A model generated the notes under the pieces. The model was not told the DNA's origin, did not search any database, and saw only the letters and a list, made by a program, of their open reading frames with translations. A stretch of DNA of 64,000 nt from Microbacterium proteolyticum. Lineage in GTDB: Bacteria; Actinomycetota; Actinomycetes; Actinomycetales; Microbacteriaceae. The stretch covers positions 1,860,001 to 1,924,000 of the forward strand of contig NZ_JAUSZZ010000001.1 in the NCBI RefSeq assembly GCF_030818075.1, written 5' to 3'. The position numbers were made by a program, and so were the translations under genes. Shown piece by piece: positions 1 through 64,000 of the stretch (within the stretch, counting starts at the first letter, position 1; every line of letters begins with the position of its first letter).

Positions 1-324
1 GCCCGCCAGACCCGGCGGCAGGGCGTCGATCCAACGCCCGGGGCCGGTCGGCAGGGCGCTGCGCAGCCCCGCGCGCACCAGCACGGACGCCGGAGCGCCC
101 ACCTCCGGCACGTCGGGGGAGACGGCACGCGTGACGGTTCCCGCCCCGCGCGTGAGCAGCAGGGCGATCGCCGAGGCGACCAGGAGGGCCGACAGCAGCG
201 TGGCGAAGTAGAGCACCTCCGGGATGCCGGCGCGCTCGGCGATCACGAAGGCCGCGACCGCGAGCAGCAGCGCCCCCGTTCCCCGCAGGGTGAGAGGCCA
301 CCAGCGCCGCACCGCCGAGCTCAC
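1..324 (-). CDS. DUF58-family protein, N-terminal part (cut by window edge)
   Basis: The reading frame starts with GTG at 324 and runs off the left edge, so only about 108 residues are seen. It begins MSSAVRRWWPL and has two hydrophobic stretches (about residues 12-30 and 38-58) followed by a soluble segment. This two-helix start is typical of DUF58 proteins, which are almost always encoded directly after a MoxR ATPase. The GTG overlaps the moxR stop codon (GTGA), so the two genes are translationally coupled. The DUF58 domain itself lies outside the window, so the call rests on context and the membrane N terminus. The family's function is poorly defined, though MoxR/DUF58 pairs are linked to assembly or activation of other proteins. 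Confidence 0.7.
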   Translation of the reverse strand, partial: MSSAVRRWWPLTLRGTGALLLAVAAFVIAERAGIPEVLYFATLLSALLVASAIALLLTRGAGTVTRAVSPDVPEVGAPASVLVRAGLRSALPTGPGRWIDALPPGLAG

Positions 325-1367
325 TGTCGCGACGCGAGGGGCACCCGCACGCTCGCGGCGATGCGCTCGAGCGCCTCGACCACGACGGCGGCGCCGGCCC
401 GCCCGCCCGCCGCGGAACGGTTCGGGATGAGGCGGTGCGCGAACACCGGCGACAACAGCTCCGTGATGTCGTCGGGGATGACATAGGACCGGCCGTCGAG
501 GGCGGCGCGCACCTTCGCAGCGCGCACGAGCTGCAGCGTCGCGCGGGGGCTCGCCCCGAGGCGGATGTCGGGGTGGGTGCGCGTGGCCTGGGCCAGGGCG
601 ACGACGTACTCCTCGAGCGCAGGGGCGACGTGCACGCCGCGCGCCCAGGCGATCATCGCGGTGACGTCCCTGGCCGTCACGACCGGCGTCAGAGCGTCGA
701 GCGGGTTCGTCACGTCGCGCTGGCGCAGCATCAGCGCCTCGGCCGCGGCATCCGGGTATCCCATCGAGATACGCAGCAGGAAGCGGTCGCGCTGCGCCTC
801 GGGGAGCGCATAGGTGCCCTCCATCTCGAACGGGTTCTGCGTCGCCACGACGAGGAACGGCGAGGGCAGCACGTGCGTGCGTCCGTCGACGGTCACCTGC
901 CGTTCCTCCATCGCCTCGAGGAGCGAGGACTGCGTCTTGGGTGAGGAGCGGTTGATCTCGTCGGCGATCACGATGTGCGCGAACACCGCGCCCTGCGTGA
1001 ACTCGAACTGACGCTGCACGGGGTTGAACACCGAGACGCCGGTGATGTCACCCGGGAGCAGGTCGGGAGTGAACTGGATGCGACGCACGTCGGCGTCGAT
1101 CGTGGCGGCCAGCGCCCGCGCGAGCATGGTCTTGCCCACGCCCGGCACGTCTTCGATGAGCAGGTGGCCTTCGGCGAGCAGGGCGATCAGGGCACTGCGC
1201 ACGGCGTGCGGTTTGCCGTCGATCACGCGTCCGACGGATGCCAGGATCTTCCCGGTCAGGCGGGCGAACGCGTCCGCATCGAGCGGGGCATCCAGCACCG
1301 CGCGGGCCGGTGCGGAATCGTTTCGGCGCAGCCGTGATGCCGCCTCGGGCGTGACCGTCTCGTCCAT
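321..1367 (-). CDS. MoxR-family AAA+ ATPase
   Basis: A 348-residue AAA+ ATPase of the MoxR class, thought to act as a chaperone that activates partner proteins, often with DUF58 or von Willebrand A-domain partners. The Walker A motif GVGKT is at about residues 76-80, the Walker B region IVIADEINR near 132-140, and sensor and arginine-finger features follow (ATQNPFEMEGTYALPEAQRDRF is the classic MoxR signature, given here only in part as ATQNPFEMEGT). The start is ATG at 1367, preceded by AAGGGA at suitable spacing; the frame remains open to 1481 but the extension lacks family similarity. A TACGAT hexamer on the minus strand (1441-1436) could be its -10 box. The next gene overlaps its stop. 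Confidence 0.93.
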   Translation of the reverse strand: MDETVTPEAASRLRRNDSAPARAVLDAPLDADAFARLTGKILASVGRVIDGKPHAVRSALIALLAEGHLLIEDVPGVGKTMLARALAATIDADVRRIQFTPDLLPGDITGVSVFNPVQRQFEFTQGAVFAHIVIADEINRSSPKTQSSLLEAMEERQVTVDGRTHVLPSPFLVVATQNPFEMEGTYALPEAQRDRFLLRISMGYPDAAAEALMLRQRDVTNPLDALTPVVTARDVTAMIAWARGVHVAPALEEYVVALAQATRTHPDIRLGASPRATLQLVRAAKVRAALDGRSYVIPDDITELLSPVFAHRLIPNRSAAGGRAGAAVVVEALERIAASVRVPLASRQ

Positions 1368-1551
1368 GGCATCCCTTGTGTCGCGGGTCGGGGGTGTGGC
1401 GCGGGCTGGGCGCGCATCGTCGCCGCCGTGACCTGATCGTAACCTGCACCGCGGACACCCGGGCTCGAATTCGCGGAGCATTCAGCCGTCACTCGGTCGA
1501 TGCACCGGCCCCTAGGATCGGGGAGCGTTGGTCCACCCGAGGAGCCCGCGC

Positions 1552-2484
1552 ATGTCCGATGCCACCCCGTCCCTGCCCGCCCACACCCACGTGCTCGCCG
1601 TCGACATCGGCGGCACCAAGGTCGATGCGGCCGTCGTGTCGATCGACGGGACGGTGGTCCGCGAGAGCGTCTCGCGCCGGACCACCGGCCGACGGGCCGA
1701 CCGGGCCGAGATCGCGCGCCACGTGCGCGAGGCCGCCGAGGCGGCCCTCGCTGCCGCCCCCGGTTTGAGCGTCGGAGCGATCGGCGTCGGCAGCGCCGGG
1801 CCCGTCGACCTCCCCTCGCGCACCGTTTCGCCCTTGAACCTGCCGCTGGCGGCCGGTCTGCCGATCGACGAGGTCCTCGGCGGTCTCGTCGACGGTCCGC
1901 TTCACCTCGCCCTCGACGGCACGTGCATCGCGCTGGCCGAGCACTGGCGCGGCGCACTGGTGGGCGCCGACAATGCGATGGCGATCGTGGTGTCCACCGG
2001 TGTCGGCGGGGGCTTCGTGCTGGGCGGTCAGCCGGTCACGGGCGCCAGCGGCAATGCCGGACACCTGGGCCAGACGTTCGTGCGCTCGATCGAGGGCGAC
2101 GAGGTCGTGGCATCCACCCTCGAAGCGGTCGCGGCCGGCCCCGGAACCGTCGCCTGGGCCCAGGCGCAGGGCTGGGTGGGCGAGACCGGTCTCGACCTCG
2201 CCGCCGCGCACGCAGCCGGTGACGCGATCGCCATCGCCGCGGTCAGCCGCTCGGCCACCGCGGTCGGACAGGCCATCGCCGCCGCCGCGACCCTCTGCGA
2301 CCTCGAGGCCGTCGCCATCGCGGGCGGGTTCTCGCAGGTGGCGCCCGACTACATCGATCAGGTGCGCGCGGCGGCGCAGGCCGCCTCGCTGCACGCCTAT
2401 GCGCGTCGGTGCCGGATCGTGGGGTCGGGGCTCGACGGGGACGGTCCGCTGCTGGGAGCCGCGGCCCTGGCGCTGCAGGCCTGA
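1552..2484 (+). CDS. ROK-family sugar kinase
   Basis: A 310-residue ROK-family protein, expected to phosphorylate a hexose with ATP in the cytoplasm. The phosphate-binding motif DIGGTK is near residue 20, a second glycine-rich loop (STGVGGGFVLGG) is in the middle, and ASGNAGHLG follows. The usual ROK zinc motif CxCGxxGC is absent here. ATG at 1552 is chosen because GAGGAGC lies 7 nt upstream; a TTG at 1528 is also in frame but lacks a ribosome site. A TAGGAT hexamer at 1513-1518 is a likely -10 box. It stands beside a ROK repressor, an ABC sugar importer and an alpha-mannosidase, so mannose or a related hexose is a reasonable but unproven substrate. Confidence 0.85.
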   Translation: MSDATPSLPAHTHVLAVDIGGTKVDAAVVSIDGTVVRESVSRRTTGRRADRAEIARHVREAAEAALAAAPGLSVGAIGVGSAGPVDLPSRTVSPLNLPLAAGLPIDEVLGGLVDGPLHLALDGTCIALAEHWRGALVGADNAMAIVVSTGVGGGFVLGGQPVTGASGNAGHLGQTFVRSIEGDEVVASTLEAVAAGPGTVAWAQAQGWVGETGLDLAAAHAAGDAIAIAAVSRSATAVGQAIAAAATLCDLEAVAIAGGFSQVAPDYIDQVRAAAQAASLHAYARRCRIVGSGLDGDGPLLGAAALALQA

Positions 2485-2594
2485 CGGCCCGCGCGTCGCG
2501 CGGGCGCCCTGCGCGCTCGGCGGGCGGGCGTGCCGTTGGGCGTACGCTGTGACACGGGTCCGCGCCGCGGTCCAGTGAGCAGGACGGGGGGCCC

Positions 2595-3800
2595 ATGCGC
2601 ACGGGATCCAACCTGCCCGCCGTGGGCGAATACAACCAGACCCTGGTGCTCGACCTCATCCGCCGCTCGCCCGAGGGTCTCAGCCGCGTCGAGCTGACCG
2701 CGCGGACGGGGCTGAGCGCGCAGACGCTGAGCAACGTCACGCGCCGCCTCGCCGACGAGGGGCTCATCGCCGAGGCCGGCAAGGTGATCTCCGGGCCGGG
2801 CAAACCGCGCACGCTGCTCAAGCTCGAGCCGAGTTCGCGTTTCGCGGTGGGCGTGCACCTCGACCCCGTCGTCGACACGGCCGTCGTCGTCGACATGGCC
2901 GGTGAGGTCGTGGCTCACGACGAGATCGACCGGGTGCAGGGCGCGAGCGCCGCCCAGCTCGTGGCCGGGGTGGGCGAGGCGGTGGATGCGATCGTGAAGC
3001 GCGCCGGCATCCCGCGTGCGCGCGTGCTCGGGGTGGGAGTCGCCGCCCCCGGTCCGTTCGATGCCCGCGGGGGACGCCTGCTGAACCCGCCGCTGCTCCC
3101 GCAGTGGCACCACGTCAACGTGCGCGAAGACCTGGGCGCGGTGACGGGTCTCCCGGTCATCGTCGAGAAGGACGTCACCGCCGCGATGGTCGGCGAGATG
3201 TGGTTCGACCGCTCCGACGTGCTCGCCGACGCGATGTTCCTGTACTACGGGGCCGGCGTCGGTCTGGGCGTCGCCATCTCGGGCTCGCCCGTCCGCGGTC
3301 GCACCGGCAACGCCGGGGGCATCGCGCATATCGTCGTGGACGCCCGCGGACCGCGATGCGAGTGCGGATCGCGGGGGTGTCTCGGCGTGTCCATCGAACC
3401 CCGGGCCCTGCTCGCGGAGGCCGGGTACGACGCGGTGTCGGGTTCCGACTCCCGTCCCGACCTCGACCGGCTGGTCGCCGACGCGCACGCCGGTCGCGAG
3501 CCGGCGGGCACGGTGCTGCGTCGCGCGGGGGAGCGGATCGCCCGCGCTCTCGTGGTGGCGAACAATCTGCTCGACGTCGACGAGGTCGTGCTGGGCGGCC
3601 CCGTCTGGGAGCGCCTGGCGGGCGTGTTGAGCGAGACGGTCGCCCGTCGCGTGTCGACCGATCCCGCGTCGACGTCGACCCGGGCGATCGTGGTGCGTCA
3701 CTCCCGTGTGGGTCCCGATGTCGCCGCCGTGGGCGCGGCGTGCCTCATGCTCGACGGTGCCTTCGCCGCACGACCCGCGCGCATGATGATCGCCATCTGA
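2595..3800 (+). CDS. ROK-family transcriptional regulator (NagC/XylR type)
   Basis: A 401-residue repressor with a winged-helix DNA-binding domain at about residues 12-75 (SRVELTARTGLSAQTLSNVTRRL) fused to a ROK sugar-sensing domain. The zinc-binding CECGSRGCLG motif is at about residues 254-263, and GxGVGLG and GNAGGIAH loops are present. ATG 2595 follows a GGACGGGGGG ribosome site; TACGCT near 2543 may be its -10 box. The gene lies just upstream of, and points toward, the ABC importer operon. The intervening 135 bp contain an AT-rich dyad over a good promoter, making this protein the likely repressor of the mannoside operon, released by a sugar or sugar phosphate. Confidence 0.92.
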   Translation: MRTGSNLPAVGEYNQTLVLDLIRRSPEGLSRVELTARTGLSAQTLSNVTRRLADEGLIAEAGKVISGPGKPRTLLKLEPSSRFAVGVHLDPVVDTAVVVDMAGEVVAHDEIDRVQGASAAQLVAGVGEAVDAIVKRAGIPRARVLGVGVAAPGPFDARGGRLLNPPLLPQWHHVNVREDLGAVTGLPVIVEKDVTAAMVGEMWFDRSDVLADAMFLYYGAGVGLGVAISGSPVRGRTGNAGGIAHIVVDARGPRCECGSRGCLGVSIEPRALLAEAGYDAVSGSDSRPDLDRLVADAHAGREPAGTVLRRAGERIARALVVANNLLDVDEVVLGGPVWERLAGVLSETVARRVSTDPASTSTRAIVVRHSRVGPDVAAVGAACLMLDGAFAARPARMMIAI

Positions 3801-3862
3801 CGCCGCGACCGGCACACGGGAACCCGTCACCGGATCGTTACGGGTGTTCCCTCGGGTTGGAC

Positions 3863-3893
3863 TTGCCGAGTTAGTCAATTTGATTTATAAAAG
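3863..3893 (+). promoter_or_regulatory. Promoter with overlapping candidate ROK operator
   Basis: TTGCCG at 3863-3868 and TATAAA at 3886-3891 are separated by exactly 17 bp, a good housekeeping promoter ahead of the binding-protein gene. The spacer and -10 box are filled by an AT-rich imperfect dyad at 3872-3889, TTAGTCAA followed by TTGATTTA, which stands out in this GC-rich sequence. A repressor bound here would block RNA polymerase. The adjacent ROK regulator is the obvious candidate; this is inference. Confidence 0.7.
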
Positions 3894-3935
3894 TTCCTGG
3901 CGACGCGGTGTCTCCACCCGAGCAAGGGAGCTTTC

Positions 3936-5294
3936 ATGAAGAAACTGACGATGGCGACCGGTCTTCTGACCGCCACCGCCCTGACCGTGGCCCTGGCCGG
4001 CTGCTCCGGCGGCAGCGGCGACGCGGGCGACGGCAAGACCATCCGCGTCGCGTACCAGACCACGGCGACGTTCGACCAGATGCAGACGCTGATGGAGAAC
4101 GCCAAGAAGCAGTACGAGGCCGCGCACGAGGGCATGACGGTCGAGCTCGTCCCGATCCAGGCCGAGGGCGCCGACTACTACACGAAACTCGCGCTGATGA
4201 ACAAGTCGGCCAGCACCGCCCCCGACGTGCAGTACGAAGACACGTTCAAGATCCAGTCCGACGCCGCTGCCGGGTACCTGCTTCCGCTGGACGACTACCT
4301 CGCGAAGTGGGAGGACTGGTCGCAATTCGCCGAGGGTGCCAAGCAGGCCGGCCTCGGCGCCGACGGCAAGACCTACGGCGTCTCGCTCGGTACCGACACG
4401 CGCGGCCTCTGGTACAACAAAGCCATCTTCGCCAACGCCGGCATCTCCGTGCCGTGGCAGCCCAAGACCTGGGCCGACGTCCTCTCGGCGGCTGAGAAGG
4501 TCAAGGCCTCCTCGCCCGACGTCGTCCCCCTCAACATCTACTCGGGCAAGGCGGCCGGCGAGGCCGCCTCCATGCAGGGGCTCGAGATGCTCATGTACGG
4601 CACCGAGGACACCCTGTACGACACCGACAGCAAGAAGTGGGTCGTCGGCAGCCAGGGCTTCAAGGACTCCCTGCAGTTCGTCTCCGACGTCTACCAGGGC
4701 GGCCTCGGTCCCTCGCTGCAGCAGGCGCTCGACCCGAACATCTTCACCAGCGTCACCGCCGACTGGCTGCCCTCGAGCAAGCTCGCCATCGCGATCGACG
4801 GCTCGTGGCAGTCGGCCGCCTGGGTCGACGGCGGCACCGCGCCGTGGCCCGAGTGGAGCGACGCCCTCGGCATCGCCGCCATGCCGACGCAGGACGGCCA
4901 GGCGCCCGGCACGACGAGCATGTCGGGGGGATGGACGCTCGCCCTCGGCAAGAACTCCAAGAACCCCGACGCCGCGTGGGACTTCCTCTCCACCGCGGTG
5001 AACAAGGACAACGCGACCGCGTTCAGCATCGACAACAGCCAGATCGCCGTCCGCGCGGACGTGGCCGAGTCGCCCGAGTACCTCGACGCGAACCCCAGCT
5101 TCGAGACCTTCTCCGGCTTCGTCGCCACCACGCACTTCCGCCCGGCGACCGAGGACTACGACAAGATCTCCAACCAGATCCAGGTCGCGATGGAGGCCGT
5201 CATGACCGGCCAGTCCAGCGTCTCCGACGCGGCGGCCGCCTACGACCAGGCCGTCATCGGCATCGTCGGCGAAGAGAACACCCAGAAGGGCTGA
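3936..5294 (+). CDS. ABC sugar transporter, substrate-binding lipoprotein
   Basis: A 452-residue extracellular solute-binding protein (family 1, MalE-like). The N terminus is a lipoprotein signal: two lysines, a hydrophobic core, and the lipobox LAGC with the modified cysteine near residue 23, followed by a Gly/Ser linker. The mature domain shows the family layout, with LWYNKAIFANAGI near residue 152 and GGWTLALGKNSKNPDAAW near residue 330. ATG 3936 has an AAGGGAG ribosome site. The two permease genes follow at once, and no ATPase gene is present, so the importer probably uses a shared MsiK-type ATPase encoded elsewhere. The downstream mannosidase suggests mannose-containing oligosaccharides as cargo. 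Confidence 0.92.
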   Translation: MKKLTMATGLLTATALTVALAGCSGGSGDAGDGKTIRVAYQTTATFDQMQTLMENAKKQYEAAHEGMTVELVPIQAEGADYYTKLALMNKSASTAPDVQYEDTFKIQSDAAAGYLLPLDDYLAKWEDWSQFAEGAKQAGLGADGKTYGVSLGTDTRGLWYNKAIFANAGISVPWQPKTWADVLSAAEKVKASSPDVVPLNIYSGKAAGEAASMQGLEMLMYGTEDTLYDTDSKKWVVGSQGFKDSLQFVSDVYQGGLGPSLQQALDPNIFTSVTADWLPSSKLAIAIDGSWQSAAWVDGGTAPWPEWSDALGIAAMPTQDGQAPGTTSMSGGWTLALGKNSKNPDAAWDFLSTAVNKDNATAFSIDNSQIAVRADVAESPEYLDANPSFETFSGFVATTHFRPATEDYDKISNQIQVAMEAVMTGQSSVSDAAAAYDQAVIGIVGEENTQKG

Positions 5295-5296
5295 TC

Positions 5297-6229
5297 GTGA
5301 CCGCCCTGGCTTCCACCGGGGCGACCGGAACCGACCGGGGGTCGCGCGCGAAGACGCGCGGCCTCCGGTCGTCGGCCCGGGCGCTCCCTCTCCTTCCCGC
5401 AGCGATCCTGCTCGCGATCTTCCTGCTCGGCCCGATCCTCGTGTCGCTGTGGGGCTCGCTCACCAACGCCACTCTCTCGGGCTCGACCGCGGTCGCGAGC
5501 GAGTTCATCGGGTTCGACAACTACACCCAGCTGTTCAAGGCGCCCGACTTCCCCGTCTCGGTGATCAACACGATCGTCTTCGTGTTCTTCTCCGCCGTGA
5601 TCGGCCAGAACATCCTCGGCCTCGCTCTGGCGCTCATGATGCGCTCGGGCAACCGCATCGTCGCCGGCGTCGTCGGCACGATCGTCGTGACCGCGTGGGT
5701 ACTCCCCGAGATCGTCGCCGCGTTCGCCGCCTACGCCTTCTTCCGCGACAACGGCACGCTCAACGCCATCCTCGGCGTCTTCGGCGCGGAACCGGTGAGC
5801 TGGCTATTCACCATGCCCGTGCTCATGGTCATCCTCGCCAACATCTGGCGGGGGACCGCGTTCTCGATGATGGTCTACTCGGCGGCCCTCGCCGACGTCC
5901 CGCCCGAGATCACCGAGGCTGCCGAGGTCGACGGTGCCGGCGGCATCAAGCGTCTGTTCTTCATCACCATCCCGATGATCCGCTCCACCATCGGCACCAA
6001 CTCGATGATCGTGACGCTGCAGACCCTCTCGGTCTTCACGCTGATCTTCGTCATGACCGGCGGCGGCCCCGGCACCGCGAGCACGACCCTGCCGATCCTC
6101 GCGTACCAGCAGGGTCTGAAGTTCGGCGAACTGGGCTACGGCACCGCGATCGCCACGATCATGCTGCTCATCGGCGCGATCTTCTCCTTCTTCTACGTCC
6201 GCGCGCTGCGCGAGGAGGTCTCGTCGTGA
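5297..6229 (+). CDS. ABC sugar permease, MalF type
   Basis: A 310-residue membrane permease with six predicted helices. The EAA loop that contacts the ATPase is visible as ITEAAEVDGAGGIKRLFFIT near residue 205. GTG 5297 starts two bases after the binding-protein stop and has GAAGG upstream. Hydrophilic residues 1-30 precede the first helix. The protein ends with VRALREEVSS, a tail that is repeated out of frame just downstream (see the duplication at 6188-6290). It pairs with the MalG-type permease that follows to form the transmembrane channel of the mannoside importer. Confidence 0.93.
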   Translation: MTALASTGATGTDRGSRAKTRGLRSSARALPLLPAAILLAIFLLGPILVSLWGSLTNATLSGSTAVASEFIGFDNYTQLFKAPDFPVSVINTIVFVFFSAVIGQNILGLALALMMRSGNRIVAGVVGTIVVTAWVLPEIVAAFAAYAFFRDNGTLNAILGVFGAEPVSWLFTMPVLMVILANIWRGTAFSMMVYSAALADVPPEITEAAEVDGAGGIKRLFFITIPMIRSTIGTNSMIVTLQTLSVFTLIFVMTGGGPGTASTTLPILAYQQGLKFGELGYGTAIATIMLLIGAIFSFFYVRALREEVSS

Positions 6230-6290
6230 GCGCCCTCACATCCGTCTCCGTCTTCTTCTCCGTCCGCGCGCTGCGCGAGGAGGTCTCGTC
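6188..6290 (+). repeat. Tandem copy of the permease 3' end, with a 22-codon mini-ORF
   Basis: The last 38-40 bases of the upstream permease (6188-6226) are repeated 65 bp later at 6253-6290 with one internal mismatch and one near the end. Between the stop of the first permease and the ATG of the second, a GTG at 6226 opens a frame ending at 6294 that encodes MSALTSVSVFFS then VRALREEVSS. The first copy gives a GTGA stop-start overlap, the second an ATGA overlap. The simplest reading is that a duplication moved the coupled start and left a decoy start behind. Whether the mini-ORF is translated is unknown. Confidence 0.85.
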
Positions 6291-7199
6291 ATGACCGCCA
6301 CCACCACGCTCACCGAGGTCGCCGGCCCCCACGCCGCCCGGCGCTCGCCGGCGCACACGAAGGCGTCGCTCTCATCGCCGCGCACCCGCGCCCTGCGGGT
6401 GCTGAGCAACACGCTGCTGATCGTCATCGGCATCCTGTTCGTGGTGCCGCTGATCTGGCTCGTCACCGCGTCGCTGGACGCGCAGCCGACGCTGGCGATC
6501 AAGATGCCCGAGGTCGTCACGCTCGACAACTTCGCGGCCGTGATGAAGCCGGATCTGCTGTTCCTGCCCCTGTGGAACAGCGTGCTGCTGGCCGGCGGCA
6601 CCGCCGTCGCGACCGTCGTGCTCGCCTCGCTCGCCGCGTACCCGCTGTCGCGGTACAAGATGCGCGTCGGCAAGCCGTTCCTCTACGCCGTGCTGTTCGG
6701 CACGTGCCTGCCGATCACGGCGATCATGGTCCCCGTCTACAGCCTCTTCGTGCAGCTGAACCTCATCGACTCCGTCGGCGGCACCATCCTGTTCCTCACC
6801 GCGAGCGCGCTGCCGATCGCCATCTGGATGATGAAGAACTTCATGGACGGCGTCCCCGTCGAACTCGAGCACGCCGCCTGGATGGATGGCGCGGGCTCGA
6901 TGCGCACGCTCGTGCAGATCGTGCTGCCGCTCATGCGCCCGGGCATCGCGGTCGTGTTCATCTTCACGTTCATCCAGGCGTGGGGGAACTTCTTCGTGCC
7001 CTTCGTGCTGCTGCTCAGCCCCGACTACCAGCCGGCGGCCGTCAGCATCTTCAACTTCTTCGGGTCGTTCGGAGCCGTGGCCTACGGCCAGCTCGCCGCG
7101 TACTCGATCGTCTACTCCCTGCCCGTCCTCGGCCTGTACGTCCTCGTGCAGCGCGGCCTCGGCGGCCCGTCGGCACTCGCCGGCGCGGTCAAGGGCTGA
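6291..7199 (+). CDS. ABC sugar permease, MalG type
   Basis: A 302-residue inner permease of the carbohydrate ABC transporter class with six predicted helices. The N-terminal 35 residues are hydrophilic, then helix 1 (NTLLIVIGILFVVPLIWLV). The EAA loop appears as LEHAAWMDGAGSMRTLVQIV near residue 190. The ATG at 6291 lies in ATGA with the stop of the small duplicated frame. It forms a heterodimer with the preceding permease and completes the transporter's membrane part. The mannosidase gene follows after 41 bp, within the same apparent transcription unit. Confidence 0.93.
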   Translation: MTATTTLTEVAGPHAARRSPAHTKASLSSPRTRALRVLSNTLLIVIGILFVVPLIWLVTASLDAQPTLAIKMPEVVTLDNFAAVMKPDLLFLPLWNSVLLAGGTAVATVVLASLAAYPLSRYKMRVGKPFLYAVLFGTCLPITAIMVPVYSLFVQLNLIDSVGGTILFLTASALPIAIWMMKNFMDGVPVELEHAAWMDGAGSMRTLVQIVLPLMRPGIAVVFIFTFIQAWGNFFVPFVLLLSPDYQPAAVSIFNFFGSFGAVAYGQLAAYSIVYSLPVLGLYVLVQRGLGGPSALAGAVKG

Positions 7200-7240
7200 C
7201 CCTCCTCTCGCCCGCTTCCCCCCACGCAAGGAACCCACTC

Positions 7241-10200
7241 ATGCACGACCGCACCGCGCTCATCGAGATGCGCATCGAACGCTTCATCCGCGAGCGTCTG
7301 CTTCCCGCCGTCTATCGCAGCCGTCAGCCGCTCGAGGTGTCCGCGTGGGAGGCCCCGGGCGAGCCCGTGACCTTCGCGGAGGCGCGGGATGCCGACTACC
7401 GGCCGTTCGCGATCGGGACGCCGTGGGGCCGGGCGTGGGGGACCACGTGGTTCGCCGTCTCCGGAGAGGTGCCGGCCGCGTGGCGCGACGCCGGTGGCGC
7501 CCTGCCCGAGGGAACGATCGCCGAGCTGGTCATCGATCTCGGCTTCACCGCCGGTCAGAGCGGCTTCCAGTGCGAGGCGCTGGTGTGGAACCGCGACGGC
7601 GCGCCCATCAAGGGCGTGTCGCCGTTCAACAACGCCACCCCCGCCGCCCTCGACGCCGAGGGCCGCGTCGACGTGCTGGTGGAGGCGGCGTCCAATCCCG
7701 ACGTCGGAAGCCTCTTCACGTTCGAGCCGACGCACCTGGGCGACCCGGCGACGGCCGGAGACACTCCTCTCTATACGCTGCGCGAGATGTCGATCGGTCT
7801 GCGTGACCTCGCGGTGTGGGAGCTGCTGCAGGACTTCCGCCTGCTCCACGGCCTCATCGCCGAGCTCGACGCGACCTCCGCGCGGCGCGCGACCTTGGTG
7901 GAGGGGATGGATGCCGCGATCGACGCGGTCGACCCGCACGACGTCTCGGCCACGGCGCAGGCCGGCCGCGACGTGCTCGCCCCGCTGCTCGCCGCGCCCG
8001 CGGCATCCAGTGCTCACGTGCTGCACGCCGTCGGTCACGCGCACATCGACTCGGCGTGGCTCTGGCCCGTGCGCGAGACCGCCCGAAAGGTCTCGCGCAC
8101 GTTCAGCAACGTTCTATCGCTCATGGATGAGGACCCCGACTTCGTCTTCGCGAGCTCGTCGGCCCAGCAGTTCGCGTGGATGAAGGAGCACTACCCGGCG
8201 CTCTGGGAGCGACTGAAGGAGCGCGTCATCGAGGGGCGCTTCGTGCCCGTCGGGGGCATGTGGGTCGAGTCCGACACCAACATGGTGGGCGGCGAGGCCA
8301 TGGCCCGACAGTTCGTCGAGGGCAAGACCTTCTTCCTCGAGGAGTTCGGCATCGACACCGAAGAGGTGTGGCTGCCCGATTCGTTCGGCTACAGCGGAGC
8401 GCTCCCGCAGATCATGAAAGCCGCCGGCGCCCGGTGGTTCCTCACGCAGAAGATCTCGTGGAACGAGACCAACCGCATCCCGCACCACACGTTCCGTTGG
8501 GAGGGCATCGACGGCTCACGCATCTTCACGCACTTCCCGCCGGTCGACAAGTACAACTCCGAGGTCAGCGCCGCCGACCTCGCGCACGCCGAGCGCAACT
8601 TCGCCGACAAGGGGCGCGCCCGCACCTCACTCCTGCCCTACGGATTCGGCGACGGCGGCGGCGGACCCACCCGCGAGATGACCGCGACGATCGCGCGCAC
8701 GCGCTCGCTCGAGGGCGCGCCGATCGTGAAGCACTCGACCCCGCGCGAGTTCTTCGAGACCGCCGAGGCGGAGTACGCCGACCCGGCCGTGTGGGCGGGG
8801 GAGCTGTACCTCGAGTTCCACCGCGGCACGTACACCAGCCAGTTGCGCACGAAGCAGGGCAACCGCCGCAGCGAGCACCTGCTGCGCGAGGCCGAGCTCT
8901 GGGCGGCGACCGCGACCGTGCGGACGGGCGCCGAATACCCCGCCGAGGCGTTCCGACGCCTGTGGCGTCTGGTGCTGCTGCAGCAGTTCCACGACATCCT
9001 CCCCGGCACCTCGATCGCCTGGGTGCACCGGGATGCCGAGCGCAACTACGAAGCCATCGCCACCGAGCTCGAGCAGATCATCGCCGACAGCCTCCGCGCG
9101 CTCGTCGGCACCGGTGAGCGGGCGGTCGTGGCGAACGCCGCACCGCACGCCCGCGTCGGCGCGCCCGCGCTCGCCATCGCCCCGGCCACCGCGGCCGGCG
9201 ACGTGGCACCCCGCGCCGAGGGAGAGGGATGGGTGCTCGACAACGGCATCGTCCGCGCCGAGGTCGACGGCCGCGGCCTGATCACGTCGCTCGTCGAGGT
9301 GGCATCCGGTCGCGAGGTCGTTCCGGCAGGGCAGGTGTCGGGCCAATTCGAGATCTTCCGCGACACCCCCACCCAGTGGGATGCGTGGGACATCGACGAG
9401 ACCTACCGCCGCCACGCGACCGCCCTCGACAGCGCCGACGCGGTGCGGGTCGACGGCGCGGCGATCGTGGTGGAGCGTACGGTGGGCGACTCCACGATCG
9501 TGGAGCGCATCGCCCTCGCGGCGGGCTCGCGCACGGTGCGCCTGTCGCTCGACGTGGACTGGCACGAGCAGCAGAAGCTGCTCAAGCTCCGCGTGCCCGT
9601 CGACGTCCACACCGACCGCGCGGCATCCGAGATCCAGTTCGGTCACATCGTGCGCCCGACCCACACGAACACCTCGTGGGACTCCGCGCGCTTCGAGACG
9701 GCCGCGCACCGCTGGGTCCGTGTCGCCGAGACCGACTTCGGAGTGGCCGTCACGAACGACTCCACCTACGGTCACGACATCACGCGCCACGAGCGGGAGG
9801 CCGGCGGCACGTACTCCCTCGTGCGGTTGTCGATCATCCGTTCGGCGATCTTCCCCGACCCGGGGCAGGACCAGGGCGCGCACCACCTCGAGGTGGGCAT
9901 CGTCGTGGGAGCCGAGGTCGTGGATGCCGTCACCGAGGGCTATCGGACGAACCTGCCGACGCGTGTCGTCACCGACGCCGCCGAGGAGTCGGTGGCCCCG
10001 CTGGTGTCGATCGATGCGCCCGGGGTCGTCGTCGAGGCGATCAAGCTCGCCCAGGACGGTTCCGGAGACGTCGTCGTGCGTCTCTACGAAGCGCTCGGCC
10101 AGCGTGCCCACGCCCGCCTCGAGGCCGGGTTCGAGGTCACCGGCGTCATCGAGACCGATCTGCTCGAGCGTGCGGTCGACGCGGCCGCGGTGTCGAGCGC

Positions 10201-10267
10201 AGCGGGTGGCGTGGTCGATCTCGACCTGCGCCCGTTCCAGCTGGTGACGCTGCGCCTGGCGCGCTGA
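7241..10267 (+). CDS. Alpha-mannosidase, glycoside hydrolase family 38
   Basis: A 1008-residue cytoplasmic GH38 enzyme that removes alpha-linked mannose from oligosaccharides. The N-terminal region precedes the catalytic domain, in which HAHIDSAWLWPVRETARK (about residues 266-283) supplies zinc ligands and WLPDSFGYSGALPQI (about 377-391) contains the nucleophilic aspartate. A central three-helix region with QFHDILPGTSI (about 585) and C-terminal beta domains follow. ATG 7241 follows CAAGGAA. Family members are usually 850-1050 residues, so it is full length. Its place after the importer suggests imported mannosides are cleaved inside the cell, and the ROK kinase could then phosphorylate the released mannose. 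Confidence 0.95.
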   Translation: MHDRTALIEMRIERFIRERLLPAVYRSRQPLEVSAWEAPGEPVTFAEARDADYRPFAIGTPWGRAWGTTWFAVSGEVPAAWRDAGGALPEGTIAELVIDLGFTAGQSGFQCEALVWNRDGAPIKGVSPFNNATPAALDAEGRVDVLVEAASNPDVGSLFTFEPTHLGDPATAGDTPLYTLREMSIGLRDLAVWELLQDFRLLHGLIAELDATSARRATLVEGMDAAIDAVDPHDVSATAQAGRDVLAPLLAAPAASSAHVLHAVGHAHIDSAWLWPVRETARKVSRTFSNVLSLMDEDPDFVFASSSAQQFAWMKEHYPALWERLKERVIEGRFVPVGGMWVESDTNMVGGEAMARQFVEGKTFFLEEFGIDTEEVWLPDSFGYSGALPQIMKAAGARWFLTQKISWNETNRIPHHTFRWEGIDGSRIFTHFPPVDKYNSEVSAADLAHAERNFADKGRARTSLLPYGFGDGGGGPTREMTATIARTRSLEGAPIVKHSTPREFFETAEAEYADPAVWAGELYLEFHRGTYTSQLRTKQGNRRSEHLLREAELWAATATVRTGAEYPAEAFRRLWRLVLLQQFHDILPGTSIAWVHRDAERNYEAIATELEQIIADSLRALVGTGERAVVANAAPHARVGAPALAIAPATAAGDVAPRAEGEGWVLDNGIVRAEVDGRGLITSLVEVASGREVVPAGQVSGQFEIFRDTPTQWDAWDIDETYRRHATALDSADAVRVDGAAIVVERTVGDSTIVERIALAAGSRTVRLSLDVDWHEQQKLLKLRVPVDVHTDRAASEIQFGHIVRPTHTNTSWDSARFETAAHRWVRVAETDFGVAVTNDSTYGHDITRHEREAGGTYSLVRLSIIRSAIFPDPGQDQGAHHLEVGIVVGAEVVDAVTEGYRTNLPTRVVTDAAEESVAPLVSIDAPGVVVEAIKLAQDGSGDVVVRLYEALGQRAHARLEAGFEVTGVIETDLLERAVDAAAVSSAAGGVVDLDLRPFQLVTLRLAR

Positions 10268-10387
10268 TCCGGGGCCGCGGTGCGGTCGGGGAGGGAGTGC
10301 CCTCGGCCGCACCGTCGTTCTCCCCACGAGACCGCGGTGCGGTCGGGACATCGGAGTCCCGGTCGTGCCGTGTTTGCCCGCGAGGCG

Positions 10388-10414
10388 GGCCCTCCGCGTG
10401 ATCGGCGGAGGGCC
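10388..10414. terminator. GC hairpin after the mannosidase gene
   Basis: GGCCCTCCGC and GCGGAGGGCC form a perfect 10-bp stem with a 7-nt loop. It has no T run, but it is the first strong hairpin after the mannosidase stop. A weaker hairpin lies at about 10279-10313. The rest of 10268-10440 holds no gene. Confidence 0.5.
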
Positions 10415-10453
10415 GGGGGCGAGCGGAGGACGAATGCGGCGGCGCACTCAAGT

Positions 10454-10468
10454 GGTCAGTGCAACACC
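10454..10468 (+). repeat. IS30 left terminal inverted repeat, conserved core
   Basis: GGTCAGTGCAACACC, exactly matched in reverse complement at 11712-11726. Confidence 0.9.
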
Positions 10469-10487
10469 CTGATTGAGGGGGTGGGCG

Positions 10488-11732
10488 GTGTTCAGTGTGT
10501 TGCGGAGTGTGAAGCGGGAGTTTTGGCGAGGTATCGCGGCGGGATTGTCGACGGCGGATGCGGCGGGGGCGGCGGGCGCGTCGCGGCAGGGTGCGGAGAG
10601 ATGGTTTCGGGATGCTGGCGGTATGTCACCGTTGTCGTTGTCTGATCCCTCGGGTCGGTTTCTGACCCTTCTCGAGCGTGAGCAGATCGCTGTTGGAGTG
10701 GCGCGGGGCGAATCGATCCGTCAGATCGCTCGGGGCCTTGGCCGGCATCCCTCGACGGTGCTGCGGGAGTTGCGTCGCAATCGCGGCAATCTGCCGCGCT
10801 ACCGGGCGAAACGCACGATGCGCCCGCCCACCCAGTCGGTGTTCTACTCACCCTCGACCGCGCAGGGCCGCGCGGATCGGCGCCTATCGCGCCCTAAGCC
10901 ATCCAAGCTCGCTTCGCAGCTCTCGCTGCGGGTCGAGGTGCAGCGGCGGTTGAGGCTGGGACACTCCCCGCAGCAGATCAGCCGACGCCTGCGGGTGGAC
11001 TTCCCGGATGATGAGAGCATGCGCATCTCGCACGAGGCGATCTACCGGTCCCTGTTCGTGCAGGGTCGCGGTGAGTTACGCAACGAGCTCACACGGGCGC
11101 TGCGCTCAGGCCGCACCACCCGCAAGCCCCGCGCCCGAACCCAACGTCAAGCGGCCGCAGCGGCCGGGCCAGGAAAGATCCCCGGGATGGTGATGATCTC
11201 CGACCGTCCCGCCGAAGCAGAAGATCGCGCCGTCCCCGGCCACTGGGAAGGGGACCTCATCATCGGCAAGGACGGTCTGTCACAGATTGGAACCCTGGTC
11301 GAACGCGCCACCCGGTTCGTGATCTTGCTGCACTTGCCCGCCCGCCGAGACGCCGAGACTGTCGCCGATCAGATGATCCAACAAATGCGGCGACTGCCCG
11401 ACCTGCTGCGACGATCCATCACCTGGGACCAAGGCAAGGAGCTGTCCGCCCACGCCAGGATCACCGTCGAAGCCGACCTGCGCGACGGGGTCTTCTTCTG
11501 CGACCCGCACTCACCCTGGCAGCGCGGAACGAACGAGAACACAAACGGCCTGCTCCGGCAATACTTCCCCAAAGGCACCGACCTCTCCGGCTACACCGCC
11601 GACTACCTCGACTACGTCGCCACCCAACTCAACGACCGCCCCCGCATGACCCTCGACTGGGCCACCCCCACCGAAGCCCTTGAACGACTACTCTCAACCC
11701 CACCAGACAACGGTGTTGCACTGACCGCCTGA
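10488..11732 (+). CDS. IS30-family transposase
   Basis: A 414-residue DDE transposase. The N-terminal part has a helix-turn-helix typical of IS30 (ERE-QIAVGVARGESIRQIA, then GRHPSTVLRELRRN). The catalytic residues are visible: D in GHWEGDLIIG (about 246), D in TWDQGKE (about 312) and E in NENTNGLLRQYFPKGT (about 348). GTG 10488 is preferred because GAGGGGG lies 7 nt upstream; TTG 10473 and GTG 10497 are alternatives. The frame ends inside the right terminal repeat. No frameshift or truncation is seen, so the element may still be active. Confidence 0.93.
   Translation: MFSVLRSVKREFWRGIAAGLSTADAAGAAGASRQGAERWFRDAGGMSPLSLSDPSGRFLTLLEREQIAVGVARGESIRQIARGLGRHPSTVLRELRRNRGNLPRYRAKRTMRPPTQSVFYSPSTAQGRADRRLSRPKPSKLASQLSLRVEVQRRLRLGHSPQQISRRLRVDFPDDESMRISHEAIYRSLFVQGRGELRNELTRALRSGRTTRKPRARTQRQAAAAAGPGKIPGMVMISDRPAEAEDRAVPGHWEGDLIIGKDGLSQIGTLVERATRFVILLHLPARRDAETVADQMIQQMRRLPDLLRRSITWDQGKELSAHARITVEADLRDGVFFCDPHSPWQRGTNENTNGLLRQYFPKGTDLSGYTADYLDYVATQLNDRPRMTLDWATPTEALERLLSTPPDNGVALTA
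11712..11726 (-). repeat. IS30 right terminal inverted repeat, conserved core
   Basis: GGTGTTGCACTGACC, the reverse complement of the left repeat core. It overlaps the last codons of the transposase. Confidence 0.9.
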
Positions 11733-11807
11733 AACCGCCGGCGAATCGGTCCTCCGCTCGCCTCTCGTCCTCCGCTCGTCACTCGTCGCGCGCGGGCTCC
11801 CGCGCCG

Positions 11808-12302
11808 TCACACGGCGGCGATCGCCATGAGGCCCACCGACACCGCCATCGCGGCGATCTGCGCGCGGTCCAGCCGCGCCGGCATCCGTTTCGCGACCAC
11901 GACGGACAGACCCGCGTAGCCGACCGCGATCGCGAGGAGGAACGGAGCCAGAGCCACCCCGTGGGAGTGGCCGGGGGAGCCTCCGTGCGCGCCCATCCCG
12001 ATCTGCAGCGCGGCCATCACCACCATGCCGAGCGTCGTGTGCAGTGTCATGAGCGCGGGCACGTTCGGCGCGCGGCGCTGGCGTGGCCGGCGCCACACCG
12101 CCAGTCCCAGGGCGGCCGCCACCAACAGCGCGGTCCACGCCACCGGTGCGACCACCCCGAACACCGCGGCATCCAGCATCGCAACGAGCATCAGCACGGA
12201 GGCCGCGACCTCGGGCGGCCGCACCCGCGCGCGGTCGGCGGCCAGGCAACAGGCACCGACGGCGGCGGGGGCGACCGCCCAGGCGTGGAGGATCTCGCTC
12301 AT
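11808..12302 (-). CDS. Small integral membrane protein, function unknown
   Basis: A 164-residue protein with about five hydrophobic helices and few charged residues between them. ATG 12302 lies 5 nt after the amine oxidase stop; the frame is open upstream to 12359 but that part overlaps the oxidase and reads as an arginine-rich shadow. A histidine-containing loop, MGAHGGSPGHSH, sits between helices 3 and 4, which together with the Cys/His-rich oxidase tail hints at a metal-related role, perhaps copper supply. I do not recognise the family. It probably shares a transcript with the amine oxidase gene. Confidence 0.7.
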   Translation of the reverse strand: MSEILHAWAVAPAAVGACCLAADRARVRPPEVAASVLMLVAMLDAAVFGVVAPVAWTALLVAAALGLAVWRRPRQRRAPNVPALMTLHTTLGMVVMAALQIGMGAHGGSPGHSHGVALAPFLLAIAVGYAGLSVVVAKRMPARLDRAQIAAMAVSVGLMAIAAV

Positions 12303-12306
12303 CGCC

Positions 12307-14307
12307 TCAGCAGTGGCAGCTGGATGCCGGCGCTTCGCCCGCGTGGGGGCCGTGGCCATGCTCGGGCGCTGCGGGCGCGCAGTGCGCCGACGCCGGCGCG
12401 GGCACGTTCAGCACGGGGTTGCGCTCGAAGAAGTTGTACGGCTTGAGCGTGAACTTCGCGTAGTCCATCGGCATGACCGGCCAGTCCTCGTTGCGCGGGA
12501 AGTGCGTGAGGCCGAAGGTGTGCCAGAGGACGACGTCTTCGCCCACGAGCGGCTCGTCGCCCGCGATGAAGGCCGGGATGCCGGCACCACCGGGGTGCTG
12601 GTTGACGAAGTCGCCCGCGGCGTAGCGCTCGTCGGGGTCGTACTTCGTGACGAAGAGGTTCTTCGTGGCGAAGGCGGCACGCGAGGCGATCGAGGAGGCG
12701 TCGTCGGCGAGCAGCACGGGCGTCTCGGTCGGAAAGAGCACGTACGAGGTCGCCTGTCCGCGCTCGGTCGTCTTCTCGGTCGAGGCGATCTGCCACACGC
12801 GGTTGAGCGCACCGTCGGCGACGCGGCCCGACACCTTCTCGGACGTGATCGGCGTCACTTTCTTGGTGAAGGCGTTGCCGGCCGGGTTGGTCTCGGAGAT
12901 CGGCACGCGCACGGCGTCGATCTCGTTGACGACGTTGGCGACCCCGTCGACGGTCATGTCCAAGCGTGCCGAGAACAGGTGCTGGTGGTACGGCGCGCCG
13001 AGCCCCGGGGCGACCTCGGAAGCGAAGGGGTAGTCCTCACCCGGGTACGCGGAGGTGAACAGGATGCCGGTCAGCTTCGCCTCGCACTCGATGGTGCCGT
13101 CGAGGTAGAGGTACCAGTAGAAGCCGTAGTCGTAGTTGCCGACCGTGGTGAAGAACGAGATGACGAGGCGCCGCGAGCGACGGACCTCGCTGGATCCCGT
13201 GAAGATGTCGGTGTGCTTCCAGAGGGTGCCGAAGTCCTCCTCGTGCATGCAGACCGCGTTGCGGACGGTGCGCGGCATCCCGTTCTCGTCCGACAGCACG
13301 GCGTCGACGTAGGTGATGTCGCCGACGCAGTCGCAGCCGAGCTCGAGCTCGTTCGTGTAGCGGCCGAAGAGGTACTCGCCGGTGTCGAAGTAGTTCTGCC
13401 AGAAGCGGTTGGGGGCGGGGTCGGCGTAGGGCACGACCATTTCGCTGATCGAGCCGCGGTACATCACGGGCCGTTCGGCGAACGACAGCTGGCGCAGGAT
13501 CAGGCCCTCACGGGTGTCGAAACCGATGCGCAGGTCCCATTCGCCCCACGTGACGTGCTCGCCGTCGACGGTGAAGCTCGAGCCCTCGGGCTGGGTGATG
13601 ACGATGGGCTTCAGGCCCTCCAGCGGCGGGCCCTGCAGCTCGGGGTCGTCGAAGTTGCCGTGCGTCTCGGGCACGGCGAACCCAGGGGTGTCGACGATCT
13701 CGATGATCGTGCGGGCGGCGACGTCGATGTAGGCGGTGAGGCCGTCGACGGGGTGCGCCCACGGGTGGTCGGCGGGGTGGTCCTGCCGGAACGCGAAGGT
13801 GCGCAGCACCCGGCGGCCCACCTCGTTCTCGTAGCCGTAGTGGCCGGCCGAGAGCGGCACGAGCACGACGTCGGTGGTGGTGAGTCCGCGCGCGGCGAGG
13901 GCCGCGACCCACTCGGCGCTCTCGTTCGCGATGATCCCGACCTCCTCGAACTCGGCGTCGAGGATCGGCAGCTGCCCGTCGGAGCCGTCGAGCTCGGTGG
14001 AGCGCAGCACCTCTCCGGTCGCGAGCGAGACGACGAGATCGAGCGAGTGGGCGGTGCGCAGGTTCAGCAGCTGCACCCGCGCGCGACGCTCGGGGAGGGC
14101 GGTCTCGCCGCGCTCCCAGGCGAGCACCTCGCCCTTCGGCGCTTCGTCGAGGCCGACGTAGGCGAAGCGGGTGGCCTCGTCGATGCCGTCGAGCCCGGCC
14201 ACGATGGCGTGCACGGCGGTGATCTCTTCGGGGGAGAGGGATGCCAGGGGGTGGGCGGGCGCCGCGGGGGCGACGAAGGCGGTCGAGGTCGGGTCGGTGA
14301 GCGTCAT
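12307..14307 (-). CDS. Copper-containing primary amine oxidase
   Basis: A 666-residue topaquinone enzyme that oxidises primary amines to aldehydes, ammonia and hydrogen peroxide. The cofactor tyrosine is in NYDYGF (about residue 392), and the copper ligands are the histidines of YHQH (about 441 and 443) and of LTHFPRNEDWP (about 601). This spacing matches the Arthrobacter globiformis enzyme (382, 431, 433, 592) shifted by about ten. No signal peptide is visible. The last 28 residues form an unusual tail with four histidine-containing steps and three cysteines (from SAHCAPAAP to ASSCHC), absent from the core fold. ATG 14307 has a GAGAG ribosome site. Two APC permeases and a regulator beside it suggest an amine uptake and oxidation locus; no aldehyde dehydrogenase gene is present. 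Confidence 0.95.
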   Translation of the reverse strand: MTLTDPTSTAFVAPAAPAHPLASLSPEEITAVHAIVAGLDGIDEATRFAYVGLDEAPKGEVLAWERGETALPERRARVQLLNLRTAHSLDLVVSLATGEVLRSTELDGSDGQLPILDAEFEEVGIIANESAEWVAALAARGLTTTDVVLVPLSAGHYGYENEVGRRVLRTFAFRQDHPADHPWAHPVDGLTAYIDVAARTIIEIVDTPGFAVPETHGNFDDPELQGPPLEGLKPIVITQPEGSSFTVDGEHVTWGEWDLRIGFDTREGLILRQLSFAERPVMYRGSISEMVVPYADPAPNRFWQNYFDTGEYLFGRYTNELELGCDCVGDITYVDAVLSDENGMPRTVRNAVCMHEEDFGTLWKHTDIFTGSSEVRRSRRLVISFFTTVGNYDYGFYWYLYLDGTIECEAKLTGILFTSAYPGEDYPFASEVAPGLGAPYHQHLFSARLDMTVDGVANVVNEIDAVRVPISETNPAGNAFTKKVTPITSEKVSGRVADGALNRVWQIASTEKTTERGQATSYVLFPTETPVLLADDASSIASRAAFATKNLFVTKYDPDERYAAGDFVNQHPGGAGIPAFIAGDEPLVGEDVVLWHTFGLTHFPRNEDWPVMPMDYAKFTLKPYNFFERNPVLNVPAPASAHCAPAAPEHGHGPHAGEAPASSCHC

Positions 14308-14350
14308 GGTGTCTCTCTCAGGTGGAACGGGTGGGACGAGAAGAAGGGGA

Positions 14351-14440
14351 CGGATGCCGCGGCGCGGGCGCGTGGTCACGGCGGCGAACCGTGGCGCGGG
14401 CCGCGGCGCCGAGGCCGCGGCGCCGAGGCCGCGGCATCCG
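14351..14440. repeat. Long-range inverted repeat enclosing GC tandem repeats
   Basis: CGGATGCCGCGGC at 14351-14363 is matched by its exact reverse complement at 14428-14440, just after the permease stop. Between them the unit GCGGCGCCGAGGCC occurs twice in tandem (from 14403). The structure could act as a terminator or attenuator between the permease and the amine oxidase gene, but it has no T run. Confidence 0.6.
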
Positions 14441-14443
14441 GGA

Positions 14444-15919
14444 TCAGCCCGCGATGGTGTCGGTGAGCTTGGCGTAGGCGGCGGGGCGGCGACGGCGGAT
14501 CCACGCGGCCTGGGCGTAGCCGAGCAGGGGGAACACCGCGACCAGGGCCAGCAGGAACCAGGTGACGGCACCGAAGGTCGGCGCACCGTCGGCGTCGACG
14601 TCGCCGACCATGATCGGGAAGTACACGACGATGATCACGGCCGACACCGCGAGCCCCACGAAGCCGAGGGCAGGGGCGACGATCGTGTTCCACACGCGGC
14701 GGTCGGCCCGGGTGCGGGCGAAGTACACGATCACGGCGACCGAGGTCGCGGCCATGAGGATCGCGATGGCGAGGGTCGCGACGCCGGCGAACCAGGTGAA
14801 CACCTGCAGCAGCGGGTCGAGGTTCAGCACCGCGAAGATCACCGTGAGCGCCGCGGCGGTGACCGTCTGCACGATCGACGACACGTGCGGCGAGAGGTGC
14901 TTCGCGTGGACGCCGGCCACGCGGTCGGGCAGCACACCCGCGCCCGCCATCGCGTGCTGGTAACGGGTGAGCACGTTGTGGAACGACAGCACGCACGCGA
15001 ACATCGACGTGAGCAGCAGGACGTTGACGATGATCTCGCCCGCGGTGCCGAGGTAGATCGCGACCGTGCGGAGCATCAGCGTGCCGGGGTCTTCGGCGGC
15101 GGCCGCGAGCACGCCGTTCGGGCCCCACGCCATCACGAGGCCCCACGAGGCGAGGGTGTAGAAGACGCCGATGCCGATCACGGCGCCGTAGGTCGCGCGG
15201 GGGATCGTCCGGTCGGGGTCGCGGGCCTCGTCGCGGAAGATGGCGGTGGCCTCGAAGCCGATGAACGCCGCGATCGCGAACATGAGACCGACGCCGGGGG
15301 AGCCGCTGAGCACGTTCGCCGGTTCGAAGGGCGCGGCGCTCAGGCCCTCGGGGCCGCCGTTGAAGACGACCGCGGCGACGAGCGCGAGCACGATCGCGAC
15401 CTCGGCCACCAGCAGCACGCCGAGCACCTTGCTCGAGAGGTCGATGTGGCGGTAGCCCAGGATGCCGACGAGCCCGACGACCGCGAATGCGTACAGCCAC
15501 CACGCGAGGTCGGGTCCGCCGAGGGAGACGACGGTGATCTCGAGCAGGTAGCCGATGTAGCCGTACACCGACACCTGGATGGTCGTGTAGGTCAGCATCG
15601 CCGTCCAGGCCGCGGCCAGGCCCGAGGGGCGTCCGAGGCCGTAGCCGATGTAGGTGAAGAACGCGCCGGGGCGGGGGACGTGCCGCGTCATCGCTGCCAG
15701 GCCCACCGCGAACAGCAGCAGGATGACGGCGCTGATCGCGTACAGCGTCGGGAAGCCCGCGCCGTTGCCGATCAGGATGCCGAGGGGCGCGGCACCCCCG
15801 ACGACGGTGAGGGGCGAGGCGGCGGCGACGACCATGAAGACGATCGCCGTGACACCGAGGGAGCCCTGCAGCGTCCGCTTCGCCGACGCCGCCACCCCCT
15901 TCGATTCGAGCTGGGTCAT
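14444..15919 (-). CDS. APC-family amino acid or amine permease
   Basis: A 491-residue transporter of the APC superfamily with about 12 predicted helices. The family signature in helix 1 (VFMVVAAASPLTVVGGAAP) and the helix 6 region (GFEATAIFRDEARDPDRTIPRA) are clear. It precedes the amine oxidase gene on the same strand by 136 bp, so its likely cargo is the amine that the oxidase degrades. A second permease of the same superfamily is divergently encoded. The start at 15919 has a suitable purine-rich site (AAGGAA on the minus strand, 7-12 nt upstream). Confidence 0.9.
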   Translation of the reverse strand: MTQLESKGVAASAKRTLQGSLGVTAIVFMVVAAASPLTVVGGAAPLGILIGNGAGFPTLYAISAVILLLFAVGLAAMTRHVPRPGAFFTYIGYGLGRPSGLAAAWTAMLTYTTIQVSVYGYIGYLLEITVVSLGGPDLAWWLYAFAVVGLVGILGYRHIDLSSKVLGVLLVAEVAIVLALVAAVVFNGGPEGLSAAPFEPANVLSGSPGVGLMFAIAAFIGFEATAIFRDEARDPDRTIPRATYGAVIGIGVFYTLASWGLVMAWGPNGVLAAAAEDPGTLMLRTVAIYLGTAGEIIVNVLLLTSMFACVLSFHNVLTRYQHAMAGAGVLPDRVAGVHAKHLSPHVSSIVQTVTAAALTVIFAVLNLDPLLQVFTWFAGVATLAIAILMAATSVAVIVYFARTRADRRVWNTIVAPALGFVGLAVSAVIIVVYFPIMVGDVDADGAPTFGAVTWFLLALVAVFPLLGYAQAAWIRRRRPAAYAKLTDTIAG

Positions 15920-16011
15920 GTCGGTTCCTTACGGGTTCGGGTGTGCCACCGAGGTTCCTCCCGGCGCGTTGCCGCGTCGTTGAGCCGGTGTGAAGGTGCG
16001 GATGCCGTGAG

Positions 16012-16037
16012 TGAGACGCGGGCCCGGCGCCGTCTCA
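16012..16037. promoter_or_regulatory. Candidate operator between divergent permease genes
   Basis: TGAGACG (16012-16018) and CGTCTCA (16031-16037) form a perfect 7-bp inverted repeat. A related imperfect dyad, GAAACAC with GTGTCTC, follows at about 16054-16070. Both lie in the 200-bp region between the two permease starts, the expected place for the linked IclR-type regulator to bind. Binding is inference. Confidence 0.45.
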
Positions 16038-16119
16038 TTCGGCGACACGCGTTGGAAACACGGGTGTCTCGACGGGGCAACCCCCGCGGCGTACCGTCGG
16101 CTGATCCCACGGAGACGAC

Positions 16120-17619
16120 ATGACCGCACTCTCCCGCGCCATCGCGCGGCCCACCCCCGTCGCCGGGTTCGGCGAACGCTCCCCGCTGCACGGGCTGGAA
16201 CGCCGTCGCATCGGCATCGTCGACCTCGCCGCACAGTCGGTGGCGGCGGTCGCCCCCGCGGCGGCGGCCACCACCGTGGTGCTGCTGGTGGCCGGCGTCG
16301 CCCCCGGCATGACCGTGGCGGCGATCGTCGCGGCGGCGGTGCTCAGCCTCGCGGTCGCGCGAACCGTCGCCCAGTTCGCGCGGCGTTTCGCCGCGGCGGG
16401 GGGCGTCTACACCTACGCCGCTCGGGGTCTCGGCACACGCGCGGGTCTGGGAGCGGGCGCCGCGATCGTCACCGGCTACGCCGCCGTGGCGATGTTCGCG
16501 CTGGTCGGCGGCGCCTACTACGCGACGTACCTCCTCGCCGGGCTCTGGCCGGGCCTGAATCGCCCGCTCGCGGCCGCCGGGGCCATCTTCGTACAAACGG
16601 CGATCGTCGCGTTCGTGCTCGTGCGCGGCATCCACGTGTCGGCACGGGTCGCGCTCGTCGTCGAGGCGCTCTCGGTCGCGCTGATCGTGGTGCTGCTCAC
16701 CGTGCTGCTCGTGCACGTCGGACCGATCGACATCCAGGTCGTCTTCGCCGTCCCCACGACCGGTGGTGAGATCCTCGCCATGGCCGCCGGCGCGGTGATC
16801 GCGGTGACGGCGTTCGTCGGCTTCGAGTCGGCGACCACCCTGGGGGTCGAAGCCGTGTCGCCGCTGCGCAACGTCCCCCGCGCGATCACCGGCACAGTGA
16901 TCATCTCGGGGGCGCTGTACGTGCTGGCGGCCGTCACCCAGGTGGCGGGCTTCGACGCGCTCGGCGCCGACCTCGCCGCGAGCGCGTCACCCGTGAACGA
17001 TCTCGCCACCGCTCACGGTCTGGGCGGGTGGGCCGTCGTCGCCGATGTGGGCATCGCCGCGTCGTTCGTGGCGTGCGCCATCGGGTCGACGACCGCGCTC
17101 GTACGCGTGCTGTTCGCGCTGAGCCGCGACGGGGTGCTGCCCGCGCGCATCGGCCGGACGCACCCGCGCTTCGGGACGCCCGCCACAGCCGTCGCGGTCG
17201 CGCTCCCGGTGATCGCCGTCATCCCCGTGCTGCTGATCGGCGGCGGTGCCGATATGCGTGACGCGATGCACGTGACGCTGTCGGTCGGAGCAGCCGGATA
17301 CATCGTCGCGTACATCCTCGTCTGCGTCGCGGCGCCCGTCTTCCTGCATCGCATCGGCGAATCGACGCTCGGCCCCACGGTCGTCTCCGCGCTCGCGGCC
17401 GCCGCCCTGACCGCGGCGCTGGTGGCGTTCTTCATCGACGACACCGCGAGCGGCGGGAGCAGTCTGGCCGTGGTCGGGGCTCTCGCCGTCGTGCTCGTGG
17501 GAGTCGTGATCGTGCTCCGCCGCCGGCACGGTCCCGGCTCGATCGGCGCGTACGACGAGCCGATCGCGGCCCAGGTGCTCGGGGGCGTCCCCTCGCCGAG
17601 GCCCCCGCACGATGGGTGA
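16120..17619 (+). CDS. APC-family permease
   Basis: A 499-residue APC-superfamily transporter with about 12-14 predicted helices. The helix 1 region begins IVDLAAQSVAAVAPAAAATT, and GFESATTLGVEAVSPLRNVPRAI near residue 236 is the conserved helix 6-7 loop. ATG 16120 has GGAG at 16111. Its sequence differs from the 14444-15919 permease, so this is not a recent duplicate. The regulator gene overlaps its 3' end by 8 bp. Substrate is unknown; context favours an amine or amino acid. Confidence 0.88.
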   Translation: MTALSRAIARPTPVAGFGERSPLHGLERRRIGIVDLAAQSVAAVAPAAAATTVVLLVAGVAPGMTVAAIVAAAVLSLAVARTVAQFARRFAAAGGVYTYAARGLGTRAGLGAGAAIVTGYAAVAMFALVGGAYYATYLLAGLWPGLNRPLAAAGAIFVQTAIVAFVLVRGIHVSARVALVVEALSVALIVVLLTVLLVHVGPIDIQVVFAVPTTGGEILAMAAGAVIAVTAFVGFESATTLGVEAVSPLRNVPRAITGTVIISGALYVLAAVTQVAGFDALGADLAASASPVNDLATAHGLGGWAVVADVGIAASFVACAIGSTTALVRVLFALSRDGVLPARIGRTHPRFGTPATAVAVALPVIAVIPVLLIGGGADMRDAMHVTLSVGAAGYIVAYILVCVAAPVFLHRIGESTLGPTVVSALAAAALTAALVAFFIDDTASGGSSLAVVGALAVVLVGVVIVLRRRHGPGSIGAYDEPIAAQVLGGVPSPRPPHDG

Positions 17620-18316
17620 GGGCGGGGGACCCGCGCTGACCGCACGACAGCCGGGTGCCGTGCATTCGGCGTTGTCGGTGCTCGAGGCCGTCGCGCACCT
17701 CGGGGCCGGTGTGACGGCGCAGCGCCTCTCGGCGGAACTGGGCCTGCCTCGCGCCACGACGTATCGCCTGCTGAACCTGCTCGTCGAGGACGAATACCTC
17801 GTGCGCACCCCCGATCTGTCGGGCTTCGCGCTCGGCGCGAAGGTCGCCCAGCTCGCTGCGGTGGCCGCCCCGCCGGCGCGACTGTCGTCGGCGGCGCGGG
17901 CCGTGGTCGCCGACGCGCGTCGGCGGGTGCGCGGGGGAGTGCACGTCGTGCTCTTCGTGGAGGGGCGCGTCGTCGTCCTCGACGCCGACCCCGACTTCCC
18001 CCTCTCCGACCACGCCCGCCTGGCACGCGAACCCGAGCGGTATGCGCTGGGTCGCCTCATGCTCGCCGACGACGGCCACGCGCACGGGCCCGCGGTCGAC
18101 ACCGCCCGCGACGACCTCGCCCGCTGGGGGGCGACCCGTCAGAGCGGTGAGGTCACCCCCACCGCCGGGTGCCTGGCCATCCCGCTGCGCGACGGCGCGG
18201 GCGTGCTCGCGGGGGCGGTGGGCTTCTCCGGCCCGCGCCACCGCATCGATGAGCCGGAAGCGGTGCTTTCGGCGCTGGGTCCGACGGCCCGCGAGCTGGG
18301 TCCGCTCGTGGTCTGA
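17612..18316 (+). CDS. IclR-family transcriptional regulator
   Basis: A 234-residue regulator with a winged-helix domain at about residues 15-75 (VTAQRLSAELGLPRATTYRLLNLLVEDEYL) and a C-terminal ligand-binding domain. The effector domain is shorter and more alanine-rich than usual (about 150 residues), but ends with the family-like GCLAIPLRDGAGVLAGAVGFSGP. The ATG lies within the last codons of the permease, so the two are co-translated. It probably controls the permeases and amine oxidase. Confidence 0.85.
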   Translation: MGEGGGPALTARQPGAVHSALSVLEAVAHLGAGVTAQRLSAELGLPRATTYRLLNLLVEDEYLVRTPDLSGFALGAKVAQLAAVAAPPARLSSAARAVVADARRRVRGGVHVVLFVEGRVVVLDADPDFPLSDHARLAREPERYALGRLMLADDGHAHGPAVDTARDDLARWGATRQSGEVTPTAGCLAIPLRDGAGVLAGAVGFSGPRHRIDEPEAVLSALGPTARELGPLVV

Positions 18317-18371
18317 GAGCCCGCTCCGGCCACGGAGGAAGACGGGCCACGGCTTCGGGTAAGCTGTACAC

Positions 18372-18459
18372 GGCTCTCCGCGTGGCGGCATCCAGGCCAA
18401 CTCCCCCAGGACGGAAACGTAGCAAGGGTAACCAGGCTCTACCGGGTGCGCGGAGGGTC
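18372..18459 (+). ncRNA. ffs: Small signal recognition particle RNA (4.5S type)
   Basis: The ends pair as GGCTCTCCGCG (18372-18382) with CGCGGAGGGTC (18449-18459), giving an 11-bp stem with two wobble pairs. The apical SRP domain is clear: CCCAGGACGGAAACGTAGCAAGGGT, here quoted only as CAGGACGGAAACGTAGCA, with a GAAA tetraloop closed by ACG/CGT and the conserved internal loops that bind Ffh. A TTTTTCTTT run (18459-18467) follows, as expected for a terminator. The RNA forms the signal recognition particle with Ffh to target membrane proteins. TACACG or AAGCTGTACA just upstream may belong to its promoter. 18468-18639 holds no gene. Confidence 0.95.
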
Positions 18460-18639
18460 TTTTTCTTTGCCCCGGCGGTGTTCTGCATCAGCCCGTGCCG
18501 TGTGCAGCCGGTCGGGCGACGCGATCGTCGCCACTCCCTCCACACGCGTGATCCGCCCCCGTGCGTGCGTCCGCCGACACGCCCGTCGACACCGCGTTCG
18601 CCGTGCTCGCGCCCTCGAACCGCCCTCTCCGCGCTGGGA

Positions 18640-19686
18640 TCAGCGGGGACGGATCTCGCCGGAGCCGCGTGGGATCAGGTCGACGGGCACGACGACACGG
18701 CGCGGTGACATCCGGGCGACCCCGTCGAGCGTCTCGAAGAGCATCTCGGCGGCGCGGATGCCGATCTCCTGCGGGCGCTGGGCGATCACGCTGATGCCCG
18801 GCTCCATCAGGTCGGCCAAGTCGACGTCGTCGAACCCGATGAGGGCGACGTCGTGGTGCCGTCCCAGTCGGCGCAGGGCGTGCACGGCCCCGATCGTGAT
18901 GAGGTTCTGCCCGCTGACGATGGCCGTCGGAGGGGCCGGCAATGCCATGAGTTCCAGCACGGCCCGCTCCGCTGCGGCCTGATCGGTGAGATCGCGGACG
19001 ACGACCGTCGCCGACTCCGGCAGACCGAATTCCGCGATCGCTTCGCGGAAGCCGCGCTCGCGCTCCCGGGCGGTCCAGATGTCGTGCCGGTCCAGAAGGA
19101 GGGCGATGGTGCGATGCCCGTAGCCGAGCACGTGACGCGTGGCGAGCGCGGTTCCGCCGACGTTGTCGGCGTGGACGAGGTCGGCGTCGAGGTCGGCGGG
19201 CTCGCGGTCGATGAAGACCACCGGCATGGTCGCGGGCACCATCTCTCGCAGATAGCCCTGGCTGCCGGCGATGCACGTGAGGATCAGACCGTCGACCTTG
19301 CGGCGCACGAAGGCGCCGACCGCGGCGACCTCGCGGTCCGGGTCGTCGTCGAGGCTCGAGGCGAACACCGCCACGTCGCGGTGGATCGCGAGATCCTCGA
19401 CGGCGCGATGGATGGTCGCCGAGAACGGGTTCGCGACATTTCCCAGCAGCAGGCCCAGCGACTTCGTGCGCGTCATCGTGCGCCGGAGGTTCGCGGCGTG
19501 CGCGTCGGGCTCCCACCGGAGTTCCTCGATGGACGCGCGGATGCGCGCGGCCGTCGCCTTCGCCACGTTGGGCTCGTTGTTGATGACGCGGGAGACCGTC
19601 TTGATCCCGACGCCGGCGTGATGCGCGACGTCGCGGATCGTGACTGAGCCCCCGCGGGCATCGGGTCTGCCTGATAACGGTGTCAT
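18640..19686 (-). CDS. LacI-family repressor of the fructose operon
   Basis: A 348-residue LacI/GalR regulator. The helix-turn-helix VTIRDVAHHAGVGIKTVSRVINNEPNV is at about residues 15-40 and the periplasmic-binding-like sensor domain follows (GLLLGNVANPFSATIHRAVED near 77). It is divergent from the fructose importer genes. Its first six codons, ATG ACA CCG TTA TCA GGC, themselves form an operator-like dyad that matches one in the opposite promoter region, implying autoregulation as well as control of the importer. Confidence 0.93.
   Translation of the reverse strand: MTPLSGRPDARGGSVTIRDVAHHAGVGIKTVSRVINNEPNVAKATAARIRASIEELRWEPDAHAANLRRTMTRTKSLGLLLGNVANPFSATIHRAVEDLAIHRDVAVFASSLDDDPDREVAAVGAFVRRKVDGLILTCIAGSQGYLREMVPATMPVVFIDREPADLDADLVHADNVGGTALATRHVLGYGHRTIALLLDRHDIWTARERERGFREAIAEFGLPESATVVVRDLTDQAAAERAVLELMALPAPPTAIVSGQNLITIGAVHALRRLGRHHDVALIGFDDVDLADLMEPGISVIAQRPQEIGIRAAEMLFETLDGVARMSPRRVVVPVDLIPRGSGEIRPR
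19671..19686. promoter_or_regulatory. LacI-type operator inside the repressor start
   Basis: CTGATAACGGTGTCAT covers the first codons of the repressor gene. Read on the minus strand it is ATGACACCGTTATCAG, which matches the core TGACACCGTTGTCAG at 19751-19765 in 14 of 15 positions. Confidence 0.75.
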
Positions 19687-19748
19687 CGCCCCGCACTCGC
19701 TGGATCAATTAATGGTTGCACCTTATCTGTGACTGCGGTACACCTGTC

Positions 19749-19766
19749 ACTGACACCGTTGTCAGT
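19749..19766. promoter_or_regulatory. LacI-type operator of the fructose operon
   Basis: ACTGACACCGTTGTCAGT has perfect 7-bp arms (ACTGACA and TGTCAGT) around CCGT. It lies 44 bp before the binding-protein start, just downstream of a possible promoter (TTGCAC 19716-19721, 17 bp, TACACC 19739-19744), so a bound repressor would block initiation. The second copy is at 19671-19686. Confidence 0.8.
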
Positions 19767-19809
19767 TCGGTTTCGACAGAGCAGTCTCAAACCACGAAGG
19801 ATCACACCA

Positions 19810-20922
19810 ATGCCGCTGCATTCGAAGTCCCGCGCCCTTCTCGCCGCCGTCGGTCTCGCCGCCGTCGCCGCACTCTCGCTCTCCGGGTGCTCCTCGCCCG
19901 CGGGTTCCGCGACCAGCGCCGAACCCGCCGGCGCCGACGAGCAGGTCGGCGTCACCCTCATCGTCAAGACCACCAGCAACCCCTTCTTCGTCTCGATGGA
20001 GGATGCGGCTCAGGCGGATGCCGAGAAGGCCACCAACGTCAAGCTCACTCTCGCCGCGGGCAAGAAGGACGGCGACACCGACAGCCAGATCCAGGCCATC
20101 GAGAACGCCATCTCGCGCGGCGACAAGGGCATCCTCATCACGCCCAACGGGCCCGCGGTCATCAACGAGATCGAGAAGGCGCGCAACGCCGGTCTGTACG
20201 TCATCGCCCTCGACACCGTGCCCGACCCGGCCGACTCCGTCGACATCACCTTCGCCACCGACAACTTCGCCGCGGGCGAGCTCATCGGCCAGTGGACCGC
20301 CTCCAAGCTCGACGGCAAGGATGCCAACATCGCGATGCTCGATCTCTTCAGCGATCAGATCGTCACCGTCGACACCGCGCGTGACCAGGGCTTCTTGAAG
20401 GGCATGGGCATCGACGTGCCCGACCCCAGCAAGAACGGGTCGGAGGCGCCCTCGGGCAGCTACACCGGCGGCAAGGGCGGCTCCTACACGATCGCCGGTC
20501 ATCAGGCCACGCAGGGTGCGGAAGACGGCGGGCGCTCGGCGATGGAGACGCTGCTGTCGAAGGACCCGAACATCAACGTCGTCTACACGATCAACGAGCC
20601 CGCCGCCTACGGCGCCTACCAGGCGCTGAAGGCCGCGGGCAAGGAGAAGGACGTCATCATCGTCTCGGTCGACGGCGGCTGCACCGGTGTCGGATACGTC
20701 AAGGACGGCATCATCGGCGCCACCGCCCAGCAGTACCCGTCGAAGATGGCGTCGCTCGGCATGGAGGCCATCGCCGAGATCGCCCGCGGCGGCGAGGCCC
20801 CGCAGCCCACGGACGGCCTCGACTTCTTCAGCACCGGCCAGCAGCTCGTCACCGACCAGCCGCAGACGGGTCTGGAAAGCCTCACGTCCGCCGACGCCGC
20901 CAGCACCTGCTGGGGCGAGTGA
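19810..20922 (+). CDS. frcB: Fructose-type ABC transporter, binding lipoprotein
   Basis: A 370-residue periplasmic-binding-protein (ribose/fructose class) lipoprotein. The lipobox SLSGC places the modified cysteine near residue 26. The family start VTLIVKTTSNPFFVSM and the hinge region VDGGCTGVGYVKDGIIGATAQQYP are present. ATG 19810 has GAAGG 9 nt upstream; the frame is open further upstream but contains the promoter region. The downstream permease, single-domain ATPase and PfkB kinase match the frcBCA-frcK arrangement for fructose. Other sugars cannot be excluded. Confidence 0.88.
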   Translation: MPLHSKSRALLAAVGLAAVAALSLSGCSSPAGSATSAEPAGADEQVGVTLIVKTTSNPFFVSMEDAAQADAEKATNVKLTLAAGKKDGDTDSQIQAIENAISRGDKGILITPNGPAVINEIEKARNAGLYVIALDTVPDPADSVDITFATDNFAAGELIGQWTASKLDGKDANIAMLDLFSDQIVTVDTARDQGFLKGMGIDVPDPSKNGSEAPSGSYTGGKGGSYTIAGHQATQGAEDGGRSAMETLLSKDPNINVVYTINEPAAYGAYQALKAAGKEKDVIIVSVDGGCTGVGYVKDGIIGATAQQYPSKMASLGMEAIAEIARGGEAPQPTDGLDFFSTGQQLVTDQPQTGLESLTSADAASTCWGE

Positions 20923-20984
20923 TCCCACGGGGGCGCGCCGCGAGGCGCGCCCCCGACCTCTCACCTGCGATCGGGAAGACCCTC

Positions 20985-22031
20985 ATGTCACAAACGCCGA
21001 CCCCCCAGACCTCTCCGCCGACATCCGCGCTGCACCTCGCTGACGAGTTCATCGCCCGCCAGACGCCCATGCAGCGCGTGCGCAACATCCTCTACCGCTA
21101 CCCGGCGATCAGCCCGGCCATCGTCCTCGTCGTCGCCGTCATCGTCTTCGGCATCATCAATCCGCGATTCCTCGCGCCGGCCAACCTCTCGCTCATCACG
21201 CAGCAGGTCGCCGTCATCGGCACCCTCGGCGTCGCGCAAACCCTCGTCATCCTCACCGCGGGCATCGACCTGTCGGTCGGGGCGGCCATGATCCTCAGCT
21301 CGGTCGTGATGGGCAACGCCGCCGCCGGTCTCGGCGTCCCGGGACCCCTCGCCCTCGTGATCGGTCTGATCGCCGGGGTCCTGACCGGGCTGATCAATGG
21401 CATCCTGGTGACCCGGCTGAACCTGCCCCCGTTCATCGTGACGCTGGGCACGCTCAGCATCTTCACCGCCGTCCTGCTGCTGCTCTCCAACGGTGCGACC
21501 GTGCAGGGCAGGGACCTGCCCGAGATCCTCACCTTCACGGGCACCACGTTCCACATCGGCGTCGACGTCACCTTCGGCGTGTTCCTGATGATCGTGGTCT
21601 ACGCCGTCGTCTCGTACGCGCTCGGCCGCACCGCCTGGGGACGCCACGTCTACGCCGTCGGCGACGACAAAGAGGCGGCCCGACTCAGCGGCATCCGGGT
21701 CAACCGCGTCCTGCTCAGCGTGTACCTCACGGCGGGCGCCATCGTGGCCGTCGCCGCCTGGATCCAGATCGGCCGTGACTTCGGCTCCAGCCCCAACGCC
21801 GCCGTCGACGCCAACCTCAACGCGATCACCGCCGTCGTGATCGGCGGGATCAGCCTCTTCGGTGGGCGCGGCAACGTCTGGGGCACCCTCCTCGGTGCGC
21901 TCATCGTCGGCGTGTTCCGCAACGGCCTCGCGCTCGCGGGTCTCGACGTGCTCTACCAGACCCTCGCCGTCGGCATCCTCGTGATCGTCGCCGTCTCGAT
22001 CGACCAGTGGATTCGGAAGGTTCGCAAGTGA
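20985..22031 (+). CDS. frcC: Fructose-type ABC transporter, permease
   Basis: A 348-residue BPD-transp-2 permease with about 8-10 helices. The signature TLVILTAGIDLSVGAAM is at about residues 86-102 and GGISLFGGRGNVWGTLLGALI near 287. It is homodimeric in this transporter class, so one permease gene is expected. Its stop overlaps the ATPase GTG start. The spacing of 62 bp after the binding protein gene is usual. Confidence 0.9.
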   Translation: MSQTPTPQTSPPTSALHLADEFIARQTPMQRVRNILYRYPAISPAIVLVVAVIVFGIINPRFLAPANLSLITQQVAVIGTLGVAQTLVILTAGIDLSVGAAMILSSVVMGNAAAGLGVPGPLALVIGLIAGVLTGLINGILVTRLNLPPFIVTLGTLSIFTAVLLLLSNGATVQGRDLPEILTFTGTTFHIGVDVTFGVFLMIVVYAVVSYALGRTAWGRHVYAVGDDKEAARLSGIRVNRVLLSVYLTAGAIVAVAAWIQIGRDFGSSPNAAVDANLNAITAVVIGGISLFGGRGNVWGTLLGALIVGVFRNGLALAGLDVLYQTLAVGILVIVAVSIDQWIRKVRK

Positions 22032-22807
22032 ACGCCGCAGCAACCGACACGCGCACGCCCGTCCTCTCGGCCAAGCGCCTCGTCAAGACCTACGGACACG
22101 TCGTCGGGCTCGACGGCGTCAGCCTCGACCTGTACCCCGGCGAGGTGCTCGCCATCATCGGCGACAACGGTGCGGGCAAGACCACGCTCATCAAGTGCCT
22201 CACGGGGGCGGAGATCCCCGACGGGGGCGAGCTGAGCCTCGACGGCAAGCCCGTGCAGTTCCGCCGGCCCCAGGACGCGCGGGATGCCGGGATCGAGACG
22301 GTCTACCAATCGCTCGCGGTCTCGCCCGCGCTCGATGTGGCGGCCAACATGTACCTCGGTCGTGAGATCCGCCGCCCCGGCCCGCTCGGAACGGTCTTCC
22401 GCATGCTCGACACCAAGACCATGCGCAAGAACGCCCGTGCCGAGCTCACGCGTCTGGGCATCTCGACCCTGCAGGACGTCACGGTCGCCATCGAGAACCT
22501 CTCCGGCGGCCAGCGACAGGCCGTCGCGGTGGCGCGCGCCGCCGCCTTCGGCTCGAAGGTCGTCGTCCTCGACGAGCCGACCGCCGCCCTCGGCGTGCGC
22601 GAGTCGAATCAGGTGCTCGAGCTCATCAAGCGCCTGCGCGACAACGGCGTTCCCGTCATCCTGATCAGTCACAACATGCCGCACGTGTTCGAGGTGGCCG
22701 ACCGCATCCACATCCAGCGTCTGGGCAAGCGGGCCGGCACGATCACCCCGCAGTCGCACACCATGAGCGAGGCCGTCGCCATCATGACGGGCGCGCAGAC
22801 GCTGTGA
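22028..22807 (+). CDS. frcA: Fructose-type ABC transporter, ATPase
   Basis: A 259-residue single-domain ATPase. Walker A is GDNGAGKTT (about residues 45-53), the signature is LSGGQRQAVAVARA (about 158-171) and Walker B is VVVLDEPTAALG (about 178-189). Related sugar importers such as RbsA and XylG have two fused ATPase domains; the single-domain form is characteristic of FrcA. GTG 22028 overlaps the permease stop; the upstream in-frame GTG 22007 lies within the permease gene and is less likely. Confidence 0.92.
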   Translation: MNAAATDTRTPVLSAKRLVKTYGHVVGLDGVSLDLYPGEVLAIIGDNGAGKTTLIKCLTGAEIPDGGELSLDGKPVQFRRPQDARDAGIETVYQSLAVSPALDVAANMYLGREIRRPGPLGTVFRMLDTKTMRKNARAELTRLGISTLQDVTVAIENLSGGQRQAVAVARAAAFGSKVVVLDEPTAALGVRESNQVLELIKRLRDNGVPVILISHNMPHVFEVADRIHIQRLGKRAGTITPQSHTMSEAVAIMTGAQTL

Positions 22808-23103
22808 GCGCGAAGTACCTGTACGCGGAGTTCCGGGCGCAGCCCGGGCACGCAGACGCGCTCGCCGCGTTGGTCGCGGGGTACGGAAGCGATGTGTCGG
22901 GGGAGTCGGGCAACCTCCGCTTCGATGCGCACCGCGTGAGCGAGGACCGCGACCGCTTCTTCGTGTACGAGCAGTACGTCGACGAGGCGGCCTTCCAGGC
23001 GCACCTGGCGACACCGCACTGCGCCGCGTTCAACGAGGCGATCGCCCCGCTCGTCGCGGGGGGCGGCTCGACGCTCACATGGCTGGACCCGGTGACGCCG
23101 TGA
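22804..23103 (+). CDS. ABM-domain protein, putative quinol monooxygenase
   Basis: A 99-residue ferredoxin-like protein of the antibiotic biosynthesis monooxygenase superfamily. The pattern YLYAEFRAQPGHADALAALV at the start, then FFVYEQYVDEAAFQAHLATPHCAAF, is typical. Its GTG overlaps the ATPase stop and its stop overlaps the kinase start, so it is coupled into the fructose operon. Proteins of this family sit in several sugar operons, where their role is unproven. Confidence 0.8.
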   Translation: MSAKYLYAEFRAQPGHADALAALVAGYGSDVSGESGNLRFDAHRVSEDRDRFFVYEQYVDEAAFQAHLATPHCAAFNEAIAPLVAGGGSTLTWLDPVTP

Positions 23104-24038
23104 GCGGCGTCACCGGGGCGGTCCTCGTCGTCGGCGAATCCCTCATCGACATCGTCGAGGGCGACGGGGACTCACGGTCGTACGTCGGAGGGAGCCCGCT
23201 GAACGTCGCCGTCGGTCTCGCGCGACTCGGCATGACCGTCGACTTCGGCACCGAGTTCGGAGCCGATGACGCCGGCGCCCGCATCGCCGACCGCCTGTCC
23301 CGCGACGGCGTGACGCCCATCCAGACGGCGGCGGGCGCGTGGCCGACCTCCACGGCCCGCGCCCGGATCCGACCCGACGGCTCCGCGTCCTACGTCTTCG
23401 ATCTGGAGTGGCGCTTCGACGCCCCGCCGCGCGCCGACGGGTACGCCATCGTCCACGTCGGATCGGTGGGCGCACTGCGCGAGCCCGGAGCGCACCGCGT
23501 GGTCGAGCTGATCGAGAGCCTGCCGGCCGACGTGCTGGTCACCTTCGATCCCAACGTGCGCCCCGCCCTGCTGGCCTCGTCCGAGCGCACGCGCGCCCTC
23601 GTCGAGCGCTACGCCGCCCGGGCGAACGTCGTGAAGCTCAGCGACGAGGACGCCGAGTGGCTCTACCCCGACGACCCCGCGTCCGCGCCTGAGCGTCTGC
23701 TCGCACGGGGGGCCGGGCTGGTCGTCGTCACGCGCGGCGGCCAGGGCAGCACGATCCACACACCCGCCGTCGAGCTCCCGGTGCCGTCCTTCCCGGTGGA
23801 GGTCGTCGACACGATCGGGGCCGGCGACTCGTACATGTCGGGCATCATCGCGGCCCTCGTCCGCGGCGTCGGTGTCGCGGGAGCGGCGACCGGGGCCTTC
23901 GACGAATCCGATCTCGCCGAGGTGGGGCGCTTCGCGGCGACCGCGGCCGGCCTCACGGTCAGCCGTGCGGGGGCCGCACCGCCGACCATCGCCGAACTCG
24001 ACGCGGTCCTGCAGCGGCAGAACCTCGTCGCTCCCTGA
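23100..24038 (+). CDS. PfkB-family carbohydrate kinase (probable fructokinase)
   Basis: A 312-residue kinase of the PfkB/ribokinase fold. Signature 1 YVGGSPLNVAVGLARLG is at about residues 27-43 and signature 2 DTIGAGDSYMSGII, with the catalytic aspartate in GAGD, at about 237-250. GTG 23100 overlaps the preceding stop (GTGA); ATG 23079 is a possible alternative. As the last gene of the importer operon it probably phosphorylates the imported fructose. Confidence 0.9.
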   Translation: MSGVTGAVLVVGESLIDIVEGDGDSRSYVGGSPLNVAVGLARLGMTVDFGTEFGADDAGARIADRLSRDGVTPIQTAAGAWPTSTARARIRPDGSASYVFDLEWRFDAPPRADGYAIVHVGSVGALREPGAHRVVELIESLPADVLVTFDPNVRPALLASSERTRALVERYAARANVVKLSDEDAEWLYPDDPASAPERLLARGAGLVVVTRGGQGSTIHTPAVELPVPSFPVEVVDTIGAGDSYMSGIIAALVRGVGVAGAATGAFDESDLAEVGRFAATAAGLTVSRAGAAPPTIAELDAVLQRQNLVAP

Positions 24039-24040
24039 CC

Positions 24041-24088
24041 CCGCCCGGCGCGACGCTCCCGACCCGAAAGCGTCGTCGCGCCGGGCGG
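24041..24088. terminator. Strong hairpin ending the fructose operon
   Basis: CCGCCCGGCGCGACG (24041-24055) pairs perfectly with CGTCGCGCCGGGCGG (24074-24088), a 15-bp stem with an 18-nt loop starting 3 nt after the kinase stop. There is no T run, so it may be a Rho-assisted or intrinsic GC-type terminator. The following 24089-24340 holds no gene. Confidence 0.75.
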
Positions 24089-24347
24089 AACCACGTCGCT
24101 CGTTCATCGAGGGATGCCGCGTCGCCCGCAGGACGTGCAGTCCGGCGGCGAGGAGGTCGACGCATGTCACGTGCACACGCGGGTCGCGGTCGAGGTCGCG
24201 GCCGGTCCGGTGCAGGCCCGTCCGACCCCGGTCGGGGACGGTGGGTGCGGGCGGAGCCGTCGCGACAGTCATAGTGGTGGGACCAGACGCGGCGCTTGCG
24301 TTGACTCGACCTCGAAGCAACGCCGGTGCGATGTCCGGGGTCCGCAA

Positions 24348-24353
24348 TAGGCT
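24348..24353 (+). promoter_or_regulatory. -10 box of a leaderless promoter for pta
   Basis: TAGGCT ends 6 nt before the GTG start at 24360, which places transcription at or next to the start codon. There is no ribosome site. The -35 region is weak. Confidence 0.65.
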
Positions 24354-24359
24354 GATCGG

Positions 24360-26519
24360 GTGACGCAGAGCATCTACATCACGTCGGCCGAAGGTCATTC
24401 GGGAAAGTCCTCCGTGGCACTGGGCGTGCTCGACGCGCTCAGTCGCGTCACACCGCGGGCGGGGGTGTTCCGCCCGATCGCGCGCTCCACGGCCGAGCGC
24501 GACTACGTGCTCGAGATGCTGCTCGACCACGACAGCGTCGATCTCTCCTACGACGACTGCGTGGGCGTCACCTACGACGACGTGCGCGACGACGCCGACG
24601 CGGCCCTGGCCCGCATCGTCGAGCGCTACAAGGCCATCGAGGCGCAGTGCGACGCCGTCGTCATCATCGGCAGCGACTACACCGACGTCGGCAGCCCCGC
24701 CGAACTCGCGTACAACGCCCGCATCGCCGCCAACCTCGGTGCGCCGGTGCTGCTAGTGCTCGGCGGACGCGCGCAGCAGGGCCACAGCGAGACGCTCGGC
24801 CTGTCGGTGCCCCGTACTCCGCAAGAGGTCGGGCAGATCGCCTCCCTCGCGATCTCCGAGCTGCAGCACGAGCGCGCCGCGCTCTTCGCCGTCATCGCCA
24901 ACCGCGCCGATTCCGATCGGCTCGACGAGGTCGTGGCATCCGTCCGCCACGTCGTCGACACCGCGGTGGTCGACACCGCGGTCGTCGGCGGATCCGCCGA
25001 GCGCCGGAGCGTGCCCGTCTGGGCGCTGCCCGAAGACCGGTTCCTCATCGCCCCGTCGATGCGCGGCGTCCTCCGCTCGGTCGAGGGGGAACTCATCAAG
25101 GGTGACCCGGCGCTGCTCACCCGCGAGGTGCTGGGCGTCGTCGTGGCGGGCATGTCGATGGTCAACGTGCTGCCGCGGCTGAAGGAGTCCGCGGTCGTCG
25201 TCATCCCCGCCGACCGCTCCGAGGTGCTGCTGGCCGCACTGCTCGCCAACGCATCCGGCACCTTCCCGTCGCTGGCGGGGATCGTGCTCAACGGCGGCTT
25301 CGAGCTGCCCGACGCGATCGTGCGGCTGATCGACGGCCTCGGGTCGCCGCTGCCGATCATCGCCACCGACCTCGGCACCTACGACACCGCCGTGCGCATC
25401 ATGAGCACGCGCGGCCGCCTCGCCGCCGACTCCCAGCACCGCTACGACACCGCGCTCGCCCTGTTCGAGCGCCACGTCGATACCGAGCTCCTCACGCGCG
25501 AGCTGGGCGTCGCCCGCCCGAGCGTCGTGACCCCGCTGATGTTCGAGTACGGCCTGGTCGACCGCGCGCGCAGCGACAAGCGCCGTATCGTCCTGCCGGA
25601 GGGCAACGACGACCGCGTTCTGCGGGCAGCGGCCACGGTGCTCTCGCGCGGCATCGCCGACCTCACCATCCTCGGCGAGCCGATCGAGGTGCGCGGGCGC
25701 GCGATCGAGCTCGGCATCGACATCCGCGATGCCGAGGTGCTCAGCCCCTTCGACGCCGTCCACGTCGAGAAGTTCGCCACCGAGTACGCCCGGCTCCGTG
25801 CGCACAAGGGCGTCACGCACGCCCAGGCCGCCGACACCGTCACCGACGTGTCGTACTTCGGCACGCTCATGGTGCACCTGGGTCTGGCCGACGGCATGGT
25901 GTCGGGCGCGGCCCACACCACCGCCCACACCATCCGTCCGGCCTTCGAGATCATCAAGACCGCGCCCGGCGTCTCGGTCGTCTCGAGCGTGTTCCTCATG
26001 GCCCTCGCCGATCGCGTCCTCGTCTACGGCGACTGCGCGGTGATCCCCGACCCCACCAGCGAGCAGCTCGCCGACATCGCGGTCTCGTCGGCCGCGACGG
26101 CCGAGCAGTTCGGCATCGCGCCGCGCGTGGCCATGCTGTCGTACTCGACCGGCGAGTCCGGCACGGGTGCCGACGTCGAGAAGGTACGCACCGCCACGGC
26201 GCTGGTGCGCGAGCGCGCGCCGGAGCTGCTCGTGGAGGGCCCGATCCAGTACGACGCCGCCGCCGACGCGGCGGTGGCGCGCGCCAAGATGCCCGGATCG
26301 CAGGTCGCGGGACGCGCCACCGTGTTCGTCTTCCCCGACCTCAACACGGGCAACAACACCTACAAGGCGGTGCAGCGCTCCGCCGGAGCCGTCGCGATCG
26401 GACCGGTGCTGCAGGGGCTGAACAAGCCGATCAACGACCTGTCGCGCGGCGCCCTGGTCGACGACATCGTCAACACCATCGCGATCACCGCGATCCAAGC
26501 CCAGGGGAGCGACAAATGA
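24360..26519 (+). CDS. pta: Phosphate acetyltransferase
   Basis: A 719-residue enzyme of the long Pta class, converting acetyl-CoA and phosphate to acetyl phosphate. The N-terminal P-loop domain (ITSAEGHSGKSSVALGVLD) is followed by a DRTGG domain (about 220-340) and the C-terminal PTA/PTB catalytic domain from about residue 395, with ARMP-like KRRIVLPEGNDDRVLRAA and GSQVAGRATVFVFPDLNTGN. GTG 24360 is apparently leaderless. AckA overlaps its stop by ATGA, the standard acetate operon. A short tandem repeat VDTAVVDTAVV occurs near residue 200. Confidence 0.96.
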   Translation: MTQSIYITSAEGHSGKSSVALGVLDALSRVTPRAGVFRPIARSTAERDYVLEMLLDHDSVDLSYDDCVGVTYDDVRDDADAALARIVERYKAIEAQCDAVVIIGSDYTDVGSPAELAYNARIAANLGAPVLLVLGGRAQQGHSETLGLSVPRTPQEVGQIASLAISELQHERAALFAVIANRADSDRLDEVVASVRHVVDTAVVDTAVVGGSAERRSVPVWALPEDRFLIAPSMRGVLRSVEGELIKGDPALLTREVLGVVVAGMSMVNVLPRLKESAVVVIPADRSEVLLAALLANASGTFPSLAGIVLNGGFELPDAIVRLIDGLGSPLPIIATDLGTYDTAVRIMSTRGRLAADSQHRYDTALALFERHVDTELLTRELGVARPSVVTPLMFEYGLVDRARSDKRRIVLPEGNDDRVLRAAATVLSRGIADLTILGEPIEVRGRAIELGIDIRDAEVLSPFDAVHVEKFATEYARLRAHKGVTHAQAADTVTDVSYFGTLMVHLGLADGMVSGAAHTTAHTIRPAFEIIKTAPGVSVVSSVFLMALADRVLVYGDCAVIPDPTSEQLADIAVSSAATAEQFGIAPRVAMLSYSTGESGTGADVEKVRTATALVRERAPELLVEGPIQYDAAADAAVARAKMPGSQVAGRATVFVFPDLNTGNNTYKAVQRSAGAVAIGPVLQGLNKPINDLSRGALVDDIVNTIAITAIQAQGSDK

Positions 26520-27766
26520 GCGTGGTGCTGGTCGTCAACAGCGGATCCTCCTCCTTCAAGTACCAGCTGCTCGACATGGACCGCGAGCAGGTGCTCGCCT
26601 CCGGTCTGGTCGAGCGCATCGGCGACCCTTCGACAGGCTCAGGGACCGGGGGAACGGCGACGCACACGGTGAAGGCTGCCGCCCTCGCCGCCTCCGACGC
26701 TCCGGCGCCGACGGTGACGGATGCCACGTACACGATCGAGCGGGAGATCCCCGACCACACCGCGGGTTTCGCCGTCATGCTCGAGGCCTTCGCCGCGCAC
26801 GGACCCTCGCTCGAGGAACGGGCTCCCGTCGCCGTCGGCCACCGGGTGGTGCACGGCGGAGCGCGGTTCTTCGAGCCGACCGTCGTCACGCCGCTGGTCG
26901 AGATCAACATCGACGAGCTGTCGGTGCTCGCCCCCCTTCACAATCCCGCGAACCTGGCGGGCATCGTCGCGGCGAAGAAGGCCTTCCCCGGCGTCCCGCA
27001 CGTCGCCGTCTTCGACACCGCCTTCCATCAGTCGCTGGCGCCCGAGGCCTACACGTACGCCATCGACCGGGAGCTCGCCGAGGCGCACCGCATCCGGCGT
27101 TACGGCTTCCACGGCACGAGCCACAAGTTCGTCAGCGAGGCCGCTGCGGCCTTCGTCGGCCGCCCGCTCGGCGAGCTCAAGCAGATCGTCTTCCACCTCG
27201 GCAACGGTGCGTCCGTCGCGGCCATCGAGGGCGGCCGCTCGGTCGACACCTCGATGGGGTTGACCCCGCTCGAGGGCCTCGTCATGGGCACGCGCTCGGG
27301 TGATCTCGACCCGGCCGTGCTCTTCCATCTCGCGCGCCGCGCCGACATGTCGATCGCCGACCTCGACACGCTGCTCAACAAGCGCTCGGGGCTCAAGGGC
27401 CTCGCCGGTGTCAGCGACATGCGCGACATCGGCGAGCGGCGGGATGCCGGCGACCCGGCCGCGCAATTGGCTTTCGACGTCTACATCCACCGCCTCCGCG
27501 CGTACGCCGGCGCCTATCTGGCACAGCTCGACGGGGTCGACGTCATCTCCTTCACGGCCGGGGTGGGCGAGAACTCCATCCGTGTCCGGGAAGAGGCCCT
27601 GGCCACGCTCGGTTTCGCGGGCGTCGAGATCGACCCCGAGCGCAACGCGCGGCGCGAGCGCGGCATCCGTCGCATCTCCTCCGACGCATCGCGCGTGACC
27701 GTCCTCGTCGTCCCGACCGACGAGGAGCTCGAGATCGCCCGGCAGACCCTGTCGGTCGCGACCTGA
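26516..27766 (+). CDS. ackA: Acetate kinase
   Basis: A 416-residue kinase interconverting acetyl phosphate and acetate with ATP. Motifs are VLVVNSGSSSFKYQL at the start, GHRVVHGG (about 104), FDTAFHQ (about 165), GFHGTSH (about 197) and GNGASVAAIEGGRSVDTSMG (about 229). Family members usually have about 395-400 residues; the excess falls in an N-terminal loop that contains the residues DPSTGSGTGG, encoded by a dispersed palindromic repeat (26626-26647). The start overlaps pta by 4 bp. Confidence 0.96.
   Translation: MSVVLVVNSGSSSFKYQLLDMDREQVLASGLVERIGDPSTGSGTGGTATHTVKAAALAASDAPAPTVTDATYTIEREIPDHTAGFAVMLEAFAAHGPSLEERAPVAVGHRVVHGGARFFEPTVVTPLVEINIDELSVLAPLHNPANLAGIVAAKKAFPGVPHVAVFDTAFHQSLAPEAYTYAIDRELAEAHRIRRYGFHGTSHKFVSEAAAAFVGRPLGELKQIVFHLGNGASVAAIEGGRSVDTSMGLTPLEGLVMGTRSGDLDPAVLFHLARRADMSIADLDTLLNKRSGLKGLAGVSDMRDIGERRDAGDPAAQLAFDVYIHRLRAYAGAYLAQLDGVDVISFTAGVGENSIRVREEALATLGFAGVEIDPERNARRERGIRRISSDASRVTVLVVPTDEELEIARQTLSVAT
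26626..26647. repeat. REP-like palindromic element inside ackA
   Basis: CCCTTCGACAGGCTCAGGG followed by ACC has CCCT and AGGG ends and resembles the short palindrome CCCTGAGC.TGTCGAAGGG that is common between genes in many actinobacterial and proteobacterial genomes. Here it is translated in frame as a flexible loop. I know this motif from general experience, not from a search. Confidence 0.7.
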
Positions 27767-27898
27767 GGGCGCGCCCGCCTCGCCTCACCGTGTGGGGCGG
27801 CGCGATGCCGGAACCGGTTCCCCCACGGGCCCACCATTACTCTGAGATCACGGCGCGCGAGCGCCGCCACGACCCACCGCGCGATCAGGAGCCGACCC

Positions 27899-28633
27899 GT
27901 GACCGAGACCGCCGATCTGCCCGACCTGACCACGTTCGACGGCGTGCTCTTCGACCTCGACGGGGTGCTCACGCCCACCGCCGAGGTGCACATGCGCGCG
28001 TGGAAAGAGATGTTCGACGAGCTGTTCGCGGCGTGGCAGATCGCGCCGGCCTATAGCGATCGCGACTACTTCGAGTACGTCGACGGCAAGAAGCGGTACG
28101 ACGGCGTGGCGAGCCTGCTGCGCAGCCGCGACGTCGAGGTGCCCTGGGGCGACCCCTCCGACGACCCGTCCGAAGACACCGTCTGCGGCGTCGGCAACCG
28201 CAAGAACGAGGTGTTCTCGCGCATCCTGCGCAGCGAGGGCATTCAGCCCTATCCCGGTTCCCTCGCCCTGCTCGACGTGCTCGAGGCGGCCGGAACGCCG
28301 ATCGCCGTCGTGTCGAGTTCGAAGAACGCGGTCGAGGTGCTGGAGGCCGCCGGCATCCGCGACCGGTTCCCGGTCGTCATGGACGGCGTCGTCGCCGAGC
28401 GCGACCACCTGGCCTCCAAGCCCGCTCCCGACGTGTTCGCCGAGGCCGCTCGGATGCTCGGCGTCGACCCCGCTCGATCGGCGGCCGTCGAAGACGCCCT
28501 CAGCGGCGTGCGCTCCGCCGCCGCCGCCGGCTACGCGGTGGTCGTCGGTGTCGATCGAGGAGTGGGCGCCGACGACCTGCGCGCCGCCGGCGCCACCGTG
28601 GTCGTGGACGACCTCTCGGCGTTCGTAGACTGA
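27899..28633 (+). CDS. HAD-family beta-phosphoglucomutase-like protein
   Basis: A 244-residue HAD hydrolase. The nucleophile motif LFDLDGVLTPT is at about residues 17-27, motif II VVSSSK near 138 and motifs III/IV KPAPDVF and VEDALSG at about 175-205. This profile is that of beta-phosphoglucomutases that work with GH65 phosphorylases. GTG 27899 has AGGAG 7 nt upstream. The phosphorylase gene follows after 121 bp. The pair would convert beta-glucose 1-phosphate from disaccharide phosphorolysis into glucose 6-phosphate. Confidence 0.88.
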   Translation: MTETADLPDLTTFDGVLFDLDGVLTPTAEVHMRAWKEMFDELFAAWQIAPAYSDRDYFEYVDGKKRYDGVASLLRSRDVEVPWGDPSDDPSEDTVCGVGNRKNEVFSRILRSEGIQPYPGSLALLDVLEAAGTPIAVVSSSKNAVEVLEAAGIRDRFPVVMDGVVAERDHLASKPAPDVFAEAARMLGVDPARSAAVEDALSGVRSAAAAGYAVVVGVDRGVGADDLRAAGATVVVDDLSAFVD

Positions 28634-28754
28634 GCCGTCGGCTTCGGACGACGACTGCGCCGCACCCGCGGCACCCTCGAGTTCCACCCGCGCGCGGCTC
28701 CACCCGACACCGGTCGCGCGTCGACCCGTCCCTCGCCACCGGAAGGCATTCCCG

Positions 28755-31295
28755 ATGATCGATCGCGATCGTTTCCCCATCGACGAGTGGCGCCTCGTCG
28801 AGACCCAGTTCTCGCTCGACGACGTGGGGGTCACCGAGACCCTCTTCGCCCTCGGCAACGGCTACCTGGGCCTGCGCGGCAACTCGATCGAGGGTCGGTT
28901 CGCCCTCGAGCAGGGCACGTACATCAACGGCTTCCACGAGACGTTCCCGATCCGGCACGCCGAGCAGGCCTACGGCTTCGCCGAGGTCGGCCAGACGATC
29001 ATCAATGCTCCGGATGCCAAGGTCATGCGCGTCTACGTCGACGACGAGCCCCTCTCGCTCGACGTCGCCGACGTCCGCGAGTACGAGCGCGTGCTCGACA
29101 TGCGCCAGGGCATCCTGCGCCGGAACCTCCTGTGGGTGACCCCCTCGGGCAAGCACGTGCGCATCGAGGACGAGCGCTTCGTCTCGTTCGACGAGAAGCA
29201 TCTCGCGGTCCTCCGTCTCACCGTCACCGTGCTCGACGCCGACGCGCCCGTGACCGTGAGCAGCCAGTTGCTGAACCGGCAGGACGGCGAGGGCATCTAC
29301 GGCGGCTCGCCGATGGCATCCAAGCAGGCCGGATTCGACCCGCGGAAGACCGAGAAGCTCAGCGACCGCGTGCTGCAGCCGCGCGAGTACTGGCAGGACG
29401 GCAACCGCTCGGCCCTGAGCTACGAGGTCAGCGAGTCGAAGATGACCCTCGCGGTGATCGCCGACCACCTCGTCGACACGGCGAACGAGTACACCTCGCG
29501 CCAGCTCGTCGAGCCCGACATCGCCAAGAACGTCTACCGCGTGCGCGCCCGCGCCGGCGTCCCCACCACGATCACCAAGCTCGTGAGCTACCACACGTCG
29601 CGCGGCGTGCCGACGGGTGAACTGCTCGACCGGTGCCGTCGCACGCTCGATCGCGCCGTCGAGACGGGCATCGACGCGCTCTTCGCGCAGCAGATCTCCT
29701 GGTACGCCGACTTCTGGGACCGCTCCGACGTGCGCATCGGCGGACACGGCGATCTGCAGCAGGCCACCCGCTGGTGCCTGTTCCAGCTCGCGCAGGCCGC
29801 GGCCCGCGCGGACGGTCAGGGCGTTCCCGCCAAGGGCGTGACCGGCTCGGGCTACAGCGGCCACTACTTCTGGGACACCGAGGTGTACGTCCTGCCGTTC
29901 CTGGCCTACACGTCGCCCGTCTGGGCGCGCAACGCGCTGCGCATGCGCTACCTCATGCTCCCGGCCGCGCGCAAGCGCGCCCACCAGCTGAACGAGGCCG
30001 GGGCGCTGTTCCCCTGGCGCACGATCAACGGCGAGGAGGCCTCGGCCTACTACGCCGCCGGCACCGCGCAGTACCACATCAACGCCGACGTCGCCTTCGC
30101 ACTGGCGAAGTACGTCCGCGCCACCGGCGACGAGGAGTTCCTCGCGCGCGAGGGCGTCGACATCGCCGTCGACACGGCACGGCTGTGGTCGACGCTGGGG
30201 TTCTGGCGCTCCAGCGACGAAGCCTCCGACGGCGAGCACGACTCGTTCCACATCCACGGCGTCACCGGTCCCGACGAGTACACCACGGTCGTCAACGACA
30301 ACCTGTTCACCAACGTCATGGCCCGCTTCAACCTCCGCTTCGCCGCGCGCACGGTCCGCGACCTCGCCGACACCGATCCCGACGCGTACGCCAAGATGGC
30401 CGAGCGGATGAACCTCGACCCCTCCGAACCCGAGCGGTGGGACAAAGCCGCCGAGGCGATGCACATCCCGTTCAGTGAGGCCCTCGGCATCCATCCCCAG
30501 GACGCCGTCTTCCTCGAGCGCGAGATCTGGGACCTCGAGAACACCCCGCCCGACCAGCGTCCCCTCCTGCTGCACTTCCACCCGCTGGTGATCTACCGGT
30601 ACCAGGTGCTGAAGCAGGCCGACGTGGTGCTTGCGCTGTTCCTCCAGGGCAATCACTTCACGGATGCCGAGAAGCTCGCCGACTTCGAGTACTACGACCC
30701 GCTGACCACCGGCGATTCGACGCTGTCCGCGGTCGTGCAGTCGATCCTCGCCGCCGAGGTCGGCTACCAGGACCTGGCGCTGGAGTACTTCCGTCAGGCC
30801 GCGTTCGTCGACCTGGGCGATCTGCACCACAACGCCGCCGACGGGGTGCACGTCGCGTCGGCCGGGGGCGTGTGGACGGCGCTCGTGAACGGCTTCGGCG
30901 GTATGCGCGACCACTTCGGGCTGCTGACGTTCGACCCGCGCCTGCCCGCCGACTGGCCCGAGCTGTCGTACGTGCTGCACTGGCACGGCACCCGTCTCGA
31001 CGTCACCCTCACCGCCCACGCCCTCACGCTGCGGGCGGGGGGAGAGGGCGCGACGGTGGCCTTCGCCGTGCGCGGCGTGGACTACAGCGTCGCGCCGGGC
31101 GAGACGGTGCGCGTGGTGCTGCACGGCCAGGGTCCGGTGCGTCCGGGGCGCCCCTCCATCCGCCAGCTCGAAGGATCGGTGCGCGAGGACGGCACGCTGC
31201 TGTCGGTGTCGGTGCCCATCGTCACGGCGGCGATCCCCGTCGTCGGCGAGGAGGACGACGAGCCCATCAAGGTCGGACTCGACGGCGGCTTCTGA
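28755..31295 (+). CDS. Glycoside hydrolase family 65 disaccharide phosphorylase
   Basis: An 846-residue GH65 enzyme (maltose, trehalose or kojibiose phosphorylase type). The N-terminal beta domain runs to about residue 270, the alpha/alpha barrel from about 320 to 680 (SGHYFWDTEVYVLPFL near 370; HGVTGPDEYTTVVNDN, containing the catalytic glutamate, near 500), and a C-terminal beta domain follows. KQADVVLALFLQ near 620 fits the phosphate-binding region. ATG 28755 has GGAAGG 8 nt upstream. The linked beta-phosphoglucomutase supports an inverting phosphorylase; the exact disaccharide cannot be read from the sequence. Confidence 0.92.
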   Translation: MIDRDRFPIDEWRLVETQFSLDDVGVTETLFALGNGYLGLRGNSIEGRFALEQGTYINGFHETFPIRHAEQAYGFAEVGQTIINAPDAKVMRVYVDDEPLSLDVADVREYERVLDMRQGILRRNLLWVTPSGKHVRIEDERFVSFDEKHLAVLRLTVTVLDADAPVTVSSQLLNRQDGEGIYGGSPMASKQAGFDPRKTEKLSDRVLQPREYWQDGNRSALSYEVSESKMTLAVIADHLVDTANEYTSRQLVEPDIAKNVYRVRARAGVPTTITKLVSYHTSRGVPTGELLDRCRRTLDRAVETGIDALFAQQISWYADFWDRSDVRIGGHGDLQQATRWCLFQLAQAAARADGQGVPAKGVTGSGYSGHYFWDTEVYVLPFLAYTSPVWARNALRMRYLMLPAARKRAHQLNEAGALFPWRTINGEEASAYYAAGTAQYHINADVAFALAKYVRATGDEEFLAREGVDIAVDTARLWSTLGFWRSSDEASDGEHDSFHIHGVTGPDEYTTVVNDNLFTNVMARFNLRFAARTVRDLADTDPDAYAKMAERMNLDPSEPERWDKAAEAMHIPFSEALGIHPQDAVFLEREIWDLENTPPDQRPLLLHFHPLVIYRYQVLKQADVVLALFLQGNHFTDAEKLADFEYYDPLTTGDSTLSAVVQSILAAEVGYQDLALEYFRQAAFVDLGDLHHNAADGVHVASAGGVWTALVNGFGGMRDHFGLLTFDPRLPADWPELSYVLHWHGTRLDVTLTAHALTLRAGGEGATVAFAVRGVDYSVAPGETVRVVLHGQGPVRPGRPSIRQLEGSVREDGTLLSVSVPIVTAAIPVVGEEDDEPIKVGLDGGF

Positions 31296-31400
31296 GCGAC
31301 GCGGACGCGGCGACTCCCGGTGGGGGTCGCCGCGTTCGTGCTGTCCGGAGCGACGCGCGTTCTCCGGAGCCGGGGACGGTGCGGCGCTTCCCCGTGACGT

Positions 31401-31489
31401 GCGGAGGGCGGGGGAGGAGGGGAGGATGCCGGGGGTTTCGGCGTCCTCCGTTGGCTCCTCGTCCTTCCCTGGTCGCGCGTGGGAGTGGG
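31401..31489. repeat. Intergenic hairpin repeat, copy 1
   Basis: First of two near-identical units in the gene-free stretch 31296-31727. Its core GGAGGATGCCG (31421-31431) pairs with CGGCGTCCTCC (31439-31449) in an 11-bp stem with one wobble and a 7-nt loop. The unit ends CGTGGGAGTGG. Confidence 0.85.
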
Positions 31490-31543
31490 TTTCTGCCCGG
31501 GTGCCGTCGTGCGGCGACAGCGGTTTCTCGTCGGCGGTGAGGA

Positions 31544-31631
31544 GCGGAGGGCGAGGGAGGAGGGGAGGATGCCGGGGGTTTCGGCGTCCTCCGTTCGCCC
31601 CTGGTCCTCCCTCGGTCACGCGTGGGAGTGG
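31544..31631. repeat. Intergenic hairpin repeat, copy 2
   Basis: Second unit, about 143 bp after the first. The first 51 bases agree except for one position (GGGGGAGG versus GAGGGAGG); the part after the hairpin is more diverged. The same hairpin is at 31564-31592. The rest of the region 31632-31715 holds nothing recognisable before the dnaX promoter. Confidence 0.85.
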
Positions 31632-31715
31632 TCTCGGCGCCCCTTCCCAGCGCCTCTTCCCCGTGTCGTCATGCGGTGCGCTGACCGGCACGGAGGCGAT
31701 GTCGGAGGGACGCCG

Positions 31716-31721
31716 TAGGCT
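31716..31721 (+). promoter_or_regulatory. -10 box of a leaderless promoter for dnaX
   Basis: TAGGCT ends 6 nt before the GTG at 31728, the same geometry as pta, mqo, galE and holB. Confidence 0.65.
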
Positions 31722-31727
31722 GGTGGG

Positions 31728-34610
31728 GTGACGACAGCCCTGTACCGCCGATACCGCCCGGAGGCGTTCGGCGAGATGATCGGGCAGTCGCAGGTGACCG
31801 AGCCGCTCATGACCGCCCTGCGCAGTGATCGCGTGGGTCACGCGTATCTGTTCTCGGGTCCGCGCGGCTGCGGAAAGACCACGTCGGCGCGCATTCTCGC
31901 CCGCTGCCTCAACTGCGCCGCCGGCCCCACCGACACCCCGTGCGGCACGTGCGACAGCTGCGTCGAACTGGGCCGCGGCGGTGGCGGATCGCTCGACGTG
32001 GTCGAGATCGACGCGGCGAGCCACAACGGTGTCGACGACGCCCGCGATCTGCGTGAGCGCGCGATCTTCGCCCCGGCCCGCGACCGGTTCAAGATCTTCA
32101 TCCTCGACGAGGCCCACATGGTCACCCAGCAGGGCTTCAACGCCCTGCTCAAGCTCGTCGAAGAGCCGCCGGCGCACGTCAAGTTCATCTTCGCCACCAC
32201 CGAGCCCGAGAAGGTGCTGGGCACCATCCGCTCGCGCACGCACCACTACCCGTTCCGGCTCGTCCCCCCCGCGGCCATGCTCGAGTACGTCCAGGAGCTG
32301 TGCGAAAGCGAAGGCGTGGGCGTCGAAGCCGGCGTGCTGCCGCTCGTCGTCCGCGCCGGCGGCGGGTCGCCGCGCGACACGCTCTCGCTGCTCGATCAAT
32401 TGATCGCCGGGTCCGATGCGGATGCCGCGGGCGACGTCCTCGTGCGCTACGAGCGCGCCGTGGCGCTGCTCGGCTACACCCACTCCGAACTCCTCGACGA
32501 GGTCGTCGACGCCTTCGCGGCCAACGACGGTGGGGGAGCCTTCGCCGCCGTCGACCGCGTCGTGCAGACAGGGCAGGACCCCCGCCGCTTCGTCGACGAC
32601 CTGTTGGAGCGCCTGCGCGATCTCATCGTCGTCGCGGCGACCGGCGCCGGCGCCTCGGCTGTCCTGCGCGGCGTGCCCGACGACGAACTCGAGCGTATGG
32701 CGCGTCAGGCGACCGCGTTCGGCGTGCATCGTCTGTCGCGCACGGCCGACCTCGTCGTGGCCGCACTCGACGAGATGACGGGCGCGACGTCGCCCCGTCT
32801 GCAGCTCGAACTGCTCGTGGCCCGCGTCCTCACCCACGCCGGGGTGTCTCACGGCGCTTCCCCCGCCACCGCGCACGATGTCGAAGCGTCGCGCGGCGCA
32901 TCTGCTGCGGCCCCGCAGCTCGCACCGGCGACCGGCCGCCCCGCCTCGCCCGCCGCGGACATCGCGGCGCCCGGGGGAGGGGATGCCGTGCCGGCGTCGC
33001 CGCGGATCTCCCCGCCGACCGTGGCCTCGCCGGGTATCGCGTCGCCGGGCGCGGCGTCGCCGAGCGTGGCCCCGCCTCACGCCGCCTCCCCGCGCGTGGC
33101 CTCCCCGGGCTCCCCGTCGTCCGGTGGCGCCTCGCGGGGTGTCGCCTCGCCGGGTGCGGGCGTTCCGCCTGTCGCTCCGCCCGCGGTCGCCTTGCCGACT
33201 GGAACCGCTCCTGCTCCAGCCTCGCCGGTCGCCTCTCCCGCGATCGCTTCCCCCGTCGCGTCTCCTGGCGTCGCGTCTCCTGGCGTCGCGTCTCCTGGCG
33301 TCGCGTCTCCCGGTGTCGCCTCCCCGGGTGGTGTCTCTCCCGTGGCTCCGGCGACTCCGGCGGCATCCGCGCCCCCGTCTTCCCCGGAGCCCGACGACGA
33401 CGCACCGCCGCCGTTCACCGACGACGACGCTCCGCCTCCGTACGACGACGACGAACCGTCGAGTGCGCCGGCCGCGCGCGCGCCGGAGCCGCCCATCGCG
33501 GCGCCCGACGGAGCCCGCCCGACGCCGGCCGCGCGTTCCGCCCGGGCGTCCGTCGCGGCCGACGTGCATCCTTTCGACGCCGCGCCGACCCCCGAGGCGG
33601 CGTCGTCCACGCCCGCCCGCGCCGGGGCGTCCGGCGACGATGCTCCGCCCGTGGCATCCGCGGCCGGCGACGCTCCCGTCGGTCCGTCCGGCGCGCGCGA
33701 CGACGCCCCGGCGACCGACGACGGCTCGCCGCTCGAACCCTCCGCCCCCACTCCGCCGGTCACCCCCGCGGGGCCGATCGAGCTCGGGCACGTGCGCGAC
33801 GCATGGCCGGAGGTCCTGGCGCAGCTCGAGGTCGCCAGTCGGCCGTCGTGGCTCGTCGTGTCGACGGCCACCGTGCGCGCCTTCGACGACGACGTCCTGA
33901 CTCTGTCGTTCCGCACCGCGAGCGACCTCAACGCCTTCAAGACGCGCACCGCCGACGGCGGTCCGAGCGAAGACCTGCGACAGGGGATCCAGGCCGTTCT
34001 GGGGGTGCGCGTGAAGTACCTCGCCCGCCTCGAGGGCGACGGTCCCGGCGGGGCCGGCCGCGGCGCGCCCTCACGCGGCCCGTCCGCACCGCCGGCTGCA
34101 GCGGACTCCGGCTCGCGCAGCGGACCATCCGGTGGCATGCCGTCCGCTCCGCGTTCGTCGGCTCCCTACGCCGCGGCCGTCACCGAGTGGGCGGTCGCCC
34201 CCATCCCGTCCGCCGACGGCTCGACCTCGGCGCCGTCGCCGGCATCCCTTGCTTCAGCCGCCGAGCCGGTTGCGACGGGAGCTGCTGCCCCCGTCGTCTC
34301 GACGGCTCTCGCCGTCGATGACGAGCCCGACGACGCATCCGCGCCCTCTGCTGTGTCGGCGGTGCATCCCGGCGTCATCCTGCCCCCGCGCGAGGTCACC
34401 CCCTCGGTGCCCGCGCCCGACGAGGTCGACGACGACGACGTCATCCCGCCGGCAGACGACGTCGAAGCGCCGCTGCCCCCGGTCGTCGTGCCGCGCATGG
34501 CGCCGCTGAGCGGCGGAGTCCAGCGCTACGGCGAGGCGGTCATCCGCCAGATGCTCGGCGCCACGTACGTGCGCGACGAGCCCTACGAGCCCCCGACGAG
34601 GTTCAGCTGA
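31728..34610 (+). CDS. dnaX: DNA polymerase III subunits gamma and tau
   Basis: A 960-residue clamp-loader subunit. The AAA+ domain has Walker A GPRGCGKT (44-51), a zinc module (C60/C63, C72, C75, C78), Walker B LDEAH (near 126-130) and the family signature [18 protein letters not shown]. Domain III ends near residue 370. After it comes a long disordered region rich in Ala, Pro and Ser (about 380-690) with SPGVA repeats and acidic patches, then a folded tau-like segment ([26 protein letters not shown]) and another low-complexity tail. No A-rich slippery site was seen, so a separate gamma product is not predicted. The GTG start is apparently leaderless. Its last base is shared with the recR start. 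Confidence 0.95.
33254..33330 (+). repeat. 15-bp tandem repeats in dnaX
   Basis: The unit GTCGCGTCTCCTGGC occurs about four to five times, the last copies diverged, and encodes consecutive SPGVA pentapeptides. Similar but older copies with other codons lie before it (from about 33010). Copy number may vary between strains. Confidence 0.85.
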
Positions 34611-35203
34611 TGTACGACGGCATCGTTCAAGACCTGATCGACGAGTTCGGGCGCCTTCCCGGGATCGGACCCAAATCGGCCCAGCGCATCGCGTTCCACA
34701 TCCTCCAGTCGCCGTCGTTCGACGTCTCGAGGCTCTCGACGCTTCTCGGTGAGATCCGCGACAAGGTGAAGTTCTGCGAGATCTGCGGCAACGTCTCCGA
34801 GCAGGAGCGCTGCTCGATCTGTCGCGACCCGCGCCGTAATCCGGCGCTGATCTGCGTCGTCGAAGACGCCAAAGACGTCGCGGCCATCGAGCGCACGCGG
34901 GAGTTCCGGGGGCTCTACCACGTCCTCGGCGGCGCGATCAGCCCGATCGCCGGCATCGGCCCCGACGACCTCCGCATCACGCAGCTGATGCAGCGTCTCG
35001 CCGACGGCACGGTGCAAGAGGTGATCCTCGCGACCAACCCCAATCTCGAGGGCGAGGCGACGGCCACGTACCTCAGTCGGCTCCTGCACACCCTCGAGAT
35101 TCGCGTCACTCGGCTGGCATCCGGGCTCCCCGTCGGCGGCGACCTCGAGTACGCCGACGAAGTCACCCTCGGCCGTGCCTTCGAGGGCCGGCGCACGCTC
35201 TGA
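34610..35203 (+). CDS. recR: Recombination mediator protein RecR
   Basis: A 197-residue protein that works with RecF/RecO in RecA loading at gaps. The helix-hairpin-helix ([17 protein letters not shown], about 15-31), the four-cysteine zinc finger (CEIC and CSIC, about 56-71), the Toprim domain ([26 protein letters not shown]) and the C-terminal segment ATYLSRLL are all present. ATG 34610 overlaps the dnaX stop by one base (TGATG). The small YbaB gene often found between dnaX and recR is absent. Confidence 0.97.
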
Positions 35204-35328
35204 CCGACGCCCCCGGTGGCGCACCCGGCTCGTTGTGCGAGAACCGCCGACGTGTCCTGCCGTTGTGCACACCCGGCTCCGGGTCGACGCCGCCGCCCTG
35301 TCGTCGAAGAGCCCGCGAGGCGAACCGA

Positions 35329-35468
35329 CCCGCGCCCGCCACTCCCGCGCCCGCTACCCGCGCCCGCTACCCCCGCACCCGCCACCCCCGCGTCTGCGCG
35401 CGCTACCCGCGCCCGCGCGCGCCACCCCGCCCCCCGCGCCCGCTACCCCCGCGCCCGCGCCCGCACGC
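35329..35468. repeat. C-rich degenerate tandem repeat
   Basis: A strand-asymmetric run built from a 14-15 bp unit like CGCGCCCGCTACCCC, with GCTACC and GCCACC variants alternating. It fills most of the gap between recR and the convergent exporter gene and continues into the exporter's last codons, which encode the RVRARARG tail. The remaining bases 35204-35328 hold no gene. Confidence 0.8.
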
Positions 35469-36843
35469 GGGTCACGCTGGACAGGGTCGCGCGCACGGGC
35501 TGGCCGAGGTAGATGCCCAGCGACGCGCCGACCGCGAGGGCGATGCCGATGGTCGCGGCACCGGCCAGGGTCGTCACACCCGTCATCAGCACCGCCGCGT
35601 CCTCGCCGGACTCGACCACCCCGAGCAGTCCCCGGAACACCGCCGCGCCCGGCACCAGCGGCAGGATGGCCGCGGTCGTGATCGCGACGGACGGCACGTG
35701 CAGACGGTAGGCCACGACGATGCCGGCGAAGCTGCCGATGAACGCGCCCACCCCGCTCGCGGCGGCGACCTCGAAGCCGATCGCCGTGGCGCCGACGTAC
35801 CCCGCCCAGGCGACCAGGCTCAGCGCCGCGCTGACGAAGACGATGCGCCCGCCCGCGCCGTTGTAGACCGCCACCGCGATCGCGATGACCGCCGCGCCGA
35901 CGAACTGCAGCGTGAGCGGGCCGAGCGGCAGGGCGTTCGACGGCGGCGACATGCCGAGCCCCATCACGCGCACGGTCTCGAGCCCGGCGAGGATGCCGAG
36001 CACCACGCCGAGGGTCTGCGTCGTGAGCTCGAGGATGCGACCGGTCGCGGTGAGGGCGAACCCGTCGATGGCATCCTGCGCCGCACCCACCACCGTGAGG
36101 CCGGCGAGCATGAGGACGATCCCGGATGCCACGATTACCGACGGCCGGATGTCACCGGCCGCATCGACGCCGGTGTAGCGCAGCAGCGGCGAGAGCGCGG
36201 CGAACACGGTCAGGACGAAGCCGCCGGCGATCTGGGCGAAGAAGTACGGCACGCGTGCCCGGGCCATCGCGTGCTGAGTGGTCGCCGCCAGCGCCGCCGC
36301 GACGAACGACAGCATCAGCGCCAGCCAGTTCGCCCCGAACATGATCGCGACGCCCGCGGCCAACGACGCCTGCGACGCCACGACGATGGCGGGGCGGTAC
36401 CGGAACGGCAGGCGGCGGATGGCCCGGCAGCGCGCGACGGCGTCGTCGAGGGCGAGCCCGTCGCGGATCTCCACGACGAGCGCCTGCAGGTTCTGCAGCT
36501 TGGCGTGATCGGGGACCGACCCGCGCACCACCCGCAGCAGCGTGGTCGGATTGCTCGCCCCCGGGCGGCTGTGCGCCACGGTGATGGAGTTGTAGGTGAC
36601 GTCGACGTGCACCGGGTCGAGCCCGTACGACTCGCACACCCGCACGATCGTGAGTGTGACCTCGTTCGCCGGCGCGCCCACGACGAGCATGGTCTCGCCG
36701 ATGCGGATGGCGAGGTCGAGCACGCGCGTGGCGAACGCCTCGTCGACGACCGGAAGGAGGGTCGTATCGAGGGAGGCCGCGTCGGCAGCGGAATGGGTGA
36801 GGCGACGAAGCGAAGACAGCCAGTGGCCGGGGGTGAGCGGCAT
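35443..36843 (-). CDS. Threonine/serine exporter family protein (ThrE-like)
   Basis: A 466-residue membrane protein. The N-terminal half is a ThrE/YjjP domain (soluble segment with [21 protein letters not shown] at about 48-68, then helices from about 150), and the C-terminal half is the YjjB-like set of helices, ten in all. In Corynebacterium glutamicum ThrE exports threonine and serine. It is divergent from lysC, the first enzyme of the aspartate family pathway that makes threonine, which fits. Its C terminus lies in a C-rich repeat, so its length may vary between strains. Confidence 0.88.
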
Positions 36844-36952
36844 CGGAACGCTCCAGGGGGGAGGGGGTGGAACCCGACGATCCTATCCGCGGCCGCCGAC
36901 GTGACCGCCCGGGCGCCCTCGCCGCATGGCGGAGCGGGTATACGCGCGCGAC

Positions 36953-36958
36953 TAGGAT
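36953..36958 (+). promoter_or_regulatory. -10 box upstream of lysC
   Basis: TAGGAT about 70 bp before the lysC ATG; it predicts a leader of about 60 nt. I saw no riboswitch-like fold or leader peptide in it. Confidence 0.5.
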
Positions 36959-37028
36959 GTCCCCTTGGGCGCGGCACGAGCGCCGGCGTCGTCACATCCC
37001 GACGCACGACCCTCCGGGAGTTCTCCTC

Positions 37029-38315
37029 ATGGCTCTGATCGTCCAGAAGTACGGCGGTTCGTCCGTCGCCGACGCCGAGAGCATCAAGCGCGTCGCCAAG
37101 CGCATCGTCGACACGCGTCGGGCCGGCCACGAGGTCGTCGTCGCCGTCAGCGCGATGGGCGACACCACCGACGAGCTGCTCGACCTCGCGGCGCAGGTCG
37201 CCCCGATTCCCGCGCCGCGCGAGCTCGACATGCTGCTGTCGAGTGGCGAGCGCATCTCGATGGCGCTGCTCGCGATGGCGATCCATTCGATGGGCTTCGA
37301 GGCCCGTTCGTTCACCGGCAGCCAGGCGGGCATGATCACGGATGCCACGCACGGCGCCGCCCGCATCGTCGACGTCACCCCCGTGCGCCTGCGCGAAGCC
37401 CTCGACGAGGGGGCGATCGTCATCGTCGCCGGCTTCCAGGGGTTCAACCGCGACACCCGCGACATCACGACCCTCGGCCGCGGCGGCTCCGACACCACGG
37501 CCGTCGCGCTCGCCGCGGCGCTGAAGGCCGACGTGTGCGAGATCTACAGCGATGTCGACGGCATCTTCACCGCCGACCCCCGCGTGGTGCCCCTGGCCCG
37601 CAAGCTCGACCGCGTCGGCAGCGAGGAGATGCTCGAGCTCGCGGCCAACGGCGCCAAGGTGCTCTACATCCGCGCCGTCGAATACGCCCGTCGTCACGGC
37701 GTGCTCATTCACGCGCGATCCACGTTCAGCTCGGGCGAGGGCACCTGGGTGCTCGACGCCTCCAAGACCTCACCGTTCGTCCCCGAGGGAGCCACCATGG
37801 AAGAGCCCATCGTCGCCGGCGTCGCCACCGACCTCAGCCAGGCGAAGATCACCGTCATCGGCGTGCCCGACGTCCCCGGCAAGGCGGCCGACATCTTCAA
37901 GATCGTCGCCAAGTCGGGCGCGAACGTCGACATGATCGTGCAGAACGTCTCCGCCGCCGCCACCGGCCGCACCGACATCTCGTTCACCCTGCCCAAGACC
38001 GATGCCGCGACGGCGCTGCGCGCCCTCGCCGCCGAGCAGTCCGAGGTCGGCTTCGAGAGCCTCGTGCACGACGACCAGATCGGCAAGCTGTCGGTCGTCG
38101 GTGCGGGCATGCGCACGCACTCGGGCGTCTCGGCCACCCTCTTCGAGGCCCTCAGCATGGCGGGGGTCAACATCGAGATGATCTCGACGTCCGAGATCCG
38201 CATCTCCGTCGTCGTGCGCGGTGTCGACCTCGCCGAGGCCGCCCGTCTCGTGCACACCGCCTACGGTCTCGACGGCGAGGGCGAAGCCACCGTACACGCC
38301 GGCACCGGTCGCTGA
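37029..38315 (+). CDS. lysC: Aspartate kinase, alpha subunit
   Basis: A 428-residue enzyme that phosphorylates aspartate, the first step to lysine, threonine and methionine. The kinase domain begins [18 protein letters not shown] and includes [18 protein letters not shown] (about 146-163); two ACT domains follow from about residue 265, the site of feedback inhibition. ATG 37029 is chosen over upstream in-frame starts because CGGGAG precedes it at 37014-37020 and the protein starts as in the family. The gene also contains an internal start for the beta subunit (37797). asd follows after 211 bp. Confidence 0.97.
37797..38315 (+). CDS. lysC: Aspartate kinase, beta subunit (internal in-frame start)
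   Basis: Within lysC an ATG at 37797 is preceded by GAGGGA at 37785-37790, 6 nt away. The 172-residue product begins [19 protein letters not shown] and consists of the two regulatory ACT domains. Corynebacterium and Bacillus aspartokinases are known alpha2beta2 enzymes with the beta subunit made from just such an internal start, at the same place. The sequence supports it; expression here is inferred. Confidence 0.8.
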
Positions 38316-38448
38316 CGCCGCTGCGCCCGCCGCAGCCGTGCGGAACTCCTGAGTCTCCGCCGCGGCACCGGCCCGCACCCGCGTGATCCCGCCAATTCCC
38401 GGCGCATCCCGGTCGATTTCTCCGGAGTTCGGCCCGCTCGCGGCATGA

Positions 38449-39597
<1,149 letters not shown>

Positions 39598-39631
39598 ACT
39601 CATCGGCATCCGGATGCCGCTGGGCCGGGGT

Positions 39632-39672
39632 TGTCTCGACATCGAAGGGACAGATCTCTTGATGTCGAGACA
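39632..39672. promoter_or_regulatory. Paired dyad operator over the mqo promoter
   Basis: TGTCTCGACATC (39632-39643) and its exact reverse complement GATGTCGAGACA (39661-39672) flank 17 bp. Each arm is also half of a smaller dyad of the form TCTyGA-2-TCrAGA: TCTCGACATCGAAG at 39635 and TCTTGATGTCGAGA at 39657. The right half covers the -35 region for the TAGAAT box at 39689. This looks like two operator copies controlling mqo; the regulator is not in the window. Confidence 0.7.
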
Positions 39673-39688
39673 CCTCACGGCTCGCACC

Positions 39689-39694
39689 TAGAAT
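39689..39694 (+). promoter_or_regulatory. -10 box of a leaderless promoter for mqo
   Basis: TAGAAT ends 6 nt before the GTG at 39701. The operator's right half occupies the -35 position. Confidence 0.7.
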
Positions 39695-39700
39695 CGTCGG

Positions 39701-41173
39701 GTGACTGAAAACGTCGATGTTCTCCTCATCGGTGGCGGCATCATGTCCGCCACGCTCGGCACTCTGCTGAAGGACCTGCAGCCCGATCTCAAGATCGCCG
39801 TGCTGGAACGCCTGAGCGATGTCGCGCAGGAGAGCTCGAACGCCTGGAACAACGCCGGGACCGGCCACGCCGCCCTCTGCGAGCTCAACTACATGCCCGA
39901 GGGCAAGGACGGCTCGATGGACCCGTCCAAGGCCGTGGCCATCAACGAGCAGTTCCAGCAGAGCCGGCAGTTGTGGGCGACGCTCGTCGCCGAGGGTGTG
40001 CTCGACGAGCCGTCGACCTTCATCAACGCCACTCCGCACATGACCTTCGTGCGCGGCGAGAAGGATGTCGCCTACCTCCGCAAGCGGTACGAGGTGCTCA
40101 AGCAGCAGCCGCTGTTCGCCGGCATCGAGTACAGCGAAGACTCGCGCGTCATCAACCAGTGGGCGCCGCTGCTCATGCAGAAGCGTCGGAAGGGCGAGCC
40201 CTTCGCCGCCACGCGGGTGCCCGCCGGCACCGATGTCGATTTCGGATCCCTCACGCGCCAGCTGTTCGCCGATCTGCGCGAGAAGGGCGTCGACGTGGCG
40301 ACGAACCACGACGTCAAGAAGCTCAAAAAGCAGAAGGACGGGTCGTGGGAGGTCTCGTACCGCCACGTCATCGGCGGCACGCCCGGAACGATCAACGCGA
40401 AGTTCGTCTTCGTCGGTGCGGGCGGCTGGGCCCTCAAGCTCCTGCAGCGTTCCGGCATCCCCGAGATCAAGGGGTACGGGGTCTTCCCCATCGGCGGGCA
40501 GTGGCTCAAGACATCCAACCCCGACATCGTGGCCAAGCACCGGGCCAAGGTGTATTCGCAGGCCTCGGTGGGCGCGCCGCCCATGTCCGTGCCGCACCTC
40601 GACACCCGCGTCGTCGACGGCGAGACGTCGCTGCTGTTCGGCCCGTTCGCCACCTTCAGCCCGAAGTTCTTGAAGAACGGCTCGATGCTCGACATCGTCA
40701 CCCAGGTGCGGCCGCACAACATCCTGCCGATGCTGAAGGTCGCCATCGACAACCCGAGCCTCATCAAGTACCTCGTCGGCGAGCTGCTCAAGACCCACGC
40801 CAAGAAGGTCGACAGCCTCCGCGTGTTCATGCCGACCGCGAAGGACGAGGACTGGGAGCTCCTCGATGCCGGTCAACGCGCCCAGGTGATGAAGCGCGAC
40901 AAGGACAAGGGCGGGGTGCTGCAGTTCGGCACCGAGGTGATCACGTCCGAAGATCGCTCGATCGCGGGCTTGCTCGGGGCGTCGCCGGGTGCGTCGACCG
41001 CCGTGTCGATCATGCTCGGCCTCATCAAGACCTGTTTCCCCGACCGGATGCCGGCATGGGAGCCGCGTCTGCGGGAGCTCATCCCCAGCTACGGCGAGAC
41101 GCTGAACACGCGTCCCGAGGTCGCGCGCAAAGAGCTGGACGTGACGGCTCAGGCGCTCAAGATCAACGCCTGA
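39701..41173 (+). CDS. mqo: Malate:quinone oxidoreductase
   Basis: A 490-residue FAD enzyme at the inner face of the membrane that oxidises malate to oxaloacetate and passes electrons to quinone. The dinucleotide motif VLLIGGGIMSATLGTLL is at residues 5-21, NAGTGHAALCELNY near 48 and the C-terminal GASPGASTAVSIMLGLI near 427. Length and motifs match the family. The GTG start is leaderless in appearance and lies under a double dyad operator. Thymidine kinase follows after 7 bp and may share the transcript. Confidence 0.97.
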   Translation: MTENVDVLLIGGGIMSATLGTLLKDLQPDLKIAVLERLSDVAQESSNAWNNAGTGHAALCELNYMPEGKDGSMDPSKAVAINEQFQQSRQLWATLVAEGVLDEPSTFINATPHMTFVRGEKDVAYLRKRYEVLKQQPLFAGIEYSEDSRVINQWAPLLMQKRRKGEPFAATRVPAGTDVDFGSLTRQLFADLREKGVDVATNHDVKKLKKQKDGSWEVSYRHVIGGTPGTINAKFVFVGAGGWALKLLQRSGIPEIKGYGVFPIGGQWLKTSNPDIVAKHRAKVYSQASVGAPPMSVPHLDTRVVDGETSLLFGPFATFSPKFLKNGSMLDIVTQVRPHNILPMLKVAIDNPSLIKYLVGELLKTHAKKVDSLRVFMPTAKDEDWELLDAGQRAQVMKRDKDKGGVLQFGTEVITSEDRSIAGLLGASPGASTAVSIMLGLIKTCFPDRMPAWEPRLRELIPSYGETLNTRPEVARKELDVTAQALKINA

Positions 41174-41180
41174 CACCGCT

Positions 41181-41786
41181 GTGGCGAAGCTGTACTTCCG
41201 CTACGGGGCGATGAACTCGGGCAAGTCGACGGCCCTGCTCCAGGCGGCGTACAACTACGAGGAGCGCGGGCAGCGCGTGCTGCTCGCCAAGCCCGAGATC
41301 GACACCAAGGGCGCCGATCAGATCGAGAGTCGCCTCGGGGTGTCGCGCGCAGTCGATTTCCTCGTCGGTCCCGACGACGACCTCCGCGGGGCCTTCCAGG
41401 CCGCCGCCGGACACGCGCCGGTCGCCTGCCTCCTCGTCGACGAGGCGCAGTTCTTCACGCCGGCGCAGGTCGACGACCTGCTGCGGATCGCGGTCCTCGA
41501 CGGCATCCCGGTGCTCGCCTACGGCATCCGCACCGATTTCCGCACCGAGGCCTTCCCGGGGTCGGCGCGCCTGCTCGAGATCGCGCACAGCCTCGAGGAG
41601 CTCAAGACGATCTGCCGGTGCGGTCGCAAGGCGATCTTCAATGCCCGTCTGGTGGGCGGGCGGTTCGTGTTCGACGGCGATCAGGTGGCCATCGACGAAG
41701 GCCAGGTCCAGGGCGAGGTCACGTACGAGTCCATGTGCGCCGTCTGCTACCTGCGCGAGTCCGGCGGGCGGCTCGACGGTCGCTGA
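41181..41786 (+). CDS. tdk: Thymidine kinase
   Basis: A 201-residue type II thymidine kinase of the salvage pathway. The P-loop GAMNSGKST is at residues 9-17, the Walker B-like LLVDEAQFF at about 87-95, and the zinc ligands are in CRCG (about 142) and CAVC (about 187). The lasso region with FRTEAFPGSARLLE is present. GTG 41181 is seven bases after the mqo stop; no strong ribosome site is seen, so translation may be coupled to mqo. Confidence 0.95.
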   Translation: MAKLYFRYGAMNSGKSTALLQAAYNYEERGQRVLLAKPEIDTKGADQIESRLGVSRAVDFLVGPDDDLRGAFQAAAGHAPVACLLVDEAQFFTPAQVDDLLRIAVLDGIPVLAYGIRTDFRTEAFPGSARLLEIAHSLEELKTICRCGRKAIFNARLVGGRFVFDGDQVAIDEGQVQGEVTYESMCAVCYLRESGGRLDGR

Positions 41787-41823
41787 GACCCAGGACGCCG
41801 GCCCCATCCCGCCCCGCGCCCCC

Positions 41824-42065
41824 GCGGGCGTGATCTCTGCGCCCCGCGGGCGTGACCGCCCTGCGCCCGCGCGGGCGTGACCGCTCGCCCCGCGCCCCCG
41901 CGGGCGTGATCTCTGCGCCCCGCGGGCGTGACCGCCCTGCGCCCGCGCGGGCGTGACCGCCCGCCCTGCGCCCCCGCGGGCGTGACCGCCCGCCCTGCGC
42001 CCCCGCGGGCGTGACCGCCCGCCCTGCGCCCCCGCGGGCGTGACCGCCCTGTGCCGCGCGGGCGC
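41824..42065. repeat. GC-rich tandem repeat array with 22/25/29-bp periods
   Basis: GCGGGCGTGA occurs at 41824, 41846, 41871, 41900, 41922, 41947, 41976, 42005 and 42034, with a degenerate tenth copy near 42056. The spacings are 22, 25, 29, 22, 25, 29, 29, 29, 22, so a 76-bp higher-order unit is present twice and is followed by 29-bp units. Each copy sits in CCGCGGGCGTGACCGCC-like context. It fills most of the gap 41787-42181 between tdk and galE. It is not a CRISPR: there are no unique spacers. Confidence 0.9.
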
Positions 42066-42181
42066 CACACACTGACTTGCGGCATATGTACGCACGGGAT
42101 GCGGTCCGGTGTGCATTCGGCGCACCTCAGCGACCGACCGTCCGACGATCGGAGTCGATGGGCGATGTCGGCGGTGAGCGA

Positions 42182-42187
42182 TAGCCT
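42182..42187 (+). promoter_or_regulatory. -10 box of a leaderless promoter for galE
   Basis: TAGCCT ends 6 nt before the ATG at 42194. Confidence 0.6.
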
Positions 42188-42193
42188 GGAACC

Positions 42194-43222
42194 ATGCGCG
42201 TACTCCTGGCCGGCGGTGCCGGTTACATCGGAACTCACACGGCCGTGGCCCTGCTCGAGGCCGGCCACGACGTCGTCCTCCTCGACGATCTGTCGGGGAC
42301 GCATGCCGTCGCCGCCGAGCGGGTCGAGCAGATCACCGGCAAGGCCGCACCGCTGGTGGTCGGTGACGCGACCGATGACGCCGTCGTCGCGTCGGCCTTC
42401 GACCAGTACGGCCCGATCGATGCGATCATCCACCTCGCCGCGTTCAAGGCCGTCGGCGAGTCGACGCAGAAGCCGCTGGCGTACTACTCCAACAATCTCG
42501 ACACCACTTTCGCGCTCCTGCGGGTGGGCATCGCCCACGGCATCCGTTCGTTCGTGTTCTCCAGCACCGGCACGGTCTACTCCGACCCCGCCGACCTGCC
42601 CTTCACCGAGGAGTCGACCACGAGCGTCGACCTCTCCAACGCCTACAGCAAGTCCAAGCGCATGAACGAGGTCGTGCTCGCCGACGTCGCGCGGGTGAAC
42701 CCCGAGCTCAACGTGACGGTGCTGCGCTACTTCAACCCGGTGGGCGCCCACCCGTCGGGCCTCATCGGCGAAGACCCCGCCGGCATCCCCAACAACCTGA
42801 TGCCGTACGTCTCGCGCGTGGCGATCGGTACCCTCGACGAGATCGGCGTCTTCGGCTCCGATTACGACACCCCCGACGGCACAGGTCTGCGCGACTACAT
42901 CCACGTCGTCGACCTCGCTGAGGGGCACGTGGCGGCTCTCGAGAAGGCGCAGCCCGGGCACCAGGTGTTCAACCTCGGCACCGGCCGCCCGGTGAGCGTG
43001 CTGGAGCTGGTGGCATCGTTCGAGAAGGCCGTCGGTCACGAACTGCCCAAGAAGATCCTCGACCGTCGGCCCGGGGACGTCGCCGCGACGTACTGCGACC
43101 CGGCGAAGGCGGGCGAGGTTCTCGGGTGGCGCACCCGCCTCACCATCGACGACGCGTGCCGCGACTACTGGAACTGGCAGACCACCAACCCCGCCGGCTA
43201 CGCCACGACCATCGACGCCTGA
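42194..43222 (+). CDS. galE: UDP-glucose 4-epimerase
   Basis: A 342-residue short-chain dehydrogenase-type epimerase that interconverts UDP-glucose and UDP-galactose. The NAD loop AGGAGYIGTHTAVALLEAGH is at residues 6-25, the catalytic Ser/Thr region is SSTGTVYSDP and the YxxxK motif is YSKSK (about 152-156). NPVGAHPSG and LGTGRPVSVLELV complete the fold. No ribosome site precedes ATG 42194, in keeping with a leaderless transcript. Confidence 0.95.
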   Translation: MRVLLAGGAGYIGTHTAVALLEAGHDVVLLDDLSGTHAVAAERVEQITGKAAPLVVGDATDDAVVASAFDQYGPIDAIIHLAAFKAVGESTQKPLAYYSNNLDTTFALLRVGIAHGIRSFVFSSTGTVYSDPADLPFTEESTTSVDLSNAYSKSKRMNEVVLADVARVNPELNVTVLRYFNPVGAHPSGLIGEDPAGIPNNLMPYVSRVAIGTLDEIGVFGSDYDTPDGTGLRDYIHVVDLAEGHVAALEKAQPGHQVFNLGTGRPVSVLELVASFEKAVGHELPKKILDRRPGDVAATYCDPAKAGEVLGWRTRLTIDDACRDYWNWQTTNPAGYATTIDA

Positions 43223-43285
43223 GCGTCCGCACGTAGGGTGGTGTTGTCCGGTCACGCCGCGGCCGGGCCGGGAACGGGGGAGGAC

Positions 43286-44023
43286 ATGGCCGTCACGGCA
43301 CCGCGTGCGTGGCAGGTCGTTCTCGAGCGCATCGAGAATGATCTCCGCGACGGACGGCTCAGCCCCGGCGATCGCCTGACGCCCGAGCGCGAACTGGCGA
43401 CGCAGCTGGGCGTGGGACGCTCCAGCGTGCGCGAAGCCGTGCGCGTGCTGGAGGTTCTCGGGGTGGTGCGCACCGCGACCGGCTCGGGGCCGACGGCCGG
43501 GGCCATGATCGTCACCACGCCGCGGGGAGGCCTCGCCGCCTTCCTCCGTCTCCAGGTGGCGGCGAACGGGTTTCCGCTCGCCGACGTCGTGCGCACCCGC
43601 ATCGTGCTCGAGTGCGACGTCGCCGAACGTCTGGCGCAGACGGATGCCGATCTCTCCGGGGTGCACGAGATGCTCGCGGCGATGGATGCCGACGACCTCA
43701 GCCCCGCCGAGTTCCTCGCCCTCGACGCGCGCTTCCACCAGGCGCTCGCCGAGGTGTCGGGCAACGCGGTCGTCTCGGCGATGATGGCCGGGCTGCGCAG
43801 CTCCATCGAGGAGTACACGTCGGCCGGCGCCGCCGGTCTCGACGCGTGGCCCCGGATCGTCGAGCGGCTGCGTCGCGAGCACCGTCACATCGTCGACGCG
43901 GTGTCGCGCGGGGAGCCCGACGAAGCGAGAGAGGCCGTGCGCGCCCACATCACCGACTACTACACGGACGTGTCCGAGGCTCGGCGCGCCGATACCGAGT
44001 CCTCCACGTCCCCCACGCCCTGA
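43286..44023 (+). CDS. GntR-family regulator, FadR subfamily
   Basis: A 245-residue regulator with an N-terminal GntR winged helix (GRLSPGDRLTPERELATQLGVGRSSVREAVRVLEVLG at about 21-56, quoted here in part as PERELATQLGVGRSSVREAV) and a C-terminal FCD ligand-binding domain. ATG 43286 has GGGGGAGGA 2-10 nt upstream; in-frame GTG 43238, GTG 43241 and TTG 43244 lie closer to a TAGGGT hexamer and cannot be ruled out. It is followed 10 bp later by a siderophore-interacting protein, an unusual pairing, since FCD regulators normally sense organic acids. Confidence 0.9.
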   Translation: MAVTAPRAWQVVLERIENDLRDGRLSPGDRLTPERELATQLGVGRSSVREAVRVLEVLGVVRTATGSGPTAGAMIVTTPRGGLAAFLRLQVAANGFPLADVVRTRIVLECDVAERLAQTDADLSGVHEMLAAMDADDLSPAEFLALDARFHQALAEVSGNAVVSAMMAGLRSSIEEYTSAGAAGLDAWPRIVERLRREHRHIVDAVSRGEPDEAREAVRAHITDYYTDVSEARRADTESSTSPTP

Positions 44024-44033
44024 GGAGCATTCC

Positions 44034-44855
44034 GTGACCGATCGACCGGTGCGTCCCCCGCGACCCCAACACGTGCTGCACGTCGTCGCGACGGAGCGGC
44101 TGAGTCCGCACCTCGTCCGCATCCGCGCACGCGGAGACGATCTCGCCGCCTTCCGGGAAAGCCCCTACACCGACAAGTACGTGAAGATCACGTTCACGAA
44201 GCCGGAGCTCGGGCTCGAGCCGCCCTACGACCTCGCGGTGCTTCGTCAGACCCTCCGCCCCGAAGACCTTCCGGTGACACGCACGTACACGGTGCGAGCC
44301 GTCGATGGCGACGAGCTCGCGATCGACTTCGTCGTGCACGGTGACGATGGGCTCGCAGGGCCCTGGGCTGCGCGTGCGCGGGTCGGCGATCGTCTGGTCG
44401 TGTCGTCGCCCGGGGGAGCCTACGCGCCCGACCCGGCCGCCGCATGGCACCTGTTCGTCGGCGACGAGTCGGCGATCCCGGCCATCGCGGCCTCATTGGA
44501 GTCGCTGGCCCCGGATGCCGTGGGCGCGGCCTTCCTGGAGGTGCAGAACGCGGGGGAGCAGCTCGCGCTCTCCGCCCCGGCGGGGATCGAGATCGTCTGG
44601 GTGCACCGCGGCGCGGCCGATGCCGGTGCGACACCGGTACTGGCCGAGGCGGTGGCCGCGTGGCATCCGCTCGACGGACGCGGACAGGTCTTCGCCCATG
44701 GAGAGCGCGAGAGTATGAAGGCGCTGCGCGACATCGTGTTCACCCGATGGGGACTGGCGCGAGACCAGGTCTCCCTCTCGGGCTACTGGGCGTACGGCCG
44801 CACGGAGGACCGCTTCCAGGCCGAGAAACGCGAGCCGATCGGCCAGATCATCTGA
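44034..44855 (+). CDS. Siderophore-interacting protein (FAD-binding)
   Basis: A 273-residue flavoprotein of the SIP family, which reduces ferric siderophores in the cytoplasm to release iron. The FAD-binding domain has TRTYTVRAVDGDELAIDFVVHGDDG (partly quoted as TRTYTVRAVDGDELAIDF) near residue 80 and GPWAARARVGDRLVVSSPGG near 104. The C-terminal NAD(P)H domain contains HLFVGDESAIPAIAASLE and ends with SLSGYWAYGRTEDRFQAEK. GTG 44034 has GAGGAG 6 nt upstream. I saw no iron-box-like operator nearby; control may come through the preceding GntR gene. Confidence 0.93.
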   Translation: MTDRPVRPPRPQHVLHVVATERLSPHLVRIRARGDDLAAFRESPYTDKYVKITFTKPELGLEPPYDLAVLRQTLRPEDLPVTRTYTVRAVDGDELAIDFVVHGDDGLAGPWAARARVGDRLVVSSPGGAYAPDPAAAWHLFVGDESAIPAIAASLESLAPDAVGAAFLEVQNAGEQLALSAPAGIEIVWVHRGAADAGATPVLAEAVAAWHPLDGRGQVFAHGERESMKALRDIVFTRWGLARDQVSLSGYWAYGRTEDRFQAEKREPIGQII

Positions 44856-44963
44856 GCGGCCCCGCCGCGGACCTCGCGCCACGCGAGCCGCCGGGCGACG
44901 CCCTCTTGACGATGGCGCCGGACAGGCGTCGCGGTGATGAGCGGCGCGGCAGGGCGCCCTCGC

Positions 44964-45743
44964 TCAGGCGCGGGTGCGCTCGGGAAGCGTGGGGAGGAGC
45001 TTCTCGAGGAAGGCTGCGGTGTCTTCCCACCCGTGCACCGCCTGGCATTCGACGCCCATCGCGAGGACGGGGTAGTCGTTGCCGTCGGGGTCGAGGCGGT
45101 CGCCGACGAACAGCATGTCGTCGAGGGGGATGCCGGTGGCCTCCACGAGCTTGTTCATGCCGTAGGCCTTGTCGATCCCGCGGTGGGTGATGTCGACCGA
45201 CGTCGACCCGCCGGAGCGCACCTCGAGGTCGGGGATGCGCGCCGCGACGGCTTCGCGCAGGCTGTTCTTCTTCTCGCCCGTGGGGTCCCATGCCATCTTG
45301 GCGTCGAGGGGGGCGGACTGCCCGAGAGCGGAGAACGTGATCTGCGAACCGCGGTCTTCGAGGATCTCGCCCCAGGGCTCGGCCTCCCAGAGTCCGAGTC
45401 GCTCGGCCTCCTCGCGCACCGCGGCGAGGGCGCGCTGCTTCTCGTCGTCGGTCAGCGAGTGGGCGTAGACCGTCTCGACGCCGTCGCTGGTGAGACGGTA
45501 GTACTGCGTTCCGCACGTGGGCATGAGGTGGAAGCGCGAAAGCACCTCGGGCGCGGCCTGGGGGAGGCGTTCGACGACCTGCGAGCGGAACTGCTGGAGC
45601 TGACCGCCCGAGATGATGGCGACCTCGACGCGCTCCGCGAGAGCGAGCAGAAGCTCACCGATGCGAGGGTCGATGGCCGACTTCGAGGGAGCGAGGGTGT
45701 CGTCGAGGTCGAAGGCGACGAGGCGGGGCGAGGCGTCGGACAC
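44964..45743 (-). CDS. HAD-family hydrolase (phosphomannomutase-like, class IIB)
   Basis: A 259-residue HAD protein. Motif I LVAFDLDDTLAPSK is at about residues 8-21, motif II IISGG near 49, and motifs III and IV are in the region DKAYGMNKLVEATGIPLDDMLFVGDRLDPDGNDYPV (quoted in part as MLFVGDRLDPDGNDYPV). The cap resembles class IIB enzymes annotated as phosphomannomutases or sucrose-phosphate phosphatases. GTG 45743 has AGGAG 6 nt upstream; the frame extends much further but without similarity. A TAGAAT box is about 100 bp upstream. Confidence 0.85.
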   Translation of the reverse strand: MSDASPRLVAFDLDDTLAPSKSAIDPRIGELLLALAERVEVAIISGGQLQQFRSQVVERLPQAAPEVLSRFHLMPTCGTQYYRLTSDGVETVYAHSLTDDEKQRALAAVREEAERLGLWEAEPWGEILEDRGSQITFSALGQSAPLDAKMAWDPTGEKKNSLREAVAARIPDLEVRSGGSTSVDITHRGIDKAYGMNKLVEATGIPLDDMLFVGDRLDPDGNDYPVLAMGVECQAVHGWEDTAAFLEKLLPTLPERTRA

Positions 45744-45843
45744 GGTGCTCCTGGAGGTCTCGGGGTCTTGATGCGTCGGTGCCCGTTCGTGCGTGCACGC
45801 GTGAGGTGGCGGACGGCCGCGAGGCCGTTGGCGGCCCAGGATG

Positions 45844-45849
45844 ATTCTA
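45844..45849 (-). promoter_or_regulatory. -10 box for the HAD hydrolase gene
   Basis: TAGAAT on the minus strand, about 100 bp before the GTG. The remainder of 45744-45988 holds no gene that I can support. Confidence 0.45.
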
Positions 45850-45988
45850 TGCCGGGTGCTGGGGCGCTCCCGTCGGGCGGATCCCCCGGTCTCGAGCAGG
45901 TCCCGCATGGCGGGGCGGCATCGGCCGTCGCCACGGCTCGCCGGCCGCCGACGTGACTCCCGGGCGAGAGCGACCCCACCGACCAAGA

Positions 45989-46018
45989 AGAGCCTCCCGC
46001 GTTTCCGCGGAAGGCTCT
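45989..46018 (-). terminator. Terminator of tRNA-Pro
   Basis: On the minus strand AGAGCCT, a mismatch, then CCGCG pair with CGCGG and AGGCTCT around a four-base loop, followed by TCTTCTT. It lies about 47 bp after the tRNA 3' end. Confidence 0.75.
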
Positions 46019-46064
46019 CCCTCGTCGACCGAACCGGATTCCCGTGGTTCGAGTGACAGTCGAT

Positions 46065-46141
46065 TGGTCGGGGTGACAGGATTTGAACCTGCGGCCTCGT
46101 CGTCCCGAACGACGCGCGCTACCAAGCTGCGCCACACCCCG
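46065..46141 (-). tRNA. tRNA-Pro, anticodon CGG
   Basis: The cloverleaf reads on the minus strand from 46141: acceptor CGGGGTG pairs with CACCCCG (46075-46069), D arm GGCGCAGCTTGGTAGCGC, anticodon stem CGTCG/CGACG with the loop TTCGGGA, and T arm GCAGGTTCAAATCCTGT. The anticodon CGG reads the proline codon CCG. The discriminator is A (46068) and the 3' CCA is encoded (46067-46065). Confidence 0.98.
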
Positions 46142-46333
46142 TGGCAACTTGAAAAGTCTACCCTGTTCCGCGCCCTCCACCGAACCACAGCACGGCTCGG
46201 GCGCGTCGCGGGCCCGCGCGACGACGGTTCCCCGGGCGCCGGATCGCCTCGAGATCCCGGCTCCGCGGGCTCCGAGGGGACACGGATGCGCATCCTGGTC
46301 GATGCGACGGAGGTTCAGCCCGGAGCCGTCGAC

Positions 46334-46386
46334 GCCGCCCGCGGCCGTCCGAGTCGCCGAAAGCGTCGAGACGGCCGCGGGGCGGC
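46334..46386 (-). terminator. GC hairpin after the thioester surface protein gene
   Basis: GCCGCCCGCGGCCGTC (46334-46349) pairs with GACGGCCGCGGGGCGGC (46370-46386) with one bulged base. It is the first strong hairpin downstream of the surface-protein stop on the minus strand. Nothing else is recognised in 46142-46439. Confidence 0.6.
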
Positions 46387-46439
46387 AGTGCGTCACCGCA
46401 AGGAAGGCTGATGGTCGCAGACCGTTGCGCGAGTCCTGC

Positions 46440-47948
46440 TCACATCCGAGGGGTGGAACGCCGTCGCGCGACGGCCCAGGCTGTCACGCCGAGGCCGATG
46501 ACCGCCACCGCCGCACCCCCGGCGCCGCCCAGCGACGCGGCGCTGATGCCCGTCTGCGCCAATGCCTCGGGGAGGGTCGGCGCCGACGAAGGGGAAGGAG
46601 GTGCGGCGGCACGTGTCGGCGCGACCGTCGGCGTCGGCGTCGGCTCCGAGCGGGGCGCCGGAGGCGCGAGCTGCTCGGTCTGCGCGGGAGAGGCGAATCG
46701 CTCCTGCCAGCGATAGCCGGTCGGCAGGTGCGGGATCGTCTCGGCATCCTGTGCTTCTCGCTCCACACGCCAGACGGCCGTGTAGACGCCGGGCCCGGGC
46801 AGCGACTCCGACGGAATTTCGTAGACGCCGGCGCCAACCTCCGGGTCGGTCCGCAGGTCGAGACGCATCACGGGGGTGAGGTTCGACGGGATCTCCGCCG
46901 ATTCAGCGGGGTAGGCGCCCGTCCGGTACACGTCGGCGGTCGCGACGACCGCGATGAAGGACCCGTCCGCGTGGCGCGGCCAGACACCGTCCCCCGCCGA
47001 CACCGTGACGCTGTCGATGAAGCGACCGTCCGCGATGCGCGCGGTGGTCTCGATGCGCGGCGCGAAGAGCACAGGGCGGGGCGTGGCATCCTCCGACGAG
47101 AGCGCGAAGGTGGTGGGGTCAGCCGGGCCAGCCGACTCCTGCTGCCCGGGCGTGGAGAAGAAGCGGATCGCTGCCGAACGCACCGAGAAGGACCCCGTTG
47201 CACGGACGGTGTAGGGACGGCCGCCGTCCGAGGCGGAGGCGGGCGCGATGATGTCGTACGCCTGTCCGGCGTGGACGTCCGCGCGATCGTTCCGGCCGGT
47301 GTCGGCGAACACGGCGTTGTCGAGATGCAGGGTGCCGGTCGCCGAGGGATCGACGTCTGCGGTCACGGTGCCGCGGGTGGGGTCGTCGTCACGAGCGGTG
47401 AGCGTCAGCGAACCTCCGACGCGGGGTACGGCGATGGCCTCCGCCTCGGCCAGATAGTGCACGGCCCGTTGCTGCACGGCCTCGCTGTTCTCGGGGCTGG
47501 CGCGACGCATGATGAAATCGATCGCCTCGGGGAGGCTCTCGCCGGTGTACCCCCACGAGTGCAGCGTGGTCGCGCGATCGGCGATCGCTTTGACCGCCCA
47601 TCCGACGCCGGCGGCCTGCACCGGGTCGTCCGTCTGGCCGTAGGTGCCGACGAGGTAGTTGATCGAGATTAGTTGCTGGGGGCTGAGTCCGTTCACGTGC
47701 GACGACACCCCGTGGTCGGTGGTGGGATCAGTGGCGACGGGCAGCCCGGGATGGATGCAATAGGTGTGCACGTCGCCGACCCGCATCGAGCCGTGCCAGC
47801 CCGTGCGCGAAAGCGGCGCCCAGGTGCCGAAACCCGTGCCGCGCTCGGCAGCCTGGGCGGCGGGAGCGACTCCGAGGCCGCCGAGCAGCGCCGCGATCAG
47901 GGTGAGGACGGCGACAGCGCGTCGACGTGGCGGGGATGGGTGATGCAT
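46440..47948 (-). CDS. Cell-wall-anchored surface protein with thioester-type domain
   Basis: A 502-residue exported protein. A signal peptide (residues 1-35: RRR then a hydrophobic core ending AAQAAE) is followed by a domain with YCIHPG (cysteine near 64) and DDPVQAAGVGWAV (about 109), the pair of sites that form a Cys-Gln thioester in Gram-positive adhesins of the TED family. Two beta-rich domains follow, then a Pro/Thr/Ser-rich stalk and a sorting signal LAQTG, hydrophobic helix and RRRS tail near the C terminus, as recognised by class E sortases. Assignment of the thioester is inferred from these motifs. ATG 47948 has AAGGGA 9 nt upstream. Confidence 0.75.
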   Translation of the reverse strand: MHHPSPPRRRAVAVLTLIAALLGGLGVAPAAQAAERGTGFGTWAPLSRTGWHGSMRVGDVHTYCIHPGLPVATDPTTDHGVSSHVNGLSPQQLISINYLVGTYGQTDDPVQAAGVGWAVKAIADRATTLHSWGYTGESLPEAIDFIMRRASPENSEAVQQRAVHYLAEAEAIAVPRVGGSLTLTARDDDPTRGTVTADVDPSATGTLHLDNAVFADTGRNDRADVHAGQAYDIIAPASASDGGRPYTVRATGSFSVRSAAIRFFSTPGQQESAGPADPTTFALSSEDATPRPVLFAPRIETTARIADGRFIDSVTVSAGDGVWPRHADGSFIAVVATADVYRTGAYPAESAEIPSNLTPVMRLDLRTDPEVGAGVYEIPSESLPGPGVYTAVWRVEREAQDAETIPHLPTGYRWQERFASPAQTEQLAPPAPRSEPTPTPTVAPTRAAAPPSPSSAPTLPEALAQTGISAASLGGAGGAAVAVIGLGVTAWAVARRRSTPRM

Positions 47949-48010
47949 GCGAGGAGTCCCTTCGTTCGAGGAGACTCGATCGTGCGCCAACCAGGTCGCG
48001 TCGAAACGGC

Positions 48011-48046
48011 ACGAGGGGCCGATCCGTGTACGGATCGGCCCCTCGT
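48011..48046. terminator. 36-bp near-perfect palindrome between two minus-strand genes
   Basis: ACGAGGGGCCGATCCGT (48011-48027) and its exact reverse complement (48030-48046) are separated by two bases. It begins 18 bp after the metallophosphoesterase stop and precedes the surface protein gene. It is the likely terminator of the former. Confidence 0.8.
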
Positions 48047-48063
48047 CGCGGTGGGGAGAAGGC

Positions 48064-48987
48064 TCAGCGGGGGAGCAGCGTGAGCAGCGTCGCCTCCGGG
48101 CGGCATCCGAATCGGACCGGCGCGTAGATCGAATGGCCGAGGCCGGCACTGACGTTCAACGGGACGGTCCTGCCCTCGTGCGTCCAGTCGCTCAGGCCTC
48201 GGGCCTGATCCAGGGGGATGTCGCAGTTGGACACGAGCGCCTTCCGGCTGAATGGCACCCGCACCTGACCGCCGTGCGTGTGACCTGCCAGCAGCACGTC
48301 GGCACCGAGGCCGATGAACGTGTCGAGCGTGCGTCGATAGGGCGCGTGCATCACACCGAGGGTGAGGTCGGCGGCATCCAGGGTGTCGAGGATGGGCGGG
48401 ATGAGTTCCGGATGGTCCCAGTTGCGGTGACCGTCGTTGACTCCGAACGCCGTCACACGCAGGCCCTTGATCTCCAGCGACACCGCCGTGTCATCGAGGA
48501 TGCGCCACCCGAGATCGTCGGTGAAGAAGCGATCGAGCGCGTCGACGTCGAGGTGCTTGTGCGCCGGCAGGTTGCCCGAGGGACCCAAGAAGTAGCGGAG
48601 CGGGTTGCGCGGAGCGGGCTCCTGGTAATCGTTGGAGCCGTGCACGACCAGACCGGGCACGTCGCGCAGAGGCGAGAAGGCCGTGCGGATGCCGGTGAGC
48701 CCGTCACGGTGCCCCAGGTTGTCGCCCGTGTTGACGACGAGGTCGGGGGAGAGCTCCGACAGGCGTGCCATCCACTCCTGCTTGCGGTGCTGCCACGGCG
48801 CCATATGGGCGTCGGAGACGTGGAGCACGCGCAGGGGCTCAGCGCCCTTCGGGAGGACCCGCAGCGCGTGATACCGCACGGTGAACAGGTGGCGCTCGAT
48901 GCCGACACCCCAGACAGCGGCCCCGACAGCCGCCGCCCCCGCGACCCCGAGGGGCGCGAGGGCGGCGGTCACGAGGGGGCGCGTCAC
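48064..48987 (-). CDS. Membrane-anchored metallophosphoesterase
   Basis: A 307-residue calcineurin-like phosphoesterase (YkuE/CpdA-like class). An N-terminal hydrophobic helix (LVTAALAPLGVAGAAAVGAAVWG) is followed by the metal motifs VLHVSDAHM (DxH, about 58-66), VVNTGDNLGH (GDxxx), GSNDY (GNH-like, with D in place of H), and the HAPYR and AGHTHGGQ histidines. GTG 48987 overlaps the PBP stop and has AAGGA 6 nt upstream; ATG 48993 is too close to that site. Such genes commonly follow this PBP in Micrococcales, so a cell-wall role is plausible. Confidence 0.9.
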   Translation of the reverse strand: MTRPLVTAALAPLGVAGAAAVGAAVWGVGIERHLFTVRYHALRVLPKGAEPLRVLHVSDAHMAPWQHRKQEWMARLSELSPDLVVNTGDNLGHRDGLTGIRTAFSPLRDVPGLVVHGSNDYQEPAPRNPLRYFLGPSGNLPAHKHLDVDALDRFFTDDLGWRILDDTAVSLEIKGLRVTAFGVNDGHRNWDHPELIPPILDTLDAADLTLGVMHAPYRRTLDTFIGLGADVLLAGHTHGGQVRVPFSRKALVSNCDIPLDQARGLSDWTHEGRTVPLNVSAGLGHSIYAPVRFGCRPEATLLTLLPR

Positions 48988-51686
48988 GGGCATTCCTTCG
49001 CGACGACCGACAGGGCGACCGCCGTGCTCTTGTTCGCGGCGCTCCCGCCCGCGGGACTCGTGCTGACGACCTGACCCTCGGCGGGAGCGTTGGCGTCTCG
49101 CTGGCACCCGCCGATCGAGATGTTGCCGAAGCCGGCGCCCGCCAGGGCCGCTCTCGCGGCGTTGACCGTCTGCCCGTCCACGTTGGGTACGGTGCCCTGC
49201 TGGCCGTTGCCGGGGTTGATCGTGATGGTGGAGCCGGCCGGCGCGGAACCGCCGTTGGGGCTCTGGGCGGCGACGGTGTCGGGGCCCGAGGCGGAGTCGA
49301 CGGGGTCGCCCACGGTGACCCGGAAGCCGGCGGCGGTCAGGGTCGATTCCGCGTTGTCGAGGCTCTGTCCCACCACGTTGGGCAGGTCGCGCTGCTGCGT
49401 GCGGAGCAGGTTGGACACCGGGTCCGGGAAGCGGTCGCCCCCGTAGAACTCGTTCGCGGCGCTCTGGATGTCGCGGGCGAGCACGTAGCGCATGCTGCTC
49501 AGCTGGTTGCCGTTCGCGTACTTGCCGAACAGGTCCTTGTCGCCGTCCCAGTTGCCGACCCAGACCGCGGTGGTCGCGTTGGTCGAGGACTCGATCATCC
49601 AGGTCTGGAAGCCCTCGTGCGTGCCGGTCTTACCCATCACGGGGGTGCCGTCGAAGGGGTTGGCATCGACGCCGGTGCCGCCGCGCTGCATCACGCCCTG
49701 AAGGGCGTAGGCGGTCGTCGCGGCGATCTCCGGAGTGAGCGCCGACTCGCACTTGCGATCGGGAATGGGACGCTCCTCGCCGTCGGCGGTGGTCACCTTG
49801 TCGATGACCTTCGGCTGGCAGCGGGTCCCGCCGTTCGCGACCGTCGCGAAGGCACCGGCCATCGCGAGAGGCGAGACGTTGTCGCTTCCGATCACCTCGT
49901 TGGCATTCGCCATGGCGATCTCGTTGCCGTCTCCCGACTGCACGCCGAGGCGCTTGACGACCTTGGCGATGTCGCACAGGTCGAGCTCCGCCGCCATCGC
50001 CAGGTAGCCGGTGTTGAGGGAGTCGCGCGTGAACATCATCGGCGTGCCCACGTACCCGGGGTTGCGCGCGAAGTTGTTGATCGTGACGTTGCCCTGATTG
50101 ACCCAGTTGCCCGTGCAGGAGTTGGTCATGTTGGGCACGGGCCGGAGGCGTCCGTTCAGCGACTCGTTCAGGGAATGGCCCTTCTCGAGCCAGTCCACCA
50201 GCGTGAACAACTTGAACGTCGAGCCGACGGGGAAACCGATCGAACCGCCGTTGCTGGAATCGCCCGCGAAGACGATCGAGTTGTACGAGGGGTCCGACTG
50301 GGCCAGCTCGGGGTCCTGCGTGAACTTGGTGTTCTGCGCGATCGCGAGGACTCGGCCGGTCTTGGCCTCGAGGCTGACCGCCGTCGAGCCGAACTTCATC
50401 CCGTCGACGCTCTGGGGGGTGTTCTCGTTCATCGAGTTCTGCGCGGCGTCCTGCATCCGCCAGTCGAGCGTCGTCTGGATGGTGAGCCCGTCCTGGCGGA
50501 GCGCGCGCACGCGGTCGTCCGTCTCGGCCCCGAATGCCGGGTCGTTGAGGATCGTCGAGACGACGTACTGGCAGAAGTACGGCGCCGCAGACGAACCGCA
50601 GCCCTGCTGCGTCTCGGAGAGCTTGGGCGTGATCGGCTCGACCGCGTACTGGACGTACTGCTCGTGCGTGATCTTGCCGTCGATCTCCATGCGGCTGAGC
50701 ACGTACAGCTGACGACCCTTCGTCTCGCTGTAGCCGTCCGCGGCCGCGACCAGCTGCTCCTGCGTGATCTCACCGTTGTCGCGCAGGGTGAACAGGGCCT
50801 GGATGGTGTCCTGGTCGACGTCGTCGATCGACCCGTCGGGCTGCTTGTTCGCCGTGGTCCCATCGTTGTAGATGATCGAGCCGTCGGGGCGGTCGATGCG
50901 GAACCGGTTGGGATTCTGCACCATGCCGGCGAGGATCGCGGCCTGTCCGACGTTCAGCTCGGAGGCCGACACATCGAAGTAGCGCTTGGCTGCGGCGTCG
51001 ATGCCGTAGGTCACGCCGCCGAAGTTGGCGATGTTGAGGTAGCCGAGGAGGATCTGATCCTTCGAGAACTCCTTCTCGAGCTGGATGGCGTAGCGCATCT
51101 CCTGCAGCTTGCGCTGGTAGCCCTCCGGGCCTTCGGCCTGGACCGCGGCCTCGGCGCACTCCTGCAGAGCCTCGTCACGGGTCTTGCCGACGGGGTCGGC
51201 ATCGGTGGGCTCGACGGCCTTGGCCTCGCGCTCGCAGCGCTGCACGAGGACGTTCTTGACGTACTGCTGGCTGATCGAGGATCCGCCCTGCGTCTGGCCG
51301 TTCGCCGCGTTGTTCAGCAGAGCACGGGTGGTGCCGATCAGGTCGACGCCGCCGTGCTGGTAGTACCGCGGGTCCTCCGAGGACAGCACGGCGTCGTACA
51401 TGACGGGAGCCACCTGGTCGAAGGTGACGGGGGAGCGGTTCTGGTCGTAGAAGGTCGCCAGCACGCGGTCGCCGGCCATCAGCGTCGTCGGCTGCATGAG
51501 CTCGTCGGGCTGCAGATAGCTGGGCATCTTGTCGAAGATGGTGATGGCGCTGGATGCAGCGGCACCGGAGACGGCGATGGCCGGCGTCACGGCGGCGGTG
51601 ACCAGGAGACCGGCGACCGCGCTGAGTCCGACGAGGCCCAGGATGCCGCCGAGGGCACCGCTAGCCGTACGTTTGTTCTCGGGCAT
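48984..51686 (-). CDS. Class A penicillin-binding protein with PASTA domains
   Basis: A 900-residue bifunctional peptidoglycan synthase. A membrane helix (about 12-45) is followed by the GT51 glycosyltransferase (SSEDPRYYQHGGVD with the catalytic Glu near 110; GGSSISQQYVKN near 143; and YLNIANFGGVTYGIDAAAKRYF), then the transpeptidase (SxxK serine in GSTFKLFTL near 497, KTGTHEGFQTWM near 703), and two PASTA repeats near the C terminus (LPNVVGQSLDNAE and VPNVDGQTVNAARAAL), which bind muropeptides. ATG 51686 has no ribosome site but lies 7 nt after TAGCAT. Confidence 0.95.
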   Translation of the reverse strand: MPENKRTASGALGGILGLVGLSAVAGLLVTAAVTPAIAVSGAAASSAITIFDKMPSYLQPDELMQPTTLMAGDRVLATFYDQNRSPVTFDQVAPVMYDAVLSSEDPRYYQHGGVDLIGTTRALLNNAANGQTQGGSSISQQYVKNVLVQRCEREAKAVEPTDADPVGKTRDEALQECAEAAVQAEGPEGYQRKLQEMRYAIQLEKEFSKDQILLGYLNIANFGGVTYGIDAAAKRYFDVSASELNVGQAAILAGMVQNPNRFRIDRPDGSIIYNDGTTANKQPDGSIDDVDQDTIQALFTLRDNGEITQEQLVAAADGYSETKGRQLYVLSRMEIDGKITHEQYVQYAVEPITPKLSETQQGCGSSAAPYFCQYVVSTILNDPAFGAETDDRVRALRQDGLTIQTTLDWRMQDAAQNSMNENTPQSVDGMKFGSTAVSLEAKTGRVLAIAQNTKFTQDPELAQSDPSYNSIVFAGDSSNGGSIGFPVGSTFKLFTLVDWLEKGHSLNESLNGRLRPVPNMTNSCTGNWVNQGNVTINNFARNPGYVGTPMMFTRDSLNTGYLAMAAELDLCDIAKVVKRLGVQSGDGNEIAMANANEVIGSDNVSPLAMAGAFATVANGGTRCQPKVIDKVTTADGEERPIPDRKCESALTPEIAATTAYALQGVMQRGGTGVDANPFDGTPVMGKTGTHEGFQTWMIESSTNATTAVWVGNWDGDKDLFGKYANGNQLSSMRYVLARDIQSAANEFYGGDRFPDPVSNLLRTQQRDLPNVVGQSLDNAESTLTAAGFRVTVGDPVDSASGPDTVAAQSPNGGSAPAGSTITINPGNGQQGTVPNVDGQTVNAARAALAGAGFGNISIGGCQRDANAPAEGQVVSTSPAGGSAANKSTAVALSVVAKECP

Positions 51687-51693
51687 AGGCTTG

Positions 51694-51699
51694 ATGCTA
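51694..51699 (-). promoter_or_regulatory. -10 box of a leaderless promoter for the PBP gene
   Basis: TAGCAT on the minus strand ends 7 nt before the ATG at 51686. Confidence 0.55.
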
Positions 51700-51804
51700 A
51701 GCGACGTTGCTGGGCGATGCCTTGAAGGCGTGCGCTCGCGCGCGTACGCCTTCCACCGCGCGCGCACGATCGCTGCCGCGCCCAGCCATCGCCGGGAGCC
51801 CGAC

Positions 51805-52023
51805 ATGACCACGTGGGAATACCTCACCACTCCGCTACTGATCCACAACACCGCGGCAATCCTCAACAACTGGGGAAAGCAGGGCTGGGAGCTCGTCCAG
51901 GTGGTGACGGGACCGGAGGGGGGACTCGTCGCCTACTTCAAGCGTCCGATCGGCGGCGGCACGGCCAACGCCGGACTCGGGGCCGCCGAGGTCGCGGCAC
52001 GTCAGTTCGAGGGCCAGCAGTGA
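51805..52023 (+). CDS. DUF4177-family small protein
   Basis: A 72-residue protein beginning TTWEYLTTPLLIHNTAAILNN, with GKQGWELVQVV and the DUF4177-like YFKRP. Such proteins have a beta-alpha-beta layout and unknown function. ATG 51805 has GGGAG 7 nt upstream. RidA overlaps its stop (GTGA), and this pair is common in Actinobacteria. Confidence 0.85.
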   Translation: MTTWEYLTTPLLIHNTAAILNNWGKQGWELVQVVTGPEGGLVAYFKRPIGGGTANAGLGAAEVAARQFEGQQ

Positions 52024-52487
52024 GCGTCGCGTCGCGCCTCGCCGAACTGGGCGTGGAGGTCCCCTCGGTCGTGCCGCCCGTCGCCGCATACATCCCCGCC
52101 AAGCGTCACGGCGATCTCGTGTACACCTCGGGTCAGTTGCCGATGGTGCAGGGGAAACTCCCCGCCACCGGCAAGGTCGGGGAGTCCGAGGGGCTCGTCG
52201 ATCCGGCGGACGCCAAGACCTACGCGCGTCAGTGTGCCCTGAACGCCCTCGCCGCCGCGGCGGCGCTCGTCGGCGGTGTCGACAACCTCACCGGCGTACT
52301 CAAGCTCACCGGCTTCGTGGCATCCGTTCCGGAGTTCACCGGGCAACCGGGCGTCATCAATGGTGCGAGCGAATTCTTCGGCGAGGTTTTCGGGGAGACC
52401 GGCGCGCATGCACGTTCGGCGGTCGGTGTGCCGGTCCTTCCCTTGGACAGTCCGGTCGAAGTCGAGGTCGTTTTCTCCGTCATTTGA
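52020..52487 (+). CDS. RidA/YjgF-family protein
   Basis: A 155-residue protein of the RidA superfamily, which hydrolyses reactive enamine and imine intermediates. GDLVYTSGQLPMVQGKLPATGKVG is at about 33-56 (quoted in part: DLVYTSGQLPM). The C-terminal arginine of classic RidA (IEIEAVA motif) is represented by SAVGVPVLPLDSPVEVEVVFSVI, and the key Arg before it is in AHARSAVG. It belongs to the longer actinobacterial subgroup. GTG 52020 overlaps the previous stop. Confidence 0.9.
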   Translation: MSVASRLAELGVEVPSVVPPVAAYIPAKRHGDLVYTSGQLPMVQGKLPATGKVGESEGLVDPADAKTYARQCALNALAAAAALVGGVDNLTGVLKLTGFVASVPEFTGQPGVINGASEFFGEVFGETGAHARSAVGVPVLPLDSPVEVEVVFSVI

Positions 52488-52647
52488 CCGGAAAGCGACA
52501 TCCTCGACGTCGGCGCGTAACCTATCGCGCTATTCCCTGTTTCAGAAATGTCGCATTGAATGATTAGGGTATTCACGGGGATGCGTAGTCGCGCTTGCCC
52601 GACCGGGTGCCTTGGTAGGGCGCATTTTTAGGGGAAAACGGGGAAAC

Positions 52648-53442
52648 ATGGACAGGACGAAGAAGCTCTGGGCCGCCGGCGCGACAGCGCTCGCTCTCGC
52701 TCTCGGAGCGGGAATCGCCGTTCCGGCGCACGCCGCTGACATCACGGGCGAGGTGAAGGTCACCATCGACCTCTCGTCCCGCAGCAAGACCGAGATCTCG
52801 GTGTGGACCAAGAACACGTCGTCGGTCCCGGCGTACGGCACGGCCAGCGTCTTCTACGAGCCCGCCGGGGTTCTGGTCGACTTCGGCCCGAAGCGGTACG
52901 CGCCCGGCGAGGTCTGGACGTGGACGCAGACGGCCCCCGGCCACGATTGCGGCGACTTCGACACCAGCACCGCGGTCGCGTTCGGCTCCGAGGATCGTGG
53001 CGGAGCGTCCGACTGGACCTCCGGCGAGCTCACCGTCGGCGACCCGCGGGTGACCATCATCGGCTGCGACACCCCGACGCCGACCCCGACGCCGACCGCT
53101 TCGCCCACGGCGACGCCGACGGCTTCGCCCACGGCGACGCCGACCGCGTCGCCCACGGCTTCGCCCTCGGCGACGCCGACCGCTTCGCCCACGGCGACGC
53201 CGACCGCATCGCCCACGGCGACGGCTTCGCCCACCGCGACGCCGACCGTCACCGCGTCCCCGGCGCCTTCGTCGTCCCCGACGGCCGGCGCGGCCGGCTC
53301 GTCGAACGCTCAGCCCGGTAAGGGCTCGCTGGCGGTCACCGGTATGTCCGGCGCCGCTCTGCTGCCGATCGCGCTGATCGCGGCGGGCGTGCTCGCCGTC
53401 GGTGCCGTGATCCTGCTGCTGCGTCGTCGCCGCTCGGTCTGA
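52648..53442 (+). CDS. LAxTG-anchored surface protein with TPTASP stalk
   Basis: A 264-residue secreted protein: signal peptide (1-29, ending AHA-A), a beta-rich domain of about 120 residues with cysteines near 108 and 138, a stalk of about 65 residues made of TPTA/SPTA repeats encoded by 15-18 bp DNA repeats (53075-53265), then LAVTG, a hydrophobic helix and RRRRS. This is a class E sortase sorting signal, like the other surface protein. ATG 52648 follows GGGGAAAC. A TAGGGT hexamer at 52565-52570 is the likely -10 box. The function of the head domain is unknown. Confidence 0.85.
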   Translation: MDRTKKLWAAGATALALALGAGIAVPAHAADITGEVKVTIDLSSRSKTEISVWTKNTSSVPAYGTASVFYEPAGVLVDFGPKRYAPGEVWTWTQTAPGHDCGDFDTSTAVAFGSEDRGGASDWTSGELTVGDPRVTIIGCDTPTPTPTPTASPTATPTASPTATPTASPTASPSATPTASPTATPTASPTATASPTATPTVTASPAPSSSPTAGAAGSSNAQPGKGSLAVTGMSGAALLPIALIAAGVLAVGAVILLLRRRRSV

Positions 53443-53453
53443 CGATCAATCTG

Positions 53454-53485
53454 AAGCGGGGCCGTTCGAAAGAACGGCCCCGCTT
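53454..53485 (+). terminator. Intrinsic terminator after the surface protein
   Basis: AAGCGGGGCCGTTC and GAACGGCCCCGCTT form a perfect 14-bp stem with a GAAA tetraloop, ending in CTTTCGTT. A smaller hairpin (AAACGGGA/TCCCGTTT) is at 53504-53523. The rest of 53524-53719 holds no gene. Confidence 0.9.
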
Positions 53486-53719
53486 TCGTTCGCCCCGATC
53501 AGGAAACGGGAATGATCCCGTTTCGCTTGCTGAGGGCGCTCGGCTCGGTGGCTCTCGCGCTGCTGCGCGTCGGTGTGCCGGTTCCTCCCCGATCGACGAC
53601 GCTCCGCCGCGCGCCGAAGAATGGGGTCGCGCGCGGCCCTGCACCTCGCGCGGTCGCGTGCGGGCCACGGCGATCGTTCGGCGCTCACCCTGTCGTGCGC
53701 CGGCGTCGGCGGTCCGATA

Positions 53720-53744
53720 TGGATGCCGGGCCACCCGGCATCCA
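53720..53744 (-). terminator. Hairpin after acs
   Basis: TGGATGCCGGG and CCCGGCATCCA form a perfect 11-bp stem with a 3-nt loop, 14 bp after the acs stop on the minus strand. Confidence 0.7.
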
Positions 53745-53758
53745 CACCCGGACCGAGG

Positions 53759-55728
<1,970 letters not shown>

Positions 55729-55884
55729 CGCGGCGCTCCTTCGCATCGTGCGACGCCCGCGTCGGTGCCCGGCGTCGTCATCCCGGTCACGCTATCGAGC
55801 GGCCCCGACGGCAGCCACCTCCGATAGTTGGCATCCGGAATGTGGCGAAACAGGTGATATATCGGGATGCATGGGTGCGTCGAG

Positions 55885-55914
55885 TTGTTGTAACTAATTC
55901 TCACTGAGTAATCT
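55885..55914 (+). promoter_or_regulatory. Promoter of the 6C RNA
   Basis: TTGTTG (55885-55890) and TAATCT (55909-55914) are 18 bp apart in an AT-rich island. Transcription should start near 55921. Confidence 0.75.
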
Positions 55915-55920
55915 GGGCAC

Positions 55921-56030
55921 GCCCGAACATCGCTTCCGGCGCTGCGTCCGGGGGGAGCCCCCCAATATTCCTCCGGCGCATGGCGGCATCCCTCGCCCCC
56001 CACTGACGGGATGCCGCCCCCTTCTTTTTC
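55921..56030 (+). ncRNA. 6C small RNA
   Basis: About 110 nt between its own promoter and terminator. It has two stem-loops, each with six cytosines in the loop, the defining feature of the actinobacterial 6C RNA. In hairpin 1, GCG and CCGGGGGGA (55944-55956, one bulge) pair with TTCCTCCGGCGC-like sequence ending at 55979; CCCCCC is at 55958-55963. In hairpin 2, GGCGGCATCCC (55982-55992) pairs perfectly with GGGATGCCGCC (56008-56018); CCCCCC is at 55996-56001. CCCTTCTTTTT follows as the terminator. In Mycobacterium this RNA also lies beside the tad/ssd region. It is known as a trans-acting regulator; targets here are unknown. Confidence 0.9.
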
Positions 56031-56147
56031 CGCCCTCGCGGCGTGCTCTCCGAGCAATTCCTCCCCAGCCACCTGATCCGGTCGGTGGTCCACCGATTCC
56101 GTGATCCGGCCCGCGCCACGGCCCGCCTTCTCCCTACGGTCGTCGGC

Positions 56148-57131
56148 ATGTCCTCGATCGACCCGGTAGCACCGACCACCGCCGCCCCCACCGCGATGGC
56201 GTGGCGGGATCCGGCGCTGGCGTTCCTCCGTCCGTTCCTCGACGACCCCGCTGTCACCGATCTCTTCATCAACGGTGACAGCGGCCTCTTCGTCGACCGC
56301 GGGGAGGGTGCGCAACGCGTGCCCTCATGGCGCGCGAGCGAGGCCGAGGTGCGCCGGGTCGCCATCCGACTGATCGCGCTCGGCGGGCGCCACCTCGACG
56401 ACGCCTCGCCGTGCGTCGACGTACGCCTGGACCGCGGCGTACGGGTGCACGCCGTTCTCGCGCCCGTCGCAGCGAGGGGCACAACTGTATCGGTGCGCGT
56501 GCCGCGCGGGGACGCCCCCGATCTCGCCGAGCTGGAGCGATCGGGCATGCTCTCCGCGACGCAGCGTGCGCACCTGGAGCGCATGGTGGACCTCCGCGAG
56601 AACCTCCTCGTCACCGGTGCGACCGGTGCGGGGAAGACGACGCTGTTGACCGCCCTGCTCACGCGCGTGCCGACGACGGAGCGCATCATCACCGTCGAAG
56701 AAGTGGCCGAGCTGCGGCCTCGCCACCCGCATCACGTGACGCTCGAGGCCCGCCAGCCCAACATCGAGGGAGCCGGCGGCATCGGGCTCGCCCGGCTCGT
56801 CCGCGAGGCGCTGCGCATGCGGCCCGATCGGTTGATCGTCGGCGAGTGCCGGGGCGAGGAACTGCGAGAACTGCTCATGGCGCTCAACACCGGCCACGAC
56901 GGCGGCGCCGGCACGCTGCACGCGAGCGGCCTGACCGACGTGGCGGCCCGCCTCGAAGCGCTCGGGGCGCTCGCGGGAATGGATGCCGCGGCGACGGCCC
57001 GGCAGACCGCGAGCGCGATCGACGCGGTGGTGCACGTCGAGAGGGTCGGGGGGCGACGGCGGGTGTCCGGCTGGGGACGGCCGGTCGTGCGCGGTGGGCG
57101 GATCGCGATCGAGCCCGGGCTCTGGTCGTGA
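56148..57131 (+). CDS. Tad pilus secretion ATPase (TadA/CpaF family)
   Basis: A 327-residue VirB11-like ATPase that powers assembly of the Flp/Tad pilus. Walker A is GATGAGKTT (about 159-167), the Asp box EEVAELRPRHPHHVTLEARQPN (quoted in part: EEVAELRPRHPH) near 184, Walker B LIVGECRGEE near 228 and the His box NTGHDGGAGTLHA near 246. It lacks the long N-terminal domain of other CpaF proteins, as is typical for actinobacterial forms. A TACGGT hexamer ends 7 nt before the ATG, a possible leaderless start. The CpaE/Ssd-like gene that usually comes first is missing. Confidence 0.92.
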   Translation: MSSIDPVAPTTAAPTAMAWRDPALAFLRPFLDDPAVTDLFINGDSGLFVDRGEGAQRVPSWRASEAEVRRVAIRLIALGGRHLDDASPCVDVRLDRGVRVHAVLAPVAARGTTVSVRVPRGDAPDLAELERSGMLSATQRAHLERMVDLRENLLVTGATGAGKTTLLTALLTRVPTTERIITVEEVAELRPRHPHHVTLEARQPNIEGAGGIGLARLVREALRMRPDRLIVGECRGEELRELLMALNTGHDGGAGTLHASGLTDVAARLEALGALAGMDAAATARQTASAIDAVVHVERVGGRRRVSGWGRPVVRGGRIAIEPGLWS

Positions 57132-58021
57132 GGCGCGGCAGGCGTTCGGTCTCGTCTCGGTCGGATCCGATCGAGACGGTCCTGCGGCTCGCGGTTCTGC
57201 TGTCCGCAGGATTGCCGTCGATGAACGCGTGGACGTACCTCGCCGAAGACGGCGACCCCCTCGCGGCGGCAGCGGCACGTGCCGCGACGGCCGGTGACGA
57301 CGTCGGCGCCGTCCTGGCGACCGGCGGCGACTCCTGGGCCGACATCGCGGCGGTGTGGACCGTGGCGGTCGAGACGGGCGCCCCGCTCGCCGACACTCTG
57401 CGCGCGGTCGGGGCGGCGCTCCGCGACGGCGCCGACGTGACGGCCGACGTGCGCGTCGCCCTTGCGGAGCCCGCGGCCACGGCTCGACTGCTCGGGTGGC
57501 TGCCGCTGCTCGGCGTCCCGCTCGGCTCCGCGCTCGGATTCGACTCGATCGGGATCCTCCTCACCGATCCGAGGGGTGGGGTGTGCCTCGGTGCCGGTGC
57601 GGTTCTCGTTCTCGCGGCGCAGGTATGGACGCGACGCCTTTCGCGTCGGGCCCGGCCCCCGACGGCGGTGCCGGGTCTGCGCGCCGAGTTGTGGGCCGTC
57701 GCCCTGTCAGCTGGGACGTCTCCCGACCGCACGCGCACCCTGGTGGATGCCGCGATGCCTGCGGCCGCCTCGGCGGAGTCTCCGGATGACGCTGCACGAA
57801 CGGTCGCGTTCGCGCAACGGGCGGGTGTGCCTGCGGCCGAGCTGCTCCGGGCCGATGCCTGGCTCGCCCGGCACCGCGCACGAACCGACGGGCGTACCGC
57901 GGCGGCACGGCTGTCCACGCGCCTGCTGCTGCCGCTGGGGGTCTGCACACTCCCCGCCTTCCTGCTTCTCGGCGTCGCACCGATGATTCTCGGAATCCTC
58001 CGAACGGGGGCGCTGCCGTGA
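57128..58021 (+). CDS. Tad pilus membrane platform protein (TadB/TadC-like)
   Basis: A 297-residue membrane protein with a T2SSF-like region. After a short basic N terminus come LRLAVLLSAGLPSMNAWTYLAEDG and a cytoplasmic segment (VWTVAVETGAPLADTLRAVG), then paired helices near 115-165 and a C-terminal helix pair (LLLPLGVCTLPAFLLLGVAPMILGI). A single gene here appears to replace the separate TadB and TadC of other species. GTG 57128 overlaps the ATPase stop. Confidence 0.85.
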   Translation: MRRGRRSVSSRSDPIETVLRLAVLLSAGLPSMNAWTYLAEDGDPLAAAAARAATAGDDVGAVLATGGDSWADIAAVWTVAVETGAPLADTLRAVGAALRDGADVTADVRVALAEPAATARLLGWLPLLGVPLGSALGFDSIGILLTDPRGGVCLGAGAVLVLAAQVWTRRLSRRARPPTAVPGLRAELWAVALSAGTSPDRTRTLVDAAMPAAASAESPDDAARTVAFAQRAGVPAAELLRADAWLARHRARTDGRTAAARLSTRLLLPLGVCTLPAFLLLGVAPMILGILRTGALP

Positions 58022-58104
58022 TCTCGGCCGCCCCGCCCTCGCCACGCCTGCACGCCTCGTTCCTGCTCCCTCGACACACTCACCTCATATACATAGGAGT
58101 CCTC

Positions 58105-58341
58105 ATGTCCGCTTTCGCATCCTTCTTCCGCCCCGTCGGCACGACGCCCGGCCTGCCGCCGCTGACGACCGCCCGCGCCGGCGCGCTCTTTCTCGACGAC
58201 CGTGGCGCGGCGACGGCCGAGTACGCGATCGCGACGATGGCGGCCGCCGCCTTCGCCGGGCTGCTGGTCGTCATCATGCGCAGCGACGAGGTGCGCGGCA
58301 TCCTCACCGACCTCGTTCGTCGCGCGCTGACCGTGCAATGA
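58105..58341 (+). CDS. DUF4244 protein, probable Flp pilin
   Basis: A 78-residue protein with DDRGAATAEYAIATMAAAAFAGLLVVIM near residue 33: a charged stretch, a TAEYA motif and one long helix, the layout of Flp-type pilins in actinobacterial tad loci. ATG 58105 has AGGAG 6 nt upstream; the open frame before it is non-coding in character. It overlaps the next gene by ATGA. Confidence 0.85.
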   Translation: MSAFASFFRPVGTTPGLPPLTTARAGALFLDDRGAATAEYAIATMAAAAFAGLLVVIMRSDEVRGILTDLVRRALTVQ

Positions 58342-58667
58342 TCCGGCGGGTACTCGACGACCGGGGCGCGGTCACCGCGGAGTTCGCAGTCGCGGTTCCG
58401 GCCGTCCTCGTCGTCCTGACTCTCGGCGTCGGGGTCCTGGGCTCGGCGGCCGCGACCGTGCGGCTGCAGCATGCCGCGACCGAAGCCGCGCGCCTCGTCG
58501 GTCGTGGCGACGACGCGGCGCTCGCCCCGCTGACGGGGAGCGGCGCGACGGCGTCGATGGATCGTCGGGACGGGCTCGTGTGCGTGTCGGCTTCCGCGGC
58601 GGTGCCCGGGCCGCTCCCTCTCCCGCCCGTGACCGCGAGCGCTTGCGCGCTCGACGGAGGCCGTTGA
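58338..58667 (+). CDS. TadE-family pilus minor protein
   Basis: A 109-residue protein with DDRGAVTAEFAVAVPAVLVVLTLG at about 7-30, the TadE-type prepilin-like motif in which E is the position-5 glutamate. After the helix comes an alanine-rich domain (VRLQHAATEAARLVGRGDD) with two cysteines. Its start overlaps the preceding stop and its stop overlaps the next start (TGATG). Confidence 0.88.
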   Translation: MIRRVLDDRGAVTAEFAVAVPAVLVVLTLGVGVLGSAAATVRLQHAATEAARLVGRGDDAALAPLTGSGATASMDRRDGLVCVSASAAVPGPLPLPPVTASACALDGGR

Positions 58668-58996
58668 TGGCGGGGACCGTCGCCACCGTCGGCGTCGTCG
58701 CCGCGCTGGCGGCTGTCACCGTCTCGCTCGCGGTCGTCGGCGGCGCGGTCGTCGAGGCCCGGCGCGTGGCCGGTGTGGCGGACGCGGCCGCCCTCGCCGC
58801 CGCGGACGCGGCGAGCGGTGCGGTGTCCGGTTCGCCCTGCGAACGCGCGGATCAGGTCGCTGAGGTGAGTGGACTGCGCGTGGACACGTGCGAGATGGAG
58901 GGGCTGATCGCGACCATCACCGTCGGCGGGGCGTACGGTGGAATTCCGCTCGATGCGCGCTCGCGGGCCGGACCTCCGGATGCGACCGCCCCGTGA
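58667..58996 (+). CDS. Rv3654c-like TadE/TadG-type protein
   Basis: A 109-residue protein with one N-terminal helix (TVATVGVVAALAAVTVSLAVVGGAVVEARR) and the following motif VAGVADAAALAAADAASG typical of the TadG-like group, then two cysteines (in GSPCERAD and VDTCEMEG). It is the last gene of the tad cluster, which ends 60 bp before topA. ATG 58667 is coupled to the previous gene. Confidence 0.85.
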   Translation: MAGTVATVGVVAALAAVTVSLAVVGGAVVEARRVAGVADAAALAAADAASGAVSGSPCERADQVAEVSGLRVDTCEMEGLIATITVGGAYGGIPLDARSRAGPPDATAP

Positions 58997-59056
58997 GGCC
59001 TCCCTGAACCCGAACAGGGAGGCGTGTGTATGGTGTGCATCGAAGAAAGGACCCCA

Positions 59057-61987
59057 GTGGCAAACGGCAAGAAGCTCGTCATCGTCGAGTCTCCGACGAA
59101 GATGAAGTCGATCCAGGGATACCTCGGCGACGAGTACGAAGTGCTCAGCTCGGTCGGGCACATCCGCGATCTCGCATCCAAGAAGGAGATCCCGGCCGAC
59201 AAGAAGGCGGCGTACGGAAAATACTCCATCGACGTCGAGAACGACTTCGACCCCTTCTATGTGGTGAACGACCGCAAGACCAAGACGGTCGCCGAGCTCA
59301 AGCGCGCGCTCAAGGGTGCCGATGAAGTCCTGCTGGCCACTGATGGCGACCGCGAGGGCGAGGCCATCGCCTGGCACCTGCGGGAGGTCCTCAAGCCCAA
59401 GGTTCCCGTGCGCCGCATGGTGTTCCACGAGATCACCAAGGACGCCATCCGCGATGCGGTGAACCACACGCGCGACCTGGACGAGTCGCTCGTCGACGCG
59501 CAGGAGACCCGCCGCGTGCTCGACCGCCTCTACGGCTGGGATGTCTCCCCGGTCCTGTGGCGCAAGGTCGGCTCGGGGCGCGAGGGCACCGCGCTCAGCG
59601 CCGGCCGCGTGCAGTCCGCCGCGACCCGGATGGTCGTCGAGCGCGAGCGCGAACGCATGGCGTTCGTCTCGGCCTCCTACTGGGACGTCGAGGCCCTCGC
59701 CTCGCGGGCCGGCTCGTCCTTCACCACCCGCCTGAACCGTCTCGACGGCGCCCCCATCGCCCGCGGCGGCGACTACGACGACAACGGTCAGCTGAAGAAG
59801 GCCGTCGTCGTGCTCGACGAAGCCCAGGCGCGCGAGCTCGCGGCGGCCATCACCGCGGCCGGGCGTGCCACCGTGGCCAAGGTCGAGGCCAAGCCGGGCA
59901 CGCGCAGCCCCCGTGCACCTTTCACGACCTCCACGATGCAGCAGGAGGCCGGTCGCAAGCTCTCGATGAGCGCCAAGCACGCCATGGGCGTCGCGCAGCG
60001 GCTCTACGAGAAGGGTTTCATCACCTATATGCGTACCGACTCGGTCGCCCTCTCGGGTCAGGCCGTCTCGGCGGCACGCGCGCAGGCGGTGGCGCTGTAC
60101 GGCGACAAGGCCGTGCCCGCCAACCCGCGTGTGTACAAGAGCAAGTCGAAGAACGCGCAGGAGGCCCACGAGGCCATCCGTCCCTCCGGCGACACCTTCC
60201 GCACGCCGGCGTCGTTGGCGTCCTCGCTCGACCGCGACGAGCAGAAGCTCTACGACCTGATCTGGAAGCGCACCGTCGCCAGTCAGATGGCGGATGCCAA
60301 GTACGAGACGACGACGGTCACCCTCACCGTGGACGCGGCGGAACGGGTCGCGGAGTTCACGGCATCCGGAACCGTCTACACGTTCAAGGGCTTCCTCGAG
60401 GCGTACGAAGAGGGCGCCGACGAGAAGCGCAACGACGACGACGCCGACCAGTCGCTGCCGGCCGTCTCGGTGGGCGACGAGCTCGCTGTCAGCGAGGTCG
60501 AGCCGAAGGGCCACAGCACCTCGCCGAAGCCCCGTTACACCGAGGCCAGCCTGGTGAAGGCCCTCGAAGAGAAGGGCATCGGCCGGCCCTCGACGTTCGC
60601 CAGCATCATCGGTGTGATCCTCGACCGCGGGTACGTCACCAAACGCGGTCAGGCCCTCGTGCCGAGCTGGCTCGCCTTCAGCGTGGTGCGACTGCTCGAG
60701 GAGCACTTCGCCGACCTCGTCGACTACGACTTCACGGCAGCGCTCGAAGACGACCTCGACGCGATCGCCCGTGGTGAGCAGCGCCGCACGGAGTGGTTGA
60801 AGTCGTTCTACTTCGGCTCCGAGAAGCAGGTGGGCCTGCGCCACATCGTCGACAACCTCGGCGAGATCGACGCACGCGAGCTGAACTCCACGCGCATCAC
60901 CGACACCGCGACCCTGCGCTTCGGAAAATACGGGCCGTACCTCGAGGTGAACACCCCCGGGGCCGACGCCGAGGCGAAGCCGCGCATCGTGAACATCCCG
61001 GAAGATCTCGCGCCCGACGAGCTCACCCCCGAGAAGGCGCAGGAGCTCATCGACGCACCGGTGGCCGGCGACCGGGTGCTGGGAGAGAATCCCGACAACG
61101 GCAAGCTCGTCGTCGTGAAGGACGGCCGCTTCGGCCCCTACGTGCAAGAGGTGGATGCCGAAGAGCCCGACGAGGTCGATCAGGTCACCGGCGAGGTGGT
61201 GGAGCAGCCCAAGAAGCGGGGGGCCAAGGCCGCCGCGGCGCCCAAGCCGCGCACCGCGTCGCTGTTCCGCTCGATGTCGGTCGACACGATCGATCTCGGT
61301 ACCGCCCTTCAGCTGCTGTCATTGCCTCGGATCGTCGGCGCCGACCCCGCGACCGGGGAAGAGATCACCGCGCAGAACGGACGGTTCGGTCCCTATCTCA
61401 AGAAGGGCACCGATTCGCGCTCGCTCGACAACGAGCAGCAGATCTTCGACATCACCCTGGATGAGGCGGTCGCGAAGTACGCCGAACCCAAGTACGGTGC
61501 ACGCCGTGCCTCGAGTGCACTGAAGGAGTTCGACGCCGACCCGGTGAGCGGCAAGCCCCTCCGGCTCAAGGACGGACGCTTCGGCCCGTACGTGACCGAC
61601 GGCGAGACCAACGCCACGGTCCCGCGCGGCGAGAACGCCCTGGAGATCACCTTCGAGCGTGCCGTCGAGCTGATCGCCGACAAGCGTGCGAAGGGCCCCG
61701 CGCCCAAGAAGGCGACCACGGCGCGCAAGACCACGGCGGCGAAGCCGGCGGCGGCGAAGACCACCGCGGCGAAGACGACCGCGGCGAAGACGACGGCGGC
61801 GAAGACGACGGCGAAGACCACCGCGACGAGGACGCCGGCAGCCCGGACCACCGCGACCAAGACGGCCGCGGCCAAGACCACTGCCACGACGGCTGCGGCG
61901 ACGAAGACCGCCGCAGCGAAGACCGCCGCAGCGCCGGCTTCCGCGAGCACCTCGACCACGCGCAAGGCGCCGGCGAAGAAGTCGTGA
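59057..61987 (+). CDS. topA: DNA topoisomerase I
   Basis: A 976-residue type IA topoisomerase that relaxes negative supercoils. The Toprim domain runs from KKLVIVESPTKMKSIQGYL to ATDGDREGEAIAWHL, and the active tyrosine is in TYMRTDSVAL (about residue 326). The C-terminal domain is the actinobacterial type without zinc fingers, with repeated FGPY motifs (RFGPYVQEV, RFGPYLKKG, RFGPYVTDG). The last 100 residues are Lys/Ala/Thr-rich repeats (AAKTT), a flexible DNA-binding tail known in mycobacterial and other actinobacterial TopA. GTG 59057 has GAAAGGA upstream; an earlier GTG at 59024 lacks one. tmk overlaps its stop. Confidence 0.97.
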   Translation: MANGKKLVIVESPTKMKSIQGYLGDEYEVLSSVGHIRDLASKKEIPADKKAAYGKYSIDVENDFDPFYVVNDRKTKTVAELKRALKGADEVLLATDGDREGEAIAWHLREVLKPKVPVRRMVFHEITKDAIRDAVNHTRDLDESLVDAQETRRVLDRLYGWDVSPVLWRKVGSGREGTALSAGRVQSAATRMVVERERERMAFVSASYWDVEALASRAGSSFTTRLNRLDGAPIARGGDYDDNGQLKKAVVVLDEAQARELAAAITAAGRATVAKVEAKPGTRSPRAPFTTSTMQQEAGRKLSMSAKHAMGVAQRLYEKGFITYMRTDSVALSGQAVSAARAQAVALYGDKAVPANPRVYKSKSKNAQEAHEAIRPSGDTFRTPASLASSLDRDEQKLYDLIWKRTVASQMADAKYETTTVTLTVDAAERVAEFTASGTVYTFKGFLEAYEEGADEKRNDDDADQSLPAVSVGDELAVSEVEPKGHSTSPKPRYTEASLVKALEEKGIGRPSTFASIIGVILDRGYVTKRGQALVPSWLAFSVVRLLEEHFADLVDYDFTAALEDDLDAIARGEQRRTEWLKSFYFGSEKQVGLRHIVDNLGEIDARELNSTRITDTATLRFGKYGPYLEVNTPGADAEAKPRIVNIPEDLAPDELTPEKAQELIDAPVAGDRVLGENPDNGKLVVVKDGRFGPYVQEVDAEEPDEVDQVTGEVVEQPKKRGAKAAAAPKPRTASLFRSMSVDTIDLGTALQLLSLPRIVGADPATGEEITAQNGRFGPYLKKGTDSRSLDNEQQIFDITLDEAVAKYAEPKYGARRASSALKEFDADPVSGKPLRLKDGRFGPYVTDGETNATVPRGENALEITFERAVELIADKRAKGPAPKKATTARKTTAAKPAAAKTTAAKTTAAKTTAAKTTAKTTATRTPAARTTATKTAAAKTTATTAAATKTAAAKTAAAPASASTSTTRKAPAKKS

Positions 61988-62658
61988 CCGATCACCTCGC
62001 CCGGCCGCTGCACCTCCCACGGGCGGCGGCGGCCGGGGGGCCGGGGCTGTTCATCACCTTCGAGGGCGGCGACGGGGCGGGGAAGACCACCCAGGCCACG
62101 CTGCTCGAGCAGTGGGTGACGGCGCGGGGCCGCGCGGTCGTCCGCACGCGCGAGCCCGGCGGTACCGAGGTCGGGGTGCGCATCCGCGACATCGTCCTGC
62201 ATCACCGCGGCCACATCGACCCCCGCGCTGAGGCGCTGCTCTACGCAGCGGATCGCGCGCATCACATCGCGACGTACGTGCGCCCGGCTGTCGCGCGCGG
62301 CGACGTCGTCATCCAGGACCGGTATCTCGATTCGTCCGTCGCCTACCAGGGCGCGGGGCGTGTTCTGGATGCCGACGACGTGCGCGCGCTGTCGCTCTGG
62401 GCGACCGATGGGCTGCTTCCGGACCTGACGGTGCTGCTCGATCTCGATCCGGCCGCAGCGCGGCGCCGCCTGGACGCGGACGAAAAGCCGTTCGACCGCC
62501 TCGAGGCCGAGAAGGAGGAGTTCCACGCGCGCGTGCGTGCCGGCTTCCTCGCCCTCGCCGACGCTGAACCCGAGCGCTTCCTCGTTCTCGATGCGGAAGC
62601 GGCCCCCGACGACCTCGCCGCACGTGTGCGCGAAGCCGTCGCCCACCGCCTCGACTGA
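61984..62658 (+). CDS. tmk: Thymidylate kinase
   Basis: A 224-residue kinase converting dTMP to dTDP. The P-loop FEGGDGAGKTTQ is at about 22-33, the DR motif in IQDRYLDSSVAYQGAGR near 103, and the lid region RLDADEKPFDRLE near 162. GTG 61984 overlaps the topA stop (GTGA). The last eight codons and stop are repeated immediately after the gene (see 62634-62709). Confidence 0.95.
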   Translation: MTDHLARPLHLPRAAAAGGPGLFITFEGGDGAGKTTQATLLEQWVTARGRAVVRTREPGGTEVGVRIRDIVLHHRGHIDPRAEALLYAADRAHHIATYVRPAVARGDVVIQDRYLDSSVAYQGAGRVLDADDVRALSLWATDGLLPDLTVLLDLDPAAARRRLDADEKPFDRLEAEKEEFHARVRAGFLALADAEPERFLVLDAEAAPDDLAARVREAVAHRLD

Positions 62659-62709
62659 CCCGCGCACGCGCAGCCGTCGCCCACCGCCTCGACTGACCCG
62701 CGCACGCGC
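62634..62709 (+). repeat. 38-bp perfect tandem duplication of the tmk 3' end
   Basis: Bases 62634-62671 (AGCCGTCGCCCACCGCC... to ...CACGCGC), which contain the last eight tmk codons and TGA, are repeated exactly at 62672-62709. The copy lies wholly after the real stop. It looks recent because no base differs. Confidence 0.95.
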
Positions 62710-62760
62710 GGCCCGGGCGATGCACAGTCGACCGCCAGCAGCGGTGTCCGACGCCCCGAT

Positions 62761-62766
62761 TAGGCT
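62761..62766 (+). promoter_or_regulatory. -10 box of a leaderless promoter for holB
   Basis: TAGGCT ends 6 nt before the ATG at 62773. Confidence 0.65.
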
Positions 62767-62772
62767 GGGCCC

Positions 62773-63951
62773 ATGTCCGTCGCCCTCGATCCGTCCCCGT
62801 CGGCCGCCGGCACGGCACCGTTCCCATGGGATGCCGTGTGGGGGCAGGACGAGGCCGTCGAGACGTTGCGCGCCGCGGCATCCGATCCCGCCGCCCTCGC
62901 ACACGCGTGGCTGATCACAGGGCCTCCGGGGTCGGGGCGATCCACCCTCGCGTACGCCTTCGCGGCTGCCCTGATCGCCGACCCGGGAGATGAACGCGCC
63001 CAGCAGCAGGTGCTCGCGCGCACGCACCCCGATCTGACCGCTCTGCGGACCGAGCAGGTCGTCATCCGCATCGACGAGGCGCGTCGTCTCGTCGAGCGGG
63101 CGTCGTTCGCCCCCTCGCTCGGCCGTCACCGCGTGATCGTGGTCGAAGACGCCGATCGCATGGCCGAGCGCACCTCGAACGTGCTGCTGAAAGCCCTCGA
63201 AGAGCCACCCGAGAAGACGGTCTGGGTGCTGTGCGCGCCGAGCGACGCCGACCTGCTCCCCACCATCCGCTCGCGGGTGCGGGTGCTACGGCTGCGCGAG
63301 CCGACCGTCGCCGACGTGGCGGCGCTGATCGTGGAGCGCACCGGGGTCGCCGCGGAGGTCGCCGAGGAGTCGGCGCGCCATGCGCAGCGTCACATCGGCA
63401 TGGCGCAGCGTCTCGCGACCGACGACGACGCGCGCGCCCGCCGGGCCGAGACCCTCGACGCCGTGCTCGCCGTACGGGGGATCGGCGACGCCGTCGACGT
63501 CGCCGGTCGCATCGTGCGTCTCGCGACGGACGACGCCAAGGCCCTCACCGCCACGCGTGACGAGGAGGAGCGCCGCGCGCTGTTGCGCATGCTCGGCGTC
63601 GCCGAAGGTGCCGCCGTCCCGCCGTCGGTGCGTGGCCAGGTCAACGCGCTCGAAGACGACCAGAAGCGCCGCGCCACGCGCAGCCTGCGCGACGGCATCG
63701 ATCGCGTGCTCACCGACCTGCAATCGCTGTTCCGCGACGTGGTGATGATCCAGTACGGTCGCGAGTCCGACCTGGTCAACGGCGAGCGGATCGATGCCCT
63801 CCGTGCTCTGGCGGCCGAGTGGACGCCTGCGCGCACGCTCGGCGTGCTCGATCGCATCTCGGTGACGCGCCGCAACCTCGAGCAGAACGCCGCCCCGCTG
63901 CTGGCACTCGAGAGTCTCATGATCACCGTCGCGAACGGTTCCGCGCCGTGA
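62773..63951 (+). CDS. holB: DNA polymerase III subunit delta-prime
   Basis: A 392-residue clamp-loader subunit. The AAA+ domain has WGQDEAVETLRAAASDP, a P-loop-like GPPGSGRST (about 57-65, with R in place of the usual K), VVEDADRMAERTSNVLLKALEEPP (quoted in part) and the SRC-like SRVRVLRL. The zinc cysteines found in many family members are missing. Domain III (DRVLTDLQSLFRDVVMIQYG) is present. A leaderless start is likely. The gene at the right edge overlaps its stop. Confidence 0.95.
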   Translation: MSVALDPSPSAAGTAPFPWDAVWGQDEAVETLRAAASDPAALAHAWLITGPPGSGRSTLAYAFAAALIADPGDERAQQQVLARTHPDLTALRTEQVVIRIDEARRLVERASFAPSLGRHRVIVVEDADRMAERTSNVLLKALEEPPEKTVWVLCAPSDADLLPTIRSRVRVLRLREPTVADVAALIVERTGVAAEVAEESARHAQRHIGMAQRLATDDDARARRAETLDAVLAVRGIGDAVDVAGRIVRLATDDAKALTATRDEEERRALLRMLGVAEGAAVPPSVRGQVNALEDDQKRRATRSLRDGIDRVLTDLQSLFRDVVMIQYGRESDLVNGERIDALRALAAEWTPARTLGVLDRISVTRRNLEQNAAPLLALESLMITVANGSAP

Positions 63952-64000
63952 GCCTTCGTCGTCGCGTGACCGCGGCGGTTGCCGGGCTGACGGGCCTCGC
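63948..64000 (+). CDS. Start of an unidentified gene, probably exported product
   Basis: GTG 63948 overlaps the holB stop. Only 17 codons are seen, beginning MSLRRRVTAAVAGLTG, which looks like the start of a signal peptide. Actinobacterial holB is often followed by an alpha/beta-hydrolase peptidase gene, which would fit, but the sequence does not show it. Confidence 0.5.
   Translation, partial: MSLRRRVTAAVAGLTGL

Follow-up and report, generated by a model that had tools for sequence, protein, structure and literature searches.

A conserved 6C RNA ortholog between acs and tadA in Microbacterium, with a putative PadR-type operator upstream of its promoter

The window, the whole 64,000-nt stretch of Microbacterium DNA analysed here, comes from a 3.77 Mb genome held in one contig, and the intergenic region that it carries between the divergent genes acs and tadA raises a question: does this region encode a member of the 6C family of small RNAs and, if so, how is such an RNA likely to act and to be controlled? 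The 6C RNA is described as widespread in actinobacteria (PMC4046766, PMC6582537). A complete 6C gene had been read at this place in the original prediction, made from the letters of the window, and a search of one open library returned no passage reporting 6C in Microbacterium. Based on the results given below, this Microbacterium gene is almost certainly orthologous to that of the 6C RNA of other actinobacteria (B11 in mycobacteria), and we assign a probability of about 0.82 to the reading that joins this membership with a mechanism of pairing through the C-rich loops. It is a real, conserved gene of a known family, and as such a modest surprise: an ordinary family member that is mostly missed by the standard RNA model in Microbacterium. 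The features discussed are collected in Table 1.

Table 1. Features of the 6C locus and of the related PadR operon; positions are those of the window unless another sequence is named.
Feature	Position	Strand	Remarks
acs (acetyl-CoA synthetase)	53759..55746	-	divergent neighbour, over three frames (ORFs)
GATATATC palindrome, putative PadR-type operator	55856..55863	.	centre ~61 nt before predicted 6C start
-35 element TTGTTG	55885..55890	+	from sequence; spacer 18 nt
-10 element TAATCT	55909..55914	+	from sequence; TAnnnT kept in relatives
6C gene	55921..56030	+	between divergent acs and tadA; predicted transcript ~110 nt, start inferred from -10
5' leader hairpin GCC.GAA(N6)UUC.GGC	55921..55940	+	MFE
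Hairpin 1	55943..55980	+	MFE; C6-run loop
C6 run, loop 1	55958..55963	+	unpaired p 0.99-1.0
Hairpin 2, also the terminator stem	55982..56018	+	MFE; C6-run loop
C6 run, loop 2	55996..56001	+	unpaired p 1.0
U-rich terminator tail	56022..56029	+	sequence TTCTTTTT
tadA-like ATPase	56148..57131	+	downstream neighbour; Pfam T2SSE 2.7e-42
DUF4097-PadR operon	L104 1501-3005 = own genome C1:398627-400131		two GATATATC sites before operon

When the window was scanned at the Rfam cut-offs, only tRNA and SRP RNA were returned and no 6C, because the 6C model (RF01066) scores 34.6 bits at 55943-56022 and its cut-off, which is a detection threshold and no anatomical feature, stands at 47 bits. The search with this model that had been proposed as a check gave an alignment that spans both C-loop hairpins but remains below the cut-off. 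With RF01066 nothing was found in the window's own genome at E ≤ 1e-3, and a scan at the Rfam cut-off of 13 relatives' loci (136.5 kb), picked from the 47 described below, gave 6C in 0 of 13. Among 98 genomes, the window's own included, 14 had a match at E ≤ 1e-3 and 8 had one above the cut-off; within the genus there were five matches at E ≤ 1e-3 in 59 genomes, one of 51.7 bits (G013, above the cut-off) and the others of 46.2-41.1 bits. All five sit between Acs and TadA, as the window gene does, so that the positional case is independent of the window's own score. Rfam's next-best match at this place, the alphaproteobacterial sRNA ar7 (RF02342, 18.8 bits), was rejected as being at chance level: it is far below its cut-off of 60, has an E-value of 0.17 and bears the name of another phylum. 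It is thus through orthology and structure, with a sub-threshold score from Rfam itself, that the proposed 6C identity is supported.

In its architecture the gene is like the 6C RNA of RF01066 (B11; cgb_03605 of Corynebacterium glutamicum), which has two hairpins with six-C loops, the last of them being the terminator. It is also like M. marinum B11, which was probed and forms three stem-loops with loops 2 and 3 C-rich (PMC12395582), and like the C. glutamicum 6C, which is about 100 nt long and reaches further on its 5' side than the Rfam model (PMC4046766). Unlike the 6C of RF01066, it scores below the threshold and has a G6 of its own in the 5' arm of hairpin 1, and it differs from known 6C genes in having a putative PadR-type site before the promoter and acs as its other neighbour. 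The Xanthomonas sRNA sX13 acts via C-rich loops. That RNA, from an unrelated phylum, is likened here by description only, as one with "C-rich loops" (PMC3771888).

The two stem-loops with six-cytosine loops were correctly recognized in the original prediction, both CCCCCC runs being unpaired in the predicted fold, whereas the 5' hairpin ahead of them had been overlooked. An intrinsic terminator is likewise present (hairpin 2 followed by TTCTTTTT), but not as a separate element, since hairpin 2 is itself the terminator; a simple terminator scan did not list this combination. The 110-nt strand has a minimum free energy of -52.7 kcal/mol, compared with a shuffle mean of -38.89 (sd 3.47, n=200; z -3.98), and 0/200 shuffles fold as well. 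A self-complementary stretch is found at 55950-55963, where GGGGGG lies within hairpin 1 two bases ahead of CCCCCC; it is present in most of the window's lineage and in none of the other lineage of the alignment described below. Sequestration of loop 1 by this adjacent G6 was considered and rejected, as the forced alternative hairpin is 5.5 kcal/mol worse (37 C).

The predicted -35/-10 promoter is present as TTGTTG and TAATCT. A TAnnnT hexamer lies 14-15 nt 5' of the leader motif CCGAAC[AT]T in all rows having that motif, and of 20 relatives shown from the window's lineage, 15 have GAGTTG at about the position of the -35 element, as counted by eye. A consensus promoter scan of 55700-56200 found none, the 6C promoter being too weak for such a scan. 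No PafBC-type damage promoter was seen by eye. In one relative (L191, reverse strand), the leader hairpin sequence appears by eye twice in tandem upstream of 6C.

Conservation was measured in 47 loci out of 80 found through TadA, for which the leader motif and both neighbours were required; 46 of these are titled Microbacterium and one (L020) Microbacteriaceae only, while L031, L036, Agrococcus, Naasia and more distant loci fall outside the set. The closest of the TadA-found relatives, all titled Microbacterium, include Microbacterium sp. SORGH_AS_1204 and M. enclense, with a top identity of 85%. The order acs, pair of C-runs, tadA is present in all 47 measured loci and recurs in a few loci of Agrococcus, Naasia and other Microbacteriaceae, so the conserved position that had been proposed is supported within Microbacterium and extends to these few others. 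In mycobacteria, Rv3660c is presumably an ssd/TadZ-like gene. The B11 gene lies in the Rv3660-Rv3661 intergenic region (PMC12395582). On the other side of 6C in the window, the Pfam domains ACAS_N, AMP-binding and AMP-binding_C of acs each fall on a separate ORF (N-terminal, middle and C-terminal), which may reflect either a decayed gene or assembly indels. An Ms1 RNA beyond acs was also considered and dropped: 53430-53770 matched 4 of the 80 relatives' loci, over 31-58 nt, and the main text of PMC9130861 contains no mention of "microbacteri".

An alignment (A1) of 45 distinct sequences, the window included and three duplicates removed, indicates how the RNA has been conserved. Hairpin 1 is rewritten between lineages, and among its loop C columns four are invariant and two nearly so. 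All 5 scored inner pairs of this hairpin show two-sided change somewhere among the 45 sequences, with 84% of cells paired. Two-sided changes amount to 69 cells as compared with 32.7 in shuffles (0/500 as high), in a test that kinship among the sequences inflates; the number of pairs with such change (5) is unremarkable against the same shuffles (178/500), and slid controls come near on this measure (61 and 57 cells, 5 pairs). The paired-cell share, by comparison, is 96% and drops to 40-56% once the pairing is slid. In hairpin 2, 10 of the 11 scored pairs never vary, and in the 5' hairpin the four scored pairs are formed in 45/45 sequences and are nearly invariant; as these two hairpins hardly vary, neither offers covariation support. 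Full-length folds leave both C-runs open in 45/45 sequences and in 45/45 form a hairpin whose loop precedes nt 20, and 34-nt 5' pieces folded alone take other shapes in some relatives.

A genus model (R1, effective number 1.52) built from this alignment gives 102.6 bits on the window, which is among its training sequences. It has one match per genome in 49 of the 59 genus genomes, the five matched by Rfam included, and this figure is a census rather than an independent test because the window and at least one other sequence (G037/L049) belong to the training set. Of the 10 genomes without an R1 match, four are less than 90% complete, and the other six show no hairpin 2 pattern within 1.5 kb before tadA. 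Since the standard model finds 6C in only 5 of the 59 genomes, the gene is probably missing from many Microbacterium annotations. At the Rfam 6C positions of other-family loci, R1 matched 9/9 at E ≤ 1 and 3/9 at E ≤ 0.01, with E-values from 4.7e-4 (L004) to 0.45 (L001) and one match (L007) confined to hairpin 2; similar scores are reached by some loci that Rfam does not match (e.g. L087, 29.1 bits), and this cross-family matching lends weak support to 6C membership.

The control of 6C's own synthesis receives little comment in the 6C literature covered here, and a concrete site together with a regulator would make this control directly testable. A candidate for such a site is the palindrome GATATATC, which occurs as a single copy in the window (0.03 expected). 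It was found in 45 of the 47 relatives' loci (in L016 as AATATATC) and is absent in two, and it lies 66-69 nt upstream of the CCGAAC leader in 43 loci and 78-79 nt upstream in two. The laboratory strain M. testaceum StLB037 (L027) has both the gene and the site. What these loci share is a TadA similar to that of the window. When the sample was widened to the 49 genus genomes having a 6C match, 25 have GATATATC at 6C, from which we take it to be the marker of a lineage; with 24 genomes lacking the site at 6C, it was rejected as a feature of the whole genus. In six of the 49 genomes, of which two have the site and four lack it, hairpin 2 was unmatched and the model hit was used to fix the place.

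Other copies of the palindrome would fit a PadR-family regulator. The window's own genome contains 7 copies, compared with 1 for a reversed control: one at 6C, two before a DUF4097-PadR operon, one before a second PadR gene, and one each upstream of a GntR-ABC operon, upstream of a subtilase gene and within a long frame resembling relA by eye. Fifteen further genomes contain 100 copies (5 for the control). Among 30 genus loci compared, 27 have two copies before the DUF4097-PadR operon, at a spacing of 26-31 nt, and one has a single copy; the remaining two have none, one of them (L115) being a shorter locus. The first PadR protein was matched in 39/39 genomes, and in 37 of them the E-value was at most 1.1e-63. 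Binding to the promoter of their own gene is common among PadR regulators, and a site near -61 is where a class I activator would sit, a position so far upstream being unusual for a repressor. We tentatively propose, at somewhat below even odds, that in a large Microbacterium lineage a PadR-family regulator reading GATATATC controls 6C, in which case the regulator would bind at 6C and may activate it there. If this is true, a small PadR regulon would have 6C as its RNA arm. No report of PadR control of 6C, or of a PadR operator of the GATATATC type, was found among the papers listed from the one open library searched.

As the palindrome lies between two divergent genes, it might serve acs rather than 6C, an explanation that competes with PadR control of 6C only. 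A conserved inverted motif, ACTACCnCCGATAGT with its variants, lies on the acs side at about 55814-55834 and is possibly part of the acs control region; the GATAGT motif on this side occurs in 43 of 48 rows, the window among them. The distance from GATAGT to GATATATC is 30-35 nt in 36 of the 42 loci having both motifs, and two loci (L042 and L053) keep this distance and not that to 6C, as would be expected of a site serving acs. Three observations stand against this. First, over the same 45 loci, which as relatives are not independent of each other, the distance of GATATATC varies with an sd of only 2.4 nt to the 6C leader compared with 17.3 nt to the aligned Acs position. Second, six loci in which GATAGT is 43-67 nt off still have the palindrome 66-69 nt from 6C. 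Third, the shift in the two exceptions amounts to roughly one helical turn. A role in acs control is therefore unlikely, though it keeps an appreciable chance.

Two other explanations would deny the transcript a role as a separate RNA. Because it is on the same strand as tadA, and because Rfam gives 6C the type label Cis-reg, the region could be viewed as acting in cis on the tad operon, as its leader or attenuator. We consider this very improbable, as the distance from the leader to the aligned TadA position ranges between 285 and 740 nt (sd 119, 45 loci), hairpin 2 resembles a strong terminator, and the 6C of C. glutamicum and mycobacteria is described as a separate RNA of about 93-100 nt (PMC4046766, PMC12395582). 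That the hairpins are mere terminators of stray transcription between acs and tadA, as hairpin 2 with its U-rich tail and the nearness of tadA downstream might suggest, is hardly credible given that a terminator requires neither the conserved promoter-like hexamer and 5' hairpin nor a C-run kept inside a hairpin whose stem is rewritten, and that expressed 6C orthologs are known (PMC4046766, PMC12395582).

A separate 6C RNA thus remains the preferred reading, and for such an RNA work in mycobacteria suggests a mechanism: base-pairing of the C loops to G-rich ribosome sites, demonstrated for B11 of M. abscessus and M. marinum (PMC10470900, PMC12395582). In an M. abscessus B11 mutant, the raised genes are enriched for ribosome sites complementary to B11, and on the eccB4 leader either C-rich loop of B11 suffices (PMC10470900). 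In M. marinum it is loop 3, the terminator loop, that does the pairing and is required for repression, and the targets of B11 reportedly vary among mycobacterial species (PMC12395582). By analogy, a housekeeping-type promoter would produce a three-hairpin transcript of about 110 nt, in which the two C6 loops would stay single-stranded and would most likely base-pair to G-runs that lie in or close to the ribosome sites of several unlinked mRNAs, repressing them, while the last hairpin would double as the transcription end. Sequence, conserved structure, single copy where found, neighbourhood and open loops were computed here, and pairing and repression are carried over to Microbacterium from the mycobacterial work. 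Since the Microbacterium RNA has the mycobacterial plan and open loops, the same mechanism is the best inference, and given 6C membership it very probably applies.

The pilus and acs genes had been named as near candidate targets, and target prediction with the two CCCCCC loops had been suggested. When both loops were compared with 16 regions that had been chosen by hand from genes of the window, alternative starts among them (two of the regions begin elsewhere than at a start codon, and one is 2 nt off), the best duplex energy was -17.4 kcal/mol, which is inside the 5% point of -18.8 for random 40-mers from the window (median -10.5), and the longest G run was 5, ahead of the DUF4244 gene of the tad locus. 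With energies within the random range and G runs no longer than 5, acs and tad are not supported as 6C targets, and no target was established. In the window's own genome the pattern G6-N4-9-ATG has 89 matches compared with 33 for the reversed pattern (both strands, overlaps counted), one of them being the reverse strand of 6C; such an excess is expected from purine-rich ribosome sites and so is no evidence of targeting.

Another of the 89 matches, outside the window, belongs to a gene (G000:C1:1930478, reverse strand; L216 1648-2481, reverse strand) that contains a 15-nt perfect complement of the hairpin 2 arm and loop. The complement falls on the start codon of this gene, whose protein matches nothing in Pfam and has a membrane-like N-terminus. 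In 0 of the 6 orthologs shown was the 15-mer kept in the 120 nt before the match, the nearest having a G5 run, and this gene is a candidate target only.

Within the window, three frames of at least 80 aa have a G6 run ahead of them, with starts at ATG 2595, GTG 36867 and TTG 55144. The first belongs to a ROK-family regulator gene (2595-3800, forward strand) that has GGGGGG just ahead of its ATG; it was rejected as a conserved target, since among the 18 loci shown the window has a run of 6, its two nearest relatives have runs of 5 and 4, and the remaining 15 have runs of 2-4. The TTG at 55144 falls inside the acs region, and the run at 36867 (forward strand) stands before the GTG, a putative start, of a 482-aa frame.
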